The notes beneath the pieces are model-generated. The model worked only from the letters and a program-made list of their open reading frames with translations, ran no database searches and was not told the origin of the DNA. A DNA stretch of 64,000 nucleotides from Brachybacterium fresconis (GTDB lineage: Bacteria; Actinomycetota; Actinomycetes; Actinomycetales; Dermabacteraceae): assembly GCF_017876515.1 (NCBI RefSeq), contig NZ_JAGIOC010000001.1, positions 434,001 to 498,000 of the forward strand, given 5' to 3'. Positions 1-64,000 of the stretch are shown here, one piece after another. The translations under genes were made by a program, and so were the position numbers. The first letter of the stretch is position 1, and the number at the start of each line of letters is the position of its first letter.

Positions 1-1045
1 GGGCGAAGGCGGCCGAGCGGTTGCCGAGCACGATCCGGGTGGCTCCGCGCAGGACCCGACGGAAGGTGCGGTACCGCTTCTCGGGACCCTCGGTGCCGGC
101 GAGCACCTCGTGGGCCAGGCCGCGCGCGGTCAGCACCCGGCTCAACCGGGCCACGTCCCGCTGATCGGGGGCGATGACCAGCGCTCCCTGCCCGTCGTCG
201 AGGTCGGCGAGGGCGTCGGCGGTCACCACCGTCCAGGGATCGCCGGCGTCCAGGGTGAGGGCGGCGCGGGGCACGGGGCCGGACGGATCGCCGGCGCGGT
301 AGAGCAGGGCGGCCAGGCCGACGTAGCGGTCCCCCGGGCGCGGGCCCGGCTCGGGGGGCTCCTGGGACTGTGGGGACTCCTGGGACTCCTGGGGCTCCTG
401 GGACTCCTGGGACTCCGATGTTTCCGGGGCGGTCTCCTCCGCGGCGGCATCCGGCACCTCGGCGGCGGTCCCCTGCTCCTGCGCCTGTTCCTTGTCCGCG
501 GCGGCCCGGTCCGCCTTCTCGGCCCGGGCGTGACGCGGGGGCAGGGCCAGGCGCAGCACGTCACCCACGGTGCCGCCGCTGCGGGCGGCGACGTCCTCGC
601 AGACCCGCATCATCGCCGGGGGCACCACCACGTCGGTCGAGACCAGGCGGCGCAGCGGCGCCAGCGCACGGTCGGTGGTCGGCTCCGCGAGCCGATCGAG
701 GACGAGGCCTTCGGTGTCACGGCCGGAGAACCGCACCCGAACCCGCATCCCGGGGCCGGCCTCGGCGGTCTCCGGCGTCACGGCGTACTCGAACGGGCGG
801 TCCAGGTGCGGGAGCACTCCGACCAGGCGCACGCTCGCGACCGGCAGCTCACGGACCACGTCGAAGCCCGCGGTGGTGCGCAGGCCTCGGCCCCGGGCCG
901 CCGCATCGCGGCCCGGGTCGTGCGGGGCGGTCTCGGGAACGGCAGCGGCGGGGGCCGCGAAGAGGCTCGCCTGCTCCTCCTGGGGCTCCCCCGCCGCTGC
1001 TGCGGCGGACGTGCTCAGCGCTGGTGCACCGCCACCAGATCGCAC
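1..1045 (-). CDS. priA: Primosomal protein N' PriA-like (5' part only; continues past the window start)
   Basis: About 348 residues of the N-terminal part lie in the window; the gene runs off the left edge. The translation contains the PriA 3'-binding domain pattern (VASVRLVGVLPHLDRPFEYA, then GMRVRVRFSGRDTEGLVLDR) and later segments such as VIAPDQRDVARL and RIVLGNRSAAFA, typical of actinobacterial PriA, which takes part in replication restart. In this lineage the helicase motifs are often degenerate; the critical C-terminal part is out of view. The start is uncertain: a GTG at 1045 overlaps the end of the preceding FKBP gene, and later starts are possible because the first ~35 residues are low-complexity. 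A Ser-Gln-Glu-Pro repeat interrupts the protein around positions 355-420. Same strand as the Pup operon, hence possibly its last gene. Confidence 0.8.
   Translation of the reverse strand, partial: MRSGGGAPALSTSAAAAAGEPQEEQASLFAAPAAAVPETAPHDPGRDAAARGRGLRTTAGFDVVRELPVASVRLVGVLPHLDRPFEYAVTPETAEAGPGMRVRVRFSGRDTEGLVLDRLAEPTTDRALAPLRRLVSTDVVVPPAMMRVCEDVAARSGGTVGDVLRLALPPRHARAEKADRAAADKEQAQEQGTAAEVPDAAAEETAPETSESQESQEPQESQESPQSQEPPEPGPRPGDRYVGLAALLYRAGDPSGPVPRAALTLDAGDPWTVVTADALADLDDGQGALVIAPDQRDVARLSRVLTARGLAHEVLAGTEGPEKRYRTFRRVLRGATRIVLGNRSAAFA
355..418. repeat. Short degenerate tandem repeat inside priA
   Basis: Six or so imperfect copies of a 9-bp unit (ctcctggga and variants). On the minus strand it encodes an SQE/PQE-type low-complexity linker in PriA. 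It keeps the reading frame. Confidence 0.8.
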
Positions 1046-1395
1046 ACGAAGATCAGCGACTCGCCCGGCGCGATGACGGGCGGTGCGCCCATGTCGCCGT
1101 AGGCGAGGGAGGCCGGGATCTCCAGCCGCCGCCGGCCGCCGACCTTCATGCCCTGGACGCCCTGGTCCCAGCCGGAGATGACCTGGCCGACGCCGAGCTG
1201 GAAGCGCAGCGGTTCGCCGCGGTCCCAGGAGGCGTCGAACTGCTCGCCGGTGGAATGGGAGACGCCGACGTAGTGGACGTCGACCACGTCGCCGCTGCCG
1301 GCCTTCTCGCCGTCGCCGACGATCTCATCGCGGCTGGTCAGCTCGGTGGGCGCGGGGCCCTCGGGGTGATCGATCTCGGGCTTGCTGCGGTCCAT
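1015..1395 (-). CDS. FKBP-type peptidyl-prolyl cis-trans isomerase, cytosolic
   Basis: 126 residues, a single FKBP domain without signal peptide. The family core is clear: GDVVDVHYVGVS, FDASWDRGEPLRFQLG, VISGWDQGVQGMKVGGRR, IPASLAYGD and LIFVCDLVAV at the C-terminus. It should catalyse prolyl isomerisation as a folding helper in the cytoplasm. The ATG at 1395 is preceded by AAGGAG at good distance. It lies 66 bp after the lipoprotein FKBP gene and overlaps the proposed priA start, so it is probably co-transcribed with the Pup locus upstream. FKBP genes next to pafA are common in actinobacteria, but a direct functional link with pupylation is not established by the sequence. Confidence 0.93.
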   Translation of the reverse strand: MDRSKPEIDHPEGPAPTELTSRDEIVGDGEKAGSGDVVDVHYVGVSHSTGEQFDASWDRGEPLRFQLGVGQVISGWDQGVQGMKVGGRRRLEIPASLAYGDMGAPPVIAPGESLIFVCDLVAVHQR

Positions 1396-1461
1396 GGGGG
1401 CTCCTTCGGTCGGTTCGTTCCGGGGATGGTTCCGGTCTGGTCGGTCCGTGCGATGCGCGGC

Positions 1462-2430
1462 TCAGTCCACGCGATGCGCGGCGTCGAGGATGTCGATGAC
1501 GAAGATCAGCGTCTGGCCGGCGAGCTCGTGCTGGGACTCCTCCGTGGTGCCGTAGGCCTCGGCCGGCGGCACCACCAGCATCACCTGGCTGCCGACGGGG
1601 AGGTCGAGGAGGTTCTGGTCCCAGCCGGCGATGACCTTGCCGCTCCCCTGGACGAAGGAGAACGGGGCGCCGCGGTCCCAGGAGGAGTCGAACTGCTTGC
1701 CGTCGGCCCAGCTCCAGCCGGTGTAGTGCATGACCAGGTAGTCGCCCTCGCGGGTGGTGTCCCCGGTGCCGACGATGAGCTCCTCGCGGGTGGTCCCCGA
1801 GGGCGGGTCGCCCTCGGGGGCGCCCTCGAGCGCGGGGGCGCCGTTCTCGCCCAGGGTGACGGCCGGGAAGTCTCCGGAGGGGTCTCCGGGCTCGCCCTCG
1901 GCGCGCAGGGGTTCGACGATGCGGTCGATGTCGGCGACCTGGATCAGGGAGCGGGCCTGCCCGGACTGGTCCTGCTGCCAGCCGGCCATCGCGAAGCGCG
2001 AGCCGACCGTCATGGTGGTGAAGACGTCGAAGGCCGCCTGGCCGACGCCGTCGGCGGTGACCTGCAGGCCACCGGCCGGGGCGCCCTGCCACCAGGACTG
2101 GAGGGTCTCGCCGCTGCTGGCGTCGACGTAGAGGCTGCGCCAGATCAGGGTGTCGCCCTCGGCGATGGTGGCACCGTCGCCCGGCACGACGACCTCGGCG
2201 TCGGCCGCGGAGATGCTCAGCGGGGCGGAGAACTCGACCGTCGGCTCCGCGCCGAGGTCCTCGCTGATCGTGACGCCCGAGAGCGCGGGCGGCCCGCCGC
2301 CCTCGGAGCCCCCGCCCGCGTCGGAGGCACCGGTGGCCTCGGGGTCGGAGCCGTCCTCGGAGCAGGCGGCCAGACCGATGACGGCGGAGGCGGCGAGGGC
2401 GGTGGTCAGCAGCGTGCGGCGGCGGATCAA
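1462..2430 (-). CDS. FKBP-type peptidyl-prolyl isomerase lipoprotein
   Basis: 322 residues starting at TTG (2430) behind AAAGG. The N-terminus is a lipoprotein signal: RRR, a hydrophobic stretch, then LAAC with the lipidated Cys at residue 23, so the protein should be anchored outside the membrane. The C-terminal ~105 residues are a canonical FKBP domain (GDYLVMHYTGWS, FDSSWDRGAPFSF, VIAGWDQNLLDLPVGSQ, AEAYG, LIFVIDILDA). The middle (about residues 65-190) looks like a second, diverged FKBP-like domain (a GDTLIWRSLYVDASSG stretch). It likely assists folding of exported proteins. It sits 110 bp after pafA on the same strand. Confidence 0.92.
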   Translation of the reverse strand: MIRRRTLLTTALAASAVIGLAACSEDGSDPEATGASDAGGGSEGGGPPALSGVTISEDLGAEPTVEFSAPLSISAADAEVVVPGDGATIAEGDTLIWRSLYVDASSGETLQSWWQGAPAGGLQVTADGVGQAAFDVFTTMTVGSRFAMAGWQQDQSGQARSLIQVADIDRIVEPLRAEGEPGDPSGDFPAVTLGENGAPALEGAPEGDPPSGTTREELIVGTGDTTREGDYLVMHYTGWSWADGKQFDSSWDRGAPFSFVQGSGKVIAGWDQNLLDLPVGSQVMLVVPPAEAYGTTEESQHELAGQTLIFVIDILDAAHRVD

Positions 2431-2540
2431 GAGCGGGCCTTTCGGATCAGGGCCCCGAGCGGGGCGCGGGCACCAGGGTACGGGGCCCGGGCGGTGCCGT
2501 TCCCAGGGTGGGGACGGTCACCGGACCGGTCGTCCATGCC

Positions 2541-3938
2541 TCAGGCAGGAGGAGCCGGCGGCGCTGCGGCCTCGCCGTGCTCGCGGATCTCCTCGAGCAG
2601 GGCGTCGACCTCCGGCAGCGAGGTCGCGAAGGGGTCCAGCACCTGCACCGGCATGGCACCGGGGCGGGTCAGACGCAGGGTGGTCCAGTCCGCCACGTGG
2701 TCGACGCCGTACTGCTGGGCGGCGGTGACGACCTGGCCGCGCAGGTGGGCGCGGGTGGTGGTCGGTGCGTGCTCGCGGGCGTTCTCCACCTGCCGCTCCT
2801 GAAGCACCGACGGGGCCAGGCCTCGGCGCCGGAGCACCTGGAAGACGCTGCCGGAGGGATCGATGTCGTGATAGGCGAGGTCGAGCCGTTCGATCTCCGG
2901 ATCGGCCAGGGTCACGCCGCGTCGGGCGGTGACCTGATCGAACAGCTTCTCCTTGATCGCCCAGTCGAGATGGGTCGCCGCCCACGAGCGGTCCCCCGTG
3001 CGGACCGCGTCGATCCCCTGCTGCCAGGTCTGCAGCACCTCCTGCTCGGCATCGCCCTCGGCGACGTCCGCGGCGAGGTCCAGCCAGCGCTGCTGCACCT
3101 CGACGGCGGTGGTGGCGCTTCCGTTCGCGGTGGGGATGGCCTGCTGCCCCGTGAGGTCTCGGGCGACGGCGCGGATCGTGGCGATGTCGTCGTGCAGGGC
3201 GAGCTCGGGCAGCGCCCGCCCGCTCTCGATCACCCGCAGCACCAGGTCCGTGGTGGCGAAGCGCAGGTGGGTGGAGACCTCGCTCATGGTGGAGTCGCCC
3301 ACGATGATGTGCAGGCGGCGGAAACGGGTGGGGTCGCCGTGCGGCTCGTCGCGGGTGTTGATGATGGGGCGGGTGCGGGTGGTCGCCGAGGAGACCGCCT
3401 CCCACATGTGGTCGCTGCGGCGGGAGAAGACGAAGCGGCCCTCGGGCGCGGCGTCGTCGCGGACCACTCCCCCGGCGCCGGTGATGATCTGGCGGGTGAC
3501 CAGGAACGGCAGCAGGTAGCGGGGCAGGCGGGTGAACTCTCCCCGGCGGTCCACGAGGTAGTTCTCGTGGGACCCGAAGGCGTTGCCCGCGGAGTCGACG
3601 TTGTTCTTGAGCAGGTGGATGCGGGCGTCCTGCCCCTCGGCGGCCAGACGCTGATCGGCCTGGGCGGCGAGGTCCGCGAAGATCCGCTCCCCGGCCCGGT
3701 CCTGGGCGACCAGCTCCCACCAGTCGTCGCACTCGGCGGTGGCGTACTCCGGGTGGGAGCCCACGTCGAGGTAGAGCCGCGCCGCATTGCGCAGGAACAC
3801 GTTCGAGGAGCGGCCCATCGCCACCACCGGGCGGAACAGCTCCCGGGCGGCCGCCTCCGGCTCCAGGGCACGGGTGCCGTCGGCCCGCACGCACACCAGT
3901 CCGAACTCGGTCTCCAGTCCTCCGACGCGACGGATCAT
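2541..3938 (-). CDS. pafA: Pup--protein ligase PafA
   Basis: 465 residues. PafA uses ATP to phosphorylate the C-terminal glutamate of Pup and joins it to lysines of target proteins. The glutamine-synthetase-like fold is visible: GLETEFG at residues 8-13, RSSNVFLRN, LYLDVGSHPEYATAECD with the catalytic-base candidate Asp58, LLKNNVDSAGNAFGSHENYL, NTRDEPHGDP and RFRRLHIIVGDSTMSE. Length and motifs agree with mycobacterial PafA (about 450 residues). The ATG (3938) follows the pup stop codon by 4 bp, indicating translational coupling. Unlike the mycobacterial arrangement, no prcB/prcA genes are found near it. Confidence 0.97.
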   Translation of the reverse strand: MIRRVGGLETEFGLVCVRADGTRALEPEAAARELFRPVVAMGRSSNVFLRNAARLYLDVGSHPEYATAECDDWWELVAQDRAGERIFADLAAQADQRLAAEGQDARIHLLKNNVDSAGNAFGSHENYLVDRRGEFTRLPRYLLPFLVTRQIITGAGGVVRDDAAPEGRFVFSRRSDHMWEAVSSATTRTRPIINTRDEPHGDPTRFRRLHIIVGDSTMSEVSTHLRFATTDLVLRVIESGRALPELALHDDIATIRAVARDLTGQQAIPTANGSATTAVEVQQRWLDLAADVAEGDAEQEVLQTWQQGIDAVRTGDRSWAATHLDWAIKEKLFDQVTARRGVTLADPEIERLDLAYHDIDPSGSVFQVLRRRGLAPSVLQERQVENAREHAPTTTRAHLRGQVVTAAQQYGVDHVADWTTLRLTRPGAMPVQVLDPFATSLPEVDALLEEIREHGEAAAPPAPPA

Positions 3939-3942
3939 CGTG

Positions 3943-4131
3943 TCACTGGCCGCCCTTCTGGACGAAGGAGCGCACGAACGTCTCGGCGTTGGACTCCAGC
4001 ACCGAGTCGATCTCGTCGAGCAGGTCGTCGGCGCCCTGGGCGGAGGCGAAGGTCTGGCCGCCGGCGGCGTCAGGGGCGTCGTCCGCGTCGTCGTCGTGGT
4101 GGCCGGGGCCGTGCAGGGACTGCTGGGACAT
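3943..4131 (-). CDS. pup: Prokaryotic ubiquitin-like protein Pup
   Basis: 62 residues, the usual size of Pup. The N-terminal half is acidic and disordered (HHDDDADD); the C-terminal half holds the helix that binds Mpa/Dop (GADDLLDEIDSVLESNAETF) and ends in ...VQKGGQ. The terminal Gln means Dop must first deamidate it to Glu before PafA can ligate it. The ATG at 4131 is chosen because a strong AGGAGG lies just upstream and it matches the start of known Pup; a longer in-frame reading up to 4299 overlaps dop and is rejected. Spacing to dop is 10 bp and to pafA 4 bp. Confidence 0.97.
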   Translation of the reverse strand: MSQQSLHGPGHHDDDADDAPDAAGGQTFASAQGADDLLDEIDSVLESNAETFVRSFVQKGGQ

Positions 4132-4141
4132 GAGGTCCTCC

Positions 4142-5830
4142 TCAGGACTCGGAGACGGCCCGGCGCAGTGCGTCGAGGATCGTCTCGGGATCAGCGGACA
4201 GGTCGATGCCGTACCGGGCGCACCAGGCCGCGGAGCCGAGGCGCGGATCGGCCAGACGCAGGCGGTGCCCGCCCTCGGGGCCGGCGAGCGTGATCGCATC
4301 CCACCCTGCCGACGGCACGTGCTCGCCGTGGGCGGCGATGAGGCCTCCTCGCAGGTGGGCCCGGGTCGAGGTGGGAGCGGTGGTGACAGCCGCGTCCACC
4401 TCGTCCTGGTCGACCAGGGTGGTCACGGCGCCGGCGGCGCGCAGCTTCGTGAACAGCCCGCGGCCGGGGCGCAGATCCGAGAACTGCAGGTCGACCATGA
4501 CCAGGCGCGGATCCGACCAGTCCAGGCCGTGCCGGGAGCGGTAGCGCTGAAGCAGCTGGAGCTTGGCGACCCATTCGACGCGGTGCGCGGCGAGAGACGG
4601 GTCCTGCTCCAGCAGGTCGAGCAGCTCGCCCCAGGTGACGAGCACCTGCGCGGTCTCCTCGTCCTCGCGGTCCGCGGCCGCGGAGAGCGCCTCGAGCAGG
4701 AGGCGCTGGATCGCCAGGGCGGTCAGCTCGCGGCCGTCGGCCATCGTCACCGTGGCCTGCAGGGAGGGGTCGTGGCTGATGGTGCGGACCGCGGCGACGG
4801 GGTCGGCCAGACGCAGGTCCGGCAGGATCGGGTCCCCGGTGCGGTGCTCCTCCTCCAGCGCGGCCAGCACCAGCGAGGTGGTGCCGAGCTTGAGGAAGGT
4901 GGATTCCTCCAGCAGGTTCGCGTCTCCGATGATCAGGTGCAGGCGGCGGAAGCGGGAGGGGTCCGAATGCGGCTCGTCGCGGGTGTTGACGATCGGGCGG
5001 TTCAACGTCGTCTCGAGCCCCACCTCGGCCTCCATGAAGTCGGCGCGGGAGGAGAGCTGGAAGCCGGGGTGCTCGCCGCGGGTGCCCCGACCCACGCGGC
5101 CGGCGCCGACGAGCACCTGGCGGGTGGCGAGGAAGGGCAGCATCGCGGCGGTGACCCGCTCGAAGGGCACCGCCCGGTCCACGAGATAGTTCTCGTGGGT
5201 GCCGTAGGAGGCGCCCTTGCCGTCGGTGTTGTTCTTGTACAGCGCCACGTCGGGGATCCCCTCGGCGGCCTCGAGGATCTCCATCGCGGAGCGGGCGATC
5301 TCCTCGCCGGCGCGGTCGACGACCACGGCTTCGCGGGCCCGCATGACTTCGGGGGCGGAGTACTCCGGGTGGGCGTGGTCGACGTACCAGCGGGCCCCGT
5401 TGCGCAGCACGGCGTTGCCGATGGAGCGCTGCGCCGCCCAGGAGAGCACCTCGGCGTCATCGCCCGCGGGGGCGCGCTCCGGGCCGGCCAGCGGCTGGTC
5501 CAGCTCGACGCTGGGCACATGCGCGTCGCGCACCTCGTCCGTGAGCTGGGTGGGATGGGCCGCGGCGCGCTGCAGCTCGAAGCCGCGGGCGTCGCGCAGC
5601 GGCGTCTCGTCCCCGTAGTCCCAGCGCACGCGGCGGCCCCGCTCCCCCTCCCGCTCATCGAGCAGGGCGTAGGCGCCGACGACGAGATGGGACAGCAGGA
5701 TCGCGCTGCCGGCTCCGGCCCGGGAACGGTCCTCGAGATCGGCGTGGATCACCCCGAACTCGGTCTCGATGCCCATCACCCGCTCGGTGGTCAGAGCGGT
5801 CTGCGCACGGTGCTCGAGAGGCTCTGTCAT
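4142..5830 (-). CDS. dop: Pup deamidase/depupylase Dop
   Basis: 562 residues, related to PafA. Dop converts the C-terminal Gln of Pup to Glu and also removes Pup from substrates. Motifs: MGIETEFG at about residue 19, the extra Dop loop region after residue 35, [14 protein letters not shown] with the nucleophile candidate Asp151, [36 protein letters not shown]. The ATG at 5830 overlaps the mpa stop by 4 bp (ATGA); an ATG 18 codons later, at MGIETEFG, resembles the mycobacterial start and is a possible alternative. It is part of the mpa-dop-pup-pafA operon. Confidence 0.96.
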
Positions 5831-7401
5831 CGCAGGGCCTCCTCGTCGGCGGCGGCGGCGCGGGAGCGTCCCTGCAGCGGGACGACGGCGTCGATGCGTC
5901 GGCCCCCGGCGCCGGAGACCCGGGCCCAGTCCTCGGGATGGGCCGCCGAGGGCAGGTCCTCGTTCTCCACGAACTCGGCGGTGATCGCATCGCGCAGGTG
6001 CTGGGCGGTCAGGCCTTCCTGACCGCCCAGCAGCTGGTCCTTGACGGCGAGCTTCTTGGCGCGGTCGGTGATGTTGCGCAGCGTCGCGCCGGAGACGAAG
6101 TCGCGGAAGTGGAGCGTCTCGTCGCTGCCGTCGGCGTACTCCAGACGGACGAAGGCCGAGGAGGGACCGTCGTCGTAGATCTCCGAGACGGCGAGGTCCA
6201 GCAGCCCCGTGCGGTCCTCCCGCATGGGCACGGTCTCATCGAGGTAGAGGCCGAGGATCTCGCGGCCGGCGCGGGCATGGGGGCGCCGCACGCGGATCTT
6301 CACGTCGAGCCGGCCCGGTCGCAGGATCGCGGGATCGATCATGTCCTCGCGGTTGGAGGCGCCGATGACGATCACGTTGTCCAGGCCCTCCACCCCGTCG
6401 ATCTCGGCCAGCAGCTGGGGCACGATCGTGGTCTCCACGTCGCTGGACAGCCCGGTGCCGCGGGTGCGGAACAGGGCCTCCATCTCGTCGAAGAAGATCA
6501 CCACGGGATGGTCGGCGGCGGCCTTCTCCCGGGCTCGCTCGAACACCAGGCGGATCGAACGCTCGGTCTCGCCGACGTACTTGTTCAGCAGCTCGGGGCC
6601 CTTGACGTTCAAGAATGCCGAGTTCTCCAGGGCCTCGGCGACGCTGACGCCGCGCACCTCGGCGCTGCGCAGCACCAGCTCGTGGGCGACGGCCTTGGCG
6701 ATCATCGTCTTGCCGCAGCCGGGCGGGCCGTACAGCAGCACGCCCTGCGGCGGGCGCAGGCCGTAGGTGCGGTAGAGATCCTGCTGCAGGAACGGCAGCT
6801 CGACGGCGTCACGGATCGCTTCGATCTGGTCGCCGAGCCCGCCGATCTCCTCGAAGGACACGTCGGGGACCTGCTCGAGGACGAGGTCGGTGATCTCGGC
6901 GCGGTCGATGCGCTCCAGCACCAGCTGCGCCTTGAGGTCGACCAGGACGTGGTCCCCCGGGTGCAGCGTCTCCTCGGTCAGCCCGCCCGCCCGGCGCAGC
7001 GCACGGATGTCGTCGGGCGCGACGGCCACCAGCAGCCGGGTGTCGGCGAGGGACTCGACCACGGGGACCACGTTGCCGGCGTCGCTGGGGGCGACGGCCT
7101 CCACTGCTGCCAAGGACTCGTTCAGCCGCAGCTCGGCGCCGGGGGCGAGGGCGTCCAGGTCCAGGCTCGCGGCGGTCGCCACCCGCAGCCTGCGCCCGTT
7201 GTGCAGCACGTCGATCGTGGTGCCCTCGGTGCGGCGCAGGAAGGTCGCGTAGGAGTTCGGCGGGTCCCCGACCCGTTCGAGGTCGCTCTTGAGCTCGACG
7301 ATCTGGGCGCGGGCGGCGCGCAGCGACCCCGTGAGCCGCTCGTTGTGGGCGGCGATCTTGTCCAGCTCGGCGGTCATCTCCGCATAGGTCTTCATCGTCA
7401 T
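5827..7401 (-). CDS. mpa: Proteasome-associated ATPase Mpa/ARC (without proteasome-docking tail)
   Basis: 524 residues. AAA+ ring unfoldase that recognises Pup through an N-terminal coiled coil (about residues 5-45), followed by OB-type interdomain (about 50-180) and the AAA module: Walker A GPPGCGKT at 225-232, pore region KYVGETE near 275, Walker [11 protein letters not shown] near 300-309, then sensor and arginine-finger regions. Mycobacterial Mpa ends in a GQYL-type tail that opens the 20S proteasome; this protein ends in ...[10 protein letters not shown], with no penultimate Tyr. Together with the absence of prcBA nearby this suggests a proteasome-independent unfoldase, as described for corynebacterial ARC. 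First gene of the tightly spaced pup operon, 30 bp after trmI. Confidence 0.95.
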
Positions 7402-7431
7402 CAGTGTCCCTGCTCTCCCTCCCTCGGTGGT

Positions 7432-8466
7432 TCAGCGGTCGCGGCCCTGTCGGATGTCGCGCAGCGCGCGCTTGAGCTTCCGCGGCGCGACGCCGCGCTC
7501 CCCCACGTCCTGCGGTCCCCACTCGGTCGAGGCGCCGCCGAAGCCCTCGTTGGCGGGATCGGCCAGCTCCTCCTCGACCCGGGAGCCCGGCGCGGGTCGG
7601 GTCACGCGGGTCAGGGCCTTGGTCCCGTGGGCCGTCCGCCGGGAGGTCAGCAGGAAGCCGGTGTGGGCGTTCATCCGGTGCTCGGGGCGCACCGCGAGGC
7701 CCTCCAGGTGCCAGGGCCGCACGAAGGACTCCCAGGCGAAGGGCTCGGTGAACTCGCCATGGTCCCGCAGGGCCTCGGCGGTCCGGGAGAGCTGGGTGAC
7801 GGTCGCGACATAAGTGAGGAACACGCCGCCGGAGACGAGCACCTCGGCGGCCGCGTCGATGCACTCCCAGGGGGCCAGCATGTCCAGCACCACGCGGTCC
7901 ACGGCGGGCCCGTCCGGGCACAGCGTCGGGGCGACGTCCTGGAAGTCCCCGATGGTGAGGTCCCACGTGGGGTGGGGGGCGCCGAAGTAGGTCTCGACGT
8001 TCTCCCGGGCGACCTCGGCGAAGTCCTCGCGGCGCTCGATCGAGTGGACGCTGCCCTCCTCGCCCACGGCGCGCAGCAGCGCGGTGGTCAGACCGCCGGA
8101 GCCGACGCCCGCCTCGAGCACCCTCGCGCCGGGGAAGATGTCGCCCCACATGAGGATCTGCGCGGTGTCCTTGGGGTAGATGATCGCGGCGCCGCGCGGC
8201 ATCGAGAGCATGTAGTCGGCGTACAGCGGCCGCAGCGCCTGGTAGCGGGTGCCTCGGGAGTCCTCGACGACCACGCCGTCCTCGGCCCCGATCAGCTGGT
8301 CGTGCTCGAGCACGCCGCGATGGGTGTGGAACTGGCCGCCGGGGCGCAGGGTGATGGTGTGCAGTCGGTTCTTGGTGTCGGCGAGCTGGACCTTGTCGCC
8401 CAGATCGAAGGAACCGGTGCGGTCCAGGCCGCGGCGGGGAGCTCGGGGCGTGGGCTGCTGCGTCAT
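7432..8466 (-). CDS. trmI: tRNA (adenine-58-N1)-methyltransferase TrmI
   Basis: 344 residues with SAM-dependent methyltransferase core. Motifs: YPKDTAQILMWGDIFPGARV, then the SAM motif VLEAGVGSGGLTTALLRAVG, acidic SIERREDF, IGDFQDV, and VVLDMLAPWE, which are characteristic of TrmI, forming m1A58 in the T-loop of tRNAs. The start is set at the ATG at 8466 because a -10 box (TATGCT, 8474-8479) ends 7 nt before it, implying a leaderless mRNA; an ATG at 8478 overlaps that box. A much longer in-frame reading (to 10275) crosses the M50 gene and is an artefact. trmI directly upstream of mpa is the usual actinobacterial arrangement. Confidence 0.95.
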   Translation of the reverse strand: MTQQPTPRAPRRGLDRTGSFDLGDKVQLADTKNRLHTITLRPGGQFHTHRGVLEHDQLIGAEDGVVVEDSRGTRYQALRPLYADYMLSMPRGAAIIYPKDTAQILMWGDIFPGARVLEAGVGSGGLTTALLRAVGEEGSVHSIERREDFAEVARENVETYFGAPHPTWDLTIGDFQDVAPTLCPDGPAVDRVVLDMLAPWECIDAAAEVLVSGGVFLTYVATVTQLSRTAEALRDHGEFTEPFAWESFVRPWHLEGLAVRPEHRMNAHTGFLLTSRRTAHGTKALTRVTRPAPGSRVEEELADPANEGFGGASTEWGPQDVGERGVAPRKLKRALRDIRQGRDR

Positions 8467-8473
8467 GCGTCCC

Positions 8474-8479
8474 AGCATA
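8474..8479 (-). promoter_or_regulatory. -10 box of trmI (leaderless)
   Basis: Minus-strand TATGCT, 7 nt before the ATG at 8466. It lies between divergent-looking gene ends, with no gene on the minus strand immediately upstream except the M50 gene ending at 8520. Confidence 0.55.
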
Positions 8480-8519
8480 TGACGGGACCTGAGACGTCGG
8501 CGATCAGGTGTCGCCGTGT

Positions 8520-9635
8520 TCACCGTCCGCGCAGGAGTCCATTGACATCGGCGCTCATGATGATCCCGCGCGCCCGCTCGTCGCTCTCGCGGACCAGGTA
8601 GGCGGGCAGGGGGTGGGAGAGCATCACGGAGATCAGCGCATTGCCGCGCAGGGAGGCGTCCAGCAGCCCGATCTCCCCCACGGATCCGGCGACGGCGCTG
8701 ACGGGCGTCCGGTCGCGGTGCGCTGCCGGGACGGCGGCCGCCGCGGCGGGGTGGATGCGATAGGCACGGCCGAGCGTGCCGGGCCGGGCGGCGGTGCGGT
8801 CCAGGACCAGCACGGCGTCGAGGTCCGTGCCGCCGCCGAGCTCCGCGAGCACCTGCTGCGGGCCGACCAGATGCATCGGGCGGGCCAGCGCCGCGGCGTC
8901 GAGCGTCTCGACGCGATGCTGCAGGGTCGCGGCCTGCAGCGCCCGGGAGGCGCCCTGCCAGAGCATCCCGGCGATCAGCAGCGCCCACAGCAGCGTCAGC
9001 AGGCCGAGGGAGCCGGTGCCGCGGGCCCCCACGATCCGCCACAGCGGCACCGCCACCACGGCCACTGCGATGGCGCGGCCGATCCAGGCTGTCACGCGCG
9101 TGCCCAGCAGGACGTCGCCGAGTACCCCGCCCAGCAGGGCCTCCAGGGCGCGACCGCCGTCCATCGGCAGACCGGGCAGCAGGTTGAACAGGGCCAGGGC
9201 GATGTTCAGGAAGCTGCAGTAGGTCCAGAGCACGTCGGCGGGGGTGCCCGGGAGGCTCAGGGCCCCCAGGCCCGTGGTGAGGGCGGCGAGCACGCCGTTG
9301 GCCAGCGGTCCGGACAGCGAGATCACGACCGAGGCGACGGTGCCCAGGGCCTCGCCGCGGTACTGGGTGTGTCCGCCCCAGAGGGTCAGGGCGATGTGGT
9401 CGACCCGCGCGCCGAAGGCGTGGGCGCTCAGCGCGTGCGAGGCCTCGTGGGCCAGGACGGAGACGATCATGAACACCGCGATGCCGAGTGCCAGCAGCGC
9501 GCCGGTCGTCGCCGAGGCGCCGGAGCCGCCCAGGCCCGGGTACAGGATCACGGCGAGCACCAGGACGGTCACCAGAGTGCCGGGACTGACCTGGATGGGC
9601 GGCAGCGCGCCCAGGCGCAGCGTCGGGCTCTTCAT
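8520..9635 (-). CDS. Site-2-type membrane metalloprotease (M50 family)
   Basis: 371 residues with several membrane segments. The zinc motif HEASH (residues ~63-67, in VLAHEASHALSAH) and the second metal site LPGLPMDGGR are both present, so it should be an active intramembrane protease or regulated site-2 protease. The C-terminal ~140 residues form a soluble region in the place where related proteins carry CBS domains; I see only weak similarity. The ATG at 9635 has GGAGGAG upstream. It is transcribed divergently from the PAC2 gene. Substrate unknown; such enzymes usually cleave anti-sigma factors or signal peptides. Confidence 0.9.
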   Translation of the reverse strand: MKSPTLRLGALPPIQVSPGTLVTVLVLAVILYPGLGGSGASATTGALLALGIAVFMIVSVLAHEASHALSAHAFGARVDHIALTLWGGHTQYRGEALGTVASVVISLSGPLANGVLAALTTGLGALSLPGTPADVLWTYCSFLNIALALFNLLPGLPMDGGRALEALLGGVLGDVLLGTRVTAWIGRAIAVAVVAVPLWRIVGARGTGSLGLLTLLWALLIAGMLWQGASRALQAATLQHRVETLDAAALARPMHLVGPQQVLAELGGGTDLDAVLVLDRTAARPGTLGRAYRIHPAAAAAVPAAHRDRTPVSAVAGSVGEIGLLDASLRGNALISVMLSHPLPAYLVRESDERARGIIMSADVNGLLRGR

Positions 9636-9729
9636 AGTGCGTCTCCTCCGTGCCCAGGCGGTCGCGGTCCGGGCCAGGGCGAGGATATCCGGTGCTCCTG
9701 CGCACAGGCTCCGCCCGGTCGCCGAAGCC

Positions 9730-9735
9730 TATGAT
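9730..9735 (+). promoter_or_regulatory. -10 box of the PAC2 gene (leaderless)
   Basis: TATGAT followed by 6 nt and ATG at 9742. A second ATG pair at 9731 falls inside the box and reads into a stop. Confidence 0.6.
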
Positions 9736-9741
9736 GGAGTG

Positions 9742-10551
9742 ATGAGTCGAATCGCCATCACCGCGTTCAGCGGGTGGAACGACGCGGGAGAGGCCGCCAG
9801 CGGGGTGATCGAGCATCTGCTGCAGGTGTGGCCCTCGCGGCCCGTCGGAGCCGTCGATGCCGAGGATTTCATCGATTTCCAGGTCAACCGCCCCGAGATC
9901 CGCACCTCCGAGGAGGGCCTGCGGGTCATCGACTGGCCGGACACCGAGCTGCGGATCGTCCAGCCGCCGCGCGGTCCCGAGATCGTCACCGTCCTGGGCC
10001 CGGAGCCCTCGCTGCACTGGAAGCGCTTCTGCGACGAGGTGCTCGAGCAGCTGCAGGCGCTGGACGTGAGCTCGGTCATCTCCCTGGGGGCGCTGCTGGC
10101 CGATTCCCCGCACTCCCGTCCGCTGCCCGTCTCCGCCGAGGTCGAACCGGGTCGCGCCGAGCCGGTGGACGGCAGCGAGCTGTACACGGGGCCGATCGGG
10201 GTGCCGACGATCCTCGCCCGCCGCACCGCGAGCGCCGGGATGCGGACCACCAGCACGTGGGTGCAGGTCCCCCATTACGTGTCCCAGAACGCCTCGCCGA
10301 AGGCGGTGCTGGGTCTGCTGCGGGAGGTGCAGTCGCTGGTCAGCGCGCCGATCCCGCTGTCCGAGCTGGTCGAGGACGCCGAGGCCTGGGAACGGGGGGT
10401 CGACGAACTGGCCCGCACCGACGAGGATGTCGCCGAGTACGTGCGGCGCCTGGAGCGCGCCCAGGACGCGGCGGAGCTGCCGGAGGCCAGCGGCGACGCG
10501 ATCGCCGAGGAGTTCGAGCAGTTCCTGCGGCGACGACGCGAATCGGAGTGA
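9742..10551 (+). CDS. PAC2 family protein (proteasome-assembly-chaperone-like)
   Basis: 269 residues. The sequence follows the actinobacterial PAC2 family: start MSRIAITAFSGWNDAGEAAS, FIDFQVNRPEIR, GPEPSLHWKRF, SVISLGALLADSPHSRPLPV, YTGPIGVPTILAR, VPHYVSQNASPKAVLGLL, and a charged C-terminal helix. The name comes from homology to a eukaryotic proteasome assembly chaperone; the bacterial role is unknown and it also occurs in organisms without proteasomes, which appears to be the case here. A longer in-frame reading from 9244 crosses the M50 gene and is rejected. It converges on mshC with a 42-bp gap. Confidence 0.93.
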   Translation: MSRIAITAFSGWNDAGEAASGVIEHLLQVWPSRPVGAVDAEDFIDFQVNRPEIRTSEEGLRVIDWPDTELRIVQPPRGPEIVTVLGPEPSLHWKRFCDEVLEQLQALDVSSVISLGALLADSPHSRPLPVSAEVEPGRAEPVDGSELYTGPIGVPTILARRTASAGMRTTSTWVQVPHYVSQNASPKAVLGLLREVQSLVSAPIPLSELVEDAEAWERGVDELARTDEDVAEYVRRLERAQDAAELPEASGDAIAEEFEQFLRRRRESE

Positions 10552-10593
10552 GCCCGGCCGGGCCGGGGACCCGCCGCGCCCGCCCCGCCTCGC

Positions 10594-11850
10594 TCAGCCG
10601 CGCAGCGTCAGGCCGAACAGGGCATCGGTCGCGGATGCGACGTCGCCGGGTCCGTCATCCTCGCCGCCCGGACGCGGCCCAGGGGCGGCCGCCCAGGCGT
10701 CGAGGACCGTGAGCGCCGAGGGGGTGTCGAGATCCTCGCGCAGCGCAGCGCGCAGCGCCGCGACCGTCCCCGGGTGGTGGCCGCCGCGCTCCGCGGCGGC
10801 ACGGTAGGACGCCAGCCGCGTGCCGGCGCGCTCGAGCTCCTGATCCGTCCAGGCCCAGTCTGAGCGGTAGTGGTGGGCCATGAGCACCAGGCGGATCAGC
10901 ATCGGGTCGACGCCGTCGCGGACCAGGCGATGGACGAAGACGAGGTTGCCCAGCGACTTGCTCATCTTCTCGCCCTCGTAGCCCACCATCCCGCTGTGGG
11001 TGTACACGGCGGCGAAGCCGCGTCCCGTCCCGATCGCATGGGCGGCGCCCAGGTCGTGGTGGGGGAAGACCAGGTCGCTGCCGCCGGCCTGCACGTCGAA
11101 GGGCAGCCCCAGGGCGTCCTCGGCGATGGAGACGCACTCCACGTGCCAGCCGGGTCGGCCCCGGCCCAGCGCGCCGGCGTCCCACGCGGGTTCGCCCGTG
11201 CGCTCGGCCCGCCACACCAGGGGGTCGAAGGTGCCGCGCTTGCCCTCGCGCTCGGGGTCCCCGCCGCGCTCGGCGAACACCTCGAGCATCTGCTGCTCGT
11301 CCCAGCCGGAGACGTCCCCGAGGGCCCCGTCGATCGACAGGTCGAGATACCAGTCCACGCCTGCGGCGTCCGCGGCATCGGGAGCCGTGACGGGATAGGC
11401 GCGGCCGCGCTCGCGCAGGGTGGTCACGGTGGCGATGATGTCGTCCATCGCCTCGCTCACCGACCGGTACGTCTCCGGGGCGATGATCCGCAGCTGTTCC
11501 ATGTCCTCGGCGAACAGGGCCGTCTGGGAGGCGGCGAGATCTCGCCAGTCGACGCCGTCGCGGGCGGCGCGCTCGAACAGGGGGTCGTCGACGTCGGTCA
11601 CGTTCTGGGCGACCTCCACCTCGAGCCCGGTGTCGAGCAGGGCGCGGCGCATGAGGTCCGTGGCGTGGTATGTGGCGGCGTGCCCGAGATGCGTCGCGTC
11701 GTAGGGGGTGATGCCGCAGACGTACAGCCGTGCCCGCCCGGGCAGCAGCGGGATCAGCGGCGCCGTACGACCGGTCCGGGTGTCGTGCAGCCGCAGCGGC
11801 ACACCGGAGGCGGGAAGGGGCGAGATCGACGGGGAGGTCCAGGAATGCAC
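10594..11850 (-). CDS. mshC: Cysteine:glucosaminyl-inositol ligase MshC (mycothiol synthesis)
   Basis: 418 residues. MshC joins cysteine to GlcN-Ins, the third step of mycothiol synthesis. It resembles cysteinyl-tRNA synthetase but lacks the tRNA-binding tail. Motifs: YVCGITPYDATHLGHA (zinc Cys45 and HIGH-like HLGH at 54-57), GWHVECVSIAEDALG, VFPHHDLGAAHA, and KMSKS in GEKMSKSLGN. The TPYD sequence separates it from CysS. The start GTG at 11850 lies 6 nt after a TATGAT box, consistent with a leaderless mRNA. It shows that the organism makes mycothiol as its main low-molecular-weight thiol. Confidence 0.96.
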   Translation of the reverse strand: MHSWTSPSISPLPASGVPLRLHDTRTGRTAPLIPLLPGRARLYVCGITPYDATHLGHAATYHATDLMRRALLDTGLEVEVAQNVTDVDDPLFERAARDGVDWRDLAASQTALFAEDMEQLRIIAPETYRSVSEAMDDIIATVTTLRERGRAYPVTAPDAADAAGVDWYLDLSIDGALGDVSGWDEQQMLEVFAERGGDPEREGKRGTFDPLVWRAERTGEPAWDAGALGRGRPGWHVECVSIAEDALGLPFDVQAGGSDLVFPHHDLGAAHAIGTGRGFAAVYTHSGMVGYEGEKMSKSLGNLVFVHRLVRDGVDPMLIRLVLMAHHYRSDWAWTDQELERAGTRLASYRAAAERGGHHPGTVAALRAALREDLDTPSALTVLDAWAAAPGPRPGGEDDGPGDVASATDALFGLTLRG

Positions 11851-11856
11851 CCCCCG

Positions 11857-11862
11857 ATCATA
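11857..11862 (-). promoter_or_regulatory. -10 box of mshC (leaderless)
   Basis: Minus-strand TATGAT, then six nucleotides, then the GTG start at 11850. Confidence 0.6.
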
Positions 11863-11902
11863 CGGCCCGCGACCTGGGCCGGGCGCCGCTGTGAGACCTC
11901 CC

Positions 11903-12775
11903 TCAGGACCCCGCCAGCGGGTCGACGACGCCGAACCAGAGCAGGCCCAGCAGCACCAGTCCGGCGACCACGCGATACACCACGAACATCAGGTAGGAGT
12001 GGTTCTCGATGATGCGCATGAACCACACGATCACCGCGAAGCCGACGCCGAAGGCCACGACGGTCGCGACGATGATCGCCAGCAGCGAGGGTTCCCCGGC
12101 CGCCGCCGCGGCGGCGCGCCCGTCGGCGCTCAGCAGGGCCGGGACCTCCTGGGCCGCCTTGTACAGCCCGGAGGCGAACACGGCGGGCACGGCCAGCAGG
12201 AAGGCATAGCGCGCTGCGGCCTTGCGCGAGTAGCCCATGAGCAGGCCCGCGGTGATGGTGCCGCCGGAGCGGGAGACGCCCGGGATCAGGGCCAGCGCCT
12301 GGGCGAGGCCGAACAGGATGCCGTCGCGGACGCTGAGCTCGGTGAGCTCCTTGCGCTGAGGGGCGATGCGGTCGGCCAGGCCCAGCAGGAGGCCGAAGAC
12401 GATCAGCGTCGTGGCGGTGAGGTAGAGATTGCGCAGGCCGTGGTCGATCTGTTCCTCGAACAGCAGCCCGAGCACCCCGATCGGGATCGAGCCGATGATC
12501 ACCAGCCAGCCCATCCGCACGTCGGGATCGGAATGCGGGACCTTCCCGGCCAGCGCCTTGAACCACTTCCCGATGATGCGGGTGATGTCCTGCCAGAAGT
12601 AGATCAGCACCGCCGTCTCGGTGCCCAGCTGGATGATGGCCGTGAAGGCGGCGCCCGGGTCCTGCCCGGGATTCATCAGCTCGCCCACCACGCGCACGTG
12701 GGCGCTCGAGGAGACGGGGAGGAACTCGGTCAGAGCCTGGACGAGACCCAGGACGACCGCCTCGATGAACGACAT
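11903..12775 (-). CDS. uppP: Undecaprenyl-diphosphatase UppP/BacA
   Basis: 290 residues, polytopic membrane protein. UppP recycles the cell-wall lipid carrier by removing a phosphate from undecaprenyl pyrophosphate. Both catalytic signatures are visible: [13 protein letters not shown] near residues 15-27 and [13 protein letters not shown] around 165-177, plus many hydrophobic helices. The ATG at 12775 follows AGGAG. It is separated from mshC by 52 bp and reads in the same direction, but mshC has its own -10 box. Confidence 0.96.
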
Positions 12776-12840
12776 GGACTCTCCTCGATGACGGCGACGC
12801 TCGCACAGGGCCGACGCGATCGTCGGCCTCGCACAGAGTA

Positions 12841-12871
12841 CGCGGCACCGGGCATCGTGCCCGGTGCCGCG
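12841..12871. terminator. Terminator-type hairpin between the D-rich gene and uppP
   Basis: Perfect 14-bp GC-rich stem (CGCGGCACCGGGCA and its complement) with a 3-nt loop. It follows the stop of the minus-strand gene at 12916. There is no clear U-run, as usual in high-GC actinobacteria. Confidence 0.7.
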
Positions 12872-12915
12872 CGGGGACCAGTGGTGAAGATGACGTGCAG
12901 GATCAGCGGACGGGC

Positions 12916-13254
12916 TCAGCGCCCGTCGTCGCCCCCGTACTCGTCGTCATCGTCATCGTCATCGTCGTCATCGTCCGAGTCGTAGTCGTCCTCGTCGTCC
13001 TCGAAGTCGTCGAGATCGTCGAAGTCGTCCTCATCGTCATCGTCGTCGTCCTCACCGTCGAAGACGATGAGGGGCGTGGCGATGTCGTACGCGTCGAAGA
13101 GTGCGTCGTCGTAGGTGTCGAAGGCCGTGGTGAGCTGCTCGGTGGCGGCATCCAGGGCGGGATCGTCGTCACCGCGGGAGGCGGAGGCCGCCTCATAGTG
13201 ACGTTCGAGGGCAGCGATCAGCGCAGCGAGAGCGGAGCGAGGATCCGTGTTCAT
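12916..13254 (-). CDS. Small acidic protein with aspartate-rich tail, function unknown
   Basis: 112 residues. Residues 1-65 look like a folded helical domain ([19 protein letters not shown] ... [20 protein letters not shown]); from about residue 67 the chain is almost only Asp/Glu with a few aromatic residues and Gly. Similar short proteins with acidic tails occur next to DUF5703 genes in Micrococcales and are sometimes labelled primosomal protein; I see no support for that name. The ATG at 13254 lies 6 nt after TACCGT (13261-13266), so the mRNA may be leaderless. Possible roles are a histone-like or basic-protein-binding factor, but that is a guess. Confidence 0.8.
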
Positions 13255-13260
13255 GGTTGG

Positions 13261-13266
13261 ACGGTA
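13261..13266 (-). promoter_or_regulatory. -10 box of the D-rich protein gene (leaderless)
   Basis: Minus-strand TACCGT, six nucleotides before the ATG at 13254. Confidence 0.5.
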
Positions 13267-13352
13267 CCGCGTCCGACGGCAGAATGGACAGCGGATACGG
13301 CCGGAACGCCCATGACGGCGTCCCGGCGCCGGACGCGCACAGGAGGAAGCCC

Positions 13353-13649
13353 TTGCCGGGAACCCATGAGCCCCTTCTCGCCCAGGTCGAGCACGTGCGG
13401 GATCCGCGGCGGGTCCGGGACCTGCCTCTGGAGGAGGGTCGCGCCGCCGAGGACTACGAGTTCCAGATCATCACGGTCCCGCGCAGCAGTTCGGTGGGGC
13501 AGGTCCGCGCCGCTCTGACCGACGAGGCCGAGTACGGCCGCTGGGAGCACGCCCGCACCCGCCGCTATCTCGGCGGCGGCCGGAAGGTGTGGTTGCGCCG
13601 GCGGATCATCCGCGTCCAGTCCACGCTCGGCCGGCCGCCGACGGTCTGA
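13353..13649 (+). CDS. DUF5703 family protein
   Basis: 98 residues starting at TTG (13353), selected because AGGAGG at 13341-13346 sits at normal distance; an upstream in-frame ATG at 13257 has no ribosome-binding site. The conserved body is EDYEFQIITVPRSSSVGQVR ... EYGRWEHARTRRYLGGGRKVWLRRRIIR. Basic and aromatic residues in the second half suggest nucleic-acid or ribosome contact, but no function is known. It is transcribed divergently from the D-rich protein; this pair near mshC/uppP is conserved in actinobacteria. Confidence 0.85.
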   Translation: MPGTHEPLLAQVEHVRDPRRVRDLPLEEGRAAEDYEFQIITVPRSSSVGQVRAALTDEAEYGRWEHARTRRYLGGGRKVWLRRRIIRVQSTLGRPPTV

Positions 13650-13745
13650 GGCGCTCGGCGCCCGCGGACGGGGCGCCTCCTGCCGACGGGGCCGCCGTCC
13701 ACCACCGGAGCGGTCCGCGCCCGCCGGGCGCTCGGTTCTGGTCCA

Positions 13746-14267
13746 ATGACGGGCATGGATCCTGCCTCCGCGACGACGCTGCTGCCGTTGGCGGTGCTGG
13801 CACTCGTCTACCTCCCGCCCGCGCTGGTGCTGGCGTGGGTCGACGGGCGGGAGCACCGCCTGCCCAACCGGTGGGTGGGCGGACTGACCCTGGCGGTCGC
13901 CGTCGCGCTCGCGCTCGCCGGCCTCACCGTCCCCGGGCTGCGGGAGGACCTGCGGGCGGCCGCCGTGCTGGCGCTCGTGCTGGGCCTGGGGGCGATCCTG
14001 CTGGCCCTGCTCGCTCCCCCGCTGCTGGGTATGGGGGACGCGAAGACGCTGCCGGTGGTGGTGCTGATGAGCGCGGCGCTCGGCGGGGAGGTGCTGATCG
14101 CCGCGCTGCTCGGGATCGCCGTGGTCAGCGGGGTGGCCGGCGCGGCGGTGATGGTCGCCACGGGCCGGGCCGGGGTGCGCTTCGCCGTCGGACCCGTGCT
14201 GCTGGCGGGCCCGTTCCTGGGCCTGCTCGGGGCTCCGCTGGTGCAGGTCGCTCTCGGCACCGCCTGA
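13746..14267 (+). CDS. Prepilin-peptidase-like membrane protease (A24 family)
   Basis: 173 residues from the first ATG; an ATG three codons later (13755) is also possible. Six or so hydrophobic helices. The two catalytic aspartates of type IV prepilin peptidases are present: WVDGREHRLPNR early in the chain and GMGDAK in the middle. The N-terminal zinc/methyltransferase domain of full PilD enzymes is missing, as in many actinobacterial single-domain A24 peptidases. No pilin or Tad genes are visible in this window, so the substrate is unknown. It converges on a methyltransferase gene 10 bp away. Confidence 0.85.
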   Translation: MTGMDPASATTLLPLAVLALVYLPPALVLAWVDGREHRLPNRWVGGLTLAVAVALALAGLTVPGLREDLRAAAVLALVLGLGAILLALLAPPLLGMGDAKTLPVVVLMSAALGGEVLIAALLGIAVVSGVAGAAVMVATGRAGVRFAVGPVLLAGPFLGLLGAPLVQVALGTA

Positions 14268-14277
14268 GAGCGCGGGA

Positions 14278-15132
14278 TCAGCCGCGGACGCGGCCTCGCT
14301 GGCGGCGTGCTTCGTACAGGGCGATCGAGCCGGCCACCGAGGCGTTCAGCGAGGAGGCGCTGCCGCCCATCGGGATCTCCGCGACACGGTCGCACGCCTC
14401 CTGCCAGCGGGAGCTCATCCCGGTGGTCTCGTTGCCGACCACGAGCACCACGGGACCGGTGAGATCCGCATCGGCCAGTTCGAAGCCGCCGGCTTCGTCC
14501 AGGCCGAGGACGGTCCACGGCTCCCCCGTCTCGCGGCGCCGGGCGATCCAGTCCATGACCTCCTGATGGGAGGGGGCGCGCAGGACGGGGACGGCGAAGA
14601 TCGAACCGGTGCTCGCCCGGATCGCCGCGGGATCCCAGGGGTCCGCGCCGTGCCCGGTGACCACGAGGCCGTCCCCGCCGAGGGCGTCGACGGTCCGGGC
14701 CAGCGAGCCGATGTTGCCCGGGCCCGCGGGCCGGTCGAAGACCACCACGATCCCGGGCGGCGACGGGGACAGCCGGGCGAGGTCGTCGGCGGGGACGGCG
14801 GCCAGAGCCAGCAGCTCCGGGGCGCCGTCGTCCCGCTCCCCCAGCTCCGCCATCAGTTCGCCGGGGAGCTCCACGACCGGTGCCGGAGGGTCGTCCAGCA
14901 GCTCGGCCGCCCACCGCGAGGAGCGCTCGCGCCCGTCGCTCAGCACAGCGCGGATCTCCACGTCGTGCGCGATGGCCTGCGTGATGGGTCGGACCCCTTG
15001 GATGAGCATCTCGCCGCTGCGGGTGCGCTTGGTGCGGTTGGTCAGCAGGGCCTGCCACTGCTGGAAGAGCGCGTTGCGGCGCTGGAGCCGGCGCGGCAGG
15101 GCGGGGCGCGCCGGGGGTCGGGGGCCGCTCAT
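14278..15132 (-). CDS. TrmH-type 2'-O-ribose RNA methyltransferase
   Basis: 284 residues. The N-terminal third is a substrate-binding domain (NRTKRTRSGEMLIQGVRPIT), followed by a SPOUT methyltransferase domain with the knot motifs IVVVFDRPAGPGNIGSLART, VLVVGNETTGMSS and MGGSASSLNASVAGSIALYE. This is the SpoU/TrmH family that modifies rRNA or tRNA ribose; the exact nucleotide cannot be told from sequence. Its ATG overlaps the stop of the next upstream gene, trmL, by 4 bp, so both are translated together. Confidence 0.9.
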   Translation of the reverse strand: MSGPRPPARPALPRRLQRRNALFQQWQALLTNRTKRTRSGEMLIQGVRPITQAIAHDVEIRAVLSDGRERSSRWAAELLDDPPAPVVELPGELMAELGERDDGAPELLALAAVPADDLARLSPSPPGIVVVFDRPAGPGNIGSLARTVDALGGDGLVVTGHGADPWDPAAIRASTGSIFAVPVLRAPSHQEVMDWIARRRETGEPWTVLGLDEAGGFELADADLTGPVVLVVGNETTGMSSRWQEACDRVAEIPMGGSASSLNASVAGSIALYEARRQRGRVRG

Positions 15133-15596
15133 GCCCCGGCCCCGTCGTATCCCTGCTGGCGCCAGGCCTCGTAGACCGCGATCGAGACGGCATTGGCGAG
15201 GTTCAGCGAGCGGCGCGCCGGGAGCATGGGGATCCGCACCCGCGACGTGATGCGGGGATGGGCGAGGACCTGCTCGGGCAGCCCGCTCGGCTCGGTGCCG
15301 AACAGCAGAACGTCCTGCGGGGTGTACTCGACCTGGTCGAAGCGCTTATCGGTGTGCGCGGTGAAGGCGAGGACCCGGGCATCGGGGACCGCGGCGAAGG
15401 CCTGGTCGAGATCGGGATGGATGCGCACGTCGGCGAGGTCGTGGTAATCCAGGCCCGCGCGGCGCAGCTTCGCGTCCTCGAGGTCGAAGCCGAGGGGCTC
15501 GACGAGGTGGAGGCGAGCACCGGTCACGGCCGCCAGCCGGATCGCGTTGCCCGTGTTGCCGGCGATCGCTGGTTCATGGAGGAAGACGTGGACCAT
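15129..15596 (-). CDS. trmL: tRNA (cytidine/uridine-34-2'-O)-methyltransferase TrmL-like
   Basis: 155 residues, minimal SPOUT enzyme that methylates the wobble ribose of certain leucine tRNAs. The family motifs are complete: EPAIAGNTGNAIRLAAVTGA, LHLVEPLGFDLEDAKLRRAGLDY (in two parts), LLFGTEPSGLPE, IPMLPARRSLNLANAVSIAV. Three ATG codons cluster at 15605, 15602 and 15596; the last has the best distance to GGGAAG. It is striking that tRNA-Leu(GAG), a possible type of substrate, is encoded just upstream on the same strand. Confidence 0.92.
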   Translation of the reverse strand: MVHVFLHEPAIAGNTGNAIRLAAVTGARLHLVEPLGFDLEDAKLRRAGLDYHDLADVRIHPDLDQAFAAVPDARVLAFTAHTDKRFDQVEYTPQDVLLFGTEPSGLPEQVLAHPRITSRVRIPMLPARRSLNLANAVSIAVYEAWRQQGYDGAGA

Positions 15597-15671
15597 GACC
15601 ATCATCTTCCCACGCCCCCGGACTCTCCCCTGCGCGGTGATCGCCCCTCGCCGCGGCCCGGGGACGCAGAA

Positions 15672-15707
15672 ACCCCTCCTGCCGATGAATCATCGATCAG
15701 GAGGGGT
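15672..15707. terminator. Terminator hairpin after tRNA-Leu
   Basis: Inverted repeat ACCCCTCCTG / CAGGAGGGGT with an additional inner stem (CGATGA/TCATCG). On the minus strand it follows the tRNA by a few bases and is followed by TTCTGC. Confidence 0.8.
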
Positions 15708-15714
15708 GATGTCG

Positions 15715-15800
15715 TGTCCGAGGGGGGACTTGAACCCCCACGCCCTAACACGGGCACTAGCACCTCAAGCTAGCGCGTCTACCAATTCCGCCACCCGGAC
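15715..15800 (-). tRNA. tRNA-Leu (anticodon GAG)
   Basis: 86 nt class II tRNA with long variable arm. Acceptor GTCCGGG pairs with CTCGGAC (one G-U), discriminator A, anticodon stem CTAGC/GCTAG around loop TTGAGGT giving anticodon GAG, T-loop GTTCAAGTC. The CCA end is not encoded. It reads CUC/CUU codons. Confidence 0.97.
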
Positions 15801-15825
15801 AGGTGGTCGCCGCAGCAACGGAAGA

Positions 15826-15831
15826 AATATA
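15826..15831 (-). promoter_or_regulatory. -10 box of tRNA-Leu
   Basis: Minus-strand TATATT about 26 nt before the mature 5' end. No good -35 box was found. Confidence 0.5.
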
Positions 15832-15892
15832 GCACGCACGGGGAACGCACCGAGAACAGAAAAGGCCTCTGCCAGCAGGGACGTGAAGACAA

Positions 15893-16303
15893 TCACGCCA
15901 TGGCGTCGATGCGGCCGGACACCATCAGCGCGTGCAGCACCCGCAGGGCGACCTCTGCCCGGTCGCCGAGGGCGGGGCGGGCAGATGCGGGCAGGCGCTC
16001 GAGGAGATCCTGCAGCGCGGCGGCGGCGAGCACGACCATCGTCGGGTCCGGATCGACGATCTCGGACCCGTCCCAGGACCCCAGCACGTCCAGGACCTCC
16101 TCGAGCTCCTCGGCGGCGGAGCGCCGCCCGGCGCTGAGCAGGTCGACGCGCGCCCGGGCGGCCAGCGCGGTGCAGCGGCGCAGCAGAGCGGTCGTGTCGG
16201 CGGAGCCGAGGACGGGAATCGTCGCACGCGGCTGGGCGGGAGCCTCGGGGTCCGAGGGTGGCCGATCGGCGGTGCCCTCCTGGGGCCCTCGATCCAGGTC
16301 CAT
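15893..16303 (-). CDS. Hypothetical protein, mostly helical
   Basis: 136 residues, not recognised. Residues 1-35 are Pro/Ala-rich and probably disordered. The rest is predicted helical (TALLRRCTALAARARVDLL, ELEEVLDVLGSW, MVVLAAAALQDLLERLP, EVALRVLHALMVSG). No membrane segment and no catalytic motif are seen. The ATG at 16303 has GAGGAAG upstream and a -10-like TAAAGT lies 56 bp farther up. It stands between tRNA-Leu and aroE as a single-gene unit. Confidence 0.6.
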   Translation of the reverse strand: MDLDRGPQEGTADRPPSDPEAPAQPRATIPVLGSADTTALLRRCTALAARARVDLLSAGRRSAAEELEEVLDVLGSWDGSEIVDPDPTMVVLAAAALQDLLERLPASARPALGDRAEVALRVLHALMVSGRIDAMA

Positions 16304-16358
16304 GAGTCACTTCCTCGTGCTCGGTCGTCCGCCGTCGGCGGGGCTCGCCGACTGGCGT

Positions 16359-16389
16359 CACTTTACTACCCCTTTACCGAACCGGACAA
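16359..16389 (-). promoter_or_regulatory. Putative promoter of the hypothetical gene
   Basis: Minus-strand TTGTCC (16384-16389) and TAAAGT (16359-16364) with a 19-nt spacer, in an unusually AT-rich patch. Confidence 0.4.
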
Positions 16390-16417
16390 GGGATCCGGGT
16401 GGTGGAACGGTCCAGGA

Positions 16418-17284
16418 TCACCCGGCGCGGCGAGCGAGCTCGGCCCGGGCGGCCGCGAGCATCCGGGGAACCGGGGCGGAGGGGACGGACAGCATCGAGC
16501 GGATCTGCTGGCCGGCCTGGTGGGCGAGCATCTCGAGCCCGTCGGCGACGTTGCCGCCGCGGTCGGCGATGACGGCGGCCAGCGGGGCCGGCCACGGGTC
16601 GTAGAGCACGTCCAGGAACTGGGTGGGGACCGTCCGGTCCGCTCCCCGCACCCAGACCTCGGCCACCGCGTCGGCGCCGTCCACGGCCAGTGCGCTGATC
16701 AGGACGTCGGCCGCCAGCAGCTCGTGGCTGGAGTCCCAGGGCACCCGGGAGGTGCGCACCCCGGCTCGGATCGCGAGCTCCTCCAGTGCCACGAGCTTGT
16801 GGGGGCTGCGGGCCGAGAGCAGGATCTGCTCGGCTCCGAGCTCGACCAGGGCGGCGACGGCGCTGGTGGCGGTCGCTCCGGAGCCGAGGACGGCGCCGGT
16901 GGTGGCGGCGCGGGTGCCGTGATCGGCCAGGGCGGCCACGATCCCGTGGACGTCGTGGTTCTCGGCGCGCCAGCGGCCGTCGGACCGACGGATCAGGGTG
17001 TTGGCGATCCCCAGGTCCCGGGACGTCGTATCCGTCTCGGCGGCCAGGGCGAAGGCCTCCGGCTTGCCGGGCATGGTCACGCTCAGCCCCGCCAGGTCGC
17101 GCCCCGGCCCCGTCGTCAGGAAGGCGGCGAGCTCGCCGGCGGGCACGTCGTAGCGGTCGTAGCTCGCATGCTCGATGCCGAGCTCGGCATAGGCGGTGCG
17201 ATGCAGCACGGGCGAGAGCGAGTGGGCCACGGGCGAGCCGACGACCGCGAATCGGTCCGGGGACAGGACCGGGTGCACGGGCAT
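16418..17284 (-). CDS. aroE: Shikimate dehydrogenase
   Basis: 288 residues. Reduces 3-dehydroshikimate with NADPH in aromatic amino-acid synthesis. Substrate motif VGSPVAHSLSPVLHRTAY near the N-terminus, GLSVTMPGKPEA with the catalytic Lys, IANTLIRR, the nucleotide motif VLGSGATATSAVAALVELGA and NVADGLEMLAHQAGQQ. The start is the ATG at 17284, two bases after the mltG stop; a longer reading upstream lies inside mltG and is rejected. The mltG-aroE pair after ruvX is the standard actinobacterial order. Confidence 0.94.
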   Translation of the reverse strand: MPVHPVLSPDRFAVVGSPVAHSLSPVLHRTAYAELGIEHASYDRYDVPAGELAAFLTTGPGRDLAGLSVTMPGKPEAFALAAETDTTSRDLGIANTLIRRSDGRWRAENHDVHGIVAALADHGTRAATTGAVLGSGATATSAVAALVELGAEQILLSARSPHKLVALEELAIRAGVRTSRVPWDSSHELLAADVLISALAVDGADAVAEVWVRGADRTVPTQFLDVLYDPWPAPLAAVIADRGGNVADGLEMLAHQAGQQIRSMLSVPSAPVPRMLAAARAELARRAG

Positions 17285-17286
17285 GC

Positions 17287-18453
17287 TCAGCCCTTCTCCT
17301 GCGCCCAAGCCTGCCATTCCGCGACGTTCTGCTCGTGCTCCGCCCAGGTGGAGGCGAACTTCGTCTCGCCGGTATCGGTGTTGACGGTGACGAAGTAGAG
17401 CCAGCCTCCCTTCGGCGGGTCGAGGGTCGCGTCCAGGGTGGCACCGCCCGGAGAGGCGATCGGGCCCGGCGGCAGTCCCGTGTTGAGGTAGGTGTTGTAC
17501 GGGCTCTTCGTGTGCCGCTCCTCGTCGGTGGTCCCGACGCTGGCCTCCTTGCCGGTGATGTAGTGGATCGTCGAGTCGAACTGCAGCGGCATCGGGGTGC
17601 CGTCGGCCGCCCCGGCCCCCTCGAGCCGGTTGTGGATGGTGCGGATGACCTTGCCGTAGTCCTCGCTCTCGCGGACCTCCAGCTCGGCCAGGGACGCGAT
17701 GGTGAGCGTCTGGTGCCACTGGTCCTCGGGGATGCCCCGGTCGGTCAGCTGCTTCTCCATCCGGTCCCACATCATCTGGATGACCTCCTCGGCGGTGGCC
17801 CCTTCGGGGATGTCGTAGCGACCGGGCCAGAGATAGCCCTCGAGGCTCTTCGCGGAGTTCTTCGGGATGCCGTAGGACGTGTAGTCCTTCGCCGCCTCCT
17901 CGAAGTCCTCGACGGGGATCCCGCTGGCCTCGGACAGCAGCGGCCAGATCTGGGTCAGGCGAAGTCCCTCGGGGATGATCACCCGGTGACCGGCGAGGTT
18001 CGAGGGGTCCATCAGGGCCTCGAGCGCGTCGGCGGAGGCCATCTTCTTCTGCAGCCGGTACACGCCGGGCTCGATGCCGGAGGCGTCCGGCGTGCTGGCG
18101 AAGACGGTCACGAACGGCCCGGTCGACTTGATGACGCCCTCGTCGACCAGGGTGGACGCGATCTCGGTCCCGGTATCGCCCGAGGCGACCTCCACGGTGG
18201 CCTCTCCCGTGCCGGGGCCCGGGTAGTCCGTGGCCTCCTGCTCGACGCTGACGTTGGAGGTCAGCCAGCGGTACCCCTGGAACCCGCCGTAGCCGAGTCC
18301 GAGGACCACGGCGACGACCAGCACGAAGGGGAGCATGGTGCGCAGGAGGCCGTTGCGCCTGCGGGGCGCTCGACGACGACCGCGGTGCTTCGAGGAACCC
18401 GCGGACTGGTCGTCCGCCAGTTCGTCGAAGGACAGTTCATCGTCGTCGCTCAT
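17287..18453 (-). CDS. mltG: Endolytic murein transglycosylase MltG
   Basis: 388 residues, single-pass membrane protein. A cytoplasmic N-terminus rich in Asp/Arg (residues 1-35) is followed by a membrane helix (MLPFVLVVAVVLGLGYGG), a LysM-like region (ASGDTGTEIASTLVDEGVIK) and the YceG catalytic domain with the segment IASLAELEVRESEDYGKV holding the expected glutamate and NTYLNTGLPPGPIASPG. It cuts nascent glycan strands and may end their elongation. Its ATG overlaps the ruvX stop by 4 bp. Confidence 0.95.
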   Translation of the reverse strand: MSDDDELSFDELADDQSAGSSKHRGRRRAPRRRNGLLRTMLPFVLVVAVVLGLGYGGFQGYRWLTSNVSVEQEATDYPGPGTGEATVEVASGDTGTEIASTLVDEGVIKSTGPFVTVFASTPDASGIEPGVYRLQKKMASADALEALMDPSNLAGHRVIIPEGLRLTQIWPLLSEASGIPVEDFEEAAKDYTSYGIPKNSAKSLEGYLWPGRYDIPEGATAEEVIQMMWDRMEKQLTDRGIPEDQWHQTLTIASLAELEVRESEDYGKVIRTIHNRLEGAGAADGTPMPLQFDSTIHYITGKEASVGTTDEERHTKSPYNTYLNTGLPPGPIASPGGATLDATLDPPKGGWLYFVTVNTDTGETKFASTWAEHEQNVAEWQAWAQEKG

Positions 18454-18989
18454 CCGGCGCTCTCCTCATCGTTCGCGACGGTCGGCCCGGGGGCGGGATC
18501 GACCGGCTCCCCGGCGCGCGCCCCGGTCGCCCGCTCGATGTCCAGCGCCTGCTGGAGGATCATGACGGCGGCGACCTGGTCGACGACCTGCCGGTGCCTG
18601 CGTCCCTTGCGGCCCGAGGAATGCAGGGCGCGATGCGCGGACACGGTGGTCAACCGCTCGTCGAGCAGTCGGACCTCGATGTCCTCGCCGGCCCGGACCA
18701 GCATCGCGGCGAGCTCGGCGCAGAAGTCCCGCGCCTTGGCGGCCGCCGCGCCCTCGGACCCGTTCAGGGAGCGCGGGAGCCCCACCATGATGGCACGCGC
18801 CTCCGCCTCGATCGCCTCGGCGAGGACACGGCGCGTCGCGGTCTCCCGCTCGAGGGTCTCGACCGGGGTGGCGATCATCCCGTCGAGGTCGCTGCGGGCG
18901 AGCCCCACGCGGACATCTCCGACGTCGACGCCGAGCCGGACCCCGCGCGGCAGGCCGGCGGCGTCCTGGGTGCCGTCGGCTCCGCTCAT
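18450..18989 (-). CDS. ruvX: Holliday junction resolvase-like protein RuvX/YqgF
   Basis: 179 residues with RNase H-like fold: LGVDVGDVRVGLARSD with the first acidic residue, MVGLPRSLNGSEG, and LLDERLTTVSAHRAL with the later Asp-Glu pair. Bacterial YqgF takes part in 16S rRNA 5'-end processing or resolves Holliday junctions. A C-terminal extension of about 25 residues (ARAGEPVDPAPGPT...) is non-conserved. It is coupled to alaS upstream and mltG downstream through 4-bp overlaps. Confidence 0.93.
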   Translation of the reverse strand: MSGADGTQDAAGLPRGVRLGVDVGDVRVGLARSDLDGMIATPVETLERETATRRVLAEAIEAEARAIMVGLPRSLNGSEGAAAAKARDFCAELAAMLVRAGEDIEVRLLDERLTTVSAHRALHSSGRKGRRHRQVVDQVAAVMILQQALDIERATGARAGEPVDPAPGPTVANDEESAG

Positions 18990-21694
18990 GCCCGGACGGC
19001 CTCCTCGAGCGCGCCGCGCACCGCGGACAGGGCCTCGGGGATGCGTGCGGGCTCGCCGCCGCCCCCCTGCGCCAGGTCGGGCTTGCCGCCGCCGCGCCCG
19101 CCCATCGCCTCGGCGCCGGTGCGCAGCAGGGACCCGGCTGCCAGGCCCTGGTCCCGGGCGCCGGCGTTGGTGGCCACGACCAGGGCGGCCCGGCCGCCCT
19201 CGTGCCCGGTCAGCGCGAGCACGACGGGCGCGTCCTCGCCGAGACGGGTGCGCAGATCCAGGGCGAGGGTGCGCAGATCACCGGCGGCGATCCCCTCCCC
19301 CGCATCATGGGCGAGCAGGCGGATGCCGGAGACGTCGACCGTCTGCTCGGCGAGCTTGCCCGCCTCGGCCTGCAGCTGCTGGCCGCGCAGCGCGGCCAGC
19401 TGCTTCTCCATGTCCTTCATACGCTGGGTCATCGAGGCGACCCGTTCCGGCAGGTCCTCGCTCGAGCCGACCTTCAGCATCTCGGACAGCTGGGAGACCA
19501 GCGCGTGCTCCTTGGCCTGGAAGCGGTAGGCGGACAGCCCCACCAGGGCGTCCACGCGCCGCACGCCGCTGCCGATGGAGGACTCCCCCATCAGCTGGAC
19601 GCTGCCGATGGCGCCGGTGCTGTCGACGTGCGTGCCGCCGCACAGCTCGCGGGACCAGTCGCCGCCGATGGAGACCACCCGAACGATGTCGCCGTACTTC
19701 TCGCCGAACAGCGCCTGGGCGCCGAGCGCGCGGGCCTCGTCGATCGGCATCTGCTGGTCGGTCACGGCCAGCTCGTCCTGGAGCAGGGTGTTCACCCGGC
19801 CCTCGATCTGCTCGAGCGCGCTGCGCGGGACACCCTGCCCGTAGCGGAAGTCGAAGCGCATGCGGCCCGGGGAGTTCTCGGAACCGGCCTGCGTCGCGCC
19901 CTCGCCGAGCTCCTCGCGCAGGGACTGGTGGACCATGTGGGTCGCGGTGTGCGCCCGGGCGATGGCACCGCGACGGGCCTGGTCGATCGTGGCGACCGCC
20001 TCGGTGCCCTGGGCGACGGAGCCCTCGACCAGACGTCCTCGGTGCACGATCAGCCCGCGCACCGGCTTCTGGACGTCGTCGATCTCGACGATGCCGCCGC
20101 CGGCGACGGCGACGCGACCCTGGTCGGCGAGCTGGCCGCCCGCCTCGGCGTAGAACGGGGTCGCCGCCAGCACCAGCTCGACGTCGGCCGGGGCGTCCGC
20201 CGAGTTCACCAGCGCGCCGTCGACCAGCACGGACTCGACCGTGGTGGCGACGCTCGACTCGGTGTACCCGAGGAACGGCACGTCCTCGCCGCGCTGGCCG
20301 AGCAGGCGGTTGTAGATCGCGGTGTCGGTGTGACCGGTCTTCTTGGCGGCCGCATCGGCCCGGGCGCGCTCGCGCTGCTCGGACATCGCGCTGCGGAAGG
20401 CGTCCTCGTCGACCGCGAGGCCCGCCTCGGCGGCCATCTCGACGGTGAGGTCGATGGGGAAGCCGTAGGTGTCGTGCAGGCGGAAGGCGTCATCGCCGGG
20501 CAGCGAGCGACCGCCGCCGGCGCGCACATCGCCCACCAGCTGGTCGAAGATGGCCGTGCCGGACTCGAGGGTGCGGCGGAACGCCTCCTCCTCGGAGGTG
20601 ACGATGTCGTCGATGCGCGGGAAGTCCGCCTCCAGCTGCGGGTAGGACTCGACCATCGCCGTCTTCGAGACAGGCAGCAGCGCGGGCATCGCCGGCTCCG
20701 TGTAGCCGAGCAGGCGCATCGAACGCACCGCGCGACGGATCAGGCGCCGCAGCACGTAGCCGCGGCCCTCGTTGCCGGGTCGGACCCCGTCGGACACCAG
20801 CATCAGCGCGCTGCGCACGTGGTCCCCGACGATGCGCAGGCGCACGTCGTCCTCCGCGTCGGCACCGTAGATGCGGCCGGAGAGCTCCTGGGCCTTCTCG
20901 ATCACCGGGAAGACCTGGTCGATCTCGTACATGTTCGCCTTGCCCTGGAGCAGGTAGGCCACGCGCTCCACCCCGAGGCCGGTGTCGATCGACTTCTGGT
21001 CGAGCTCCCCCAGCAGCGGGTAGTCCTTGCCCTTCCCCTCCCCGCGCAGGAACTGGTCGAACACCAGGTTCCAGATCTCGATGTAGCGGTCCTCGGCATC
21101 CGGGCTGCCGGGCCATTCGGGCACGCGGCCGCTCGGGGCGTCGGGTCCGTACTCGGGACCGCGATCGACATGCCACTCACCCGTCGAGCCCGCCGGGCCC
21201 GGCTGACCGGTGTCCCAGCAGCTCTCCTCCCACGGCAGCTGCACGACCCGGGAGGGGTCGAGGCCGATCACCTCGGTGACGTGCTGGTAGGACTCCTCGT
21301 CCTGCTCCCACAGGGTGAACCAGAGGGACTCGGGGTCGAAGCCGAAGCCGCCCTCGTCCTGCGAGGTGGTCAGCAGCTCCCAGGAGAAGTCGATCGCACC
21401 GCGCTTGAAGTAGTCGCCGAAGGAGAAGTTCCCGGCCATCTGGAAGAACGTGCCGTGGCGCGTGGTGCGCCCGACGTTCTCGATGTCATTGGTGCGGATG
21501 CACTTCTGCACGCTGACCGCTCGCGCCCAGGGAGCCTTCTCCGTGCCCACGATGTAGGGGATGAAGGGGACCATGCCGGCGATCGTGAAGAGGATCGACG
21601 GATCGTTCGACACCAGGGAGGCGCTGGGGACGACCTCATGCTGCTTCTTCGCGAAGAAATCGAGCCAGCGACGATGGATCTCTGAGGTGCGCAT
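18986..21694 (-). CDS. alaS: Alanyl-tRNA synthetase
   Basis: 902 residues from the ATG at 21694 (MRTSEIHRRWLDFF, the common AlaS start); an in-frame GTG at 21721 has no ribosome-binding site. The order is the class II catalytic domain (FTIAGMVPF, RTTRHGTFFQMAGNFSFGDY, DTGLGVERVAYLLQG), tRNA-recognition domain, editing domain with HxxxH in AHTATHMVHQ and C..H in ELCGGTHVDSTG, and the C-terminal oligomerisation domain. Length and motifs are complete. It is first of the alaS-ruvX-mltG-aroE operon. Confidence 0.98.
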   Translation of the reverse strand: MRTSEIHRRWLDFFAKKQHEVVPSASLVSNDPSILFTIAGMVPFIPYIVGTEKAPWARAVSVQKCIRTNDIENVGRTTRHGTFFQMAGNFSFGDYFKRGAIDFSWELLTTSQDEGGFGFDPESLWFTLWEQDEESYQHVTEVIGLDPSRVVQLPWEESCWDTGQPGPAGSTGEWHVDRGPEYGPDAPSGRVPEWPGSPDAEDRYIEIWNLVFDQFLRGEGKGKDYPLLGELDQKSIDTGLGVERVAYLLQGKANMYEIDQVFPVIEKAQELSGRIYGADAEDDVRLRIVGDHVRSALMLVSDGVRPGNEGRGYVLRRLIRRAVRSMRLLGYTEPAMPALLPVSKTAMVESYPQLEADFPRIDDIVTSEEEAFRRTLESGTAIFDQLVGDVRAGGGRSLPGDDAFRLHDTYGFPIDLTVEMAAEAGLAVDEDAFRSAMSEQRERARADAAAKKTGHTDTAIYNRLLGQRGEDVPFLGYTESSVATTVESVLVDGALVNSADAPADVELVLAATPFYAEAGGQLADQGRVAVAGGGIVEIDDVQKPVRGLIVHRGRLVEGSVAQGTEAVATIDQARRGAIARAHTATHMVHQSLREELGEGATQAGSENSPGRMRFDFRYGQGVPRSALEQIEGRVNTLLQDELAVTDQQMPIDEARALGAQALFGEKYGDIVRVVSIGGDWSRELCGGTHVDSTGAIGSVQLMGESSIGSGVRRVDALVGLSAYRFQAKEHALVSQLSEMLKVGSSEDLPERVASMTQRMKDMEKQLAALRGQQLQAEAGKLAEQTVDVSGIRLLAHDAGEGIAAGDLRTLALDLRTRLGEDAPVVLALTGHEGGRAALVVATNAGARDQGLAAGSLLRTGAEAMGGRGGGKPDLAQGGGGEPARIPEALSAVRGALEEAVRA

Positions 21695-21763
21695 GGTCTG
21701 GGAAGGTCCTTCCTGGGACACCGGAGGCGGGCGCTCAGCGGCGCCGCAGGGGCAGTGCGGACA

Positions 21764-21809
21764 CGAAGGCCCCGGTCAGGGTACCGGAGTACACCCGCCG
21801 GGGCCTTCG
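21764..21809. terminator. Hairpin between rpsD and alaS
   Basis: A perfect 12-bp stem (CGAAGGCCCCGG and complement) with a 22-nt loop, directly after the rpsD stop on the minus strand. No T-run. Confidence 0.65.
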
Positions 21810-21825
21810 CCGCGGTGAGAAGAGG

Positions 21826-22452
21826 TCAGCGCGCGTAGTACTCGACGACCATCTGGACGTCGCAGGTCACGGGGACCTCGGCGCGCTTGGGGCGCGCGAC
21901 GAGCTGGGCCTTGAGCTCGTCGAGCTCGACCGACAGGTACGACGGGGTCGAGGCGAAGACGTCCGAGTTGCCACCCTCGGCGGCGACCTGGAAGGGCTCC
22001 ATGGCCTGGCTCTTGGGCTTGATCTGGATGGTCTGGCCCGGCGTCACGCGGTAGGACGGACGGTCCACGACCTTGCCGTCGACCAGCACGTGGCGGTGCC
22101 CGACGGCCTGGCGGGCCTGCAGGGTGGTGCGGGCGAAGCCGGAACGCAGCACGAGGGCGTCCAGGCGCATCTCGAGCAGCTCGACCATGCTCTCGCCGGT
22201 CAGACCCGGCTCCTTCTTGGCGTCCAGGTAGGCGCCGTGCATCTGCTTCTCGCGCAGGCCGTACTGAGCGCGCAGACGCTGCTTCTCCTTCAGGCGCACC
22301 GCGTAGTCGGACTCGGTCCGACGGCGGGCGCGGCCGTGCTCACCCGGGGGGTACGGGCGCTTCTCGAAGTACTTGATCGACTTCGGGGTCAGCGGGAGCC
22401 CGAGGGCTCGGGACAGTCGCGCCTGACGGCGCGCACGGGTGACGTTGGTCAC
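21826..22452 (-). CDS. rpsD: 30S ribosomal protein S4
   Basis: 208 residues from the GTG at 22452. Primary 16S rRNA-binding protein and assembly initiator. The S4 RNA-binding core is clear (MRLDALVLRSGFARTTLQAR, VGHRHVLVDGKVVDRPSYRV, PGQTIQIKPKSQ). No zinc-type Cys residues remain in the N-terminal domain, which is common. The gene stands alone instead of in the rpoA cluster, as in many Micrococcales. A perfect palindrome covers the ribosome-binding site. Confidence 0.98.
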   Translation of the reverse strand: MTNVTRARRQARLSRALGLPLTPKSIKYFEKRPYPPGEHGRARRRTESDYAVRLKEKQRLRAQYGLREKQMHGAYLDAKKEPGLTGESMVELLEMRLDALVLRSGFARTTLQARQAVGHRHVLVDGKVVDRPSYRVTPGQTIQIKPKSQAMEPFQVAAEGGNSDVFASTPSYLSVELDELKAQLVARPKRAEVPVTCDVQMVVEYYAR

Positions 22453-22464
22453 GAGGTATACCTC
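22453..22464 (-). promoter_or_regulatory. Palindrome over the rpsD ribosome-binding site
   Basis: The perfect 12-bp palindrome GAGGTATACCTC touches the GTG start of rpsD and includes the GAGG ribosome-binding site. It could be a protein operator or a small translational control element; neither is proven. Confidence 0.4.
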
Positions 22465-22596
22465 TTGTTCGCGTGTGGTGAATCCAGTCGTGCAGCCGCG
22501 GATTCAGCGACCCACCCTACCGCAGGGCCCGCCCTCGCTCAACGCTCTTCGGTGCTGGTCGGGCCGATCTTCCTGTGGAGTCCCCCACATCCGGCC

Positions 22597-23970
22597 TCAG
22601 GCGTCGCCCTCGGAGCGCAGGATCTGGCGCAGCGTCTCGAGGCGGCGGCTGATCCGATCCTCGTTGCCGTGCGTGGTGGGCCGGTAGTAGTCCACGCCGA
22701 CGAGCTCGTCGGGGGCGTACTGCTGGGCGACCACGCCGTGCGGGGCGTCATGGGCGTAGCGGTACTCGGTGCCGTGGCCGAGCTTCTTCGCTCCGGCGTA
22801 GTGGGCATCGCGCAGGTGGGCGGGCACCGGGCCGCCCTTGCCCTCGCGGACGTCGGCGATCGCGGCGTCCAGCGCCCGATAGGAGGCGTTGGACTTCGGG
22901 GCGGACGCGATGTGCACCACCGCCTGGGCGAGCGGGATGCGACCCTCCGGCATGCCGAGCATCTGGACCGCCTGCATCGCGGCGACCGCGACCTGCAGCG
23001 CACCGGGATCCGCCATGCCCACCTCCTCGCCCGCCGCGATCACCACGCGCCGGGCGATGAATCGCGGGTCCTCCCCCGACTCGATCATGCGTGCCAGGTA
23101 GTGCAGAGAGGCGTCGACGTCGCTGCCGCGCATCGACTTGATGAAGGCGCTGGTGACGTCGTAGTGCTGGTCACCGCCGCGGTCGTAGCGCAGGGCGGCG
23201 CGATTCACGGCCTGCGCGAGCGTCGCCGCGTCGATCTCGGGCGTCTCCTTCAGCAGCGCGGCCGCCGCCGCGGCCTCCAGCGAGGTGAGGATCTTGCGGG
23301 CGTCTCCCCCGCCGAGGCGCAGCAGGGCTTCGCGCGCGTCATCGGTGAGGGTGACGGACTCGTCCAGTCCGCGCGGATCGGCCAGCGCCCGGTCCACCAG
23401 GGCGTCGAGGTCGGCGCGTTCCAGCGATTCCAGGGTGAGCACGATCGAGCGGGACAGCAGCGGGGAGATCACCGAGAAGTACGGGTTCTCGGTGGTCGCC
23501 GCGATCAGGGTCACCCAGCGGTTCTCGACGCTGGGAAGCAGGGCGTCCTGCTGGGACTTCGAGAAGCGGTGGACCTCGTCGACGAACAGCACGGTCTCGC
23601 GGCCGACGGTGCGGAGCCGGGAGCGAGCCTGGTCGACGACCTCGCGGATGTCCTTGACCCCGGCGAGCACCGCGGAGACCTCCACGAACTCGCGGTCACC
23701 GGATTGTGCCACCACATAGGCGAGGGTCGTCTTGCCGGTGCCGGGCGGCCCCCACAGGATCACCGAGCTGGGCGCCGTGCGGGAATCGTCGGCGGCCACC
23801 AGGCGGCGCAGCGGGCTGCCGGGCTCGAGGGCCGCCTGCTGGCCGACGATCTCCTCCAGGCTGCGCGGGCGCATCCGCACCGCCAGCGGCGCACGGTGAT
23901 CGACGTTGCGATCGGACAGGGTGCGCGGGGCGGGCGCATCGCCGCCGAGCGAGAACAGGTCCTCCTCCAT
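22597..23970 (-). CDS. rarA: Replication-associated recombination protein RarA/MgsA
   Basis: 457 residues. AAA+ ATPase of the clamp-loader-like RarA/WRNIP1 family acting at stalled forks. Motifs: RMRPRSLEEIVGQ, Walker A WGPPGTGKTT, Walker B LFVDEVHRFSKSQQDALLP, sensor 1 LIAATTENPYFSV, sensor 2 LLRLGGGDARKILTSLE, and the C-terminal tetramerisation part with VARRVVIAAGEEVGMADP. Start at ATG 23970, which lies six nt behind TAGGCT. Confidence 0.96.
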   Translation of the reverse strand: MEEDLFSLGGDAPAPRTLSDRNVDHRAPLAVRMRPRSLEEIVGQQAALEPGSPLRRLVAADDSRTAPSSVILWGPPGTGKTTLAYVVAQSGDREFVEVSAVLAGVKDIREVVDQARSRLRTVGRETVLFVDEVHRFSKSQQDALLPSVENRWVTLIAATTENPYFSVISPLLSRSIVLTLESLERADLDALVDRALADPRGLDESVTLTDDAREALLRLGGGDARKILTSLEAAAAAALLKETPEIDAATLAQAVNRAALRYDRGGDQHYDVTSAFIKSMRGSDVDASLHYLARMIESGEDPRFIARRVVIAAGEEVGMADPGALQVAVAAMQAVQMLGMPEGRIPLAQAVVHIASAPKSNASYRALDAAIADVREGKGGPVPAHLRDAHYAGAKKLGHGTEYRYAHDAPHGVVAQQYAPDELVGVDYYRPTTHGNEDRISRRLETLRQILRSEGDA

Positions 23971-23976
23971 CCCCTC

Positions 23977-23982
23977 AGCCTA
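23977..23982 (-). promoter_or_regulatory. -10 box of rarA (leaderless)
   Basis: Minus-strand TAGGCT followed by GAGGGG and the ATG at 23970. Confidence 0.6.
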
Positions 23983-24028
23983 AGCCGGAGCGGGGACGGA
24001 CCGGCGCGCGGTCCTCATGGGAAGGGCC

Positions 24029-25135
24029 TCACCGGAAGGGACCCACCTCGCGGGCCAGCCGTCCCGGCCACGAGGGACCCTCGAAGATCATCGCGGTGTA
24101 CCCCTGGACGAGATCCGCCCCGGCCGCGAGGCGCTCGCGCACATCCTGCGCCGTGGTGACCCCGCCGCAGCTGATGATCGCGGCGCCGGCCGGCAGGTCG
24201 CGGCGCAGCAGCCGCAGCACCTCCAGCGAGCGCTCGGCGAGCACCGGGCCCGACAGACCACCGGCGCCGATGGTCTCCAGGCGGGAGCGCGCCGTGGTCA
24301 GCGAGTCGGGCCGCGCGATGGTGGTGTTGGTGGCGATCACCCCGGACAGCCCCACCTCGGCGACCAGGCCGGCGACGGCGCGGATGTCGTCGTCGTGGAG
24401 GTCGGGGGCGATCTTGACCAGCACCGGCAGCTCACGACGGAGCCGCCGGCGGGCCTGTCCCACCTCGTCCATGACCGCTTCCAGGATCGGGCGGAGCATG
24501 TCGACGCTCTGCAGGTCCCGCAGGCCCGGGGTGTTGGGGCTGGAGACGTTCAGGGCGAGGTAGGTGGCGTACGGCGCGAGCAGGCGGGCGGAGAAGCGAT
24601 AGTCCTCGGCGGCGTCCTCGAGGGCCGTCACCTTGGACTTGCCGATGTTCACCCCGATCACGGCGCGCTGGCCGCGCTCCGTGCGCCGCGCCGCGGCGAG
24701 GGACTTCGCCAGGGCCTGGGCGCCGTGGTTGTTGAAGCCCATGCGGTTGATCAGCGACCGGTCCGGGATCAGTCGGAAGGAGCGCGGTCGGGGGTTGCCG
24801 GGCTGCGGCTTGGCGGTCACGGTGCCCACCTCGACGTGGCCGAAGCCGAGGTCGAGCAGGGCCAGCGGCACCTCGCCGTCCTTGTCGAAGCCGGCCGCGA
24901 GACCCAGGGGGCTGCGATGCTCGCCGCCGAGCACTGCGCGCGTCGGGCGTCGATCGTGCATGGGGTCCGGGGTGGCGAAGGCGGCTCGCAACAGGCGCGG
25001 GCCCCCGGGCAGCGCATGCGCCCAGCGCAGGCAGCCGACGGTCAACCGGTGCGCCTGCTCGGCGTCGAGCCGGCTGAGGACGTGCCGGAACAGCAGGGCG
25101 TACGGGCCGCGTCGAGCGGTGTCGTTCGTGGTCAC
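24029..25135 (-). CDS. pyrD: Dihydroorotate dehydrogenase (quinone), class 2
   Basis: 368 residues. Oxidises dihydroorotate to orotate in pyrimidine synthesis, passing electrons to membrane quinone. The class 2 N-terminal helix pair (ALLFRHVLSRLDAEQAHRL) that binds quinone and membrane is present; FMN/substrate motifs include GLAAGFDKDGEVP, GTVTAKPQPGNPRPR, RMGFNNHGA, LNVSSPNTPGLRDLQ with the catalytic Ser, and IISCGGVTTAQD. The GTG at 25135 is chosen because TACGGT ends 6 nt before it; the long upstream extension belongs to another gene. Confidence 0.95.
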   Translation of the reverse strand: MTTNDTARRGPYALLFRHVLSRLDAEQAHRLTVGCLRWAHALPGGPRLLRAAFATPDPMHDRRPTRAVLGGEHRSPLGLAAGFDKDGEVPLALLDLGFGHVEVGTVTAKPQPGNPRPRSFRLIPDRSLINRMGFNNHGAQALAKSLAAARRTERGQRAVIGVNIGKSKVTALEDAAEDYRFSARLLAPYATYLALNVSSPNTPGLRDLQSVDMLRPILEAVMDEVGQARRRLRRELPVLVKIAPDLHDDDIRAVAGLVAEVGLSGVIATNTTIARPDSLTTARSRLETIGAGGLSGPVLAERSLEVLRLLRRDLPAGAAIISCGGVTTAQDVRERLAAGADLVQGYTAMIFEGPSWPGRLAREVGPFR

Positions 25136-25141
25136 GTCATC

Positions 25142-25147
25142 ACCGTA
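25142..25147 (-). promoter_or_regulatory. -10 box of pyrD (leaderless)
   Basis: Minus-strand TACGGT in the 17-bp gap between the upstream membrane protein gene and pyrD, six nt before the GTG start. Confidence 0.5.
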
Positions 25148-25152
25148 CGCGG

Positions 25153-25575
25153 TCAGCGGGGCTCGTCCGGGGTCGTCGGGCCCCGGCGCCGTCCGATGAG
25201 GATGTAGGCGAGAGCCACGATCGGAAGCAGCAGCGGCACGTAGCCGTAGCCTCGTCCGAATCCGGACCACACGGAATCGTCGGCGAACAGCGCGGAGTCG
25301 AACACGCTGAGCATCCCCACCACCAGCACGCCGACCAGCTCGATCGTGCACAGCGCGAGGGCCAGCGGCGAGCGGCGGCCGCGGCGCACCAGCACCACCG
25401 TCACCGCGATGTAGGTCAGCGCCGCCAGCAGGGAGAGCACGTACGCCACGGGGGCGGCGGAGAGGTCCCGCAGGATCTGCACCAGGCTGCGGGCGGTGGC
25501 CGACAGCGCGAAGATCCCGTAGACGATGATCAGCACCGCCTCGAATCCGCGTGTGCGCTGTGCGGTCGCGGTCAT
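25153..25575 (-). CDS. Integral membrane protein, four helices, function unknown
   Basis: 140 residues with four predicted membrane helices (AVLIIVYGIFALSATARSL, VAYVLSLLAALTYIAVTVVL, LALALCTIELVGVLVVGML, YVPLLLPIVALAYILIG). A conserved-looking motif DDSVWSGFGRGYGYVP precedes the last helix and is shared, as I recall, by many actinobacterial proteins of unknown function. The ATG at 25575 overlaps the stop of the next upstream gene by 4 bp. Positioned 17 bp before pyrD. Confidence 0.85.
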   Translation of the reverse strand: MTATAQRTRGFEAVLIIVYGIFALSATARSLVQILRDLSAAPVAYVLSLLAALTYIAVTVVLVRRGRRSPLALALCTIELVGVLVVGMLSVFDSALFADDSVWSGFGRGYGYVPLLLPIVALAYILIGRRRGPTTPDEPR

Positions 25576-25934
25576 GCGAAGCCTCCCGGCCAGATCTGGG
25601 CAAGGCGCATCAGCAGCACCAGGGACACGAGGGCGACCACCGCGATCACGAGGCTCCCGAAGCGGCTGCGCTCCCAGAGCCCGACCCAGCCGCCGCCGAC
25701 GGTCATCAGGATGCCCGTGAGCAGGTAGCCGTACAGGGTGATCGGATCGCCGGGATGCCCGCCGCCGAGGTCCCGCAGGCCCAGGGCGACCCCGAGGATC
25801 ACCCACATCAGGGCGGCCAGCGCGCAGGCACCGAGCAGGACGAGATCGGCATTGAGGTCCCGCGCCGCGTAGTAGATCCCCAGCAGGGCCGTCAGGAGGC
25901 AGACGATCGCCACCAGGATGCTCAGAGTCAGCAT
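25572..25934 (-). CDS. Integral membrane protein, four helices, function unknown
   Basis: 120 residues, nearly entirely hydrophobic with four helices (LTLSILVAIVCLLTALLGIY, LVLLGACALAALMWVILGVA, YGYLLTGILMTVGGGWVGL, LVIAVVALVSLVLLM). No motif is recognised. It is translationally coupled to the following membrane protein and may form a complex with it. It is divergent from pepA with a 74-bp gap. Confidence 0.85.
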   Translation of the reverse strand: MLTLSILVAIVCLLTALLGIYYAARDLNADLVLLGACALAALMWVILGVALGLRDLGGGHPGDPITLYGYLLTGILMTVGGGWVGLWERSRFGSLVIAVVALVSLVLLMRLAQIWPGGFA

Positions 25935-25996
25935 CGACCTGCCTGTTCTGTTCGGGATCCGGAGGGCACGGGGTCACGGGGCGCGGACGCCGCCCC

Positions 25997-26002
25997 TACG
26001 AT
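25997..26002 (+). promoter_or_regulatory. -10 box of pepA (leaderless)
   Basis: TACGAT, six nucleotides, then the ATG at 26009. Confidence 0.6.
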
Positions 26003-26008
26003 GGAACC

Positions 26009-27481
26009 ATGCCCATTGTTTCAGTAGTTGATACCGCTCTGTCCGACGTCGACGCCGACGTCCTGATCCTGCCGCTGCTGGTCGGAGGCGATGACGCCCC
26101 CTCCACGGTGCCCGGTTCCCCGGAGATCTCCGAGGCCATCACGCATCTGGAGGCCTCCGCCGGCCGCGGCGACCTCCACCGCATCCCCTCCTCCGGGCTG
26201 ACCGGTGCGAAGTCCCTGCTGCTGGTCGGCATCGGTGAGGAGGATCTCTCCGCCGCCGGCGCCGAGGACCTCCGTCTCGCCTTCGGCGCCGCCACCCGGT
26301 CCCTGGCCGGCGTCGACTCCGCCGTGATCGCCGTGCCCGGGGGCACCGCCGAGCAGCGCGCCGCGGCGCTCGAGGGCGCCGCCCTGGGCGCCTACGCGTT
26401 CATCGCCCACAAGACGGGCACCGGAGGCTCCGCCCCGAAGCCCGCCCTGAGCTCCCTGGCCCTGCTGGGCACGGACGGCGCGGACACCGCGGCGGTCGAG
26501 CGCGCCGGCGTGCTCTCCGAGATCGTCGCCCTCACCCGCGACCTGGTCAACACTCCGCCGAACCTGCTGTACCCCGCAGAGTTCGCCCGTCGGGCCGAGC
26601 AGCTCGTGGCCGACCTGCCGCTGACCGTGACCGTCCTGGACGAGAAGCAGCTCGCCGACGGCGGCTACGGCGGCATCGTCGGCGTCGGCCAGGGGTCCAC
26701 GCGTCCGCCGCGCCTGGTCCGCATCGAATACTCCCCCGCCGGCGCCCGCAGCTCCGTGGCGCTGGTGGGCAAGGGCATCACCTTCGACACCGGCGGCATC
26801 TCGCTCAAGCCGGCCCCCGGTATGGACGACATGACCTCGGACATGACCGGCGCGGCCACCGTGCTCGGGGCCACCGTCGGCGCCGCGAAGCTGGGCCTGG
26901 ACGTGAAGATCACCACCTACCTCGCGCTGGCCGAGAACATGCCCGGCGGCGGGGCTCAGCGCCCCGGCGACGTCGTCACCATGCGCAACGGGAAGACCGT
27001 CGAGGTGCTCAACACCGACGCCGAGGGCCGCATGGTGATGGCTGACGCCCTCGTCGACGCCGTCGCCGAGGGCCCCGATCTGGTGATGGACGTGGCCACC
27101 CTGACCGGTGCCGCCGTGGTCGCCCTCGGCAAGCGCACCGGGGGTGTCCTGGGCACTCAGCAGGGGCGGGACGCGGTCATGGAGGCGTCGGAGCGCTCCG
27201 GCGAGCCCTTCTGGCCTCTGCCCTTCCCCGCCGAGCTGCGCGCCGACCTGACCGGTCGGGTGGCGGATCTGAGCAACATCGGCGACCGCCCCGGCGGGGC
27301 GCTCTCGGCCGGCATCTTCCTCCAGGAGTTCGTCGGCGAGACGGAGTGGGCCCACCTGGACATCGCCGGTCCCGGCTTCGCGTCGACGCCGGTGGGATAC
27401 ATGGGCAAGGGAGCCACCGGCATGAGCGTGCGCACCGTGCTGGAGGTGCTCGCCGACCGCGCGGCGGCGTCCGACACGTGA
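26009..27481 (+). CDS. pepA: Leucyl aminopeptidase (M17)
   Basis: 490 residues, cytosolic dimetal aminopeptidase releasing N-terminal residues. The catalytic domain carries the M17 motifs VGKGITFDTGGISLKP (metal/catalytic Lys and Asp), MTSDMTGAATVLG, the signature NTDAEGRM, and the VATLTGAAVVALGKRTGG loop. The N-terminal macro-like domain is present, giving a full-length enzyme. A -10 box 6 nt ahead of the ATG points to a leaderless transcript. Next gene lpd has its own promoter. Confidence 0.96.
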   Translation: MPIVSVVDTALSDVDADVLILPLLVGGDDAPSTVPGSPEISEAITHLEASAGRGDLHRIPSSGLTGAKSLLLVGIGEEDLSAAGAEDLRLAFGAATRSLAGVDSAVIAVPGGTAEQRAAALEGAALGAYAFIAHKTGTGGSAPKPALSSLALLGTDGADTAAVERAGVLSEIVALTRDLVNTPPNLLYPAEFARRAEQLVADLPLTVTVLDEKQLADGGYGGIVGVGQGSTRPPRLVRIEYSPAGARSSVALVGKGITFDTGGISLKPAPGMDDMTSDMTGAATVLGATVGAAKLGLDVKITTYLALAENMPGGGAQRPGDVVTMRNGKTVEVLNTDAEGRMVMADALVDAVAEGPDLVMDVATLTGAAVVALGKRTGGVLGTQQGRDAVMEASERSGEPFWPLPFPAELRADLTGRVADLSNIGDRPGGALSAGIFLQEFVGETEWAHLDIAGPGFASTPVGYMGKGATGMSVRTVLEVLADRAAASDT

Positions 27482-27544
27482 TCCTCGCCGCTGAACATCG
27501 CTGAACAACCCGCTGTGCGGGCGAGATGGCGCCGCCTGGTGGCC

Positions 27545-27550
27545 TAGCAT
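27545..27550 (+). promoter_or_regulatory. -10 box of lpd-sucB
   Basis: TAGCAT about 77 nt before the lpd start, in a 145-bp intergenic gap. Confidence 0.45.
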
Positions 27551-27626
27551 GGGACACGCAGGCGGCGCCGTCGGCATCCGAGCCGGCTCGTGCCGCACAA
27601 GAACGTACACACCGAGGAGCACACAG

Positions 27627-29030
27627 GTGGCGGATACAACCACTGACCAGTTCGACGTCGTGATCCTGGGCGGTGGCAGCGGCGGCTATGCGGCCGCGCT
27701 GCGCGGAGCCCAGCTCGGCCAGAAGATCGCCCTCGTGGAGAAGGACCAGCTCGGGGGCACCTGCCTGCACCGCGGCTGTGTCCCGACGAAGGCCCTGCTG
27801 CACGTCGGCGAGCTCGCCGACGCCCCCTCCGAGGCCTCCGAAGTCGGCCTCGATCTCACGCTCAACGCCGTCGACGTCGACAAGGTGCTGGGCTTCAAGG
27901 ACAAGATCGTCGGCCGCCTGCACAAGGGCCTCCAGGGCCTGGTGAAGTCGCGCAAGGTCGAGTACGTCGAGGGCTTCGGCCGGCTCACCGGCCCCAAGAC
28001 CGTCACCGTGGAAGGCGAGGGCGGCACCCGCGAGCTGACCGCCGAGAGCATCATCCTCGCCACCGGATCCTTCTCGAAGACCCTCCCGGGCATCGACCTC
28101 GGCGGCCGCATCCTGGACTCCGAGGCGGCGCTGCAGCTGCCCGAGATGCCGAAGAACCCGATCATCCTGGGCGGCGGCGTCATCGGCGTCGAGTTCGCCT
28201 CCGTGTGGAAGTCCCTCGGGGCCGAGTCCGTGACCATCGTCGAGGGCCTGCCCCACCTGGTCGCCAACGAGGACGAGTCGATCGCAAAGGCGCTCGAGCG
28301 CGCCTACAAGAAGCGCGGCATCACGTTCTCCCTCGGCACCTTCACCGAGAAGGCCGAGCAGGACGAGAACGGGGTCACGGTCACGCTCACCGACGGCACC
28401 GTCTTCGAGGGCGACTACCTGCTGGTCGCCGTGGGTCGCGGACCGGTCACGGCCGATCTCGGCTACGAGGAGCAGGGCATCGAGATGGATCGCGGCTTCG
28501 TGCTGGCGAACAAGGAGACCCTGGAGACCAACGTCCCCGGCATCTACGCCGTCGGAGACATCGTCCCCGGCCTGCAGCTCGCCCATCGCGGGTTCCAGCA
28601 GGGCATCTTCGTGGCCGAGCGCATCGGCGGTCAGAACCCGGCACCGATCGTCGAATCCGGGATCCCGCGGATCACCTACTGCGAGCCGCAGGTCGGTTCC
28701 GTGGGTCTGTCGGAGAAGCAGGCCAAGGAGCAGCTGGGCGAGGACGCCGTGGAGTCCTACGAGTACAACCTCGGCGGCAACGGCAAGTCCCAGATCCTCG
28801 GCACCACCGGCTTCATCAAGCTGGTCCGTGAGAAGGACGGCGCCATCGTCGGCGTGCACATGATCGGCTCGCGGATCTCCGAGCTGATGGGCGAGGCCCA
28901 GCTCATCGTCAACTGGGAGGCATACCCCGAGGACGTCGCCTCCCTCATCCACGGCCATCCCTCGCAGCACGAGGCGGTGGGCGAGGCGGCTCTCGCCCTC
29001 GCCGGCAAGCCGCTGCACGCCCACGCCTGA
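27627..29030 (+). CDS. lpd: Dihydrolipoyl dehydrogenase (E3)
   Basis: 467 residues. Flavoenzyme reoxidising dihydrolipoamide in 2-oxoacid dehydrogenase complexes. FAD motif DVVILGGGSGGYAAALRGAQ, redox disulfide GGTCLHRGCVPTKALLH, NAD motif ILGGGVIGVEFASVW, IYAVGDIVPGLQLAH and the C-terminal His-Glu pair in HGHPSQHEAVGEA. The GTG at 27627 is used because GAGGAG lies just ahead; the ATG at 27549 lies in the promoter. It precedes the E2 gene by 24 bp, forming an lpd-sucB operon. Confidence 0.97.
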   Translation: MADTTTDQFDVVILGGGSGGYAAALRGAQLGQKIALVEKDQLGGTCLHRGCVPTKALLHVGELADAPSEASEVGLDLTLNAVDVDKVLGFKDKIVGRLHKGLQGLVKSRKVEYVEGFGRLTGPKTVTVEGEGGTRELTAESIILATGSFSKTLPGIDLGGRILDSEAALQLPEMPKNPIILGGGVIGVEFASVWKSLGAESVTIVEGLPHLVANEDESIAKALERAYKKRGITFSLGTFTEKAEQDENGVTVTLTDGTVFEGDYLLVAVGRGPVTADLGYEEQGIEMDRGFVLANKETLETNVPGIYAVGDIVPGLQLAHRGFQQGIFVAERIGGQNPAPIVESGIPRITYCEPQVGSVGLSEKQAKEQLGEDAVESYEYNLGGNGKSQILGTTGFIKLVREKDGAIVGVHMIGSRISELMGEAQLIVNWEAYPEDVASLIHGHPSQHEAVGEAALALAGKPLHAHA

Positions 29031-29054
29031 GCCCCTCCAGGAGGAATGAACCCC

Positions 29055-30881
29055 ATGTCTGAATCCGTGAAGATGCCTGCTCTCGGTGAATCCGTCACCG
29101 AGGGCACCGTCACCCGCTGGCTGAAGGCCGTCGGCGACACCGTCGAGGTCGACGAGCCGCTGCTCGAGGTCTCCACCGACAAGGTCGACACCGAGATCCC
29201 CTCGCCCGTCGCGGGCACCATCGAGAAGATCCTGGTCGAGGAGGACGAGGACGCCGATGTCGGCGCCGATCTCGTCGTCATCGGCGACGGCTCCGGCTCC
29301 GAGGGCGCCGGGTCCGACGACTCCGGGGCCGATGCCGAGGAAGCTCCGGCTGAGGAAGCGCCGGCTGAGGAAGCGCCGGCTGAGGAGGCTCCGGCGGCGG
29401 AGGCGTCCGCCCCCTCCGCCGAGGAGGCCCCCGAGAAGGAGTCCGAGCAGTCGGCGCAGTCCTCCGGCGGAGGGTCCGGCGCGGCCTCCGGCGAAGAGGT
29501 CACCATGCCGGCGCTCGGTGAGTCCGTCACCGAGGGCACTGTCACCCGCTGGCTGAAGGCTGTCGGTGAGTCGGTCGAGGTCGACGAGCCGCTGCTCGAG
29601 GTCTCCACCGACAAGGTCGACACCGAGATCCCCTCGCCCGTCGCCGGCACCGTGCTGGAGATCAGGGTCGAGGAGGACGAGGACGCCGAGGTCGGCTCCG
29701 TGCTGGCCATCGTCGGCGATTCCTCCGGCGCCCCGGCAGCGGACGAGAAGCCCGCTGCCCCGGCCCCGAAGGCCGAGGAGGAGCCCGCCGAGAAGGAGGC
29801 GCCGAAGGCCGCGGAGGAGCCCGCCGAGAAGGAGGCCCCGAAGGCCGAGGAGAAGCCCGCCGCCCCGAAGGCCCCGGAGCAGAAGACGCAGGAGCCCTCC
29901 GCTCCCGCCGCCGCCCCGGCCCCCAAGGCAGCGGATTCCGTCAGCGGTGCCGAGTCCTCCGGGTACGTCACGCCGCTGGTGCGGAAGATGGCGACCGAGG
30001 CCGGGGTCGACCTGGCCACGGTCTCCGGCACCGGCCTGGGCGGGCGCATCCGCAAGCAGGACGTGCAGCAGGCGATCGACGCCCAGAAGTCGGCGGCCTC
30101 CGCTCCCGCCGCCTCCGCCGCTCCGGCCGCTGCCGCGGCACCGGCGCAGGTCGAGGTCTCCCCGCTGCGCGGCACCGAGGAGAAGATGAGCCGCGTCCGC
30201 AAGGTCACGGCCAAGCGGATGATGGAGTCCCTGCACGGGCAGGCGCAGCTGACCACCGCGGTCGAGGTCGACATGACCCGGGTCGCGAAACTGCGCGGGA
30301 AGGCCAAGGACGCCTTCGCCCAGCGCGAGGGCGCCAAGCTCACCTTCCTGCCGTTCATCATGCAGGCGGCGATCGAGGCCCTGAAGACCTACCCGAAGGT
30401 CAATGCCTCGATCGACGAGGACCTGATCAAGTACGCCGCCTCCGAGAACATCGGCATGGCCGCGGACACCGATCGCGGTCTGGTCGTGCCGGTGATCAAG
30501 AACTCGGGTGACCTGAACCTGGCGGGCCTGGCCCGCCAGATCGGCGACCTCGGGGCGCGGGCGAAGAACAACAAGCTCACCCCGGACGATCTCCAGGGAG
30601 CGACGTTCACGATCACCAACACCGGGTCCGGCGGTGCCCTCTGGGACACCCCGATCGTGCCGAATCCCCAGGTCGGCATCCTCGGCTGCGGCACCATCGT
30701 CAAGCGTCCCGCGGTCGTGCAGAACGCCGAGGGCGATGACTCCATCGCGGTCCGCTCGATGATGTACCTGTTCCTCTCCTACGACCACCGTCTCGTCGAC
30801 GGCGGCGATGCGGCCCGCTTCCTCAGCTTCATGAAGAAGCGGCTCGAGGAGGGCGCGTTCGAGGCGGAACTGGGCCTGTGA
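29055..30881 (+). CDS. sucB: Dihydrolipoamide acyltransferase E2 (two lipoyl domains)
   Basis: 608 residues. Domain order: lipoyl domain 1 (residues ~2-76, Lys in STDKVD), an acidic Ala/Pro/Glu-rich linker, lipoyl domain 2 (~147-220) almost identical to the first, a second Lys/Pro/Ala linker, the E3/E1-binding domain ([17 protein letters not shown] ... GRIRKQDV) and the catalytic trimer domain ending with [16 protein letters not shown]. In actinobacteria this E2 serves pyruvate dehydrogenase and sometimes 2-oxoglutarate dehydrogenase. The ATG at 29055 has AGGAGG 10 nt upstream; the ATG at 29046 is too close to it. Confidence 0.95.
29142..29644 (+). repeat. Long exact duplication inside sucB (lipoyl domains)
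   Basis: A 71-bp stretch at 29142-29212 recurs without a mismatch at 29574-29644, with further high similarity on both sides. The offset is 432 bp (144 codons). It codes for the core of both lipoyl domains. Confidence 0.95.
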
Positions 30882-30950
30882 GCCTGCGGGCCTGTGAGCC
30901 CATGGGTGCAGGGGTCGCCGTGCGGTGACCTCTCGCCTCCGACCTGACCC

Positions 30951-30989
30951 GGAAGGGCCGGCACCGATGCGTTCGGTGCCGGCCCTTCC
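30951..30989. terminator. Bidirectional terminator between sucB and the kinase-like gene
   Basis: Perfect 17-bp stem starting GGAAGGGCCGGCACCGA with a 5-nt loop. It is located between two converging genes. Confidence 0.85.
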
Positions 30990-31056
30990 GTCGTCCCGGG
31001 ATCGATCTGGTCGCCGCCCGGACCGCGTCGTGGGCGCGATCGGGTCACCGGCTCGC

Positions 31057-32448
31057 TCACGGAGCGGTCGCGGGCCCGACGGTGCGCGCGGTGACGACGA
31101 GCCACTGCGCCCCGTCCCAGCGCAGCGTCAGCTCGAGGATGACCGGTTCGCTCGCCGCGACCGTGCGCACGACGCCGTCGGGTCTCTCGACCTCGTACGC
31201 CTCGGTCGAGGAAGTCACCTCCAGGACCGCGCGGGCGTTCTCCCCCGGGCTCTCGAGCAGGCGCGCCTCATGGATCACCGCTCCCCCGCCCGTGACACCC
31301 ATGCCCTGGTAGGCCTGCCGCACCTGCTGATCGGCGGCCAGTGCGCGGCTCCCTGGCGCAGCGGCGGGGTCCGCGCTGAGCCCGGTGACGTAGGCGTGGC
31401 GGGAGCCGGCGAGCTCGGCGGCCAGTGCCCAGGGGTCGGTGATCTCCGGCGCGGGTGCAGGAGCAGCGGACCCGACGGCGGCGGATTCAGCGGCCCGCGG
31501 CGCCGGCTGGTCCTCGTCGCCGGAGGCCAGCAGCAGCCAGCTGCCTGTGCCCAGCAGCGCCCCGACGGCCAGCACGGCCGCGGCGGTCAGGGCGAAGGTC
31601 CGGCGCAGCCCGCGCTGGGAGATCACCTGCCCGAGCGTGCGCAGGACTCCTGCTGCCGAACCGGTGGTCGCTCTGCCTGTCGGACGGTCGTCGTCCACAC
31701 CGTCGTCGACCTGCTCGCCCGCAGCGAGCGGTTCCCGGGGTGCTGCTGCTGGTCCTGCCGGTGCCGACGGCGCAGCTCGGTCGGCGGGAGCTGGTGGCGG
31801 CCCCGCCTCCGCCGTGGCACCTTGATGGACGCGGCGGCGCAGGGTGCGCTGCTCGTCGTGGAGGACGGAGTCCACCCAGCGCCGGTCCGCCCGACGATCC
31901 GCGAGGCCCTCCCCGGGGCGCAGCCCGCCCAGATCGAGCAGGATCACGCTGCCGTCCGGGCGCATCCCCAGGCCACCTCCCGGACGGGCGCCGAGCAGCC
32001 AGGAGCGCTCGTGCAGAGCATCCACGAGGGCGTCGAGATCATCGCGGGCGCGTCCCAGCGCCGCCCGCTCGGCCGTCGCCGGTGATGCGGTCCCGGCGAC
32101 CCGCCTGCCCGTGCGGGACGCGAGAGGTCGGGCCGTTTCGCGCACATACCCCTCGTCCTCGATGCTCAGTACGGTCGGCGCCGCGGTGAGTCCGGCGACC
32201 TCGAGGGAGGCCAGCAGCTGCATCTGGGCGCGGACGGCCCCCTGCCCGTCGACCGTCGGAGCGCGCACGCGCACCCCGCGCCCGTCCCCTTCCTCGAGCC
32301 GCTCCTCGATGTTCTCGTCGGCCCGGTCCTCCTCCGGTCCCCGCGGGATGTGCGGGCCACCGGACAGGGAGGGTCCCTCGCCCGGGGGCGAGAATTCCCG
32401 CACGGATCGCGTCTCGTCGAAGTCCTCCATGGCAGCAGTGAACCCCAC
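31057..32448 (-). CDS. Membrane-anchored pseudokinase-like protein, function unknown
   Basis: 463 residues from the GTG at 32448, which has GGAGG at good distance (an ATG six codons later has none). Residues ~60-215 resemble a shrunken Ser/Thr kinase: a helical stretch, ALVDALHERSWLLG, then MRPDGSVILLDLGGL in the position of the metal-binding DFG loop, while the HRD catalytic loop and glycine loop are missing. A Pro/Ala-rich basic linker follows, one membrane helix (FALTAAAVLAVGALLGTGSW, about residue 290) and an external domain of ~150 residues with no recognised fold. Orientation would be cytoplasmic N-terminus. Divergent from lipB. Confidence 0.7.
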   Translation of the reverse strand: MGFTAAMEDFDETRSVREFSPPGEGPSLSGGPHIPRGPEEDRADENIEERLEEGDGRGVRVRAPTVDGQGAVRAQMQLLASLEVAGLTAAPTVLSIEDEGYVRETARPLASRTGRRVAGTASPATAERAALGRARDDLDALVDALHERSWLLGARPGGGLGMRPDGSVILLDLGGLRPGEGLADRRADRRWVDSVLHDEQRTLRRRVHQGATAEAGPPPAPADRAAPSAPAGPAAAPREPLAAGEQVDDGVDDDRPTGRATTGSAAGVLRTLGQVISQRGLRRTFALTAAAVLAVGALLGTGSWLLLASGDEDQPAPRAAESAAVGSAAPAPAPEITDPWALAAELAGSRHAYVTGLSADPAAAPGSRALAADQQVRQAYQGMGVTGGGAVIHEARLLESPGENARAVLEVTSSTEAYEVERPDGVVRTVAASEPVILELTLRWDGAQWLVVTARTVGPATAP

Positions 32449-32499
32449 CGTCGGCCCTCCCCATTGTGATCATCCACAACGTCCAGGTGAGAGCGGGAG

Positions 32500-32505
32500 T
32501 AACCT
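32500..32505 (+). promoter_or_regulatory. -10 box of lipB (leaderless)
   Basis: TAACCT, six nucleotides (GGCCAG), then the ATG at 32512. Confidence 0.55.
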
Positions 32506-32511
32506 GGCCAG

Positions 32512-33207
32512 ATGCTCGATGTGATCCGTCTCGGCTTCAGCGAACCGGTGCCCGGGGGTGACCGGCACGAGGAGTTCGGTCTGCCTCCGGGGCCCGTCGA
32601 CTACCGCGCGGCCTGGGCGCTGCAGCGGGAGATCCACGCCGAGGTGGTGGCCGGGACCCGCCCCGATTCGCTGCTGCTGCTCGAGCACCGCGCCGTCTAC
32701 ACCGCCGGCAAGCTGACCACGGACGAGGAGCGACCGCGCGACGGCGCCGAGGTGGTCGACATCGATCGGGGCGGCAAGATCACCTGGCACGGCCCGCAGC
32801 AGCTCGTCGGCTATCCGATCGTCAAGCTCCCCATCCCCATCGACGTCGTCGGCTTCGTCCGGGACCTCGAGCACACCCTGATCGACGTGTGCTCCGCGCT
32901 GGGCGTGGCGACCGTCCCGGTCCAGGGTCGCAGCGGCGTCTGGGTGGCGCCGGAGGACGAGGAGGCCCGCAAGGTGTGCGCGATCGGGATGCGGGTCTCG
33001 AAGCGCGCCACCATGCACGGCTTCGCCCTGAACTGCGCCAACGACCTCTCCTGGGCGCACAACGTGATCCCCTGCGGGATCGACGATGCCGGCGTGACCA
33101 GCCTCACCCAGGAGGCGGGGCGGCGCATCGCCGTGGCCGATGTGATCGATGTCGCCGCCGAGGCGATGACCGACCTGGTGGCGCACCGCACCTCTGCGGT
33201 GGCCTGA
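32512..33207 (+). CDS. lipB: Octanoyl-[ACP]:protein octanoyltransferase LipB
   Basis: 231 residues. Moves octanoate from acyl carrier protein to lipoyl domains, the first step of lipoate attachment. Motifs: [32 protein letters not shown], catalytic Lys in [13 protein letters not shown] and catalytic Cys in [15 protein letters not shown]. Target proteins (the sucB-encoded E2) are encoded 2 kb upstream and LipA follows 62 bp downstream. Confidence 0.96.
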
Positions 33208-33232
33208 GACGCCCGGAGGAGCCCCGGCTCGA

Positions 33233-33238
33233 TAGACT
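33233..33238 (+). promoter_or_regulatory. -10 box of lipA
   Basis: TAGACT in the lipB-lipA gap, about 31 nt before the lipA GTG, so lipA may have its own short-leader transcript. Confidence 0.45.
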
Positions 33239-33269
33239 GCCCGGAACGTCGAACGTAGGAGGCATCAGG

Positions 33270-34292
33270 GTGACCATCGCTCCCGAAGGCCGGCGCATGC
33301 TGCGCGTCGAGGCACGCAACGCCGAGGTGCCGATCGAGCGCAAGCCGGAATGGATCAAGACCCGCGCCGTGATGGGGCCCGAGTACAGCGCGATGAAGAA
33401 GCGCGTGCACAGCCAGGGCCTCCACACCGTCTGCGAGGAAGCCGGCTGCCCGAACATCTTCGAGTGCTGGGAGGATCGCGAGGCGACCTTCCTCATCGGC
33501 GGCGACACCTGCACCCGGCGCTGCGACTTCTGCGCCATCGCCACCGGCAAGCCCATGGCGCTGGACCCCATGGAGCCCTTCAAGGTCGCACAGTCGGTCA
33601 AAGAGATGGGCCTGCGCTACTCCACCATCACGGGCGTGGCGCGCGATGATCTGCCCGACGGTGCGGCCGGCCTGTTCGCCCGCACCTGCGAGCAGATCCA
33701 CGCCACGAACCCCGGCACCGGGGTCGAGCTGCTGATCGACGACATCAAGGGCCGGGGCGAGCATCTCCAGCAGGTGTTCGAGGCTCGGCCCGAGGTGTTC
33801 GCCCACAACCTCGAGACCGTCCCGCGGATCTTCAAGCAGATCCGGCCCGCGTTCCGCTACGAGCGCTCGCTGGACGTGATCTCGATGGGCAAGGACGCCG
33901 GCATGATCACCAAGTCCAACCTGATCCTGGGCATGGGCGAGACCACCGACGAGATCCTCGAGTCGCTGCAGCAGCTGAGGGACGCCGGCTGCGACATCAT
34001 CACGATCACGCAGTACATGCGTCCCTCGAAGCGTCATCACCCGATCGACCGCTGGGTCAAGCCCGAGGAGTTCGTCGATCTCTCCCAGGCCGCGGAGGAG
34101 ATGGGCTTCCTCGCGACGATGGCGGGGCCGATGGTCCGCTCCTCCTACCGCGCCGGCAAGCTCTGGGCGCAGGTGATGAGGAAGCTCGGCCGCGAGATCC
34201 CCGACAACCTCCGCCACCTGGATCAGGACCAGCCCGCCCGTCAGGAAGCCGCGAGCGTCGTCGCCCGCGCGAATCAGGCCGTCGCGAGCTGA
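33270..34292 (+). CDS. lipA: Lipoyl synthase LipA (radical SAM)
   Basis: 340 residues from the GTG at 33270, preceded by AGGAGG. Inserts two sulfurs into octanoyl groups on lipoyl domains. The auxiliary cluster motif [16 protein letters not shown] and the radical SAM motif [15 protein letters not shown] are both complete; RSSYRAG near the C-terminus carries the conserved serine ligand. A longer in-frame reading overlapping lipB is rejected. Followed by the DUF4191 gene, as in other actinobacteria. Confidence 0.97.
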
Positions 34293-34325
34293 CGCCCGCA
34301 CGACCCCGAGAGGACCCCACCCCAC

Positions 34326-35081
34326 ATGGCCCGCAAGAGCGAGAGCAAGCCCACCAAGGGCACTGCGAAGGACGGCACGAAGAAGAAGGACGGCACCAAG
34401 AAGCCGGGTCGCTTCAAGCAGATGATCGACGTCTTCAAGTACACCCAGGAGGTCGACCGCACCACGCTGCCGTGGATGATCGGCGCGCTGGTCGCCGCGA
34501 TCATCGTCGGCATCCTGGTGAGCTGGCTGGTGCTGAACAGCCCCTGGTACGGCATCTTCATGGGGCTGGCCGTCGGCATCCTCATCGCGATGCTGATCCT
34601 GGCGCGCAAGGCCGAGCGCGCCGCCTTCAGCCGGATCAAGGGACAGTCCGGCGCGGCCCTGGCCGCCATGCAGTCGATCCGCCGCGGCTGGGACGTGGCC
34701 GACGAGCCCGTGCAGATCGATCCGCGCAGCCAGAAGATGCTCTTCCGCGCCTCCGGCCGCGCCGGCATCGCGATCGTCGCCGAGGACTCCTCCTCGATCT
34801 CCATGAAGCTGCTGGAGAAGGAGCGGCGCAACATCCGCCGCGTCCTCCAGCACGACAACGTGCCGGTCCACCAGATCGTCGTCGGGGACGGCGACGGGGA
34901 GGTCCCGCTGCACAAGCTGCCCAACCACATGACCCGTATGAAGAAGACTCTCACCAAGGACGAGTCGGCACAGGTCAGCAAGCGCCTGGTCGCCCTGCAC
35001 CGCTCGATCCGGCAGTCCGTGCCCAAGGGCGTGGACCCGATGAACGCGCGCCCCAACCGCAAGGCGATGCGCGGCCGCTGA
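34326..35081 (+). CDS. DUF4191 membrane protein
   Basis: 251 residues. A Lys/Ser/Thr-rich N-terminal tail (residues 1-30), then FKQMIDVFKYTQEVDRTTLPW, two adjacent membrane helices (MIGALVAAIIVGILVSWLVL and GIFMGLAVGILIAMLILA), and a soluble C-terminal half (RRGWDVADEPVQIDPRSQKM ... RKAMRGR). The family is conserved after lipA throughout actinobacteria; its role is unknown. The ATG is 33 bp after the lipA stop; likely same operon. Confidence 0.93.
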   Translation: MARKSESKPTKGTAKDGTKKKDGTKKPGRFKQMIDVFKYTQEVDRTTLPWMIGALVAAIIVGILVSWLVLNSPWYGIFMGLAVGILIAMLILARKAERAAFSRIKGQSGAALAAMQSIRRGWDVADEPVQIDPRSQKMLFRASGRAGIAIVAEDSSSISMKLLEKERRNIRRVLQHDNVPVHQIVVGDGDGEVPLHKLPNHMTRMKKTLTKDESAQVSKRLVALHRSIRQSVPKGVDPMNARPNRKAMRGR

Positions 35082-35112
35082 GCCGCAGCCCCTCTCGGGC
35101 CCCCGTCTCAGG

Positions 35113-35142
35113 ACCCCCTCCGCCCCTCGGGCCGGTGGGGGT
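35113..35142 (+). terminator. Terminator after DUF4191 gene
   Basis: Hairpin ACCCCC/GGGGGT with inner GC pairs, followed by TCTCT. Confidence 0.6.
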
Positions 35143-35315
35143 TCTCTGGTGCGTGGGGCCGGAGTCGAGCTGCGTCGACGACGGTGCGACCGGCGCCGAC
35201 ACGAGGGGCGTGCGGCGTCCGTTCCACTGATCCGACTCGGGAGCGGGGCGCATCGGTGGAACCGGTCGGCGCGCCGAGCGTCCCTGCGAGCCTCTGCACC
35301 CTGCACGATGGTGCC

Positions 35316-35351
35316 GTGACCGTTCCGTAACCTCCGTGACCTTATCGTGAC
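35316..35351 (+). promoter_or_regulatory. Phased GTGAC/GTAAC half-site array
   Basis: GTGAC (35316), GTAAC (35327), GTGAC (35336) and GTGAC (35347), spaced 11, 9 and 11 bp start to start. The pair form GTnAC-n6-GTnAC is like sites of OmpR-type regulators such as GlnR or MtrA. Assignment is inference. Confidence 0.45.
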
Positions 35352-35467
35352 ATGATGCATCGTCGCCGGTCAGCGCTAATTGGCGAGGGCGTACCGACGC
35401 TCCCGCAGCATCGTGATCGGGGTGCGGGGCGGCGACCGAAGGCCCGCCTGCGCGGCAGGCCGACGGG

Positions 35468-35902
35468 TCAGACCCGGACGGCGGCGGTGCCGGCGACGAC
35501 GTCGTGCAGGGGCTGGGCATCCTTGGTCCACACCAGCGCCGGCAGCAGCAGGAGCATCGCGCCCGTGCGCACCAGAGCACGCAGGATCATCGGCGTGCGG
35601 CCGCGCACGGGCAGCACCCGCACCCGCAGCACGAACTGCCCGGGCGTCGCCCCGAAAAGGCTCAGGAACAGCAGGTTCACCGCAACGAAGAGGACCAGGT
35701 TCGCCAGCGCGTCGCCCTGGAACACCAGGGCGGAGACGGCCATGGACAGCCCCCAGTCCACCAGCAGCGACAGGGGGCGTCGCCAGAAGGGCGCGACCGA
35801 GCCGGGGCCGCTCTCGGGGAGCCCCAGCGAGGAGCCCCTGACGTAGTCCGGTGAGCTCGGGGCGCCGTCCATCCACGCGCCCAGGTCCTTGCGATCGATC
35901 AC
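35468..35902 (-). CDS. RDD family membrane protein
   Basis: 144 residues from the GTG at 35902, six nt after TAAAGT. Three membrane helices of the RDD fold: FWRRPLSLLVDWGLSMAVSA with the Arg and Asp that name the family, LVLFVAVNLLFLSLFGATPG, and a third around LLLLPALVW; TPGQFVLRVRVLPV is also typical. Function is not known; some RDD proteins relate to ion exchange. Position between lipA/DUF4191 and glnA1 is conserved in actinobacteria. An antisense reading on the plus strand is ignored. Confidence 0.9.
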   Translation of the reverse strand: MIDRKDLGAWMDGAPSSPDYVRGSSLGLPESGPGSVAPFWRRPLSLLVDWGLSMAVSALVFQGDALANLVLFVAVNLLFLSLFGATPGQFVLRVRVLPVRGRTPMILRALVRTGAMLLLLPALVWTKDAQPLHDVVAGTAAVRV

Positions 35903-35908
35903 GCCCCG

Positions 35909-35914
35909 ACTTTA
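35909..35914 (-). promoter_or_regulatory. -10 box of the RDD gene (leaderless)
   Basis: Minus-strand TAAAGT, six nt before the GTG at 35902. Confidence 0.55.
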
Positions 35915-35967
35915 TCGAGGGGATCTGGGAATCGTGGGCGCTGCCCCGGGCCCTGGAGCTCTGCACC

Positions 35968-35973
35968 TAAACT
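35968..35973 (+). promoter_or_regulatory. -10 box of glnA1
   Basis: TAAACT, leaving a leader of about 100 nt before the GTG at 36082. No GTnAC-type boxes are seen directly upstream. Confidence 0.5.
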
Positions 35974-36081
35974 TGACGACAACCGAGTCCGGGGCCGGCA
36001 CGGACCGCCCGGCGCTCGAGACGGTGATCGCCCCTCGGGGACAACCAGATAGGCGCGCCCCATGGTGCGGATGGAGGAGAC

Positions 36082-37512
<1,431 letters not shown>

Positions 37513-37564
37513 GGTTCCTGTGAAGGTCAGCGGGTAAGAACAGCCCCCGTTGTACGCATAGAGT

Positions 37565-37606
37565 CCTCACGATCTGCCAGCACCTTCTGGACGGTGGATC
37601 GTGAGG
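37565..37606. terminator. Inverted repeat after glnA1
   Basis: Perfect 10-bp arms CCTCACGATC / GATCGTGAGG with a 22-nt loop, 50 bp after the glnA1 stop. It also ends the minus-strand DUF4383 gene at 37700. Confidence 0.55.
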
Positions 37607-37699
37607 GCTCGTCCGTGCCCGGCCACAAGTGCACGTACACGTCCAGGGTGGTCGTCGCCGACGAAGCGAGTCGTCGTCGCACGGCACGGACAGGACGAC

Positions 37700-38188
37700 T
37701 CAGGGTCGACGGTCGGCCTCCGCTGCGGTAGGCGCGGCATGCCGAGGAAGGACCGAGAGGCCGATCATGGTGAGCGCCAGCACGAAGTGCAACCAGTCAT
37801 CGGCGGTATTCAGCGGCACGAAATTCGCCGTCGAGTCTTTGTCGATGACGATGCCGTAGATCCACAGCACCGCGTAGATGATGCCGCCGACCAGCAGGTA
37901 GAGCCGCGCCGTGCCCGAGAGTCTCGACAGTGTGAGACCGGCGAAGCCGTAAAGCAGGTGGATGACGTTGTGCAGCGCGGACACCTGGAAGATGCCCAGC
38001 AGCATCGCCTCCGAGCGAGCGGCGATCCCTATCGAATCGAAGTTCGTCGTCACGCCGGGAACGAACCCGGCGACGCCGACGACGAGGAAGACGAACCCGC
38101 ACAGCAACGCGGCCAATCGCACGGGCGATCGCCCGATATCCTTGGTCCCTCGGCCATGGGCGGGGCCGCTGGGAACAGTGGCGTTCAT
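37700..38188 (-). CDS. DUF4383 family membrane protein
   Basis: 162 residues with four membrane helices (LAALLCGFVFLVVGVAGFVP, VSALHNVIHLLYGFAGL, LYLLVGGIIYAVLWIYGIVI, DDWLHFVLALTMIGLSVL). The HNVIHLLYG and DDWLHFVLA segments identify the DUF4383 family, of unknown role. The ATG at 38188 has GGAGG at 8 nt; the upstream in-frame start at 38215 is less supported. It has its own promoter. Composition is slightly less GC-rich than neighbouring genes, fitting an insert between glnA1 and glnE. Confidence 0.88.
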   Translation of the reverse strand: MNATVPSGPAHGRGTKDIGRSPVRLAALLCGFVFLVVGVAGFVPGVTTNFDSIGIAARSEAMLLGIFQVSALHNVIHLLYGFAGLTLSRLSGTARLYLLVGGIIYAVLWIYGIVIDKDSTANFVPLNTADDWLHFVLALTMIGLSVLPRHAAPTAAEADRRP

Positions 38189-38532
38189 CGACGATCCTCC
38201 GATCAGAAGCTTCACTCAGGCGCCGTGCGACGGTGCCGCCGATACGGCGCTCGCACCGACTCGAACAGCACCCGAGCGGAACGGCCCGCTCCGTGTCCTG
38301 AGTCACAGGCTACGATCTTGCTGGGAACCTTCAAGGAGTCCGACCGATTGGGTTGCAGGCTCTGAGCCCCCTGTGGGCATCGTTCAGGAGGTGAAGGATC
38401 GACGCCGTGAGACGCAACTGTTCGGCGTCGGCCGTCTTGCCGCTCTCGCGGACCAGGTCATGAGACGTCGTCGCCGAAGAACAGCGGGGCACTCCTGTCG
38501 ATCCCGACGCCGGGCACGCCGATGCCACCGGG
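38189..38532. other. 344-bp gap with promoter and possible gene remnants
   Basis: Besides the DUF4383 promoter, the part next to the ABC permease shows short coding-like minus-strand pieces: after the permease TAG the same frame continues for 24 codons (including IDRSAPLFFGDDVS), and another frame reads ESGKTADAEQLRLTASILHL before a stop. They may be remains of a decayed gene. Confidence 0.35.
38307..38334 (-). promoter_or_regulatory. Promoter of the DUF4383 gene
   Basis: Minus-strand TTGAAG (38329-38334), 16-nt spacer, TAGCCT (38307-38312). It is one of few places with both boxes recognisable. Confidence 0.55.
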
Positions 38533-40191
38533 CTACCCCGCCACGAGGTCCCTCCGTCGCAGCGCTCCCAGCCCCACCACCGTGAGCAGCACGGCCAGCG
38601 CCGCCATCACGGCCAGCGGGGTCACCTCCAGGTCCGCGTCGGGCACGGCCGGCACGTGGTGGAGCACCGAGAGGTTCCGCGCCCACTGGGGCAGCTGCAG
38701 CAGGTCACCGAGGAAGGTGTCCAGCGCGGCCCAGATCACCATCAGCCAGGCGAGGCCGGCCAGGCGCACCCGCAGCCCGTACAGCGCCAGGGTCAGCGCG
38801 CCCGTGAAGGCGATCGCGGGAAGGTACGCGAGGGCGGCGAGGGTCGACTCCCCGATCCAGGAGGTCTCCCCCGTCGCCTGCCACACCCCGATCCCCGTGC
38901 CGAGCCCGAGGAGCACCTGCAGGGCGAACACCTCCAGCGTCACCACGACCACCCAGCGCAGGGCGACGGTGATCCGCCCGATGCCGGCCAGCAGCGTCCC
39001 GGCCATACGCCCCTCCTGCTCCTCGGACCGCAGTCGCAGCACGCCGGAGACGATCAGGCCGACGGGCCCCAGGGCGAGCATCAGCAGGATGTACCCGGTG
39101 AACGACCGGGTGAGGTCGTCGACGTCGATCGGGGCGAACTCCCCGATCGTCGGGATCTGCTCGACCATGTCCTCGAGAGAGGAGGCCAGGGACCCGAAGG
39201 CGATCGCGAACAGGAACAGCCCGATCGCCCAGGTGACCATCATCGGCGTCACCAGGCGCCGCGCCAGGCCACCGGGGGCCCGCAGCGCCGCGGACGCCGC
39301 GTCGGGGCCCGCCGCGGCCGGACGCAGACCGGAGCCGAGATCGCGGCGACGGGACAGGACGGCCGCGAGCGCGACGAGCACGAAAATCGCGGCGACGGAT
39401 ACCGCCAGCGGCCACCAGCGCACCTCGACGAACACCTTGGACTGCTGCGCCCAGGCCAGCGGCGAGAACCACGACAGCCAGGACCCTTCCTCCTCGATCA
39501 CATCGCCCACGCCGCGCACCAGGAAGGCGACGGCGAGGGCTCCGAGGGCGAGGCCGGACGCGGTGCCGCCATGCTCGGTCACCTGCGCGGCCACGGCGGC
39601 GATACCGGCGAACACCAGCCCCGTCAGGGCGGTCGCCGCCCCGAGCGCGATGCCGTCGAGCACGGGAGCGCCGGTGACCAGCACGGCGATGCTCACGGCG
39701 GCACCGAGGACGAGGTTCGCGATCGCCACCACGACGAGCGCCGCCGCAGCGGGAGCCAGACGCCCCGTGGGCAGGGACCGCAGCATCTCCAACCGCCCGG
39801 CCTCCTCCTCCGCGCGGGTGTGGCGGACCGTCAGCAGGATGCTCATGATCGCCCCGGCCAGCAGGACGTAGAGGAACAGCTCGTTGGCCACGGCCGCCCA
39901 CAGCGTGTAGTGGTCGCGGGCGAAGGCCGGTCCGGTCATCAGCACGGCCGAGGGGTTGCCCAGCAGCGCGGCGCGGGCGTCGAGGGCCTCCTGGTCGGGA
40001 TAGGCCTCCTTCAGCGCCACCACCGAGGCGGCGACGGTGACGACCATGGCCAGGGCCCAGATGATGATCTGGCGGCGGGAGATGCGGCCGAACAGTCGCA
40101 CGAGCGCGCCGATCCCGGTCAGCGGGGAGGTGGGACGGACCTCGAGCAGGTGGGTGTGGCGCGCGGCGGTCGCGCGATCCGTGGCGCTCAT
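38533..40191 (-). CDS. ABC-2 type exporter permease
   Basis: 552 residues with about 12 membrane helices in two halves, like the fused permeases of the tetronasin/polyketide exporter group. Segments such as RHTRAEEEAGRLEMLRSLPTGR and RSEEQEGRMAGTLLAGIGR (the paired RxxEExGR sequences) are characteristic. It should form an exporter with the ATPase encoded immediately upstream, whose stop overlaps its start by 4 bp. The substrate is unknown; with a TetR regulator in the same operon, a drug or hydrophobic compound is likely. Confidence 0.9.
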   Translation of the reverse strand: MSATDRATAARHTHLLEVRPTSPLTGIGALVRLFGRISRRQIIIWALAMVVTVAASVVALKEAYPDQEALDARAALLGNPSAVLMTGPAFARDHYTLWAAVANELFLYVLLAGAIMSILLTVRHTRAEEEAGRLEMLRSLPTGRLAPAAAALVVVAIANLVLGAAVSIAVLVTGAPVLDGIALGAATALTGLVFAGIAAVAAQVTEHGGTASGLALGALAVAFLVRGVGDVIEEEGSWLSWFSPLAWAQQSKVFVEVRWWPLAVSVAAIFVLVALAAVLSRRRDLGSGLRPAAAGPDAASAALRAPGGLARRLVTPMMVTWAIGLFLFAIAFGSLASSLEDMVEQIPTIGEFAPIDVDDLTRSFTGYILLMLALGPVGLIVSGVLRLRSEEQEGRMAGTLLAGIGRITVALRWVVVVTLEVFALQVLLGLGTGIGVWQATGETSWIGESTLAALAYLPAIAFTGALTLALYGLRVRLAGLAWLMVIWAALDTFLGDLLQLPQWARNLSVLHHVPAVPDADLEVTPLAVMAALAVLLTVVGLGALRRRDLVAG

Positions 40192-41153
40192 CGTGAGCGG
40201 TCCTCGGCGACGTCCTCGCCCGGCTCCAGCTCGTCGCCGTAATGACGCAGGAACAGGTCCTCGAGAGAGGGTGGGGTGATCGTGAGGCTGGTGGCCTCCA
40301 TCCGGGACAGGACGGGCAGCACGTCGTGGACCGCCGCGTCGTCGACGTCGAAGCGGATCCGTCCGCCCTCGGCGACGAGGTCGTGCACCCCCTCGGTCCC
40401 CTGCAGCACGCCGGCGTCGGCCGTGGTGGTCGCGGCGACGGTGGAGCGGGTGAGGTGACGCAGCTGGGCGAGCGTCCCGCTCTCGACGTCGCGACCCGCG
40501 CGGATGATGGTGACCGTGTCGCAGAGCTTCTCGACCTCCGCCAGGATGTGGCTGGACAGCAGCACCGTGCGCCCGGCGGTGCGCAGGCGGCTGACCTCGT
40601 CGGTGAAGATCGCCTCCATCAGAGGATCCAGCCCGGAGGTGGGTTCATCCATGACGTAGAGGTCGACGTCCCGGGAGAGGGCCGCGACCAGGGCCACCTT
40701 CTGCCGGTTGCCCTTGGAATAGGTGCGGCAGCGCTTGGTGGGGTCCAGTTCGAAGCGCTCGATGAGCTCCTCGCGACGGCGCCGGTGCGCCGATCCTCGC
40801 TCGGAGGAGGTGAGCACGTCGATGGCCTCTCCCCCGGTCAGGTTCGGCCACAGGTTGGTGTCGCCGGGGACGTAGGCGAGACGGTGATGGATCTGCACGG
40901 CGTGGGACCACGGATCCATCCCCAGCACCTCGGCAGTTCCCGAGGTGGCCTTCAGCAGGCCGAGCAGGATGCGGATGGTGGTGGACTTCCCGGCGCCGTT
41001 GGGGCCCAGGAACCCGGTGACCTGGCCGGTGGGCACGGTCAGCGAGAAGGCGTCCAGCGCGCGGGTGGCGCCGAAGGTCTTGGTGAGGTCGCGGACGACG
41101 ACGGCCGCGTCCGTGGTCGAGGTGGTCGATGCGGTGGCGTCGGTGGTGGTCAT
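40188..41153 (-). CDS. ABC transporter ATP-binding protein
   Basis: 321 residues. Walker A FLGPNGAGKSTT, signature YSKGNRQK (divergent form of LSGGQ, typical of the drug-exporter group), Walker B LYVMDEPTSGLDP and switch SSHILAEVEKLCD. The C-terminal ~90 residues form the extra domain common to ABC-2 exporters. The ATG at 41153 overlaps the tetR stop by 4 bp; a Thr/Ser/Asp-rich start (TTTDATASTTSTTDA) is non-conserved. It pairs with the permease downstream. Confidence 0.95.
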   Translation of the reverse strand: MTTTDATASTTSTTDAAVVVRDLTKTFGATRALDAFSLTVPTGQVTGFLGPNGAGKSTTIRILLGLLKATSGTAEVLGMDPWSHAVQIHHRLAYVPGDTNLWPNLTGGEAIDVLTSSERGSAHRRRREELIERFELDPTKRCRTYSKGNRQKVALVAALSRDVDLYVMDEPTSGLDPLMEAIFTDEVSRLRTAGRTVLLSSHILAEVEKLCDTVTIIRAGRDVESGTLAQLRHLTRSTVAATTTADAGVLQGTEGVHDLVAEGGRIRFDVDDAAVHDVLPVLSRMEATSLTITPPSLEDLFLRHYGDELEPGEDVAEDRSR

Positions 41154-41815
41154 GGTCTCTCCCCGGTCGTCGGTGGTGAGGGCGTGGGGTCGGGTCCGGC
41201 GGTGGTGGCGAGGTAGGCGTCGAGCAGCGAACGGTCCGTCAGCAGCGGGATCGTGTAGATCTCGAGCAGGGGCCCGATGATCCGCTGGGTGTACTTCCGC
41301 AGCCAGGCGGGCAGCTCCTCGAGGTCCAGCTGCTCGCGCTGGGCCGGGAGCTGCAGCAGCAGCGCGCCGAGGGCCATCTCCATGAGGACCTCGGCCCGGC
41401 CCTGCGGGTCGCGGCTGGGGGTGATGGTCCCGGCGCGCTCGCCGTCGGCGAGATAGTCGACAGCGCTCGTGGCGAAGTCCTCGACGAGCTGGATCGCGAG
41501 CGGGCCGCCGGCCTGGAGGCGGCGCAGCACGTACCCGACGACCGGGGCGTACTGCTCGGCCTGCGCGAGCTGGGCCAGGAGCTCTCCGGAGCCGCCCGCG
41601 AGCAGACCGGACTTCTCCGTCCGGGTGACCTCCAGGGTCCGCTGGTCGCAGGCCTCGAGCAGCTTCTCGCGGGATCCGTAGTGATGGATGATCAGTCCGG
41701 CGCTGACCCCGGCGTCCTCGGCCACCCGGCGCAGCGGTGCGCTCAGACCATCGACCGCGAAGCGGCGCAGTGCGGCCTGCAGGATCCGCTCGTCGGCGGG
41801 GATCGGATCGGCCAT
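41150..41815 (-). CDS. TetR family transcriptional regulator
   Basis: 221 residues. N-terminal helix-turn-helix: DERILQAALRRFAVDGLSA, LRRVAEDAGVSAGLIIHHYGSREKLLEACD. The C-terminal ligand domain is divergent and helical. It is first in a tetR-ABC-permease operon with 4-bp overlaps at both junctions, hence most likely controls this exporter and itself. The ATG has AAGGAG upstream. Two copies of GTGTTCAA in the promoter are the probable operator. Confidence 0.93.
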   Translation of the reverse strand: MADPIPADERILQAALRRFAVDGLSAPLRRVAEDAGVSAGLIIHHYGSREKLLEACDQRTLEVTRTEKSGLLAGGSGELLAQLAQAEQYAPVVGYVLRRLQAGGPLAIQLVEDFATSAVDYLADGERAGTITPSRDPQGRAEVLMEMALGALLLQLPAQREQLDLEELPAWLRKYTQRIIGPLLEIYTIPLLTDRSLLDAYLATTAGPDPTPSPPTTGERP

Positions 41816-41942
41816 GATGCTCCTTCGTCGTGCGGCACGGCTGCGCGGGTGCTGATGCGGGGCCGACGGCGCGGTCCTGATGCGCGGTGGGGCCCGGCAG
41901 ACGGTGCGCCAGCCGTGCGCTGACCGGTCCGACCAAGACGAC

Positions 41943-41979
41943 TGAACTGGTGTTCAAACCACGCTATACGAGTGTTCAA
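41943..41979. promoter_or_regulatory. Probable TetR operator / divergent promoter region
   Basis: GTGTTCAA occurs at 41950-41957 and 41972-41979, exactly 22 bp apart, and TGAAC at 41943-41947 forms a TGAAC-n4-GTTCA inverted repeat with the first. TATA-like sequence lies between. This region separates the tetR operon and the histidine kinase gene. Confidence 0.5.
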
Positions 41980-42025
41980 CCCGGGGCAAGGCCAGAGTGC
42001 GCTCCGGGGCCCCGGGCATCGCGGA

Positions 42026-42031
42026 TAGGGT
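42026..42031 (+). promoter_or_regulatory. -10 box of the histidine kinase gene (leaderless)
   Basis: TAGGGT, seven nucleotides, then the ATG at 42039. Confidence 0.45.
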
Positions 42032-42038
42032 CGTCGAC

Positions 42039-43463
42039 ATGAGCGAGCAGCAGGCGAGGGCCGAGGGCCCGGGAGATCCGGGAAGCCCCGGGGCCCCGGC
42101 TGTTCCGGGCGCCGGGGCGGCCCCCGATGCTTCGTCGGCTCCCGGGGCCCCGCGCGACCCGGCCGACGCGGGGGCTCTGGAGACGGACCTCCCCCTGACT
42201 CCCTTCGCCGCCTCGTTGCGCTGGGCGGTCCATGCCCTCGTGTACCTGATGGTGATGCTGGTGACCGGGCTCGCCCTCGCGCCTCCGTCCTCGGCCGACG
42301 GCTGGATCACGGTGGCGCTGCTGGCGCTGTTCACGGCCGTCTACTCCCTCGGCGCCCGCCGCGCACTGCGCCATCGGGCCGGGCCCGAAGGGTCCTGGAG
42401 CGCCCTGACCTATCTCGCGCCCAGCATCGTGATCTGGGCCTGCACCTTCGCTGTCGGGCCCGATGCCGTGTGGGTGGCCTTCGGCCTGGACTTCGCGGTG
42501 CTCTACGCGCTGCCGCTGGTCGGGGGTCTGATCACCCTCGCGATCGTCACCGCGATCGGCGTGCTCGGATACAGCGAGTGGTCCTTCGACCCCATGCCCG
42601 GCGAGGTGGCCGGCCCCGTGATCGGGGCGCTGGTCGCCCTCGCCGTCGTCGTCACGGTCCGAGCCCTGCAGCGGGAGGTGGACCGGCGCACCCGATTGGC
42701 GCGCCAGCTCGCCGCCGCGCGCGACACCATCGCCGAGCAGACCCGTGCGGCGACCCAGGCCGCCGAACGCGATCGCATCGCCAGCGAGCTGCACGACACG
42801 GTCGCCCAGTCGAACCTCTCGATCCACCTGCTGCTGGACGCGGCCACGGCCGCGCTCGAGCGCCAGGAGACCGAGGAGGCCGGCGCCCTGGTGCAGGAGG
42901 CCCGGGCGGCCGCCGCCCGCACCGGCATGCAGACCCGCCGCTTCGTCGATGCCGCAGAGGTGGAGGTCCCCTCCGGGGGCGCGCTGCGCGAGGAGCTGCA
43001 GCGCCTGGTGGCGGATGCGGCCACGGCCGGGCGCACCCGGATCGACCTGCGCGACGAGGTCGACGACGACGAGCTGGAGGCGCTGCCGCGCAGCACCGCC
43101 CGCGCCCTGCTGCGCCTGGTCGAGTCCCTGCTGGCCAATGTCATCCAGCACGCCGACGCCTCGCGCACCATGGCCACCCTCGGACTCCACGAGCACGAGC
43201 TGCTGCTGGACGTCGTCGACGACGGCCGCGGCTTCGACCCGGAGCTGGTGGCGGGCTTCGGACTGCGCTCGGCGCGGGCGCGCGCCGCATCCGTCGGAGG
43301 CAGGATGCTCATCGAGTCCGCCCCCGGCAGCGGCACGGCCATCCAGGTGGTGCTGCCGCTGCCGCACGAGCCCGACCCCGCCCCGCCCGACGGATCAGTC
43401 CCGCCCGACGGATCCGCTCCGCACGACACCTCCGTTCCCCCCACCTCTGAGGAGCCCCCATGA
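42039..43463 (+). CDS. Sensor histidine kinase (HisKA_3 / NarL-type)
   Basis: 474 residues. Pro/Gly/Ala-rich tail (1-45), then about six membrane helices (e.g. AVHALVYLMVMLVTGLALA, VIGALVALAVVVTVRAL), a coiled linker, the dimerisation helix with the phospho-acceptor His in ERDRIASELHDTVAQ, and the ATPase domain with N box LANVIQHAD, VVDDGRGFDPE and GFGLRSARARAASVGG. The C-terminal 35 residues are a Pro/Asp/Ser-rich repeat tail (PPDGS twice). The stop overlaps the regulator start by 4 bp. Signal unknown. Confidence 0.94.
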   Translation: MSEQQARAEGPGDPGSPGAPAVPGAGAAPDASSAPGAPRDPADAGALETDLPLTPFAASLRWAVHALVYLMVMLVTGLALAPPSSADGWITVALLALFTAVYSLGARRALRHRAGPEGSWSALTYLAPSIVIWACTFAVGPDAVWVAFGLDFAVLYALPLVGGLITLAIVTAIGVLGYSEWSFDPMPGEVAGPVIGALVALAVVVTVRALQREVDRRTRLARQLAAARDTIAEQTRAATQAAERDRIASELHDTVAQSNLSIHLLLDAATAALERQETEEAGALVQEARAAAARTGMQTRRFVDAAEVEVPSGGALREELQRLVADAATAGRTRIDLRDEVDDDELEALPRSTARALLRLVESLLANVIQHADASRTMATLGLHEHELLLDVVDDGRGFDPELVAGFGLRSARARAASVGGRMLIESAPGSGTAIQVVLPLPHEPDPAPPDGSVPPDGSAPHDTSVPPTSEEPP

Positions 43464-44083
43464 TCCGAGTGCTGCTGGCCGACGACCACGCGATCGTGCG
43501 CCGAGGCCTGATCGCCGTGCTCGGCGCGGAGAGCGAGGTGGAGGTCATCGGGGAGGCGGCGACGCCACAGGAGGCGGTGCTGCTGGCCCGCTCGACCGCA
43601 CCGGACGTGGTGCTGCTGGACCTCCAGTTCGGAGTCGGCCAGAAGCGCGGCACCGACGTCATCCCCGCCCTGCGGCAGGCCTCCTCGCAACCCGCCGTGC
43701 TCGTGCTGACCACCTACGACAACGACCAGGACGTCACCGCCGCGATGGATGCCGGGGCCGCCGGATATCTGCTGAAGGACTCCCCCGCCGAGGAGCTGGT
43801 GGCCGCCGTGCAGCGCGCCCGCAGCGGGGCCGGGGCCGTGGACCCGCGGATCTCCCAGCGGCTGCGGGAGCGCCAGGCGGACACCACGCTCAGCGCGCGG
43901 GAGATGGAGGTGCTCACCCGCGTCGCGGCCGGGCGCACGAACGCTCAGATCGCGAGCGACCTGTTCCTCTCCCAGGCCACGGTGAAGACGCATCTGGTGC
44001 ACGTCTTCGACAAGCTCGGCGTCACCAGCCGCACCGAAGCGGTGGCGCGGGCACGGGCCCGAGGGATCCTGCGCCCGGAATGA
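43460..44083 (+). CDS. Response regulator, NarL/LuxR family
   Basis: 207 residues. Receiver domain with acidic pocket in VLLADDHAIVRRGL, phospho-acceptor Asp in DVVLLDLQFG, conserved Thr in VLVLTTYDND and Lys in GYLLKDSPAEELV; the C-terminal LuxR helix-turn-helix is LSAREMEVLTRVAAGRTNAQ...QATVKTHLVHVFDKLG. It is co-translated with its kinase. Such pairs often respond to envelope stress; the neighbouring ABC exporter operon is a possible target. Confidence 0.96.
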   Translation: MIRVLLADDHAIVRRGLIAVLGAESEVEVIGEAATPQEAVLLARSTAPDVVLLDLQFGVGQKRGTDVIPALRQASSQPAVLVLTTYDNDQDVTAAMDAGAAGYLLKDSPAEELVAAVQRARSGAGAVDPRISQRLRERQADTTLSAREMEVLTRVAAGRTNAQIASDLFLSQATVKTHLVHVFDKLGVTSRTEAVARARARGILRPE

Positions 44084-44135
44084 CCGGGCCGGGACCGGCC
44101 CGTGCGCCTCGGTCCTCGATCGCGCGGGTCGATCC

Positions 44136-45053
44136 TCAGTCGAGCCCGTCGATGCCGCCCTTGGCGCGCAGCAGCGACAGCAGCAGATCCTTGGGCCCGG
44201 AGGCGGCCCCGAGCGCGCATTCGTCGGGCTCGAAGGACCAGGCGCTGCGCAGGGAGCGGAACACCTCGAACTCGGCGTCGCCGGTGCGCAGCGGCACCGC
44301 CTGGTACCCGCCGGCCTCCGGCAGGTGGATGATGAACGCCCCGGTCAGCTCGGGCATCTCCCGCACGGTGCCGTCATCGTCCAGCAGCTCTTCGGCGCGG
44401 CACACCGCCACCCCCTGCAGCGCATAGTCCCCGCGGACCTTCTTGGAGGTCTTGATGTCCGCGCTGAGCAGGGTGTTGCCGATCTTCACGATCGCGTCGG
44501 TGGTCCCGGCATAGCCGACGGTGTGGTTGACGACGGTCTGCTCGACCTCGACGAACTCGGGCTGGTAGTCCTCCAGGAAGCGGGCGTAGCCGTCCAGGCG
44601 GACGTCGGCCCGGGCGATCAGGGCACCGGGATCCTTCTCCGTCACGAACGCCCCCTGCTCGGCGCGCATGGATTCAGCGATCCCGCCGACCTCGTCCGCC
44701 GAGGGCCGGGAGCCGCTGGTCCCCCACAGCTCGCAGGCCGCATGGACCAGGGTCCCGAAGTCCGCAGCGCTCCTGGTGTACTCCGGAGCGGCCGCGGCGA
44801 TGCGCTTCTGGGAGCCCCACTTGTCCCGGGAGACCCGGGAGATCTCCGCGGCGGCGCGGTCCGGATTGCGATCCAGCCACGCATACATCTCCAGGGCACG
44901 CTTCGAGGCCATCGTCGCGTACCAGCCCTGCAGGAAGTCCTTCGCACGCATACCCGAGACCGTGGTGATCGACGGGTACAGCAGCGGGCCCTCGGGCTCG
45001 AGTCGGTACATGCGGCCGCGCGGGGTGTCGGCGCTGAGCTTCGGGGTGGTCAT
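44136..45053 (-). CDS. PD-(D/E)XK nuclease superfamily protein
   Basis: 305 residues. Core of a RecB-like nuclease: FGTLVHAACELWG, then TVGYAGTTDAIVKIGNTLLS and ADIKTSKKV, giving the D...DxK metal site, followed by YALQGVAVCRAEELL, where the Q is typical of the RecB family. It resembles stand-alone RecB-type nucleases of actinobacteria rather than a phage or Cas4 protein (no cluster cysteines at the C-terminus). The ATG has GAGGAG ahead. It lies 161 bp after glnE on the same strand, and converges on the response regulator. Confidence 0.8.
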   Translation of the reverse strand: MTTPKLSADTPRGRMYRLEPEGPLLYPSITTVSGMRAKDFLQGWYATMASKRALEMYAWLDRNPDRAAAEISRVSRDKWGSQKRIAAAAPEYTRSAADFGTLVHAACELWGTSGSRPSADEVGGIAESMRAEQGAFVTEKDPGALIARADVRLDGYARFLEDYQPEFVEVEQTVVNHTVGYAGTTDAIVKIGNTLLSADIKTSKKVRGDYALQGVAVCRAEELLDDDGTVREMPELTGAFIIHLPEAGGYQAVPLRTGDAEFEVFRSLRSAWSFEPDECALGAASGPKDLLLSLLRAKGGIDGLD

Positions 45054-45214
45054 GGCTCCTCGGGAGCGCGCCGGCGGGCGCGATGGACGACGGGGACAGG
45101 GAACACGGTACGACGCGACCGCGGCGCGATGACGCTGCGGGGCCCGGACGCGCCGGAGGGCGCGCGCGGGTCACAGGCGGGCGGAGCCGCTCGGCCATGC
45201 TCACTCCTGGCTGC

Positions 45215-48200
45215 TCACTCCTCCCCATCGAAGATGAGGCGTTCGGCGATCATTCGGGCTCGACGGGTCAGGCGCAGGTACCGCTCCTCGAGATCGGAGG
45301 CGGAGGTGTCGTCCCCGTCGATCAGCCAGGCGAGGGCGAGCAGCTCGGTGCGGTCCGAGGGCAGCACATCGCCCTCGCGCCGCTTCCACAGGAACAGGCA
45401 GCGGCGCACCTGCCAGGCCAGACCCCAGGCCTCGGTGAGCTCGTCCCTCTCGCGGGCGGTGAGCAGCTCCGCCTCCGCGGCGGCCTCGAGCTGGGTCAGC
45501 GTGTGGGTGGTGCGCATGCCCTCGACCTCGTGGCCGTGGTCCATCGCGAGGATCTGCGCGCACCATTCGACGTCGGTCATGCCGCCGCGACCCAGCTTCA
45601 GATGGCGGGAGGGATCCGCGTTGCGCGGCAGCCGTTCCGATTCGATCCTCGCCTTCATCCGCACGATCTCCCGGCGCGAGGACTCATCCAGCCCGCCGGC
45701 GGGATACCGGTGGCGGTCCATCTCCTCGATCAGCTGCTCGGCGACGGCGGCCGAGGCCACCACCGGGCGGGCCCGCAGCAGCGCCTGCTTCTCCCAGGTC
45801 TGGGCATCGCGCCGGTAGTAGTCGGTCCAGGCCTCGAGGCTGCGGGCCAGCGGGCCGATCTTCCCCTCCGGGCGCAGATCGGCACTGACCTTCATATCGG
45901 TGCCGGCGGCGGGAGCGTTGAGGATCCGCTGGGTCTGGGTGGCCACCGCGATCGCGATCTCCCCGGCGCTGCTGCCGGCGCCGCGGTCGAGCACCAGGAA
46001 CTGCACGTCGGCGTCGGAGGCGTATCCCATCTCTCGGGCCCCGAAGCTGCCCTGGGCGAGGATGGCCATCTCGATGCCGAGGGCGCGGGCCGGATCCGTG
46101 CGCCGCTCGCGCAGCCGCTCGGCGGTGTCGACGTCGACCTCGTCGATCTCGTCGAGGGTCTCCGCGTCGTCGTCGACCACCTCCCGCTCCCGGGCCACGA
46201 CGTGGAAGGCGACCAGCAGCCCGGCCTCGAGCACGGCCTCGGCGAGATCCGTCAGCGCGCGAGAGACCTGCGCGGGTGTGGCCACGCCGGTCAGGTGCGC
46301 CAGCGCGATGCGCAGCAGCTCGCGGCTGCGGGAGCGGCGCAGCACGTCCCGGGCGACCTCCACGGAGTCCACCCGCGAGATCACGGCCAGGAACTCGCGG
46401 CCCAGCACGTCCCGGTCCAGCGGCCGCAGCAGCTCGTCGCGGGCCAGCCAGCGCACCGCCTCCGGGATCTGCTCGAGCTGTTCGCCGACGAAGCGGCTGG
46501 CCGCCAGGACCCGGGTGAGGCGTTTGGCCGCCAGGCCGGAGTCGCGCAGAAGCCCCAGGTACCAGTGGGCCGAGCCGATGGTGTCCGACAGGCGGCGGAA
46601 GGAGAGCAGGCCGAGGTCGGGGTCGATCCCGTCGGCGAACCACTCCAGCATGGCCGGCAGCAGCTGGCGCTGGATCTTCGCACGCCGCGAGATGCCCTCG
46701 GTCAGCGCCGAGATGTGGCTGAGCGCCCGGGCGCCGTCGCGGTACCCGATCGCGGCCAGGCGGGCCGTGGCCGATTCGGGGGTCAGCGAGATCTGGCCGT
46801 CGGACAGCTGCGAGGCGGTCACCAGCAGCGGGCGGTAGAAGATCTCCTCGTGCAGCTGACGCACCCGGCGCCGGGTGCGGTTGTAGCGCTGATGGAACTG
46901 GTCCTGGGTCAGCCCCATCGTGCGGGCGAGTCGCCGCAGGTCCGCCCCCGAGGTGGGAAGCACCTGGGTGCGTCGCATCCGGTGCAGCTGCAAGCGGTGT
47001 TCGATGCAGCGCAGGAACCGGTAGGCCTCGTCCATCTCGACGACATGGTCGCGGGAGATGAACCCGCCCTCCCCCAGCCGTGCCAGGGACTCCAGGGTGG
47101 ACCGACTCTGCAGACGGGAATCCGTGCGGCCGTGGACCATCTGCAGCAGCTGCACGGTGAACTCGACGTCGCGCAGGCCGCCGGGGCCGAGCTTGATGTT
47201 GCGGTCGACCTCGCCGCGCGGGATGTGGGCGACCACGCGGCGGCGCATCGCCCGGGTGTCCTCGACGAAGCTGTCCCGGGTCGAGGCCTGCCACACCCAC
47301 GGCTCGACCATCTCCTCGAAGTCGCGGCCGAGGGCCACGTCCCCGGCGGCGGCGCGGGCCTTCAACAGGGCTTGGAACTCCCAGGAGTGGGCCCATTGGT
47401 CGTAGTAGCGGCGGTAGGAGTCCAGGGTGCGCACCAGCGGCCCGTCCTTTCCCTCGGGCCTCAGGTTCGCATCGACCTGCCACAGAGATCCCTCGCCGGT
47501 GCGGTCCGAGGCGGCGCGGGCCAGCTCCCGGGCCAGCGCGGAGCCCAGGGCGACCAGCTCCTCCTCGTCCACGACGCCGTCCTCGTCGGCCGTGCCGCCC
47601 TCACCGTCCTGGCTCTCCTGACCGGCCTCGCCGCCGTACCCCGGGGCCGGGGCGATGACGTGCATGACGTCGACGTCGGAGAGGAAGTTCAGCTCCCGAG
47701 CCCCGGTCTTGCCCAGCGCGATCACGGCCCATCGGATCTTCTCGTGGCCCGTCACCGCGGCACGGGCGATCGCCGCGGCGGCATCGAGGGCCGCATCGGC
47801 GAGGTCGCTGAGCGCGGCCGAGACCTGGGGCTGCAGCGCGGTGGGATCGGGAGCGAGGACGTCGGCCGCCGCGATCAGCACCAGGCGTTCGTGGTAGGCG
47901 ACCCGCAGGGCATCGCGCATCTCGCGCGCGCCCTCGTCGGCGACGGGGACGGAGGCCGACGGGTCCGCCCCGACGGCGCGCAGCAGCGTCTCGCGGACGT
48001 CGGCGGCGCTGACGGTCAGGTCGTCGTCCCCCTCCCGCAGCGCCTCGAGGCTCTCGGGATGACGGGCGAGGAAGTCGCCGAGCGCGACCGAGGTGCCCAG
48101 CAGGCGGATCAGCCGGTCGCCGTGGCTGCCGCGGGTCCCGACCGACGCCAGGAAGTCGTCCATCAGCGCCTGCTGCCCGGATTCCTGGGCGGATTCCGCC

Positions 48201-48376
48201 AGGCGCAGCAGGCCGAGCACCGCGTCGTCCCCGTCGGCCGTCGCCCCGAGGTGCTGGATCGCCCCCTTCCCGAGGGCGGCGAGCACCGGCTCGTCCAGGA
48301 ATCGCTGGACCCGGTCGGTGCGGCTGAATCCCAGGCGCGCGAGGGCACCGGTGGTGGTGGGCGGCTCCGTCGCCAT
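45215..48376 (-). CDS. glnE: Glutamine synthetase adenylyltransferase/adenylyl-removing enzyme GlnE
   Basis: 1053 residues. Two nucleotidyltransferase halves, each with a G-S-D-x-D-like metal motif: ELNFLSDVDVMHVIAP in the N-terminal (adenylyl-removing) half and EMGYASDADVQFLVL in the C-terminal (adenylylating) half; KTGARELN and LGPGGLRDVEFTVQLLQ as well as LGRGGMTDVEWCAQIL follow in the respective halves. It attaches or removes AMP on Tyr404 of GlnA1. The ATG at 48376 has AGGAGG upstream; 35 bp after glnA2, so both are likely co-transcribed. Confidence 0.97.
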   Translation of the reverse strand: MATEPPTTTGALARLGFSRTDRVQRFLDEPVLAALGKGAIQHLGATADGDDAVLGLLRLAESAQESGQQALMDDFLASVGTRGSHGDRLIRLLGTSVALGDFLARHPESLEALREGDDDLTVSAADVRETLLRAVGADPSASVPVADEGAREMRDALRVAYHERLVLIAAADVLAPDPTALQPQVSAALSDLADAALDAAAAIARAAVTGHEKIRWAVIALGKTGARELNFLSDVDVMHVIAPAPGYGGEAGQESQDGEGGTADEDGVVDEEELVALGSALARELARAASDRTGEGSLWQVDANLRPEGKDGPLVRTLDSYRRYYDQWAHSWEFQALLKARAAAGDVALGRDFEEMVEPWVWQASTRDSFVEDTRAMRRRVVAHIPRGEVDRNIKLGPGGLRDVEFTVQLLQMVHGRTDSRLQSRSTLESLARLGEGGFISRDHVVEMDEAYRFLRCIEHRLQLHRMRRTQVLPTSGADLRRLARTMGLTQDQFHQRYNRTRRRVRQLHEEIFYRPLLVTASQLSDGQISLTPESATARLAAIGYRDGARALSHISALTEGISRRAKIQRQLLPAMLEWFADGIDPDLGLLSFRRLSDTIGSAHWYLGLLRDSGLAAKRLTRVLAASRFVGEQLEQIPEAVRWLARDELLRPLDRDVLGREFLAVISRVDSVEVARDVLRRSRSRELLRIALAHLTGVATPAQVSRALTDLAEAVLEAGLLVAFHVVAREREVVDDDAETLDEIDEVDVDTAERLRERRTDPARALGIEMAILAQGSFGAREMGYASDADVQFLVLDRGAGSSAGEIAIAVATQTQRILNAPAAGTDMKVSADLRPEGKIGPLARSLEAWTDYYRRDAQTWEKQALLRARPVVASAAVAEQLIEEMDRHRYPAGGLDESSRREIVRMKARIESERLPRNADPSRHLKLGRGGMTDVEWCAQILAMDHGHEVEGMRTTHTLTQLEAAAEAELLTARERDELTEAWGLAWQVRRCLFLWKRREGDVLPSDRTELLALAWLIDGDDTSASDLEERYLRLTRRARMIAERLIFDGEE

Positions 48377-48411
48377 CGCTGCGTCCTCCTCTCTGCTGCC
48401 CTCAGGTGCGC

Positions 48412-49749
48412 TCAGACCCGGCTGAAGGTCGAGGCGAGCTCGTAGTCGGTCACCTGCTCGCGATAGCGCTGCCACTCCTGCTGCTTGTCACGCAGGAAGA
48501 ACTCGAAGACCTGCTCACCGAGCGTGGAGGCCATCAGCTCGGAGCTCTCGAAGGTCTCCAGCGCCCGGAACAGGTCGGTAGGCAGCGGCTCGATGCCCAT
48601 CGCGAGACGCTCCCGCTCGGTGAGGTCCCAGACCGCGTCCTCCGCGCCCTCGGGCAGCTCGTACTCCCCCTCGATCCCGGCCATGCCCGCGTTCAGCAGC
48701 ACGGCGAGGGCGAGATAGGGGTTCGCGGCGGAGTCCAGGCCGCGGAATTCGACGCGGGAGCTGGTGCCCTTGGTGGGCTTGTGGAACGGCACCCGCACCA
48801 GGGCGGAGCGGTTGTTGTGGCCCCAGCAGACGTAGCTCGGGGCCTCCTGCGCTCCCCACAGCCGCTTGTAGGAGTTCACCCACTGGTTGGTGACCGCGCT
48901 GTACTCCGGGGCGTGGCGCAGCAGCCCGGCGATGAACTGGCGACCCACCCGGGAGAGCCCGTACTCGGCGCCGGGTTCGTGGAAGGCGTTCTTGCCGCCC
49001 TGGAACATCGACAGGTGGGTGTGCATGCCGGACCCGGGCTGGTCGATCATCGGCTTGGGCATGAAGGTCGCCACCTGCCCCATCGACAGGGCGACCTCCT
49101 TGACCACGGTGCGCAGGGTGATGATGTTGTCCGCGGTGGTCATCGCGTCCGCGTAGCGCAGGTCGATCTCGTTCTGGCCGGGACCGTTCTCGTGGTGGGA
49201 GAACTCGACCTGGATGTTCATCGCCTCCAGGTGCTGGATGGCGGTGCGCCGGAAGTCCTGGCCCTGCCCGCGGTGGACGTGGTCGAAGTAGCCGGCGTTG
49301 TCGATCGGTGCCAGCCGCTCCCCCGGCCGGTACGGCTCGTCGAACAGGTAGAACTCGATCTCGGGGTGGGCGAAGAACTCCAGGCCCTTCTCCTCCGCCC
49401 GCGACAGCGCCTCACGCAGCACGCGGCGGGGATCGGAAGCGGCGGGCTCCCCGTCCGGGGTGAGCACGTCGCACATCATCCGTCCGGTGGCATTGATCTC
49501 CCCGCGCCAGGCCAGCAGCTCGAAGGTGGACGGGTCGGGGCGCAGGATCATGTCGGACTCGTAGCTGCGGGTGAGCCCCTCGATCGTGGAACCGTCGATC
49601 CCGATGCCCTCGGTGAAGGCGGTCTCGAGGTCCGACGGGGAGATCGCGATGGACTTCAGCGTCCCCGCGATGTCGCAGAACCACAGCCGGACGAAGCGCA
49701 CGTCGCTGTCGGAGACCTTCCGGATGACGTCATCGTGGAAATGTTCCAT
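48412..49749 (-). CDS. glnA2: Glutamine synthetase paralogue GlnA2
   Basis: 445 residues, GS type I without the beta-subtype insertion. Motifs: WFCDIAGTLKSIAIS, GIDGSTIEGL, HPEIEFYLFDEP, GQNEIDLRYADAM, MPKPMIDQPGSGMHTHLSMF, HNNRSALVRVPFHKP and FRGLDSAANPYLALAV. No Tyr is found in the adenylylation loop (sequence GEYELPEGAEDA is elsewhere in register), so GlnE should not control it. It matches mycobacterial GlnA2, located next to glnE. The ATG at 49749 follows CACACT by 6 nt. Role: glutamine synthesis or D-Glu/isoglutamine-related; not certain. Confidence 0.95.
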   Translation of the reverse strand: MEHFHDDVIRKVSDSDVRFVRLWFCDIAGTLKSIAISPSDLETAFTEGIGIDGSTIEGLTRSYESDMILRPDPSTFELLAWRGEINATGRMMCDVLTPDGEPAASDPRRVLREALSRAEEKGLEFFAHPEIEFYLFDEPYRPGERLAPIDNAGYFDHVHRGQGQDFRRTAIQHLEAMNIQVEFSHHENGPGQNEIDLRYADAMTTADNIITLRTVVKEVALSMGQVATFMPKPMIDQPGSGMHTHLSMFQGGKNAFHEPGAEYGLSRVGRQFIAGLLRHAPEYSAVTNQWVNSYKRLWGAQEAPSYVCWGHNNRSALVRVPFHKPTKGTSSRVEFRGLDSAANPYLALAVLLNAGMAGIEGEYELPEGAEDAVWDLTERERLAMGIEPLPTDLFRALETFESSELMASTLGEQVFEFFLRDKQQEWQRYREQVTDYELASTFSRV

Positions 49750-49755
49750 GGGGCC

Positions 49756-49761
49756 AGTGTG
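49756..49761 (-). promoter_or_regulatory. Possible -10 box of glnA2 (leaderless)
   Basis: Minus-strand CACACT, six nt before the ATG; weaker than the other boxes of this type. Confidence 0.35.
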
Positions 49762-49818
49762 CCTCAGGGGCGGCGACCGTCGTCGCCACCGGGACCATGC
49801 GGAACGAGAGCTGGGCCG

Positions 49819-49867
49819 CCCTCGCACGAGAGATGGGCGGCTCTCGCACGAGAGCGGGGCCGCCCAT
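49819..49867. terminator. Three-tier cruciform between glnA2 and the lipoprotein gene
   Basis: ATGGGCGGC (49833-49841) pairs with GCCGCCCAT (49859-49867); inside, TCTCG-CA-CGAGA forms a second stem. The element CTCGCACGAGAG is present twice (49821, 49843). It follows the stop of the minus-strand lipoprotein gene. Confidence 0.65.
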
Positions 49868-49906
49868 CCGAATCGCTTCGCCCGATCACCGCGATCGGTC
49901 GACGGA

Positions 49907-50587
49907 TCAGCCCGCGATGTACCACTTGCCGTCGTCGGCCTTCTCCATGGAGACCTCGGTACCGGCCGCCGAGATGGTGATCGTCCCGTCGTCGTTGCCC
50001 TCCGCCTCGAGCATGTCCTCGGTGATCACGTCGACGACCTCCGGCGTGAACTGCTCCATCTGTCCGCTGGACTCCAACTCATCGACGCAATCGGTGAGGC
50101 CCTCGCCGCTGGCCGGCTCGCCGGTGCTGGGATCGAGCATGACGCTGCACGCGGCCTCGGCATCCTGCTCGCCCAGGGCCTCGAAGAACGTGAGCACCCG
50201 CTGCTTGGCGGCGCCGAGCTCCTCCTCGGCCACCTCGCCCCCGGTCGCGGGGTCATCCCCGCCCTCGTCCGTCGCGACGTCATCGCCCCCGTCGGTGCCG
50301 GCATCGTCCTCGTCATCCTCGGCGGCGGTGTCGTCGCCTTCGTCGGACGCGGCATCGTCCCCCTCGTCGGCAGCGGCGTCACCCTCATCGGCGGCGGCGT
50401 CGTCGCCCTCTGCGGCGGCGCCGTCACCGCCCTCCTCGGCGGGCTGCTCCTCGCCCGCAGGGTCCTGCGAGCCGTCCTCGTCGCCACCCCCGAGCAGGCT
50501 GCCGCAGGAGGATGCTCCCGCCACGATGGCGAGGGCCCCCAGGCCCGTCGCCGCTCCCCGAACCGTTCTGCGCATGATCGTCGTCAT
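49907..50587 (-). CDS. Lipoprotein with long acidic repeat linker
   Basis: 226 residues. The lipobox GASSC puts the lipidated Cys at residue 28. Residues ~30-120 are an Asp/Glu/Ala/Gly linker with repeated DEGDDAA units; the C-terminal ~100 residues form a small domain (AKQRVLTFFEALGEQDAEAA, ending in VSMEKADDGKWYIAG) like NTF2/DUF4878-type extracellular domains with two cysteines. The ATG at 50587 follows GGGAGGAA. Likely sits on the outer side of the membrane with the domain held away by the linker. Function unknown. Confidence 0.8.
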   Translation of the reverse strand: MTTIMRRTVRGAATGLGALAIVAGASSCGSLLGGGDEDGSQDPAGEEQPAEEGGDGAAAEGDDAAADEGDAAADEGDDAASDEGDDTAAEDDEDDAGTDGGDDVATDEGGDDPATGGEVAEEELGAAKQRVLTFFEALGEQDAEAACSVMLDPSTGEPASGEGLTDCVDELESSGQMEQFTPEVVDVITEDMLEAEGNDDGTITISAAGTEVSMEKADDGKWYIAG

Positions 50588-50775
50588 GTCCTGTTCCTCC
50601 CTCATCACCCACATGGTGCCGGTTTCCCTACCGACTCAGGAACAGACTGCCATGAGTCCGGCGGGGGCGGTATGGGGAGAACTCCCCGTCCGGCCCGGGG
50701 TCCTCCTCGGCGGGTGCTCCCGCGGTGCCGCAGCCGACGCGGCGCCACCGCCGCTCACCGCCCTGCGCACGCCGA

Positions 50776-50781
50776 TAGGCT
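50776..50781 (+). promoter_or_regulatory. -10 box of panB
   Basis: TAGGCT about 94 nt before the panB start; the GTG directly behind it cannot be used as start. Confidence 0.45.
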
Positions 50782-50874
50782 GTGTGCTCACCGGTTCCAG
50801 CGGCCGCCCCGGCACGCGCCGAACCGGCGGCCCTCTCGGCCCCCGCCTCCCTCGATCCGTCCAGGAGCATCATC

Positions 50875-51696
50875 GTGAGCACACCGTCCGGCCCCGTCGG
50901 CCCCGCCAAGGTCCGCATCCGTCATCTGCACGACGCGAAGGACCGTGGGCGGCCGTTCTCGATGCTCACCGCCTACGACCAGTTCTCCGCGCAGGCCTTC
51001 GAGGAGGCCGGCATCGACGTGCTGCTGGTCGGGGATTCGGTGGGCACCACAGTGCTGGGGCACTCCTCGACCACCGCCACCACGCATCAGGACATGCTCA
51101 CCTTCACCGGGGCGGTCGCCCGCAGCGTGCACCGTCCGCTGGTCGTGGCCGACCTCGCCTTCGGCACCTATGAGACCGGACCGCTCGACGCCGTCCGGCA
51201 CGGTGTCGAGCTGATCCGTGCCGGCGCGGAGATGGTCAAGCTCGAGGGCGGTCACGCGGTCGCGCCGCAGATCCGGGCCCTGGTCGAGGCCGGCATCCCG
51301 GTGATGGGCCATCTCGGCTTCACCCCGCAGTCGGTCAACGCCCTGTCCGGACACCGGGTCCAGGGACGCGATGCCCACGCCGCTGATCAGCTCGCCGAGG
51401 ACGCGGTGGCGGTCCAGGAGGCCGGCGCCTCCGCGCTCGTGCTCGAGCTGGTGCCGGCCTCGGTCGCCGCCCGCATCACGGAGGTGGTGCAGATCCCCAC
51501 CATCGGCATCGGTGCCGGTCCGGCCTGCGACGGTCAGGTGCTGGTGTGGCAGGACATGGCGGGCCTGTCCGGCTTCCACGGAAAATTCGTCAAGACCTTC
51601 GCGGATCTGCGCCGCGACCTCACCCGGGCGGCCGAGCAGTACCGGGTCGAGGTCGGGGAGCGCTCCTACCCCGGCGAGGAGCACTCCTTCGAGTGA
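50875..51696 (+). CDS. panB: 3-methyl-2-oxobutanoate hydroxymethyltransferase
   Basis: 273 residues from the GTG at 50875 behind AGGAG. First step of pantothenate synthesis: transfers a hydroxymethyl group to 2-oxoisovalerate. Motifs: SMLTAYDQFSAQAFEEAGID, LLVGDSVGTTVLG, ADLAFGTYE, VKLEGG, GHLGFTPQSVNALSGHRVQG, LELVPASVA, PTIGIGAGPACDGQVLVWQD. Complete; supplies CoA for the acyl pathways encoded nearby. Confidence 0.97.
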   Translation: MSTPSGPVGPAKVRIRHLHDAKDRGRPFSMLTAYDQFSAQAFEEAGIDVLLVGDSVGTTVLGHSSTTATTHQDMLTFTGAVARSVHRPLVVADLAFGTYETGPLDAVRHGVELIRAGAEMVKLEGGHAVAPQIRALVEAGIPVMGHLGFTPQSVNALSGHRVQGRDAHAADQLAEDAVAVQEAGASALVLELVPASVAARITEVVQIPTIGIGAGPACDGQVLVWQDMAGLSGFHGKFVKTFADLRRDLTRAAEQYRVEVGERSYPGEEHSFE

Positions 51697-51712
51697 GGAA
51701 CCGCGCCGAGAG

Positions 51713-51770
51713 CGAGACCGTCATCGTGGGCGCCTCGGATCCGCCTGACCCGCCCAGGATGACGGTCTCG
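51713..51770. terminator. Bidirectional terminator between panB and the SPOR-like gene
   Basis: A 13-bp perfect stem (CGAGACCGTCATC and complement), one mismatch and a further 6 bp (TGGGCG/CGCCCA). It fills most of the gap between the converging genes. Confidence 0.8.
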
Positions 51771-51791
51771 ATCGGACCGCGGCGTCCGCGC

Positions 51792-51995
51792 TCAGCCCTT
51801 CTCGTCGCCGGCCGCGCCGTTCCAGTCGGCGTCGGCCTCGTCCCACTGCTCGTTGCGGCCCTCCGCGATGCTCAGCGCGTGCTGCGCCGCCTCGCGCGAG
51901 TCGTAGGGGCCCATCAGCTCGGTCGCCGGGGACTGCCGGCCCTCCTCCACCGTCTTGGTGGCGAGGTTGTAGTAGAACTCCGTGGCCTGGCTCAT
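51792..51995 (-). CDS. Small SPOR-like protein
   Basis: 67 residues. The sequence [16 protein letters not shown]...[20 protein letters not shown] resembles half of a SPOR repeat, found as a stand-alone protein in many actinobacteria next to map. No signal peptide, so it is cytosolic. The role is unknown; SPOR domains otherwise bind peptidoglycan. The ATG at 51995 follows GGAAGGAA. Divergent from map with 32 bp between starts. Confidence 0.85.
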
Positions 51996-52027
51996 GTCGG
52001 ATTCCTTCCCCTGTCGGTGAGAGACTG

Positions 52028-52921
52028 ATGGGTATGACTGTAGATCAGGTGTGGACCCGTCCTGAAGGCCGCGAGCTGCTGGTGCCCGGCACGGTGAGCC
52101 CGCGACGTGCGGTGCCCGCGCGCATCGAGCGCCCCGAGTACGTGGGCAAGGACGAGGCGGTCTCCGACTCCGGCCCCAAGGTCCAGAGCGCCGACGTGAT
52201 CGAGCGGGTGCGCGAGGCCAGCCGCGTCGCGGCCCTCGCCCTGGCCGCCGCCGGCGAGGCCGCCGTGCCGGGCGCGACCACCGACCACATCGACGAGGTC
52301 GTCCACGACGTGCTGATCGAGCACGGCGCCTACCCCTCCACCCTCGGCTACCTGGGCTTCGAGAAGTCCTGCTGCACCAGCCTGAACGAGGTCATCTGCC
52401 ACGGCATCCCGGACTCGACCGTGATGCAGGCCGGCGACATCCTCAACGTCGACGTCACCGCCTTCCTCCACGGGGTCCACGGAGACACCAACGCCACCTT
52501 CGAGGTGGGCGAGGTCCACCCCGCCGCGCACGATCTCGTCGAGCGATCCCACGAGGCGATGATGCGCGGCGTCAAGGTCGCCAAGCCCGGCCGCGAGGTC
52601 AACGTCATCGGGCGCGTGATCGAGAAGTTCGTGGCCCGGCACGGCTACGAGTCGGTGCGGGACTACACCGGCCACGGCGTCGCCGAAGGCTTCCACAACG
52701 GCCTGGTGATCCCCCACTACGACTCCGCTCCCCTGTTCGACGACGTGATCGAGGAAGGCATGACCTTCACGATCGAGCCCATGGTCACGATCGGCTCCCA
52801 GGCCTGGGAGCAGTGGGACGACGGCTGGACCGTGGTGACCAAGGACCGCTCCTTCACCGCCCAGTTCGAGCACACGATGCTGATCACCGACCAGGGTCCT
52901 GAGCTGCTCACCGTCGTGTGA
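52028..52921 (+). CDS. map: Methionine aminopeptidase, type I
   Basis: 297 residues from ATG 52028 (ATG 52034 equally possible). Removes initiator methionine. Metal ligands: Asp pair in [21 protein letters not shown]'s two ends, His in [11 protein letters not shown], Glu in MTFTIEPMV and FEHTMLIT; substrate His in [10 protein letters not shown]. The N-terminal ~40 residues are an extension common in actinobacterial MapB ([20 protein letters not shown]). Confidence 0.96.
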
Positions 52922-52978
52922 GGGTCGGACGCGGCCGCGAACGCGGTCCCTGACCATCCCTGACCAGCGGGGTGCGGG

Positions 52979-52984
52979 TATCGT
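52979..52984 (+). promoter_or_regulatory. -10 box of ppgK
   Basis: TATCGT in the map-ppgK gap, about 77 nt before the ATG. A GTG seven nt after it opens only an out-of-frame reading. Confidence 0.4.
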
Positions 52985-53061
52985 GACCGCCGTGAGCGCC
53001 CCGGCGGCGGCGCGACCCGCCGGGCGACATCGCGCCCGGTGCACCGGATTCAGGAGGGGTG

Positions 53062-53865
53062 ATGGCGAAGAAGCACCGCAGGGCGTTCGGGATCGACATC
53101 GGCGGCAGCGGCATCAAGGGTGCCCCGGTGGATCTGTCCACCGGTGAGCTGACCGCGGATCGGGTGCGGATCCCCACCCCGCAGCCGTCGCTGCCGGATG
53201 CGGTCGCGGACACCGTCGCTGAGCTGATCTCGTCCTTCGACCTCGACGACGAGATGCCCGTGGGGGTCACCTTTCCCGCCGTGATCCAGCACGGCGTCGC
53301 CCAGACCGCCGCGAACGTCGACGACTCCTGGATCGGCACCGACGTGGACGCCCTGCTCACAGAGCGCACCGGACACGACGTGTTCGTCGTCAACGACGCC
53401 GACGCCGCCGGCATCGCCGAGATGGACTTCGGGGCGGGCCGCAAGAAGAAGGGTGTGGTCCTGGTGATCACGCTGGGCACCGGCGTGGGCAGTGCGATGT
53501 TCGTCGACGGCACGCTGGTGCCCAACGCCGAGCTGGGCCATGTGCTGCTGCACGGCGACTCCGCCGAGAAGTACATGGCCAGCTCGATCCGGGAGCGCGA
53601 GGACCTGGACTGGGAGACCTGGGCCGCGCGGCTGCAGGAGTACTTCTCCCACATCGAGTTCCTGTTCAGCCCCGATCGCATCATCGTCGGCGGCGGGGTC
53701 TCGAAGAAGCACAAGCATTTCCTGCCGCTGCTGGATCTGAAGACCACGATCGTGCCGGCGAAGCTGCGCAACGAGGCCGGGATCATCGGGGCCGCGTCCC
53801 TGGCCCGCCAGGAGCAGAAGGCGCTGGCGAAGAAGGCCAAGAAGGACGCCGAGAAGACGAAGTAG
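53062..53865 (+). CDS. ppgK: Polyphosphate glucokinase
   Basis: 267 residues, ROK-family kinase phosphorylating glucose with polyphosphate or ATP. Motifs: FGIDIGGSGIKGAPVDL, VGVTFPAVIQHG, ANVDDSWIGTDVD (polyphosphate-type signature), NDADAAGIAEMDFG with catalytic Asp, VITLGTGVGSAMF, NAELGHV. The C-terminus is Lys-rich (KKAKKDAEKTK), perhaps binding polyphosphate. AGGAGG is close to the ATG (or to the GTG one codon before). It converges on the RNase P RNA gene 19 bp away. Confidence 0.95.
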   Translation: MAKKHRRAFGIDIGGSGIKGAPVDLSTGELTADRVRIPTPQPSLPDAVADTVAELISSFDLDDEMPVGVTFPAVIQHGVAQTAANVDDSWIGTDVDALLTERTGHDVFVVNDADAAGIAEMDFGAGRKKKGVVLVITLGTGVGSAMFVDGTLVPNAELGHVLLHGDSAEKYMASSIREREDLDWETWAARLQEYFSHIEFLFSPDRIIVGGGVSKKHKHFLPLLDLKTTIVPAKLRNEAGIIGAASLARQEQKALAKKAKKDAEKTK

Positions 53866-53884
53866 TCGACCTGCAGGCGCGGGG

Positions 53885-54253
53885 CGGACCAGCCGGCCTG
53901 TAAGCCGGGTTCTGTGATCGGCAGCCATCCCTCTCGGATCGCCGTTGCCGACGACCTCCAGCGGTCTACCCGGGAACTCGGGCCGGCGCCCTCGAATGTT
54001 CCCTGTCTGACCTTGCTCCCGGTGGGGTTTACCGTGCCGACCTCGTCGCCGAGGCCGCGGTGGTCTCTTACACCACCCTTTCACCCTTACCGCCGGTGCC
54101 CCGCAGGGCGTCGGCGGCGGTCTGCTCTCTGTGGCACTGTCCCGCGGATCACTCCGGGTGGGTGTTACCCACCACCGTGCCGGATGGAGCCCGGACTTTC
54201 CTCGACCCCGGAGCGTGAGCTCCGAGGACGCGACTGCCCGGCCGACTGGTCCG
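53885..54253 (-). ncRNA. rnpB: RNase P RNA, bacterial type A
   Basis: About 369 nt. P1 is formed by CGGACCAGTCGGCC at the 5' end with GGCCGGCTGGTCCG at the 3' end. The universally conserved core elements are present: GAGGAAAGTCCGGGCTCC near the 5' end, ACAGAGAGCAGACC-type P9-P11 region, GGGTGAAAGGGTGGTGTAAGAG, GGTAAACCCC and AGACAGAACCCGGCTTAC-like 3' part (here ATCACAGAACCCGGCTTACAG). It is the catalytic RNA that matures tRNA 5' ends. Ends may shift by a few bases. Confidence 0.96.
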
Positions 54254-54258
54254 TTGCC

Positions 54259-54264
54259 AGTCTA
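54259..54264 (-). promoter_or_regulatory. -10 box of rnpB
   Basis: Minus-strand TAGACT placed 5 nt before the P1 helix, at the distance expected for the RNA 5' end. Confidence 0.65.
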
Positions 54265-54366
54265 CGCCGACCAGCGGACCGGGCCGGGCCCGCCGATCGG
54301 CTCAGGAGTGCTCTGGCGTGCGGAACATCTCCCCACCTGCTGTCGGTGCGCCGGCAGGGCACGGCT

Positions 54367-54372
54367 CAGAAT
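54367..54372 (+). promoter_or_regulatory. -10 box of yaaA (leaderless)
   Basis: CAGAAT, six nt, then the GTG at 54379. Confidence 0.4.
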
Positions 54373-54378
54373 GGTCGG

Positions 54379-55158
54379 GTGCTGATCCTGCTGCCGCCCT
54401 CGGAGACCAAGACCCGCCCCGCCGACGAGGGCGCCGCTCCGCTCGAGCTCGCCTCGCTCGGCCTGCCCCAGCTGACCGAGGCGCGCGGCACTGTCCTGCG
54501 CGCCGCCCAGCGCACCGCCGCCGCGCAGAACGGCGCGGCGATGCTCGGCGTCCCCGCCTCCTCCCCGGAGCTGCTGGAGCGCATGGCGCGGATCGAGGCG
54601 GAGCCGACCGCCGGCGCCCTGGCCGTCTACTCCGGGGTGCTGTACGACCAGCTCCGCCGGGACCACTCACCCGCCGCGGATCGCCGCGTGCTGGTCCAGA
54701 GCGCCCTGTTCGGGCTCGTCGACGCCGACGTCGACCGGATCCCGGCATATCGCCTCTCCGCCGGCTCCACCCTCTCCCGCCTCGGCAAGGCGGGTTCCTG
54801 GTGGTCGCCGCGCCTGAAGCCCCTCGCCGGCGAGCTGCGCCAGGAGCAGGCGGAGTCCGGATCCCCCGTCGTCATCGACTGCCGCTCCGGCTCGTACCGT
54901 TCCATGATGACGATGCGCAGCGGCGACGGCGTGCGCGTGCTCGAGGTGTCCCCGGTCCAGGAGCGCGCCGGGGTGCGGAAGGTGATCTCGCACGACGCCA
55001 AGCGGTACCGCGGACTGGTCACCCGCGCGCTGCTGGAGGCCGAGCGGACGCCGACCTCGGCCGACGAGGCCGTCGACGTCGTCCGCACCGCTTTCGGGAC
55101 GCAGCTGCAGGTCGAGCTCGAGGGCGACCGCCTGGTCGTCGTGGACCGGGTGGGCTGA
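54379..55158 (+). CDS. yaaA: YaaA family (DUF328) peroxide-stress protein
   Basis: 259 residues from the GTG at 54379 (LILLPPSETKTRP is the typical family start). Further motifs: AVYSGVLYDQL, VLVQSALFGLVDADVDRIPAY, RLSAGSTL, VVIDCRSGSYRSMM, VRKVISHDAKRYRGLVTRAL. YaaA proteins bind DNA through a helix-hairpin-helix-like fold and lower iron-driven oxidative damage in E. coli; the activity here is inferred. A long upstream reading overlaps rnpB and is rejected. Confidence 0.92.
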   Translation: MLILLPPSETKTRPADEGAAPLELASLGLPQLTEARGTVLRAAQRTAAAQNGAAMLGVPASSPELLERMARIEAEPTAGALAVYSGVLYDQLRRDHSPAADRRVLVQSALFGLVDADVDRIPAYRLSAGSTLSRLGKAGSWWSPRLKPLAGELRQEQAESGSPVVIDCRSGSYRSMMTMRSGDGVRVLEVSPVQERAGVRKVISHDAKRYRGLVTRALLEAERTPTSADEAVDVVRTAFGTQLQVELEGDRLVVVDRVG

Positions 55159-55174
55159 GCCGTCAGGAGACCCT

Positions 55175-55398
55175 GCCCACGTGCCTGATCTCCTGCCGAC
55201 TCGTCCCTCGTCAGCACGTCGATCAGACCCCGCCCACGTGCCTGATCTCCTGCCGACTCGTCCCTCGTCAGCACGTCGATCAGGCCCTGCCCACGTGCCT
55301 GATCTCCTGCCGACTCGTCCCTCGTCAGCACGTCGATCAGGCCCTGCCCACGTGCCTGATCTCCTGCCGACTCGTCCCTCGTCAGCACGTCGATCAGG
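55175..55398. repeat. Tandem array, four copies of a 57-bp hairpin-forming unit
   Basis: Units start at 55175, 55232, 55289 and 55346; the last is 53 bp. Only two substitutions distinguish the first unit (55227, 55231) from the others. Each contains GCCTGATC and GATCAGGC as outer arms and TGCCGAC/GTCAGCA as inner arms, giving a nested stem. The array fills the gap between the converging yaaA and nif3 genes; the nif3 stop codon lies in the last unit's GATCAGG arm. As 57 is a multiple of 3 all frames stay in register; on the minus strand one frame reads LIDVLTRDESAGDQARGQG per unit. Confidence 0.97.
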
Positions 55399-56242
55399 CG
55401 GAGCGACCGCCCCACGGGTCGGTGGTGTGCGTGCTGACCAGCACCTCGAGACCGGGCACGGTCTCGGTGAGCAGGTCACGGGCCAGCGGTAGCCAGAGCG
55501 CCTCGCTGGCCGCATGCGGCACGTCGAGCAGCGCCGGCACGGCAGCCGGATCCGCGTTCGCCTCGACATGCTCGAGCGCCGGATGGTGGCGCAGGTCCGA
55601 GGTGATGTAGGCGTCCACCCCCGCGGCGGCGGCCTGCTCGAGGAAGGAATCTCCCGCCCCGGGGCACACCGCCACCCGTTCGACCTCGCGGTCGCCCGGG
55701 CCGGTGTGCAGGATGCCGCGGGCGGTGGCCGGGACGAGGTCGGCGACGACGCGGGCGAGGGCGCCGACGGTGGTCGGCTCCGGGAGCTCACCGATCGCGC
55801 CGAGGCCGAACAGGCTCGAGCCGTGGGCCCCGTCCTCGGCCTCCTGCGCCGGGATCAGCGGCTGGGCGCCGCGCAGATCCAGCGCCCGGGTCCAGGCACC
55901 GACGGTGCCGCGGGTGGAGCGGTCGACGTTCGTGTGCCCGCACCACAGGGCGACACCGGAGCGCAGCAGATGCGTGACGACCGCGCCCTTACCCTCGTCG
56001 GCCGGCAGGAAGCTGGCACCGCGCAGCAGCAGCGGATGGTGGGTGACCAGCAGCTCGGCATCGCGGCCCACGGCCTCGCGCGCCACCTCGAGGGTGGGAT
56101 CCACGGCCAGCAGCACCCGCTGGACGTCCGCCGCGCGCTCCCCCAGCACCAGACCGACCCGGTCCCAGTCCTCGGCCCAGGAGAGCGGGTAGGTCTCCTC
56201 GAGGATGCCGGTGACGGAGCCGACGCTCGTCGGCGCGCTCAT
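55394..56242 (-). CDS. NIF3 family dinuclear metal protein
   Basis: 282 residues. Metal-binding motifs: LLVTHHPLLLRG (His-His), CGHTNVDRSTRGT (His, Asp) and, near the C-terminus, DLRHHPALEH and DVPHAASEAL, where the final His/Glu ligands lie. Nif3-like proteins are often labelled GTP cyclohydrolase-like but the activity is unsettled. The ATG at 56242 overlaps the sufU stop by 4 bp, so it belongs to a sufS-sufU-nif3 operon. Its stop codon falls in the first (minus-strand) unit of the repeat array. Confidence 0.93.
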   Translation of the reverse strand: MSAPTSVGSVTGILEETYPLSWAEDWDRVGLVLGERAADVQRVLLAVDPTLEVAREAVGRDAELLVTHHPLLLRGASFLPADEGKGAVVTHLLRSGVALWCGHTNVDRSTRGTVGAWTRALDLRGAQPLIPAQEAEDGAHGSSLFGLGAIGELPEPTTVGALARVVADLVPATARGILHTGPGDREVERVAVCPGAGDSFLEQAAAAGVDAYITSDLRHHPALEHVEANADPAAVPALLDVPHAASEALWLPLARDLLTETVPGLEVLVSTHTTDPWGGRSA

Positions 56243-56703
56243 CGTCCCGCCTCCTCGCGGGCCTCGACCAGAGCGGCGCGGTAGGCCTTCCAGGGCATCA
56301 GCACGCACTTGACGCGGGCGGGGAACTTGGCGGCGCCGAGCAGCGCGACGCCGTCGCCGATCAGGTCCTCGTCCCCCTTGAGCGTGCCCCGGGAGCGCAT
56401 GGCCTCCTCGAAGTGCTCGCGGACCGGTTCGACCTCGGCGACCGTGCGGCCGATCAGGAGGTCCGCCATGATCGAGGCGGCCGCGCGGCTCATGGCGCAG
56501 CCGATCGCGTCGTAGGAGACGTCCTCGATCCGCTCGTGCTCGCTGTCCCCGGACAGCTGCAGGCGCAGGGTGATCTCGTCGCCGCAGGTGGGGTTCACGT
56601 GGTGGACCTCGGCGTCGAAGGGCTCGCGCAGCCCGGCGTGCAGGGGCCGCTTGTCGTGCTCGATGACGAGCTCGGTGTACAGGGAGTTCAGTGCGGTGCT
56701 CAT
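56239..56703 (-). CDS. sufU: SufU-type sulfur acceptor for Fe-S assembly
   Basis: 154 residues. The conserved SufU cysteines are all there: NPTCGDEI (Cys40, Asp42), DAIGCAMSRAAAS (Cys69) and ARVKCVLMPW (Cys133), plus the 18-20 residue insertion between Cys69 and Cys133 that separates SufU from IscU. Zinc-bound SufU takes persulfide sulfur from SufS. Its ATG overlaps the sufS stop by 4 bp. Confidence 0.96.
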   Translation of the reverse strand: MSTALNSLYTELVIEHDKRPLHAGLREPFDAEVHHVNPTCGDEITLRLQLSGDSEHERIEDVSYDAIGCAMSRAAASIMADLLIGRTVAEVEPVREHFEEAMRSRGTLKGDEDLIGDGVALLGAAKFPARVKCVLMPWKAYRAALVEAREEAGR

Positions 56704-57977
56704 GACAGCGACCTGAAGAAATCGGCGGTGCGGGCGACGCCGTCGACGAAGGCATCGACCTCGGCGGCGGTGGTGTGGACGGAGAAGCTGGCGCGGGTGG
56801 TGCCGTGCAGTCCGTAGCGGCGGTGCAGGGGCCAGGCGCAGTGATGGCCGACCCGCACCTCGATGCCGAGCGAGTCGAGCACCTGGCCGACGTCGTGCGG
56901 GTGGCGGCCGGCCAGCTCGAAGGAGACCGCACCGGTGCGCTCGGGCGCCAGGGCGGGGCCGATGATCCGCACGTCCTCGAGGGCGGCGAGCCCGCGCAGC
57001 GCCCGCTGGGTCAGGGCCCGTTCGTGGTCGGCGACCTGTTCCATCCCCAGGGCGGCGAGGTAGTCCGTCGCGGCGGCGAGGCCGACGGCCTGGCTGATCG
57101 GCGGGGTCCCGGCCTCGAAGCGGGCCGGGGGCTCGGCGAAGGTGGAGTGATCGAGGTGGACCATCTCGATCATCGAGCCGCCGGTGAGGAACGGGGGCAG
57201 GGCGGCGAGGTGCTCGTAACGGCCCCACAGCACCCCGATGCCGGTGGGACCGAGCATCTTGTGCCCGGACAGCGCGACGAAGTCCGCGCCGAGCGCGGCC
57301 AGGTCGTACGGCATGTGGGGTGCCGACTGTGCGGCATCGACGACGGTGAGGGCTCCGACCGCGCGGGCCGCCTCGAGCAGGCGGGGCAGCGGGGTGATGG
57401 TGCCCAGCACGTTGGACTGGTGGGTCAGGGCGAACACCTTGGTGCGCTCGGTCAGCAGCGCGTCCAGGTCCGTCAGGTCCAGCGTGAAGTCCTCGGCCAT
57501 CGGGATCCACCGCAGGGTGGCCCCGGTGCGGCGGGCCAGCTGCTGCCACGGCACCAGGTTCGCATGATGCTCCATCTCGGTCACGAGGATCTCGTCGCCC
57601 TCGCTCACCCGCAGATGGTCCGGGGTGGAGCCGTCCCCGTCGCCCAGGGAGTGTGCGACGAGGTTCAGGGCCTCGGTGGCGTTCTTGGTGAACACGACCT
57701 CGTCCGGGGACGGGGCACCGAGGAAGGCGGCCACCCGGTCACGGGCTCCCTCGTAGGCGTCGGTCGCGGCGGCCGCCATCCGGTGTGCTCCGCGCTTGAC
57801 GGCCGCATGGTCGCGGGTGAGGTAGTCGACCTCGGCGTCGATGACCTGCCGGGGGCGTTGCGAGGTGGCGCCGCCGTCGAGGTAGATCATCGGGGTGTCC
57901 GGATCCAGCATGCGTTCCAGGATCGGGAAATCCGCCCGGATCGCTTCGACGTCGAACTCTCTGCTCGGTGCACTCAC
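56700..57977 (-). CDS. sufS: Cysteine desulfurase SufS
   Basis: 425 residues from the GTG at 57977 with GAGGAA upstream. PLP enzyme that frees sulfur from cysteine. Motifs: YLDGGATSQRPRQVIDA, VVFTKNATEALNLVA, EMEHHANLVPWQ, VDAAQSAPHMPYDL, PLP-Lys in ALSGHKMLGPTG, and catalytic Cys in RVGHHCAWPLHRRYG. First gene of the sufS-sufU-nif3 operon; no sufBCD genes are in the window. Confidence 0.96.
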   Translation of the reverse strand: MSAPSREFDVEAIRADFPILERMLDPDTPMIYLDGGATSQRPRQVIDAEVDYLTRDHAAVKRGAHRMAAAATDAYEGARDRVAAFLGAPSPDEVVFTKNATEALNLVAHSLGDGDGSTPDHLRVSEGDEILVTEMEHHANLVPWQQLARRTGATLRWIPMAEDFTLDLTDLDALLTERTKVFALTHQSNVLGTITPLPRLLEAARAVGALTVVDAAQSAPHMPYDLAALGADFVALSGHKMLGPTGIGVLWGRYEHLAALPPFLTGGSMIEMVHLDHSTFAEPPARFEAGTPPISQAVGLAAATDYLAALGMEQVADHERALTQRALRGLAALEDVRIIGPALAPERTGAVSFELAGRHPHDVGQVLDSLGIEVRVGHHCAWPLHRRYGLHGTTRASFSVHTTAAEVDAFVDGVARTADFFRSLS

Positions 57978-58092
57978 CTGCGCGGTTCCTCCTCGGTTCG
58001 GTGCCGGTCGCGGCGTGGGCACCCTGCTGGATCAGATCTGCGGGTTCGGTCCGTCGGGCGATCCACCGGGGGCGGTCGCGACCATCCCGGCC

Positions 58093-58098
58093 AGTATA
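58093..58098 (-). promoter_or_regulatory. -10 box of the sufS operon
   Basis: Minus-strand TATACT, the closest match to consensus in the area; leader of about 110 nt. Confidence 0.5.
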
Positions 58099-58181
58099 GG
58101 AACCATCCAGGATGCGGCGCCGGGACGTGAGATCCTGCCTGTACCCGCTACCCGCTCATCGCCCACGGTGGAGGAGTTCTC

Positions 58182-58427
58182 ATCGACACCCTGATCCTGC
58201 TTCTGTTCGGTCTGACGGCCCTCGCCTTCGTCGCGGTCGCCGTCATCCGGATGATCTCCCATCAGCGCCGGGAGAAGGAACGCGCCCGGGCCGACGGCTT
58301 TCCGTCCGGGGAGCGTCCGCGCACCGAGGAGCAGAAGGGGCGCGACAAGCAGACCGCGATGATCTGGGGCTGCGCCGCCCTGGCGGTGCCCGCGGTGCTG
58401 GCGCTGGCGTACTTCTTCACGCGGTGA
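58182..58427 (+). CDS. Small two-helix membrane protein, possible AUC start
   Basis: 81 residues in a frame with a clear coding look: TLILLLFGLTALAFVAVAVI (helix 1), a charged cytoplasmic loop (RMISHQRREKERARADGFP...EEQKGRDKQ), and MIWGCAALAVPAVLALAYFF (helix 2). No ATG, GTG or TTG is available before helix 1 in this frame, since an in-frame TGA lies upstream. A strong GGAGGAG (58170-58176) is followed 5 nt later by ATC at 58182, which I take as the start; CTG at 58191 is the alternative. Function unknown. Confidence 0.6.
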   Translation: MDTLILLLFGLTALAFVAVAVIRMISHQRREKERARADGFPSGERPRTEEQKGRDKQTAMIWGCAALAVPAVLALAYFFTR

Positions 58428-58497
58428 GTCGGTGTGCGGCAGCGTCCCGTGCAGTCCCCCGCGCAGGCTGTGCCGCGCAGAGCGAGATGTGTTCCGG

Positions 58498-58571
58498 TGG
58501 GTCGTGAGGGGCTCGAACCCCCGACCTTCTGGGTGTAAACCAGACGCTCTGACCAGCTGAGCTAACGACCC
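58498..58571 (-). tRNA. tRNA-Val (anticodon TAC)
   Basis: 74 nt. Acceptor GGGTCGT pairs with ACGACCC, discriminator A, D-arm AGCTCAGCTGGTCAGAGC, anticodon loop TTTACAC giving TAC, T-loop GTTCGAGCC. No encoded CCA. Confidence 0.97.
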
Positions 58572-58615
58572 GGGCAGGGGCAGGGCCCCCGGTGCTCCCC
58601 GTCGGGGAGGCCCGT

Positions 58616-58635
58616 CCGTCCCGGATCCGGGACGG
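58616..58635. terminator. Perfect 20-bp palindrome after the DUF3052 gene
   Basis: CCGTCCCGGATCCGGGACGG, 16 bp after the DUF3052 stop on the minus strand. As RNA it folds into 8 bp with a GAUC loop. A second stem (CTCCCC/GGGGAG, 58595-58609) follows. Confidence 0.65.
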
Positions 58636-58650
58636 TGATCACCGTGATGA

Positions 58651-59070
58651 TCAGTTCGTGCGGCTGGCCAGGCGGGTGCCGGTCCAGTCCGGGGCCAGGC
58701 TCATGGAGCTCATGACTCGCAGCCCGGCGATCCCGGCGCTCTCCTGGATGTCGCCCGGGGCGACATGGCCATCGCGCCCGGCCTTCGGGGTCAGCACCCA
58801 CACGGGCGCTCCGGGGGCGAGTGTTGTGAGGGTGTCGACCATGGCGTCGGTGAGATCACCGTCGCCGTCGCGCCACCACATGATCACGCCGTCGACGATC
58901 TCCTGGCTGTCCTCGTCCTCGAGGTCCTCGCCGAGGAGGTCCTCGATGGCATCGCGCAGGTCGTGATCGACATCGTCGTCGTAGCCGAACTCCTGCACGA
59001 TCTGGCCCGAGGTGAAGGTCAGCACTTCGGCAGGAGAGCTGGACGAAGTGGCGTCGGCCGACGGTGACAA
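58651..59070 (-). CDS. DUF3052 family protein
   Basis: 139 residues from a TTG at 59070, chosen because AGGAG lies 7 nt upstream; a GTG at 59085 adds five residues but overlaps that site. Family traits: GQIVQEFGYDDDVDHDLRDA, an acidic patch (EDLLGEDLEDEDSQE), GVIMWWRDGDGDLTDAMVDT, VWVLTPKAGRDGHVAP and SMSLAPDWTGTRL. Cytosolic, function unknown; conserved in actinobacteria next to aceE, from which it is divergent. Confidence 0.9.
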   Translation of the reverse strand: MSPSADATSSSSPAEVLTFTSGQIVQEFGYDDDVDHDLRDAIEDLLGEDLEDEDSQEIVDGVIMWWRDGDGDLTDAMVDTLTTLAPGAPVWVLTPKAGRDGHVAPGDIQESAGIAGLRVMSSMSLAPDWTGTRLASRTN

Positions 59071-59157
59071 GAAAGAGCTCCTCACAAGAAAGGGGACATG
59101 CTGGATGCGCCAGCTCGGACGGCACCCGAGGGGGCCAGGACGAACTGTGCGCGCATG

Positions 59158-59163
59158 AGTCTA
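59158..59163 (-). promoter_or_regulatory. -10 box of the DUF3052 gene
   Basis: Minus-strand TAGACT, about 87 nt before the TTG start. Confidence 0.4.
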
Positions 59164-59245
59164 TGTCACCGGGCACCCTCCCGCACTCCGCACGGCGGGA
59201 CCTCCGCCCCGGGGCGGCTGCCGATCCGTCCGTGATGTTCGCCGT

Positions 59246-59257
59246 CTCACACGTGAG
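59246..59257. promoter_or_regulatory. Possible operator upstream of aceE
   Basis: CTCAC-AC-GTGAG, about 38 bp upstream of the aceE -10 box. Regulator unknown. Confidence 0.3.
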
Positions 59258-59294
59258 GAGGTCCGGTGAAGGAGTCCGGCAGGCGGTGCGACGG

Positions 59295-59300
59295 TAGGCT
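59295..59300 (+). promoter_or_regulatory. -10 box of aceE
   Basis: TAGGCT, leaving a leader of about 80 nt to the GTG at 59389. Confidence 0.5.
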
Positions 59301-59388
59301 GAGGGGAACCCAGGTTGACGGAGCCGTGCCCATCGGCGCCCACTGCTCCCGACGCCGGTCCATCGCCTCCCGTAGAGAGAAGGACAGT

Positions 59389-62133
59389 GTGAGCTCGCAC
59401 GAGACCCCTCGTCCCATCGGCATCAACCTGCCCAGTCATGCGCAGGACCCGGACCCGGAGGAGACGCGGGAATGGCTGGACTCGTTCGACGGACTCGTCG
59501 AGCACCGCGGCACCGATCGCGCCTCCGAGGTGGTCCAGAGCCTGATCCAGCATGCCCGGGACCAGGATCTGCATCTGCCGGACTCGCTGACCACCGACTA
59601 CGTGAACACGATCCCCACGGATCATCAGCCGGAGTACCCCGGTGACGCGGATCTCGAGAAGGAACTGCGCAACATCAACCGCTGGAACGCGGCGATGCTC
59701 GTCCATCGCGCCCAGAGCCCCGGCGTCTCCGTCGGCGGCCACCTCTCCAGCTACGCCTCCATCGCCACCATGTACGAGGTCGGGTTCAACCACTTCTTCC
59801 GCGGTCGCGACCACGAAGGCGGCGGCGACCACATCTTCTTCCAGGGCCACGCCTCCCCCGGCATCTATGCCCGCGCCTACCTGATGGGCCGCCTCGGCCA
59901 GGAGGACCTCGACGGCTTCCGCCAGGAGTTCTCCAGCGAGCACGGCATGCCGTCCTACCCGCACCCGCGGGCGATGCAGGACTTCTGGGAGTTCCCCACG
60001 GTCTCGATGGGCATCGGCCCGGTCGCCGCGATCGAGCAGGCCTCCTTCGACCGGTACCTCGCCAACCGCGATCTGAAGGACACCAGCCAGCAGCACACCT
60101 GGGCGTTCCTCGGCGACGGGGAGATGGACGAGGTCGAGTCCCGCGGCGCGCTGCACATCGCGGCCAAGGAGCACCTGGACAACCTCACCTTCGTGATCAA
60201 CTGCAACCTGCAGCGCCTGGACGGCCCGGTGCGCGGCAACGGCAAGATCATCCAGGAGCTGGAGAGCCAGTTCCGCGGTGCAGGCTGGAACGTCATCAAG
60301 GTGATCTGGGGCTCCGGATGGGACCCGCTGCTGGAGCAGTCCACCGACGGCGCCCTCATCGACCTGATGAACGCCACCCCGGACGGCGACTACCAGACCT
60401 ACCGCGCCGAGGACGGCGCCTTCATCCGTGACAACTTCTTCGGCCGGGATCCCCGCACGAAGGCGCTGGTGGAGGACCTCTCCGACGAGGACATCTGGTG
60501 GAAGCTGGGCCGGGGCGGCCACGACGCCAAGAAGATCCACGCCGCCTTCCAGGCCGCGATGGACCACAAGGGCAAGCCCACCGTCATCCTGGCCCACACC
60601 ATCAAGGGCTACCGCCTGGGCACGAACTTCGCGGGCCGCAACGCGACCCACCAGATGAAGAAGTTCACCCTCGAGGACCTCAAGGCTCTGCGGGACACCC
60701 TGCACATCCCGGTCACCGACGAGCAGCTGGAGTCGGGCAGCGTCTACGACGCCCCGCTGTACATGCCCGAGGACGATGCCCCGGTCATGAAGTACCTCAA
60801 GTCCCGCCGCTCCGAGCTGGGCGGGCCGATCCCCTCCCGCCGCACCGAGCACACGGCGCTCGAGCTGCCCGGCGACAAGGCCTACGAGGTCACTCGCCGC
60901 GGCTCGGGCAAGCAGGAGATCGCCACCACGATGGCGCTGGTGCGGCTGCTCAAGGACCTCATGCGGGACAAGCAGACCGGCAAGCGCTGGGTCCCGATCG
61001 TCCCCGACGAGGCCCGCACCTTCGGGATGGACTCGCTGTTCCCGACCGCGAAGATCTACAACCCCGACGGCCAGAACTACATGTCGGTCGACCGTGATCT
61101 GCTGCTGGCCTACAAGGAGTCCACCTCCGGCCAGATCAAGCACATGGGCATCAATGAGATCAGCTCCACCGCGGCCTTCACCGCGGCCGGCACCTCGTAC
61201 GCCACCCATGACTTCCCGATGATCCCGTTCTACATCTTCTACTCGATGTTCGGGTTCCAGCGCACCGGCGACTTCTTCTGGGCCGCGGGCGACCAGATGG
61301 CCAAGGGCTTCGTGATCGGCGCGACCGCCGGCAAGACCACCCTGGCCGGCGAGGGCCTCCAGCACATGGACGGCCACTCCCCGATCCTGGCCTTCACGAA
61401 TCCCGGCGCGGTCATCTACGACCCGGCCTACGGGTACGAGCTCGGGCACATCATCCGGGACGGCCTGCAGCGCATGTACGGCGAGGACGACCGCCTCCAG
61501 GAGGTCTTCTACTACATCACCGTCTACAACGAGCCCCTCGTGCAGCCCGCAGAGCCGGAGGGCCTGGACGTCGACGGCCTGCTCAAGGGCATGTACGTCC
61601 TCGAGCCCGCTGCCGAGGGCGAGGGCCCCGAGGCCCAGCTGCTCGCCTCCGGCGTCGGCGTGCCGTGGGCCCGCCACGCGCGCGAACTGCTGGCCGAGGA
61701 CTGGGGCGTGCGCTCCACCGTGTGGTCGGTGACCTCCTGGGCGGAGATGCGCAAGGAGGCCCTGGAGGCGGAGTCGCACAACCTCCTGCACCCCGAGGAT
61801 CAGCGCACCCCGTGGATCACCCAGCGACTGGACGGCGTGGACGGACCCTTCGTGGCGACCTCCGACTACGACTACCTGGTCCCGGACCTGATCCGCGAGT
61901 GGATCCCCGGCGCCTACGGCGTGCTCGGAGCCGACGGCTGGGGCTTCTCGGACACCCGTCCCGCCGCCCGTCGGCACCTGAAGATCGACGCGCACTCCAT
62001 GGTCGTCAAGACCCTGCAGCTGCTCGCCCGCGAGGGCAAGGTCGACCCCTCGGTGGTGCGTCAGGCCATCGACAAGTATGACCTGAGCAACGTCAACGCG
62101 GGCCAGTCCGGCTCCTTCGGCGGCGAGTCCTGA
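59389..62133 (+). CDS. aceE: Pyruvate dehydrogenase E1 component (homodimeric)
   Basis: 914 residues from the GTG at 59389 after GAAGGA. Thiamine-dependent decarboxylation of pyruvate and transfer to lipoyl-E2. Motifs: [47 protein letters not shown], ThDP/Mg motif [12 protein letters not shown]...[59 protein letters not shown]. Full length for the AceE family. E2 (SucB) and E3 (Lpd) are encoded 30 kb upstream. Confidence 0.98.
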
Positions 62134-62138
62134 TCACT

Positions 62139-62178
62139 GCTTCGGGGTGCCCGTGATCGTCTGCGGGCACCCCGAAGC
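62139..62178. terminator. Terminator of aceE
   Basis: Perfect 15-bp stem (GCTTCGGGGTGCCCG and complement) with a 10-nt loop, starting 6 bp after the aceE stop. Confidence 0.85.
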
Positions 62179-62247
62179 CGTCTCCGTCCCCCGGCCTCGC
62201 CCCACCGGGCGGGACCGTTCCCCTTCCCCTCTCCCCTGGAGGTTCCC

Positions 62248-63198
62248 GTGCTCGCGATCGTCTGCCCCGGCCAAGGGGCCCAGAAGCCCGGCTTCCTGAG
62301 CCCGTGGCGTGAGCTGCCCGGCGTCGAGGACACTCTGGCCTCGCTCTCCGAAGCGGGCGGCGTGGACCTCCTGCGCCACGGCACCGAGTCCGATGCCGAC
62401 ACCATCCGCGACACCGCCGTGGCCCAGCCGCTCCTGGTCGCCGCCGGCATCATCGCCTCCGCGCAGCTGCGCGCCGAGGGGGACCTGGCCCCTGCCGATG
62501 CGATCGCCGGGCACAGCGTCGGGGAGCTGACCGCCGCGGCCCTGGCCGGCGTGCTCACCGATCAGGACGCGATGCGCCTGGTCGCCGTCCGCTCCACGGC
62601 GATGGCGCAGGCCGCCGCGGCCGAGCCGACGTCGATGGCGGCGGTCGTCGGCGGCGCCCGCGAGGACGTGCTCGCCGCGATCGAGCGGCACGGCCTGCAC
62701 GCCGCGAACATCAACTCCGCCCAGCAGGTGGTGGCGGCCGGTTCCGTCGAGGCGATCACGGCCCTCGGCGAGGACGGTCCGGCGAAGGCCCGTGTGATCC
62801 CGCTGCAGGTCGCCGGGGCGTTCCACACTCCGTACATGGCCGGCGCCCGCGAGGAGCTGGCCGCATTCGTCCCCTCGCTGACCGCGAGCGATCCCTCCGT
62901 GCCGCTGATCTCCAACGCCGGCGGCGACGTCGTCACGGCGGGGTCCCGCTATCTCGACCAGATCGTCACCCAGGTCGCCTCCCCCGTCGACTGGGAGGCC
63001 TGCATGGGGACCCTGCGCGAGCGGGGCGTGACCGCGATGCTCGAGCTCGCCCCCGCCGGCACCCTCATCGGACTGGCCAAGCGCGATCTCAGGGGGATCG
63101 CGACCGCATCCCTGAACACCCCCGACGATCTCGAGGCCGCCCGCGAGCTCGTGCGCGAGCATGCCGGCGCCGCCCCCATCGAGGACCAGGAGAACTGA
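62248..63198 (+). CDS. fabD: Malonyl-CoA:ACP transacylase
   Basis: 316 residues from the GTG at 62248 behind GGAGG. Loads malonyl groups onto acyl carrier protein. Catalytic Ser90 in AGHSVGE, FCPGQGAQ-like start (VCPGQGAQKPGF), Arg in RSTAMAQA, and catalytic His in VAGAFHTPYMAGA. First visible gene of the fatty-acid synthase II cluster; fabH follows by 2 bp. Confidence 0.97.
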   Translation: MLAIVCPGQGAQKPGFLSPWRELPGVEDTLASLSEAGGVDLLRHGTESDADTIRDTAVAQPLLVAAGIIASAQLRAEGDLAPADAIAGHSVGELTAAALAGVLTDQDAMRLVAVRSTAMAQAAAAEPTSMAAVVGGAREDVLAAIERHGLHAANINSAQQVVAAGSVEAITALGEDGPAKARVIPLQVAGAFHTPYMAGAREELAAFVPSLTASDPSVPLISNAGGDVVTAGSRYLDQIVTQVASPVDWEACMGTLRERGVTAMLELAPAGTLIGLAKRDLRGIATASLNTPDDLEAARELVREHAGAAPIEDQEN

Positions 63199-63200
63199 CC

Positions 63201-64000
63201 ATGACCTCACGCGTCACCCTCCCGCCCCAGCCGACCGTGCCGGGCTCGCAGGTCCTCGCCTACGGCGCCGCCCGCGGGGACCTCGTCGTCCCCAACGAGG
63301 ACCTGATCGAGCCGATCAACTCCTCCGACGAGTGGATCCGCCAGCGCACCGGCATCATCACCCGCACGCGCGCGAGCACGGAGATCGGCGTCAAGGACCT
63401 TTCCCTGACCGCCGCGAAGGAGGCCATCGAGCGCTCCGGCATCGAGCTGGACACCCTCGATGCGATCATCGTCTCGACCATCACCTTCCCGTACCAGACC
63501 CCGTCGCTCGCGACGCTCCTGGCCGGCCAGCTGGGCCGACCCGACGTCATCGCCTACGACATCTCCGCGGCCTGCGCGGGCTTCGCCTACGGCATCGGCC
63601 AGGCCGACGCCCTGATCCGCACCGGCAGCGCCCGCAACGTGCTGGTGATCGGCGCGGAGAAGCTCTCCGATGTCGTCGATCCCACCGACCGCTCGATCTC
63701 CTTCCTGCTGGGCGACGGCGCAGGGGCCGCGATCGTCGGCCCCAGCGAGGAGCCGAAGATCGGCCCGACGGTCTGGGGCAGCGACGGCGACCACTGGGAC
63801 ACCATCCGCATGACCGGCTCGCTGATCCAGTTCCGCGACGGCGAGGGCCCGTGGCCCACGCTCGAGCAGGACGGACGCACCGTCTTCCGCTGGGCCGTGT
63901 GGCACACCGCGAAGAAGATCCGCGAGATGCTCGAGCAGTCCGCTCTGACCGTCGAGGACATCGACGTGTTCGTGCCGCATCAGGCCAACATGCGCATCGT
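63201..64000 (+). CDS. fabH: 3-oxoacyl-ACP synthase III (3' end beyond the window)
   Basis: First 266 residues. Starts fatty-acid synthesis by joining acyl-CoA with malonyl-ACP. SSDEWIRQRTGIITR, catalytic Cys125 in DISAACAGFAYGI, GDGAGAAIVG and the catalytic His near the window end in FVPHQANMR; the last part with the Asn residue is cut off. ATG at 63201 with CAGGAGA upstream. The usual next genes, acpP and fabF, would lie beyond the window. Confidence 0.97.
   Translation, partial: MTSRVTLPPQPTVPGSQVLAYGAARGDLVVPNEDLIEPINSSDEWIRQRTGIITRTRASTEIGVKDLSLTAAKEAIERSGIELDTLDAIIVSTITFPYQTPSLATLLAGQLGRPDVIAYDISAACAGFAYGIGQADALIRTGSARNVLVIGAEKLSDVVDPTDRSISFLLGDGAGAAIVGPSEEPKIGPTVWGSDGDHWDTIRMTGSLIQFRDGEGPWPTLEQDGRTVFRWAVWHTAKKIREMLEQSALTVEDIDVFVPHQANMRI

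Follow-up and report, generated by a model that had tools for sequence, protein, structure and literature searches.

A tandem array of four near-identical 57-bp units lies between two converging genes, nif3 and yaaA, in the 64,000-nt stretch of the Brachybacterium fresconis genome that was analysed (positions 434,001 to 498,000 of contig NZ_JAGIOC010000001.1; hereafter the window), which raises the question of whether the array is a local feature of the nif3 3′ end or belongs to a more widespread element. TRF placed the array at 55171-55399 (period 57, 4.0 copies, 98% matches), and its score of 444 was the highest of the 29 TRF rows for the window. TRF, a covariance model and folding together confirmed the original prediction of four units with nested stems seated on the nif3 stop codon, with the stop inside the outermost unit and only two columns varying across the four units. 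The features are listed in Table 1. The flanking genes were assigned using Pfam and do converge, with DUF34/NIF3 encoded on the minus strand and YaaA on the plus strand.

On the nif3 strand, the unit is predicted to fold into an 8-bp outer stem, an internal loop and an inner stem of 7 bp, the last as first proposed. Three units match the proposed outer arms (GCCTGATC/GATCAGGC) perfectly, and the unit nearest yaaA has one arm change, its 5′ arm starting with GTC-TGATC, which gives a U-G pair in the stem. The minus strand gave the better fold (-28.2 versus -18.5 kcal/mol, z -4.3 versus -2.4), as had been claimed, which supports a structured RNA transcribed from the nif3 side. The RNase P RNA was found at 53885-54249 of the window (minus strand), antisense to the 5′ part of a long ORF upstream of yaaA, thus yaaA probably starts with the GTG at 54379.

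Table 1. Coordinates of the array, its parts and neighbours, and of two class C loci (see below) in the same genome (G000). Positions are those of the window unless a locus (L) or contig (C1) is given.
Feature	Coordinates	Strand	Remarks
Unit 1 hairpin, nearest nif3	55354..55401 (G000:C1:489354-489401)	-	R1 match, E 2.4e-11; nif3 stop codon inside 5′ arm; fold -28.2 kcal/mol
Unit 2 hairpin	55297..55344	-	R1 match, E 3.1e-11
Unit 3 hairpin	55240..55287	-	R1 match, E 3.1e-11
Unit 4 hairpin, nearest yaaA	55183..55230	-	R1 match, E 1.4e-10; fold -22.1 kcal/mol
nif3 stop codon (TGA), left border of array	55394..55396	-	Model positions 6-8
Extra TGA at right border	55163..55165	-	231 nt (4 x 57 + 3) from the nif3 stop
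nif3 (DUF34/NIF3), array on its stop	55394..56242	-	Pfam PF01784, E 1.3e-59
yaaA, converging neighbour	54379..55158	+	Pfam PF03883, E 4.1e-25
Three class C units, ATGA between two ABC permease genes	L040:1387-1554 (G000:C1 about 2228813-2228980)	+	
Class C core before LutB-like gene	L041:1491-1552 (G000:C1 about 4499916-4499977)	-	

Eight further clear loci were detected in this genome by a blastn search with the array. The covariance model R1, built from 16 units of this genome, none of them from nif3, found 22 strong units in 12 arrays, including all four nif3 units. The many dispersed copies are the outcome that the original prediction had equated with a mobile intergenic repeat. As the same hairpin recurs in many other assemblies, the array is not a product of chance, and an assembly artefact, which had been named as a possible objection, is unlikely. 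Two loci in the same genome (L037 and L038; G000:C1:3684620-3684791, plus strand) consist of tandem 91-bp units with ends as in the stop-codon class described below; they include an extra stretch within the loop that could fold independently.

A pattern scan of GTDB genomes yielded 64 stretches, 62 from Brachybacterium and two from one MAG titled Actinomycetales. At E values up to 1e-4, R1 matched at least 28 of the 38 Brachybacterium genomes, with 2 to 46 model units per carrying genome among the matches listed, and among these matches there were none in the 14 genomes from other genera of the order and, in a sample of 296 genomes of the phylum, none outside the genome analysed here. The hairpin family was missing from 10 of the 38 genus genomes among the matches listed; the nif3 genes of these 10 are 60-68% identical to that in the window, and on this basis we read the carriers as a putative single clade within the genus. 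No Rfam family overlapped the elements, either at the gathering threshold or at E values up to 1, and the plasmid search and the IMG/VR pattern search (0 matches) did not detect the hairpin. A phage collection contained four matching records (MT835570, MT837856, MT836248 and MT835529), all UNVERIFIED, unannotated 'Bacteriophage sp.' scaffolds from human faeces. ORFs were listed for MT835570 and MT837856, and we take them to resemble those of a bacterial chromosome, thus these two records may be mislabelled; the other two may be of phage origin.

The position of the hairpin relative to the upstream gene is fixed. In 61 of the 66 arrays from the pattern loci, the TGA of the upstream gene occupies model positions 6-8. 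Among the five exceptions, contig ends truncate two arrays, the frame runs through to a TAG at position 34 in two more, which come from two species and resemble each other at the gene end, and the stop is at -2 in the last. The stop position was also exact in 38 of 40 R1-match arrays from ten genomes, with the gene stop 20 nt upstream of the first full unit in the remaining two (L198 and L203). By reading, 10 of the 12 arrays in the B. fresconis genome are exact, and in L009 and L026 the gene stop, TGATC, is 22-26 nt upstream of the first full unit. Arrays of this kind are referred to here as class S. In the 64 pattern loci, CTGA occurs at 259 sense stops, 588 other intergenic positions and 2126 positions inside genes, counts that come from a crude home-made gene caller, which placed nif3 on the wrong strand, and the targeting ratio is therefore rough. 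Class S periods number 20, 35 and 38 for 0, 1 and 2 modulo 3. The frames through the nif3 array are open, as had been claimed; the suggested minus-strand peptide is unsupported, as the periods are spread over all three frames and show no frame constraint.

The stem reaches into the gene. The base two before the TGA and its partner in the 3′ arm form a Watson-Crick pair in 73 of 76 arrays, using four pair types, against a shuffled mean of 27 (0 of 2000 shuffles as high), and in 40 of 40 arrays of a second sample (shuffled 14.8). For units other than the first, the figure was 55 of 69 (shuffled 30). The base three before the TGA showed no significant pairing (52 of 76, shuffled 48.3), and the base directly before it is C in 74 of the 76 arrays. 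Among 73 distinct class S rows, in an alignment fitted to the model and so favouring the pairing figures, 95.1% of stem cells are paired and the whole stem has 84 double changes, compared with 24 when shuffled and no more than 7 in slid versions.

A second context was found using R2, a core-only model. In the B. fresconis genome, R2 detected three units at an ATGA separating two ABC permease genes and one unit ahead of a LutB-like gene (Table 1). Of 40 R2-match arrays from five genomes, 26 have the exact class S stop, 10 sit at overlapping stop and start codons (class C), and four fall outside both classes by score (L302, L306, L316 and L334). In L334 (G018:C1 about 1188213-1188299) there are two units, the gene stop is apparently TAG rather than TGA, and the stem is changed. 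In nine of the 10 class C arrays the upstream stop is at -13 or -16, the exception being L325, where it is far upstream and only the start side is present; a gene start is called 6 nt after the core in eight arrays, with none called in L329, and L330 has a decayed look. Nineteen class C units were examined, four of them without a readable border. In all 15 with both RTGA borders readable, an ORF of 18-19 codons ends in a TGA that overlaps the next start, and AGGAG, a Shine-Dalgarno (SD) sequence, is found shortly before this TGA. The core before the LutB-like gene lacks RTGA on its left side, and its AGGAG acts as the SD of that gene. The closest relative, G014, has one class C unit at what is apparently the same ABC permease junction (L323). 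For 14 of the 19 units, identical units and three others having been left out, the stems have 14 double changes compared with 6.9 when shuffled and up to 7 in slid versions; the count of pairs showing a double change was not significant in this set, and the worst pair fails in six of the 14.

The nif3 gene is present in 37 of the 38 genus genomes. Thirty loci were fetched and two were not located; the 28 that could be read comprise the array in the window and 27 without the element. In G014, whose nif3 is 90% identical, the element-free site reads TGA-GAGC-TCAGCCC, and in the window the array is followed by TGA-CGGC-TCAGCCC, the right-border TGA marking the base after which the window resumes like the empty site. 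In G022, nif3 is matched as three disjoint segments, as though the gene were disrupted or the assembly faulty.

At rplA, 27 of 30 fetched loci were readable. Arrays are present in G000 (B. fresconis), G023, G018, G049 and G020, a shortened copy in G045 and apparent remnants in G021 and G046, and the other 19 loci, that of G014 included, carry no element; in G003, outside these 27, R1 matches touch the end of rplA. G000 and G023 have a common spacer sequence at rplA, suggesting an old insertion followed by precise loss in G014, and horizontal transfer may also account for the pattern. These differences in site and in copy number are all comparisons between species.

The first TGA after the last hairpin is 11-17 nt away in 59 of 76 arrays, and the bases at -2, -4 and -7 from it match those of the gene in 47, 31 and 33 of 66 arrays (shuffled 22.9, 20.6 and 23.7). 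Matches at -3, -5, -6, -8 and -9 do not exceed the shuffles in these 66. The right border therefore has an extra copy of the stop codon and a weak locus-specific repeat, which is too short to prove a target-site duplication. In the arrays printed, spacers differ between loci and are alike within most arrays (exceptions L105 and L127), thus tandem growth was probably local.

An alternative to a mobile element is a cis-regulatory 3′-end RNA under selection, one that acts by delaying termination, by shielding the 3′ end or by protein binding and that was copied because it is useful. Selection on a useful RNA could also give the strong covariation, and unpaired positions are kept as well: in 225 units, GA..GA around the terminal pair is retained in 213, GACG in 220 and AGGA in 219, the GA..GA plausibly forming tandem G.A pairs. 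Several genes also carry the hairpin in more than one species, 18 of 50 clusters of upstream proteins having two to four members. However, the host genes seem to be functionally mixed by their putative names (six were checked by Pfam), a single species carries the array among the 28 readable nif3 orthologues, and the family is absent from 10 of the 38 genus genomes among the matches listed. This explanation is thus considered unlikely.

A stacked transcription terminator amplified from that of nif3, as had been suggested, is much less probable. Like an intrinsic terminator, the hairpin is a GC-rich stem just past a stop, here between convergent genes, but it differs in having a sequence that is conserved across unrelated genes, on whose stops the identical hairpin type is found. 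There is no U-run, and a scan of 54000-56500 returned 0 terminator-like sites; none of the 27 other readable nif3 orthologues, that of the closest relative included, carries the element. Furthermore, 21 of 72 arrays are followed, within about 155 nt, by a distinct perfect stem of 9 bp or longer, where mononucleotide shuffles predict 0, and class C units sit between coupled genes.

Movement as a REP element by a RAYT (Y1 tyrosine transposase) would fit small dispersed palindromes near gene ends, and GTAG or GCAG does occur in the 3′ strand of class S. GTAG REPs are described as often supplying a TAG stop (PMC3733652), whereas class S has TGA as its stop, at a fixed position in the stem. The tag does not lie at an unpaired end, the grouped tandem units are all head to tail (arrays having been built per strand), and Y1 (PF01797) was found in 0 of the 38 genus genomes, with the positive control detected in 5 of 14 named genomes; a REP/RAYT origin is accordingly very improbable. 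A nif3 tandem repeat of variable number without wider meaning, in keeping with the near-identical units and with a copy number that does vary between species, is refuted as a full account by the loci found elsewhere in the same genome with blastn and R1, local tandem growth remaining part of the explanation preferred here.

It is therefore probable that the array belongs to a family of small mobile RNA hairpins that is dispersed, restricted to one clade and located at TGA stops in the sense direction. On the best reading, it is a MIRU-like mobile RNA hairpin, one that restores the stop codon at its landing site and then multiplies in tandem.

MIRU repeats serve tuberculosis strain typing and follow the target rule DTGA; to our knowledge, the mode of their movement is unsolved. 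They are described as apparently mobile, with an insertion position that couples their ORF at -4 nt (PMC12548453), and as having unit lengths of 53 and 77 bp (PMC2453075, PMC4213456). Class C likewise consists of short tandem units, of 53 or 56 bp, in the sense orientation at stop/start overlaps with an internal coupled ORF: it is inserted at the RTGA overlap of co-directional genes, and its small ORF overlaps the neighbouring starts and stops. By this comparison the design of class C is shared with MIRU, as a likeness of design and not as demonstrated common descent. Class S resembles MIRU in that copy number differs between related species (four versus none at nif3; also at rplA). However, the nif3 array is on a lone CTGA stop between converging genes and not on an RTGA overlap, class S has no frame-constrained internal ORF, and, unlike in MIRU, its stem pairs the stop codon and the last codon of the gene.

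A model trained solely on Brachybacterium class C (R3) was run against 396 genomes and, at E values up to 0.01, had matches in at least nine genomes other than that of B. fresconis. Eight of the nine were judged by eye, from the sequence context, to be chance; G366 had a better E value (2e-4) than the ninth, G434, but no RTGA borders. G434 has three RTGA-bounded matches (E 9.4e-4, 3.4e-3 and 0.014), R3 itself including the RTGA and SD columns. Two of these units have the first RTGA as the stop of the upstream frame and the second as that of the unit ORF; the third (L363) has a spacing shorter by one, and its upstream frame is closed by a TAG four bases further on. Two of the three units contain a 23-mer that is used as a repeat primer for Mycobacterium intracellulare (PMC10117815), and G434 is thus called a probable mycobacterium. 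Within the literature covered, which left most subscription papers, the original MIRU paper included, outside its scope, there was no description of a class S stop-locking hairpin, and no relevant paper on a Brachybacterium hairpin or repeat was found among those listed, judging largely by title.

As a class S unit begins with a stop codon (NC-TGA-NC-GACG...), a gene receiving an actively moving copy would retain its protein and a stop, and the silence of such an insertion may be the reason for the site. The stop would then be locked in the 8-bp stem, which also includes the last two coding bases. Once in place, a unit would give rise to tandem copies, probably through slippage involving the (C)TGA on either side, and such slippage could also remove units precisely. 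Class C would lodge at ATGA and GTGA overlaps, each unit bringing its own 18-19-codon ORF and AGGAG, so that the translational coupling of the two genes would be kept. In the predicted class C rod, AGGAG would lie opposite GACGA, and the SD would be released when a ribosome that terminates at the first TGA unfolds the rod. Most likely, both classes are mobile hairpins that owe their persistence to restoring what they disrupt, namely the stop in class S and the stop, SD and start in class C.

A broader proposal, that these hairpins and the mycobacterial MIRUs form one actinobacterial class of mobile RNA that is targeted via translation termination, is speculative and rather doubtful. Such an RNA would move as or from mRNA and enter at a stop where the ribosome releases, the 3′ arm that pairs with the last codon serving as a guide or a mark. 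The number of matches per carrier (among the matches listed), the element-free genomes, the clear empty sites and the covarying structure make the genus tractable for asking how a small element finds stop codons. The class S hairpins on terminal stops would also provide a natural test of the effect of a stop-codon hairpin on translation termination.

Elsewhere in the window, a 36-bp tandem repeat of about 3 copies (87-92% matches) was found at 29762-29876; read as protein, it could give a repetitive peptide with many Glu, Lys, Pro and Ala residues.
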